A DNA stretch of 6,746 nucleotides, from assembly GCA_018664265.1 (NCBI GenBank), contig JABJOR010000155.1, positions 1 through 6,746 of the forward strand. Direction: 5' to 3'. The position numbers were made by a program, and so were the translations under genes. The notes under the pieces are model-generated. The model had not been told where the DNA came from. It ran no database searches and saw only the letters and a list, made by a program, of their open reading frames with translations. Of this stretch, positions 1 through 6,746 are shown in pieces (the first letter of the stretch is position 1; the number at the start of each line of letters is the position of its first letter). This stretch comes from Rhodospirillales bacterium. GTDB taxonomy: Bacteria > Pseudomonadota > Alphaproteobacteria > Rhodospirillales > Casp-alpha2.

Positions 1-10
1 CGAAAATGCT

Positions 11-979
11 TTAAAACTGAAGCAAGATTATAGCGCCAAGCATAATTCCCCAGCTGATATTCGCCAGCCTTAAGGCGCGTTTGATATGATCTCGTGTGGC
101 CTCGCCGCCACTGCCCAGCCACGCGCCATCAACGACAACGTTTCCCGGATACTGACGGGGGCCGCCCAAGCGTAAATCAAGCGCGCCTGCCATGGCGGCT
201 TCGGGCCAACCGGCATTTGGCGAGGCATGTAGCTTGGCATATTTCCACGCTGTTATTATGGCAAAACCCGCCCTTGCCTGAAACAAAGACGCGGCGGTAA
301 ACAGGATTGCTGTCAGACGCGCCGGGAACAAATTCAATCCGTCATCAATACGGGCGGATGCCCAGCCGAAAGCTTCATACCGTTCGCTGCGGTGACCGAT
401 CATGCTGTCTGCGGTGTTGACCATTTTATAGATAAGGATGCCCGGCAATCCACCAATCAGGAACCAGAACACCGGGGCGACGACACCATCGGAAAAGTTT
501 TCTGCCAGGCTTTCAATAGCGGCGCGAGAAATTGCTGGCTCGTCCAGCTCAGCTGTGTGACGACCTATGATAAGGCCAACGCTCTCGCGTGCGCTATCCA
601 ACCCATCGCTATCATCCAGCGCCAGACCGACATCCCGAACATGATCATACAAACTGCGGGCAGCCAACACTGTGCTGACAATTAAAATCAAAGCCAGATC
701 ACCCCAGATATTTTGTGGCAGGGAATGTTCTATTCCGAAGCCCAAACACCCCATAAATCCCATGGCAATGAGTATTAACAGAAGTCCCGCCAGACGCCTC
801 AACCCAAAATGCCAAGTTGGCTTGTTCAGCCATTGTTCACCCAGCATCAGGAAATTCGACATCAGGATCACAGGGTGAGAGATACGGCGATATAGCCAAT
901 TAGGTTCGCCACTGACAGCATCAACAAGCAATGCCAGAGCCAGAATGAACCCGCTGCTTAGTTGGACATCGACTCCCAT
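11..979 (-). CDS. cobD: Adenosylcobinamide-phosphate synthase (CobD/CbiB family)
   Basis: Membrane enzyme of late cobalamin synthesis that joins the aminopropanol-type side arm to adenosylcobyric acid. Its 322 residues match the family length. Visible family motifs are the N-terminal hydrophobic segment with DAVSGEP (about 20-25), HPV (35-37), AENFSDGVVAP (159-169), YKMVNTADSMIGHRSERYE (184-202), GWASARIDD (205-213), NLFPARLTA (216-224) and NAGWPEAAMAGAL (255-267). Hydrophobic stretches near 10-22, 62-82, 94-108, 166-184, 218-231 and 308-321 suggest several membrane spans. The ATG lies 4 bases after a strong GGAGG, and the start overlaps the end of cobQ by 22 bases, so translation is probably coupled. 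Residue 141 in the usual GRDT motif is His (GRHT), which is unusual. Transcription runs leftward out of the window, so a further gene may follow. The family call is firm. Confidence 0.95.
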   Translation of the reverse strand: MGVDVQLSSGFILALALLVDAVSGEPNWLYRRISHPVILMSNFLMLGEQWLNKPTWHFGLRRLAGLLLILIAMGFMGCLGFGIEHSLPQNIWGDLALILIVSTVLAARSLYDHVRDVGLALDDSDGLDSARESVGLIIGRHTAELDEPAISRAAIESLAENFSDGVVAPVFWFLIGGLPGILIYKMVNTADSMIGHRSERYEAFGWASARIDDGLNLFPARLTAILFTAASLFQARAGFAIITAWKYAKLHASPNAGWPEAAMAGALDLRLGGPRQYPGNVVVDGAWLGSGGEATRDHIKRALRLANISWGIMLGAIILLQF

Positions 980-2424
980 AGAGCCTCCACATCCAGATGT
1001 TGTTCCATGGCCTCAGCGAGATCATCAAGGGCTTCTGTTACCCTGTTGCCATAGTGCATTTCCCGGTGCTCGCCAGATCGAAACGGTGCGAGGAAACTGG
1101 CCCGGAAGGTATCATCTTCAAACATGCCATGGACGTACCCACCCATCACAGACCCATCAGGGGACGTAGCCCCGATGTTACGCCCATCAACTTGAAAGAA
1201 GGGACGTTCTTCAACATCTACGCCCGTGGTATCCCCGACATGGATTTCATAACCCGTTGCACTACAGCCAAGTGTCGGGCATTGGGCTTGTGTTCGACGA
1301 ACCGTCTTATCCGGTGTCATCAAGGTAGCTATATTCAGCATCCCCAAACCATCCATACATTGCGCCGGCCCATCGACACCATCCGGGTCATCGATTTTGC
1401 TGCCCAGCATCTGATAGCCTCCGCAAATGCCAAGGATGCGCCCACCTCTGCGATGATGGGCGGCGAGATCAATGTCCCAGCCTTGCGCCCGGAAGAATGC
1501 CATATCGGCTGTGGTTGATTTGGTGCCGGGTATCAACACCAACTGGGCATCACCGGGCAAAGGTTGACCCGGTGGAATAAATTGAACGGTAACATCGGCT
1601 TCCGCCTGTAAAGGATCAACATCATCAAAATTGGCGATGCGAGACAGCATGGGCACAGCGATCAGTATGCCGCCTTTAGCTGTATCTTGTGCGTGATCAA
1701 GAGCAACCGCATCTTCGGCAGGCAGGCTGCGAACGGCTGGCACATGTGGCAGTACGCCAAAAGATTTCCAACTTGTTCGATCAACAATGGCTTTCACACC
1801 ATCATCGAACAGGCTTAAATCTCCACGGAATTTGTTGATCAGGAAACCGCAGATCAAATCCCGTTCATTGTCTTGCAGTAATCCATGGGTTCCCACGATT
1901 GAGGCAATAACCCCGCCGCGATCAATATCACCGATTAAGACCACAGGCGTTTGGGTGGCTGTGGCAAATCCCATGTTGGCAATGTCACCAGCCCGCAGGT
2001 TAATTTCAGCCGGGCTGCCAGCGCCTTCAACCAACACTATGTCGGCCTGCGCTTTCAGAATTTCAAAGCTCTCAATAACGGTATTAAGCAACGTCTGACG
2101 GTGCTCACGGTAATAGCTGGCACCAGCCGTTCCGGTTGCTTTGCCGCGAACCACGACTTGCGCCCCCACATCAGATTGCGGCTTTAACAACACAGGATTC
2201 ATATGGACGCTGAGGTCTACGCCACAGGCAATGGCTTGCAAGGCTTGCGCACGACCAATTTCCCCACCATCCGGGGTGACGGCTGCATTGTTGGACATAT
2301 TTTGTGGCTTGAAGGGAAGAACGCGATGACCGCGCCGCGTGAAAACCCGGCACAGTCCGGCAACGATCACGGACTTTCCCACATCAGAACCAGTCCCTTG
2401 AAACATCAGAGTTCGCGCAGTCAT
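958..2424 (-). CDS. cobQ: Cobyric acid synthase, glutamine-hydrolysing
   Basis: Cytoplasmic enzyme that amidates four carboxylates (b, d, e, g) of adenosylcobyrinic acid a,c-diamide, using ATP and glutamine. It has 488 residues, normal for the family. The N-terminal dethiobiotin-synthetase-like ATPase half opens with the P-loop GTGSDVGKS (10-18), followed by KPQNMSNNA (39-47), VEGAGSPAEINL (132-143) and GDIDRGGV (165-172). The C-terminal class I-like glutamine amidotransferase half has nucleophile Cys334 in GICGGYQMLG, plus GYEIHVG (391-397) and YVHGMF with His432. All key residues are present. The ATG overlaps the folA stop codon as ATGA and is preceded by GGGAG at 8-base spacing, which points to translational coupling with folA. 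The next gene, cobD, acts later in the same pathway. No cobalamin riboswitch lies directly before it. The call is firm. Confidence 0.97.
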   Translation of the reverse strand: MTARTLMFQGTGSDVGKSVIVAGLCRVFTRRGHRVLPFKPQNMSNNAAVTPDGGEIGRAQALQAIACGVDLSVHMNPVLLKPQSDVGAQVVVRGKATGTAGASYYREHRQTLLNTVIESFEILKAQADIVLVEGAGSPAEINLRAGDIANMGFATATQTPVVLIGDIDRGGVIASIVGTHGLLQDNERDLICGFLINKFRGDLSLFDDGVKAIVDRTSWKSFGVLPHVPAVRSLPAEDAVALDHAQDTAKGGILIAVPMLSRIANFDDVDPLQAEADVTVQFIPPGQPLPGDAQLVLIPGTKSTTADMAFFRAQGWDIDLAAHHRRGGRILGICGGYQMLGSKIDDPDGVDGPAQCMDGLGMLNIATLMTPDKTVRRTQAQCPTLGCSATGYEIHVGDTTGVDVEERPFFQVDGRNIGATSPDGSVMGGYVHGMFEDDTFRASFLAPFRSGEHREMHYGNRVTEALDDLAEAMEQHLDVEALWESMSN

Positions 2425-2930
2425 TTAAGTTGCTCCCGATCAAGAACAACGAAGCTGATATCGGGTTGCCCCGGCGTTTCGCCAGCACCCTTCTCGCGCG
2501 ATTGCTCGATCCATTGGCTTATTGGCAGCTCAGGAAAAGTTGTGTCGCCATCAATGCTTGCATGAATTTCCGTCAGATAAACCCGCTCGGCATAGTGCAA
2601 AGCTTCCGCGTAAATTTGCCCTCCGCCAATAATCATAACTTCATCGACATCAGGCGAAGCAATCGTTTGAGCAAGCTCAAGGGCATCAGACACGCTGCTA
2701 ACCACCTGCACTCCGTCAGCCGCAAAACTTGCGTCCCGGGTGATCACAATATTTGGTCTTTTCGGCAAAGGCCTGCCAATGGACTCAAACGTTTTTCGCC
2801 CCATGACAACAGGCTTGCCAAGGGTGGTTTTCTTGAAATATTTCAAATCTTCCGGTAAATGCCACGGCATACCGCCATCACGACCAATAACGCGATTGCT
2901 TGCCATGGCAACGATTAAGGAAACCCGCAT
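2421..2930 (-). CDS. folA: Dihydrofolate reductase
   Basis: Reduces dihydrofolate to tetrahydrofolate with NADPH, regenerating the folate oxidised by ThyA just upstream. From the chosen start there are 169 residues, beginning MRVSLIVAMASNRVIG. The family pattern is clear: MPWHLPEDLKYFKK (21-34) contains the catalytic acid Asp28 (Asp27 in E. coli), then GKPVVMGRKTFESIG for cofactor binding, RPNIVITRD, EVMIIGGGQIYAEAL and the late strand segment VYLTEIHASIDGDTTFPE. I chose the ATG at 2930 because it aligns with the canonical family N-terminus and has GGA/AGGG purine stretches upstream. An in-frame ATG at 2948, 7 bases after the thyA stop, would add six residues but has no clear ribosome site. 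A longer frame reaching 3032 would run into thyA and is unlikely. The 3' end overlaps cobQ (ATGA). Family call certain; start moderately sure. Confidence 0.95.
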   Translation of the reverse strand: MRVSLIVAMASNRVIGRDGGMPWHLPEDLKYFKKTTLGKPVVMGRKTFESIGRPLPKRPNIVITRDASFAADGVQVVSSVSDALELAQTIASPDVDEVMIIGGGQIYAEALHYAERVYLTEIHASIDGDTTFPELPISQWIEQSREKGAGETPGQPDISFVVLDREQLK

Positions 2931-2955
2931 ACCCTGTCCATCCGTCATAATGTGA

Positions 2956-3750
2956 TCAAACCGCAATCGGGGCCGCAATATGCGGATGGGATTCGTAGCC
3001 TTGCAAATCAAAGTCTTCGTAGCGGAAGGCAAACAAGTCCTTCACATCCGGGTTAATCTGCATGGTTGGAAGCGTCAGCGGCGCGCGGGGGATTTGCAAG
3101 TCGGCTTGTTCATCGTGGTTATTATAAAGATGCACATCCCCGAACGTATGAACAAAGTCTCCGGCTTCCAGCCCGCAGACTTGCGCTATCATCATGGTGA
3201 ACAGGGCGTAGGACGCTATATTAAAAGGCACGCCAAGAAACACATCGGCACTGCGCTGATAGAGCTGACAGGACAGCTTTCCTTCGGCCACATAAAACTG
3301 AAACAGGCAGTGACAGGGCGGCAATGCCATACTGTCCACATAGGCAACATTCCAGGCACAGACAATATGGCGGCGTGAATTGGGATTGTTGCGAATCTGT
3401 TCCAGCAACTGGCTGATCTGATCCACATGACCACCATCAGGCGTTGGCCAGGATCGCCACTGATATCCATAGACAGGACCAAGGTCACCTTTTTCGTCTG
3501 CCCAGTCATCCCAAATTGAAACACCGTTATCTTTCAGGTACTTAATATTGGTATCACCTGAAATAAACCATAATAATTCATGAATGATAGAGCGCAAATG
3601 CAGCTTTTTAGTGGTCAGCACAGGAAAGCCTTCTGACAAATCAAACCGCATTTGATGCCCAAAAACGCTCCGGGTCCCTGTCCCTGTACGATCCCCACGC
3701 TGGGTTCCTGTATCACGGACAAGTTTTAATAAATCGAGGTATTGGCGCAT
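2956..3750 (-). CDS. thyA: Thymidylate synthase (ThyA type)
   Basis: Makes dTMP from dUMP using 5,10-methylene-tetrahydrofolate, which is oxidised to dihydrofolate. It has 264 residues, the same length as the E. coli enzyme, and residues align without gaps at the active site: Arg21 in RGDRTGTGT, nucleophile Cys146 in [11 protein letters not shown], Arg166 and Asp169 in QRSADV, Asn177 in PFNIASYA, and His207/Tyr209 in DVHLYNNH. The C-terminus ends PIAV, as expected. The usual RRIIVSAWN segment reads RRHIVCAWN here, a mild variant. It is the first gene of the minus-strand operon and lies 25 bases before the preferred folA start. Only a weak purine stretch (GGAAAA, about 10 bases upstream) is visible as a ribosome site. 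Its promoter must lie between 3751 and about 3900. The call is certain. Confidence 0.98.
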
Positions 3751-3810
3751 AATTTGAAGTTTTCCGGTTCATTCTTGCTGTTTTGGGCGGCACCTGTCCG
3801 AATCACCACG

Positions 3811-3816
3811 ATTCTA
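3811..3816 (-). promoter_or_regulatory. Candidate -10 element of the thyA operon
   Basis: Read on the minus strand this is TAGAAT, five of six matches to TATAAT, about 60 bases before the thyA start codon. The hexamer 17 bases upstream (TTCTAT) is a poor -35 match (3 of 6). The assignment is weak and rests on position and the -10 match alone. Confidence 0.25.
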
Positions 3817-3869
3817 CCCTAAAATCAATTCATATAGAATAAAAGTGATGAGAATATTACAGCGAGTTC

Positions 3870-3898
3870 TTTCCATAAGCCTCCAATTTTTCTATAGT
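3870..3898 (+). promoter_or_regulatory. Candidate ssrA promoter
   Basis: TATAGT at 3893-3898 matches TATAAT at five of six bases. TTTCCA at 3870-3875 matches TTGACA at four of six, with a 17-base spacer. Transcription would start near 3904-3906, right at the first hairpin of the ssrA acceptor piece, which supports the assignment. Confidence 0.5.
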
Positions 3899-3903
3899 GG
3901 AGA

Positions 3904-3984
3904 TGTTGGGTAACCAACTATGGCGATAAACGCTGTTCGAAATAAGCATAGTGGACCCGGGGGCGGTACCCGGCGCCTCCACCA
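3904..3984 (+). other. tmRNA acceptor piece
   Basis: The 3' tRNA-like half of the tmRNA. It begins with a 5-bp hairpin, GTTGG/CCAAC (3905-3909 with 3914-3918), closed by a GTAA tetraloop of the GNRA class. It ends with the T-arm, the acceptor strand and an encoded CCA (3982-3984). The T-loop reads GGCGGTA rather than the usual TTCGAAT. The 5' end is approximate. Confidence 0.75.
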
Positions 3985-4015
3985 ATTTCCCAAATTCGTT
4001 TGGAAAATTGATTAA
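3985..4015 (+). other. Intervening segment of the ssrA precursor
   Basis: This links the CCA end of the acceptor piece to the 5' end of the coding piece and is expected to be cut out. It folds into a hairpin: CCAAA/TTTGG (3990-3994 with 3999-4003) around a TTCG tetraloop, extended by AATTT/AAATT (3984-3988 with 4005-4009) across one C-A mismatch. This would hold the two halves together before processing. Confidence 0.7.
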
Positions 4016-4180
4016 GGGGGCGAAATAGGATCGACACGTGTAGTAAAGGTACAGTTTTTGCCCGGCATGATTCCGCCGTTACCGGGTCAATTTTATAAAT
4101 GCAAACGATAATGATGCATTTGCGGTAGCTGCATAGCACTACCACGGGGTTCGGGAGGCACCTTGCAACAGAAGCCTCCC
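4016..4180 (+). other. tmRNA coding piece
   Basis: The 5' half of the tmRNA. It starts with the acceptor 5' strand GGGGGCG and the D-loop-like stretch ending GGATCGACACG. A pseudoknot-like stem CCCGG/CCGGG (4061-4065 with 4082-4086) stands before the tag, and its loop could pair GATT (4069-4072) with AATT (4089-4092). After the tag stop there is a 7-bp stem GGGAGGC/GCCTCCC (4153-4159 with 4174-4180). I take that stem as the approximate 3' end. Confidence 0.75.
4101..4136 (+). other. tmRNA tag reading frame (ANDNDAFAVAA, stop)
   Basis: Resume codon GCA at 4101-4103, then AAC GAT AAT GAT GCA TTT GCG GTA GCT GCA and stop TAG at 4134-4136. The encoded tag is ANDNDAFAVAA. The ANDN start fits family tags, and the terminal VAA fits recognition by ClpX. 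Eleven encoded residues is shorter than the tag known from Caulobacter. Confidence 0.9.
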
Positions 4181-4183
4181 ACT

Positions 4184-4205
4184 TAATCTGGGAAAGATCA
4201 GATTA
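4184..4205 (+). other. Inverted repeat after ssrA
   Basis: TAATCTG (4184-4190) and CAGATTA (4199-4205) form a 7-bp stem with an 8-base loop directly after the last tmRNA stem. There is no T-run, so it is not a typical terminator. It may mark the 3' processing boundary or weakly slow transcription before sspB. Confidence 0.4.
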
Positions 4206-4243
4206 TAGGACACGAAGAACAATGAAGGAAGATCGGCCAAAGC

Positions 4244-4774
4244 ATGGAAATAGACGCAAATGATCCAATACGATATGACCAATGGATAGAAGACGCTCTG
4301 CGTGATGTTATCCGTAAAGCACTGATTTATACCGCCGAAAATGGTCTTATTGGTGAGCACCACTTTTACATCACTTTCCGTACAAACTCTGATCTCGTTT
4401 CCATCCCCCCCCATATGCTCGCTCAGCACCCTGAGGAAATGACCATTGTCCTGCAACACCAGTTTAATAACCTGCAAGTTACAGATGAAGGTTTTTCAGT
4501 AACACTCCGGTTCAGTGGCAGAGCTGAAAATCTTTCAATTCCATTCAGTGAGCTTACAGGTTTCAGTGATCCATCCGTGAATTTTGGATTACAGCTTAAG
4601 ACCACAGAAATGACTGAAGCCGATATCGAAGATCTGGACTTCCCGGTTGAGCCCCCCGATAAAGATCAGGAATTTTCAATCCCTGGCGAAGAGCAAGCAT
4701 CTGATACTTCCGATACCTCAGTAGAAACCAAAACCGGCGAAGTTATCGCCCTTGATGCTTTTCGGAAAAAATAA
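4244..4774 (+). CDS. sspB: ClpXP adaptor SspB, alphaproteobacterial type
   Basis: Adaptor that binds the ssrA tag and delivers tagged proteins to the ClpXP protease in the cytoplasm. In its 176 residues a folded domain (about 8-119) carries the family blocks HFYITFRT (40-47), HPEEMTIVLQHQF (62-74), GFSVTLRFSGR (83-93), LSIPFSELTGFSDPSVNFGLQL (97-118). A long acidic, Ser/Thr-rich linker (120-165) follows, and the tail GEVIALDAFRKK (165-176) is the expected ClpX-docking peptide. No other in-frame start exists, because a stop lies at 4223. The ribosome site AAGGAAG (4225-4231) sits about 12 bases before the ATG, a rather long gap. It follows ssrA by 63 bases, so the tag RNA and its adaptor are neighbours. 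Codons 54-57 lie in a run of eight C (4405-4412). Family call firm from motif order and tail. Confidence 0.93.
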   Translation: MEIDANDPIRYDQWIEDALRDVIRKALIYTAENGLIGEHHFYITFRTNSDLVSIPPHMLAQHPEEMTIVLQHQFNNLQVTDEGFSVTLRFSGRAENLSIPFSELTGFSDPSVNFGLQLKTTEMTEADIEDLDFPVEPPDKDQEFSIPGEEQASDTSDTSVETKTGEVIALDAFRKK

Positions 4775-4781
4775 CAATCAT

Positions 4782-4809
4782 AATAGCGCATTGCATTGCG
4801 CCGATTATT
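4782..4809 (+). terminator. Weak hairpin between sspB and fumarase gene
   Basis: GCGCA/TGCGC (4786-4790 with 4797-4801) around a 6-base loop, extended by AATA/TATT across a 4-base bulge. No T-run follows, only CTCATT, so it may be an attenuator or nothing. Termination here is a guess. Confidence 0.2.
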
Positions 4810-4830
4810 CTCATTCCATGCGAGGATTAA

Positions 4831-6450
4831 ATGAGCGAATTTGTTCACCACGAAATGTTCCCTCTTTCCGGTGAAGAGCCGGAATATCGTCTTTTAACCA
4901 CGGATTACGTCAAAACCATTGAAGTCGATGGTCAGGAAATTTTAAAAGTCGACAGCAAAGCTCTGTCACTGCTCAGTGCAACGGCCATGCATGACATCGC
5001 CCATCTGCTGCGCCCAGCACATTTAGAACAACTTGCATCTATCCTTGATGATCCGGAAGCATCCGACAATGACAGGTTTGTCGCTATTGATTTGCTGAAA
5101 AATGCAAATATCTCAGCTGGTGGCGTTCTACCTATGTGTCAGGACACAGGAACAGCCATCGTCATGGGTAAAAAAGGCCAGAACGTCTGGACGTCTGCTA
5201 GTGACGAAGCCGCTCTTTCCGAAGGTATTGAGAAAACGTATCTGGAAACCAATCTCCGTTATAGCCAGCTTGCGCCACTGGATATGTATAAAGAAGTCAA
5301 CACAGGCAATAATCTGCCAGCGCAGATTGATCTCTATGCGACAGAAGGCAATGCTTACAAGTTTTTGTTTATGGCCAAAGGTGGTGGCTCGGCAAATAAA
5401 ACTTTCCTGTATCAGCAAACCAAAGCATTGCTGAATCCCGACACATTGATGAAATTTCTTGATAACAATATTCGCTCACTCGGCACGGCAGCCTGCCCAC
5501 CTTATCATCTGGCAATTGTTATTGGCGGCACCTCGGCCGAGCAAAATTTAAAAACCGTAAAAATGGCCAGTGCTCACTATCTTGATGGCCTGCCCACAGA
5601 AGGCAACGAACACGGGCAGGCTTTCCGTGATCTGGATCTTGAAGCTGCCGTACATGAAATGAGCCAAAAGATGGGTCTAGGCGCACAATTTGGCGGCAAG
5701 TACTTCTGCCATGATGTTCGTGTGATACGTCTGCCACGTCATGGCGCATCCTGCCCGGTTGGCATCGGGGTTTCCTGTTCTGCAGACCGTCAATGTTTGG
5801 GCAAGATTACCAAAGATGGGGTCTTCATTGAACAGTTAGAGGCCAATCCAGCGCGGTTCTTGCCTGAAGTTGGTGGAGAAGAGTTGAATACCGATGTGGT
5901 TGATATTGATCTAAACAAGCCAATGGGTGAAATTCTTGATACCCTCAATCGCTACCCGGTTAAAACGCGCCTTAACCTGAGCGGGCCACTAATCGTTGCA
6001 CGTGACATTGCCCACGCTAAGCTAAAAGAGCGTTTGGACGGCGGTGAAGACTTACCGGATTATTTCAAAAATCATGCAATTTATTATGCCGGCCCCGCCA
6101 AAACACCGGAAGGATTTGCTTCAGGGTCGTTCGGTCCTACCACAGCCGGACGCATGGACGCCTACGTTGATCAATTTCAGGCTGCTGGCGGCTCCATGGT
6201 CATGCTTGCAAAAGGCAACCGTTCTGACGCCGTAACCGGAGCCTGTATTGCCCATGGCGGGTTTTACCTGGGCTCCATTGGCGGCCCCGGTGCTCGCGTT
6301 GCACAGGATTGCATCAAGAACGTGGAAGTCGTCGAATATGCAGAATTGGGCATGGAAGCCATATGGAAGATTGAAGTCGAAAACTTCCCGGCCTTCATCG
6401 TGATTGATAACAAGGGCAATGATTTTTTCAAAGAGTTCATGCCAAAATAA
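4831..6450 (+). CDS. fumA: Fumarate hydratase, class I (iron-sulfur)
   Basis: Converts fumarate to L-malate in the citric acid cycle with a [4Fe-4S] cluster. At 539 residues it is close to E. coli FumA (548). The three cluster ligands are in place: Cys103 in PMCQDTGT, Cys222 in AACPPYH and Cys316 in GVSCSADR, each two residues before the E. coli positions. Other strong matches are [12 protein letters not shown] (180-191), [19 protein letters not shown] (293-311), [17 protein letters not shown] (385-401), [24 protein letters not shown] (420-443), KGNRS (461-465) and [11 protein letters not shown] (476-486). The N-terminal alpha domain and C-terminal beta domain are fused in one chain. An AGGA at 4823-4826 lies 4 bases before the ATG. 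sspB ends 56 bases upstream, and the next gene starts 20 bases downstream, so it is likely co-transcribed with that gene. The call is certain at family level; the symbol follows E. coli usage. Confidence 0.97.
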
Positions 6451-6470
6451 AAATAAAACGGAGACACCCA

Positions 6471-6746
6471 ATGTTCAATATCTTTGGTAAAAGCGAAGAA
6501 AAAATACAGGAACTGATTGATAACAAGCAATATGAAGAATTGCCCACAGAAGTTATTGATGATCTGGCAAAGGATCTGATTGTTACAACAGAACCACTGA
6601 TGGCTGAATACCGCGTTGTCGAACGGTTGGAAGTCATTACTGCGGAATGCGTCTTTGGCATGAACCTGTTCAAGGACTTTTTTGCCAGCATCTCTGATAT
6701 TTTTGGCGGCAGGTCCAAATCATCCCAAAAAGTACTACGGGATTCC
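6471..6746 (+). CDS. YbjQ/UPF0145 family protein, 5' part
   Basis: An open frame of 92 codons with no stop before the window end, so the gene continues outside. Ribosome site GGAG (6460-6463) lies 7 bases before the ATG, and the start is 20 bases after the fumarase stop. From residue 36 it follows the YbjQ pattern: DLIVTTEP, then [19 protein letters not shown] (52-70) and [20 protein letters not shown] (71-90), which carries the signature GGRS followed by an LR. Known members are about 105 residues and start near that VTT motif, so residues 1-35, with [20 protein letters not shown], are an N-terminal extension. The family is of unknown function, described as possibly metal-binding. Identification is fairly sure; no biochemical role can be given. 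Confidence 0.85.

Follow-up and report, generated by a model that had tools for sequence, protein, structure and literature searches.

The tmRNA gene ssrA and the gene of the adaptor SspB stand next to each other, in the same order and on the same strand, across much of the Alphaproteobacteria. The two products act on the same tag, tmRNA as its writer and SspB as its reader, as is known for their families (PMC3985003). In the Rhodospirillales sequence analysed here (6,746 nucleotides, hereafter the window) the genes are separated by 63 bases. We put at roughly 55% the probability that sspB is transcribed by read-through from the ssrA promoter and that the tmRNA pieces are cut from the shared precursor, an arrangement in which one promoter would supply both products.

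Layout of the window

Read from left to right, the minus strand of the window carries cbiB, cobQ, folA and thyA; the plus strand after thyA carries ssrA, sspB, a fumarase gene and the start of a YbjQ-family gene. The features that bear on the argument are the following:

2421-2939, minus strand: folA, behind thyA in the window
2956-3750, minus strand: thyA, the divergent upstream neighbour
3866-4183, plus strand: ssrA, a permuted (two-piece) tmRNA gene, in its Rfam extent, which takes in the promoter-like region
3870-3898, plus strand: promoter-like site of ssrA, TTTCCA, 17 nt, TATAGT, a consensus match only (9/12)
3905-3984, plus strand: predicted acceptor (tRNA-like) piece with CCA end, placed by eye from the RF01849 structure line and the sequence
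4016-4183, plus strand: predicted coding piece, from GGGGGCG through the tag to the 3' hairpin, placed by eye from the RF01849 alignment and the sequence
4101-4136, plus strand: tag reading frame, ANDNDAFAVAA followed by a stop, from the ARAGORN coding part 213-248 with the gene start at 3889
4153-4180, plus strand: 3' hairpin of ssrA, GGGAGGC stem and 14-nt loop, from the fold and the class comparison
4181-4243, plus strand: gap of 63 bases from the ssrA hairpin to sspB, T-poor after the hairpin and with no promoter-like site
4244-4774, plus strand: sspB, adaptor gene, 176 aa, from a PF04386 match, its ClpXP delivery role being taken from the family
4831-6450, plus strand: fumarase gene with Fumerase and Fumerase_C domains, a frequent next neighbour in the window's order

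The tmRNA gene and its adaptor gene

The alphaproteobacterial tmRNA model RF01849 (alpha_tmRNA) matches positions 3866-4183 of the plus strand with 272.2 bits (E 4e-79; gathering score 50) over model positions 1-355, and RF04321 also matches this ssrA, with 163.2 bits. ARAGORN reports a permuted tmRNA with the tag ANDNDAFAVAA at 3889-4227, its 3' end lying beyond that of Rfam. Taken together, Rfam and ARAGORN give an order in which the acceptor piece with its CCA comes first and the coding piece with an ANDN-type tag follows. By these matches the window's ssrA is a permuted two-piece tmRNA of the alphaproteobacterial kind, and its processing into two pieces is predicted. Two stable RNAs arising from tmRNA processing have been reported in S. 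meliloti, where the acceptor piece measures 82 nt (PMC2873474). A consensus scan of the window found six sites like the one before ssrA (9/12), while shuffles average 8.1. This promoter-like stretch is itself covered by the RF01849 model, in which positions 1-39 form no pairs and include UAUAUU.

Tag lengths and endings differ across the class, as seen in L060, L048, L064 and other relatives (examples are ANDNFAGTARLAA, ANDNTEALAVAA and ANDNVDMSEVAVAA), and this alphaproteobacterial tag variation could be set against variation in SspB. One genome of the same order holds a second, partial RF01849 match (G038:C67:3140-3393), possibly a second or broken tmRNA gene.

The open reading frame at 4244-4774 on the plus strand matches PF04386 with 140.9 bits against a cut-off of 27. 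The sequence relatives of the window's SspB with solved structures are 2nys (AGR_C_3712p; E 3.8e-35), 2qas and 2qaz (E 1e-27). The C-terminal tail is of the LDAFRKK type, which we take to be ClpX-binding, and its residues L170, D171, F173 and R174 are invariant among 22 aligned sequences. The presumed role of the protein, binding of the tag and delivery to ClpXP, is that of its family. By eye, a 13-codon ATG frame at 4222-4263 was seen to overlap the start of sspB in another frame.

Linkage within and outside the class

The class survey comprised 190 genomes, of which 176 had an RF01849 match and 168 a PF04386 match, and linkage was counted in the 130 genomes with both matches among the 150 listed for each family. 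In 109 of them, sspB lies on the same strand downstream of ssrA at less than 5 kb: 75 at less than 150 bases, 23 at 150-1000 bases and 11 at 1-5 kb, all distances being taken from the Rfam match to the Pfam match, which overstates the real gap. Since the same order within 5 kb recurs in so many of the genomes surveyed, we conclude that it is not due to chance; the arrangement is widespread in the Alphaproteobacteria, and much of the class probably inherited it from a common ancestor. The original prediction had proposed a survey of this kind, naming a lack of linkage in most alphaproteobacteria as the outcome that would speak against it, and what the survey returned is linkage in most of them. 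The remaining 21 of the 130 are unlinked: nine have both genes on the same contig but otherwise placed (in two, sspB is about 8 kb downstream), and 12 have them on different contigs, at least two of these (G104 and G139) with ssrA at a contig end.

Outside the class but within the same phylum, a standard tmRNA scored over the cut-off in 66 genomes, 63 of which also had an SspB match, two of the 63 matches lying below the family cut-off. None of these 63 genomes shows the two genes adjacent: 13 have both on one contig at a distance of at least 164 kb, and 50 have them on different contigs; many of the 63 come from few families, which makes the contrast a broad rather than a finely sampled one. 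The belief behind the original prediction, that the two genes are usually apart, agrees with the genomes outside the class but not with those inside it.

An SspB-anchored set of named genomes consisted of the best 80 of 572 candidates and in part overlapped the survey. ARAGORN found a same-strand tmRNA upstream in 65 of these 80, the 3' hairpin motif alone was present in six more, and neither was found in the DNA at hand for the other nine. The set spans Rhodospirillales, Hyphomicrobiales, Sneathiella, Parvibaculum, Magnetospirillum, Inquilinus, Methylobacterium and Brevundimonas. In Pelagibacter the two genes are not neighbours: its tmRNA is listed with thyX on one side and a COG4696 gene on the other, both encoded on the opposite strand (PMC2704228). 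The window and Pelagibacter both have a thymidylate synthase gene beside the tmRNA gene, divergent thyA in the former and thyX, on the opposite strand, in the latter (PMC2704228).

How the pair fares relative to its outer neighbours was counted around 100 ssrA-anchored loci, one per family, with at least eight further families with listed matches (G186-G197) left out. Counts refer to the loci with enough flank, 88 for both sides and 65 for the long downstream side, and the window's own proteins were the sole queries for thyA and fumarase. Within 1.5 kb downstream of ssrA, sspB is present at 67 of the 88 loci, and a divergent thyA lies within 1.5 kb upstream at 17. Put differently, 53 loci have sspB without a divergent upstream thyA, six have thyA without sspB, 14 have both and 15 neither. 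Fumarase follows sspB at 22 of the 65 linked class loci with enough downstream flank. By these counts the ssrA-sspB pair is more lasting than its surroundings, an argument that something keeps the two genes together.

The 3' hairpin of ssrA

The stretch 4150-4183 folds with -15.1 kcal/mol (z -3.55). Near the end of the Rfam match, the loop string AACAGAA is found at 100 of 100 class loci, picked by coordinate alone, and a stem of at least seven pairs at 77 of 100, compared with 15 of 100 after shuffling; moreover, stem pairs change type across relatives in a comparison of 34 distinct hairpins. The conserved loop, the excess of stems and the pair-type changes together lead us to conclude that the hairpin is real. 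The table of pair types, drawn from 115 of 183 hairpins picked for an unbroken 7-pair stem with G[C/G]AACAGAA as search string, is partly circular and informs only through its pair-type changes and the other loop columns. In the consensus structure of RF01849, the conserved hairpin positions (window 4153-4180) are unpaired. One relative (L034, from G007) carries a damaged tandem second copy of the ssrA 3' end after the intact one, within the ssrA-sspB gap.

As an intrinsic terminator, that is, a G+C-rich hairpin with an immediate T run, the end of the window's ssrA has the hairpin but not the run: the T-tract after it is poor, only ACTTAATCTGGG, and a terminator scan of the window listed no plus-strand site after ssrA.

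The gap before sspB in the window and its closest relatives

From the hairpin end at 4180 to the sspB ATG at 4244 there are 63 bases, in agreement with the distance of about 63 first proposed. The gap (4181-4243) contains an AAGGA stretch resembling a ribosome site, weak and distant, and none at the usual spacing. In the hairpin plus gap, the best match to the sigma-70 consensus reaches 6/12, and 200 of 200 shuffles (60 of 60 in a repeat) do as well or better; a leaderless -10-like box was not found before the window's sspB.

Four relatives with gaps of 75-83 bases (L219, L039, L040 and L224) all lack the leaderless box. The same-genus relative L219 has a 9/12 promoter-like match in its gap of 82 bases, equalled in 11 of 200 shuffles (3 of 60 in a repeat), and the other three have no promoter-like match better than shuffles. 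A possible terminator or regulator in the window's gap, a second hairpin (TAATCTG...CAGATTA, 4184-4205), was dropped: the fold of 4180-4250 has a z of -1.40, 20 of 200 shuffles are as good, no T run follows, and by eye the hairpin was not found in L219.

Two gap designs across relatives

The gap set consisted of 239 sequences (238 loci and the window). Removal of 24 with no SspB match or recognisable start and of 16 more with no hairpin motif left 199, and removal of equal upstream ends left 183 distinct loci, in which the sspB start codons were chosen by rule. Their hairpin-to-start gaps range from 11 to about 3,700 bases, with 17 loci at 30 bases or less, 46 at 45 or less and 77 at 65 or less. 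Very short gaps also occur in named species, 29 bases in Paramagnetospirillum kuznetsovii and 30 in Alsobacter metallidurans.

Short and wide gaps differ in what precedes sspB. A leaderless -10-like box at -12/-13 of the start occurs at 2 of the 77 loci with gaps up to 65 bases and at 35 of the 106 wider ones. A -10 box with its TA at -12 would direct transcription to begin at the start codon itself, on its first base; TA exactly there is found in 13/38 loci with gaps above 150 bases, 9/53 at 81-150, 7/46 at 46-80 and 3/46 at 45 or less. When the window's family and order are taken out, the leaderless contrast reads 1/68 versus 10/73 (p 0.009, in a set hand-drawn by locus number); the loci are related, so that this and the other p value given here are too small and serve as guides only. 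Gaps of at least 250 bases are evenly divided, with the box present in 14 of 28 and absent in 14. Many of these 28 gaps contain open frames. Integration scars were considered as the origin of wide gaps, but a search of the 28 with two hairpin strings gave no recurrence.

At the other extreme, a gap of 30 bases or less, with starts as chosen, means that any sigma-70 promoter would extend into the ssrA hairpin; at these 17 tightest loci, a start at the first conserved tyrosine would still leave only 32-66 bases. The sigma-70 scan at p 0.05 picked out 0/46, 1/31, 3/68 and 4/38 loci from the tightest to the widest gaps. As it rarely finds a site even in wide gaps, its silence in the window lends mild support only.

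Two further candidate markers were considered. The eight bases after the hairpin hold on average 2.98 T at loci without the box (gap 12-100, n=109) and 4.38 at loci with it (n=37; p 2e-4), a difference in favour of read-through, yet 18 of the 46 tight loci have at least five T there, and as a clean sign of a terminated ssrA the T-tract is weak. Ribosome-site matches exceed shuffles in tight and wide gaps alike (20/46 in the tightest against 4.7 shuffled, 17/38 in the wide against 6.1) and were left unused as a marker of co-transcription.

Because the leaderless box is almost absent where the gap measures 65 bases or less, sspB is probably carried on the ssrA transcript at such loci, to which the window belongs. 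The -10-like box is commoner where the gap is wider, and we therefore consider it likely that sspB often has its own leaderless promoter there. Co-transcription is probably not universal in the class.

Read-through and its alternatives

What the sequence itself shows is that the genes are adjacent, that this is conserved, that the hairpin exists and that gaps come in two kinds; what we infer is read-through, processing and co-regulation. The ssrA promoter would drive one transcript that runs on into sspB 63 bases downstream, and the tmRNA pieces are predicted to be cut out of this shared ssrA-sspB precursor. In short-gap lineages, the supply of tag writer and tag reader would then be set by one promoter, and the ssrA hairpin, with or without a T-tract, would decide which fraction of transcripts reaches sspB. 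Lineages in which DNA was inserted between the two genes are likely often to have provided sspB with its own leaderless promoter, and the pair was kept while the genes on both sides came and went. Shared transcription, as the original prediction suggested, appears the best reading for the window, because a promoter-like site precedes ssrA, none is visible in the gap and the T-tract is poor; the unusualness it attached to the arrangement does not hold inside the class, where 109 of 130 genomes are linked.

A more far-reaching version can be put forward tentatively, at somewhat less than even odds. Across much of the Alphaproteobacteria, the adaptor's own mRNA would begin with the tmRNA, which would then be excised; one promoter would serve both, the conserved 3' hairpin would act as a cut or as a partial stop and in this way fix the ratio of the two, and sspB would have received a leaderless promoter in lineages whose genes were separated.

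Several observations weigh against read-through. The same-genus relative has its 9/12 match, termination is possible at the 18 of 46 tight loci that are T-rich, 14 of the 28 gaps of at least 250 bases lack the box, 21 of 130 genomes are unlinked and the gene downstream in Pelagibacter is a different one. Some of these points suit an explanation that we regard as rather unlikely, namely that the gene order is inherited, ssrA is fully terminated and sspB has a promoter in the gap or in the 3' end of ssrA that the scan does not see. The scan does miss promoters at most wide-gap loci, and the leaderless-placed box at 35 of 106 loci with gaps above 65 bases, the T-rich stretches after the hairpin and the L219 match all speak for it; the window's own gap offers TATAGG (4204-4209) with CTTAATC (4182-4188), a poor but possible promoter. 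Set against this, every one of the 200 shuffles of the window's hairpin and gap scores as good or better, gaps of 11-30 bases (17/183 loci) leave no room for a promoter outside the hairpin, and the pair is kept far more than either outer neighbour, which plain inheritance of gene order does not predict.

Linkage might instead be kept for a reason other than transcription, for instance if mobile elements or replication position fix ssrA in place and sspB simply stays beside it. tmRNA genes are known integration sites (PMC11476347; PMC11915505), and L034, with its damaged repeat of the ssrA 3' end between the two genes, would fit such a history; integration at that end would, however, split the pair, which lies within 150 bases in 75 of 130 genomes, and other neighbours are lost, so that we consider this explanation improbable. 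Least probable of all, and in our view very unlikely, is that read-through transcripts exist as a mere by-product of incomplete termination and are no useful source of SspB. The weak T-tract (ACTTAATCTGGG) after the window's hairpin and the lack of a well-spaced ribosome site before sspB would agree with it, but no other sspB promoter is visible, and sspB is intact and conserved.

Relation to known systems

Tagging and delivery should match, as protease capacity would be wasted if there were tags but no adaptor for them, or adaptor but no tags. That the pair is common in one class and adjacent in 0/63 genomes of the phylum outside it suggests that alphaproteobacteria may use shared transcription to keep the two in step, and how the levels of tmRNA and SspB are balanced could then be read from the transcripts of species with tight gaps.

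In the sspA-sspB operon of gamma- and betaproteobacteria, sspB comes after sspA. This operon involves the same adaptor family (PF04386), and in none of the 63 genomes of the phylum outside the class does ssrA adjoin sspB. In E. coli, smpB lies upstream of ssrA. The smpB-ssrA arrangement of E. coli and others resembles the present one in that ssrA adjoins a gene whose protein is its partner in trans-translation (PMC2245857), but the partner is SmpB instead of SspB; in S. meliloti, an alphaproteobacterium, smpB and the tmRNA gene are 1.1 Mb apart (PMC2245857). In 2007 the S. meliloti tmRNA gene was reported to be among three small RNA genes whose neighbours on both sides are conserved in alphaproteobacteria, and the authors regarded functional association as uncertain (PMC2245857). 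The main text of that report contains no occurrence of sspB; a statement of the ssrA-sspB adjacency was likewise not found in the literature searched, which consisted of passages and mostly excluded subscription journals. The linkage described here may explain the conserved tmRNA context reported for S. meliloti (PMC2245857).

The closest parallel is the ssrS-ygfA unit of gammaproteobacteria, in which the gene of a stable non-coding RNA, 6S RNA, is followed by the protein gene ygfA in a conserved bi-cistronic arrangement (PMC2848244). By the survey and the gap set, ssrA and sspB likewise share a strand, lie a short gap apart and are conserved across many families. The two cases differ in what is established: for ssrS-ygfA, the published account gives co-transcription and calls the connection of the two products unclear (PMC2848244), whereas for ssrA-sspB the link between the products is known for their families and co-transcription is inferred. 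By this analogy, the nearest known design is the ssrS-ygfA unit, and we would file ssrA-sspB as a variant of that kind with a putative spanning transcript.
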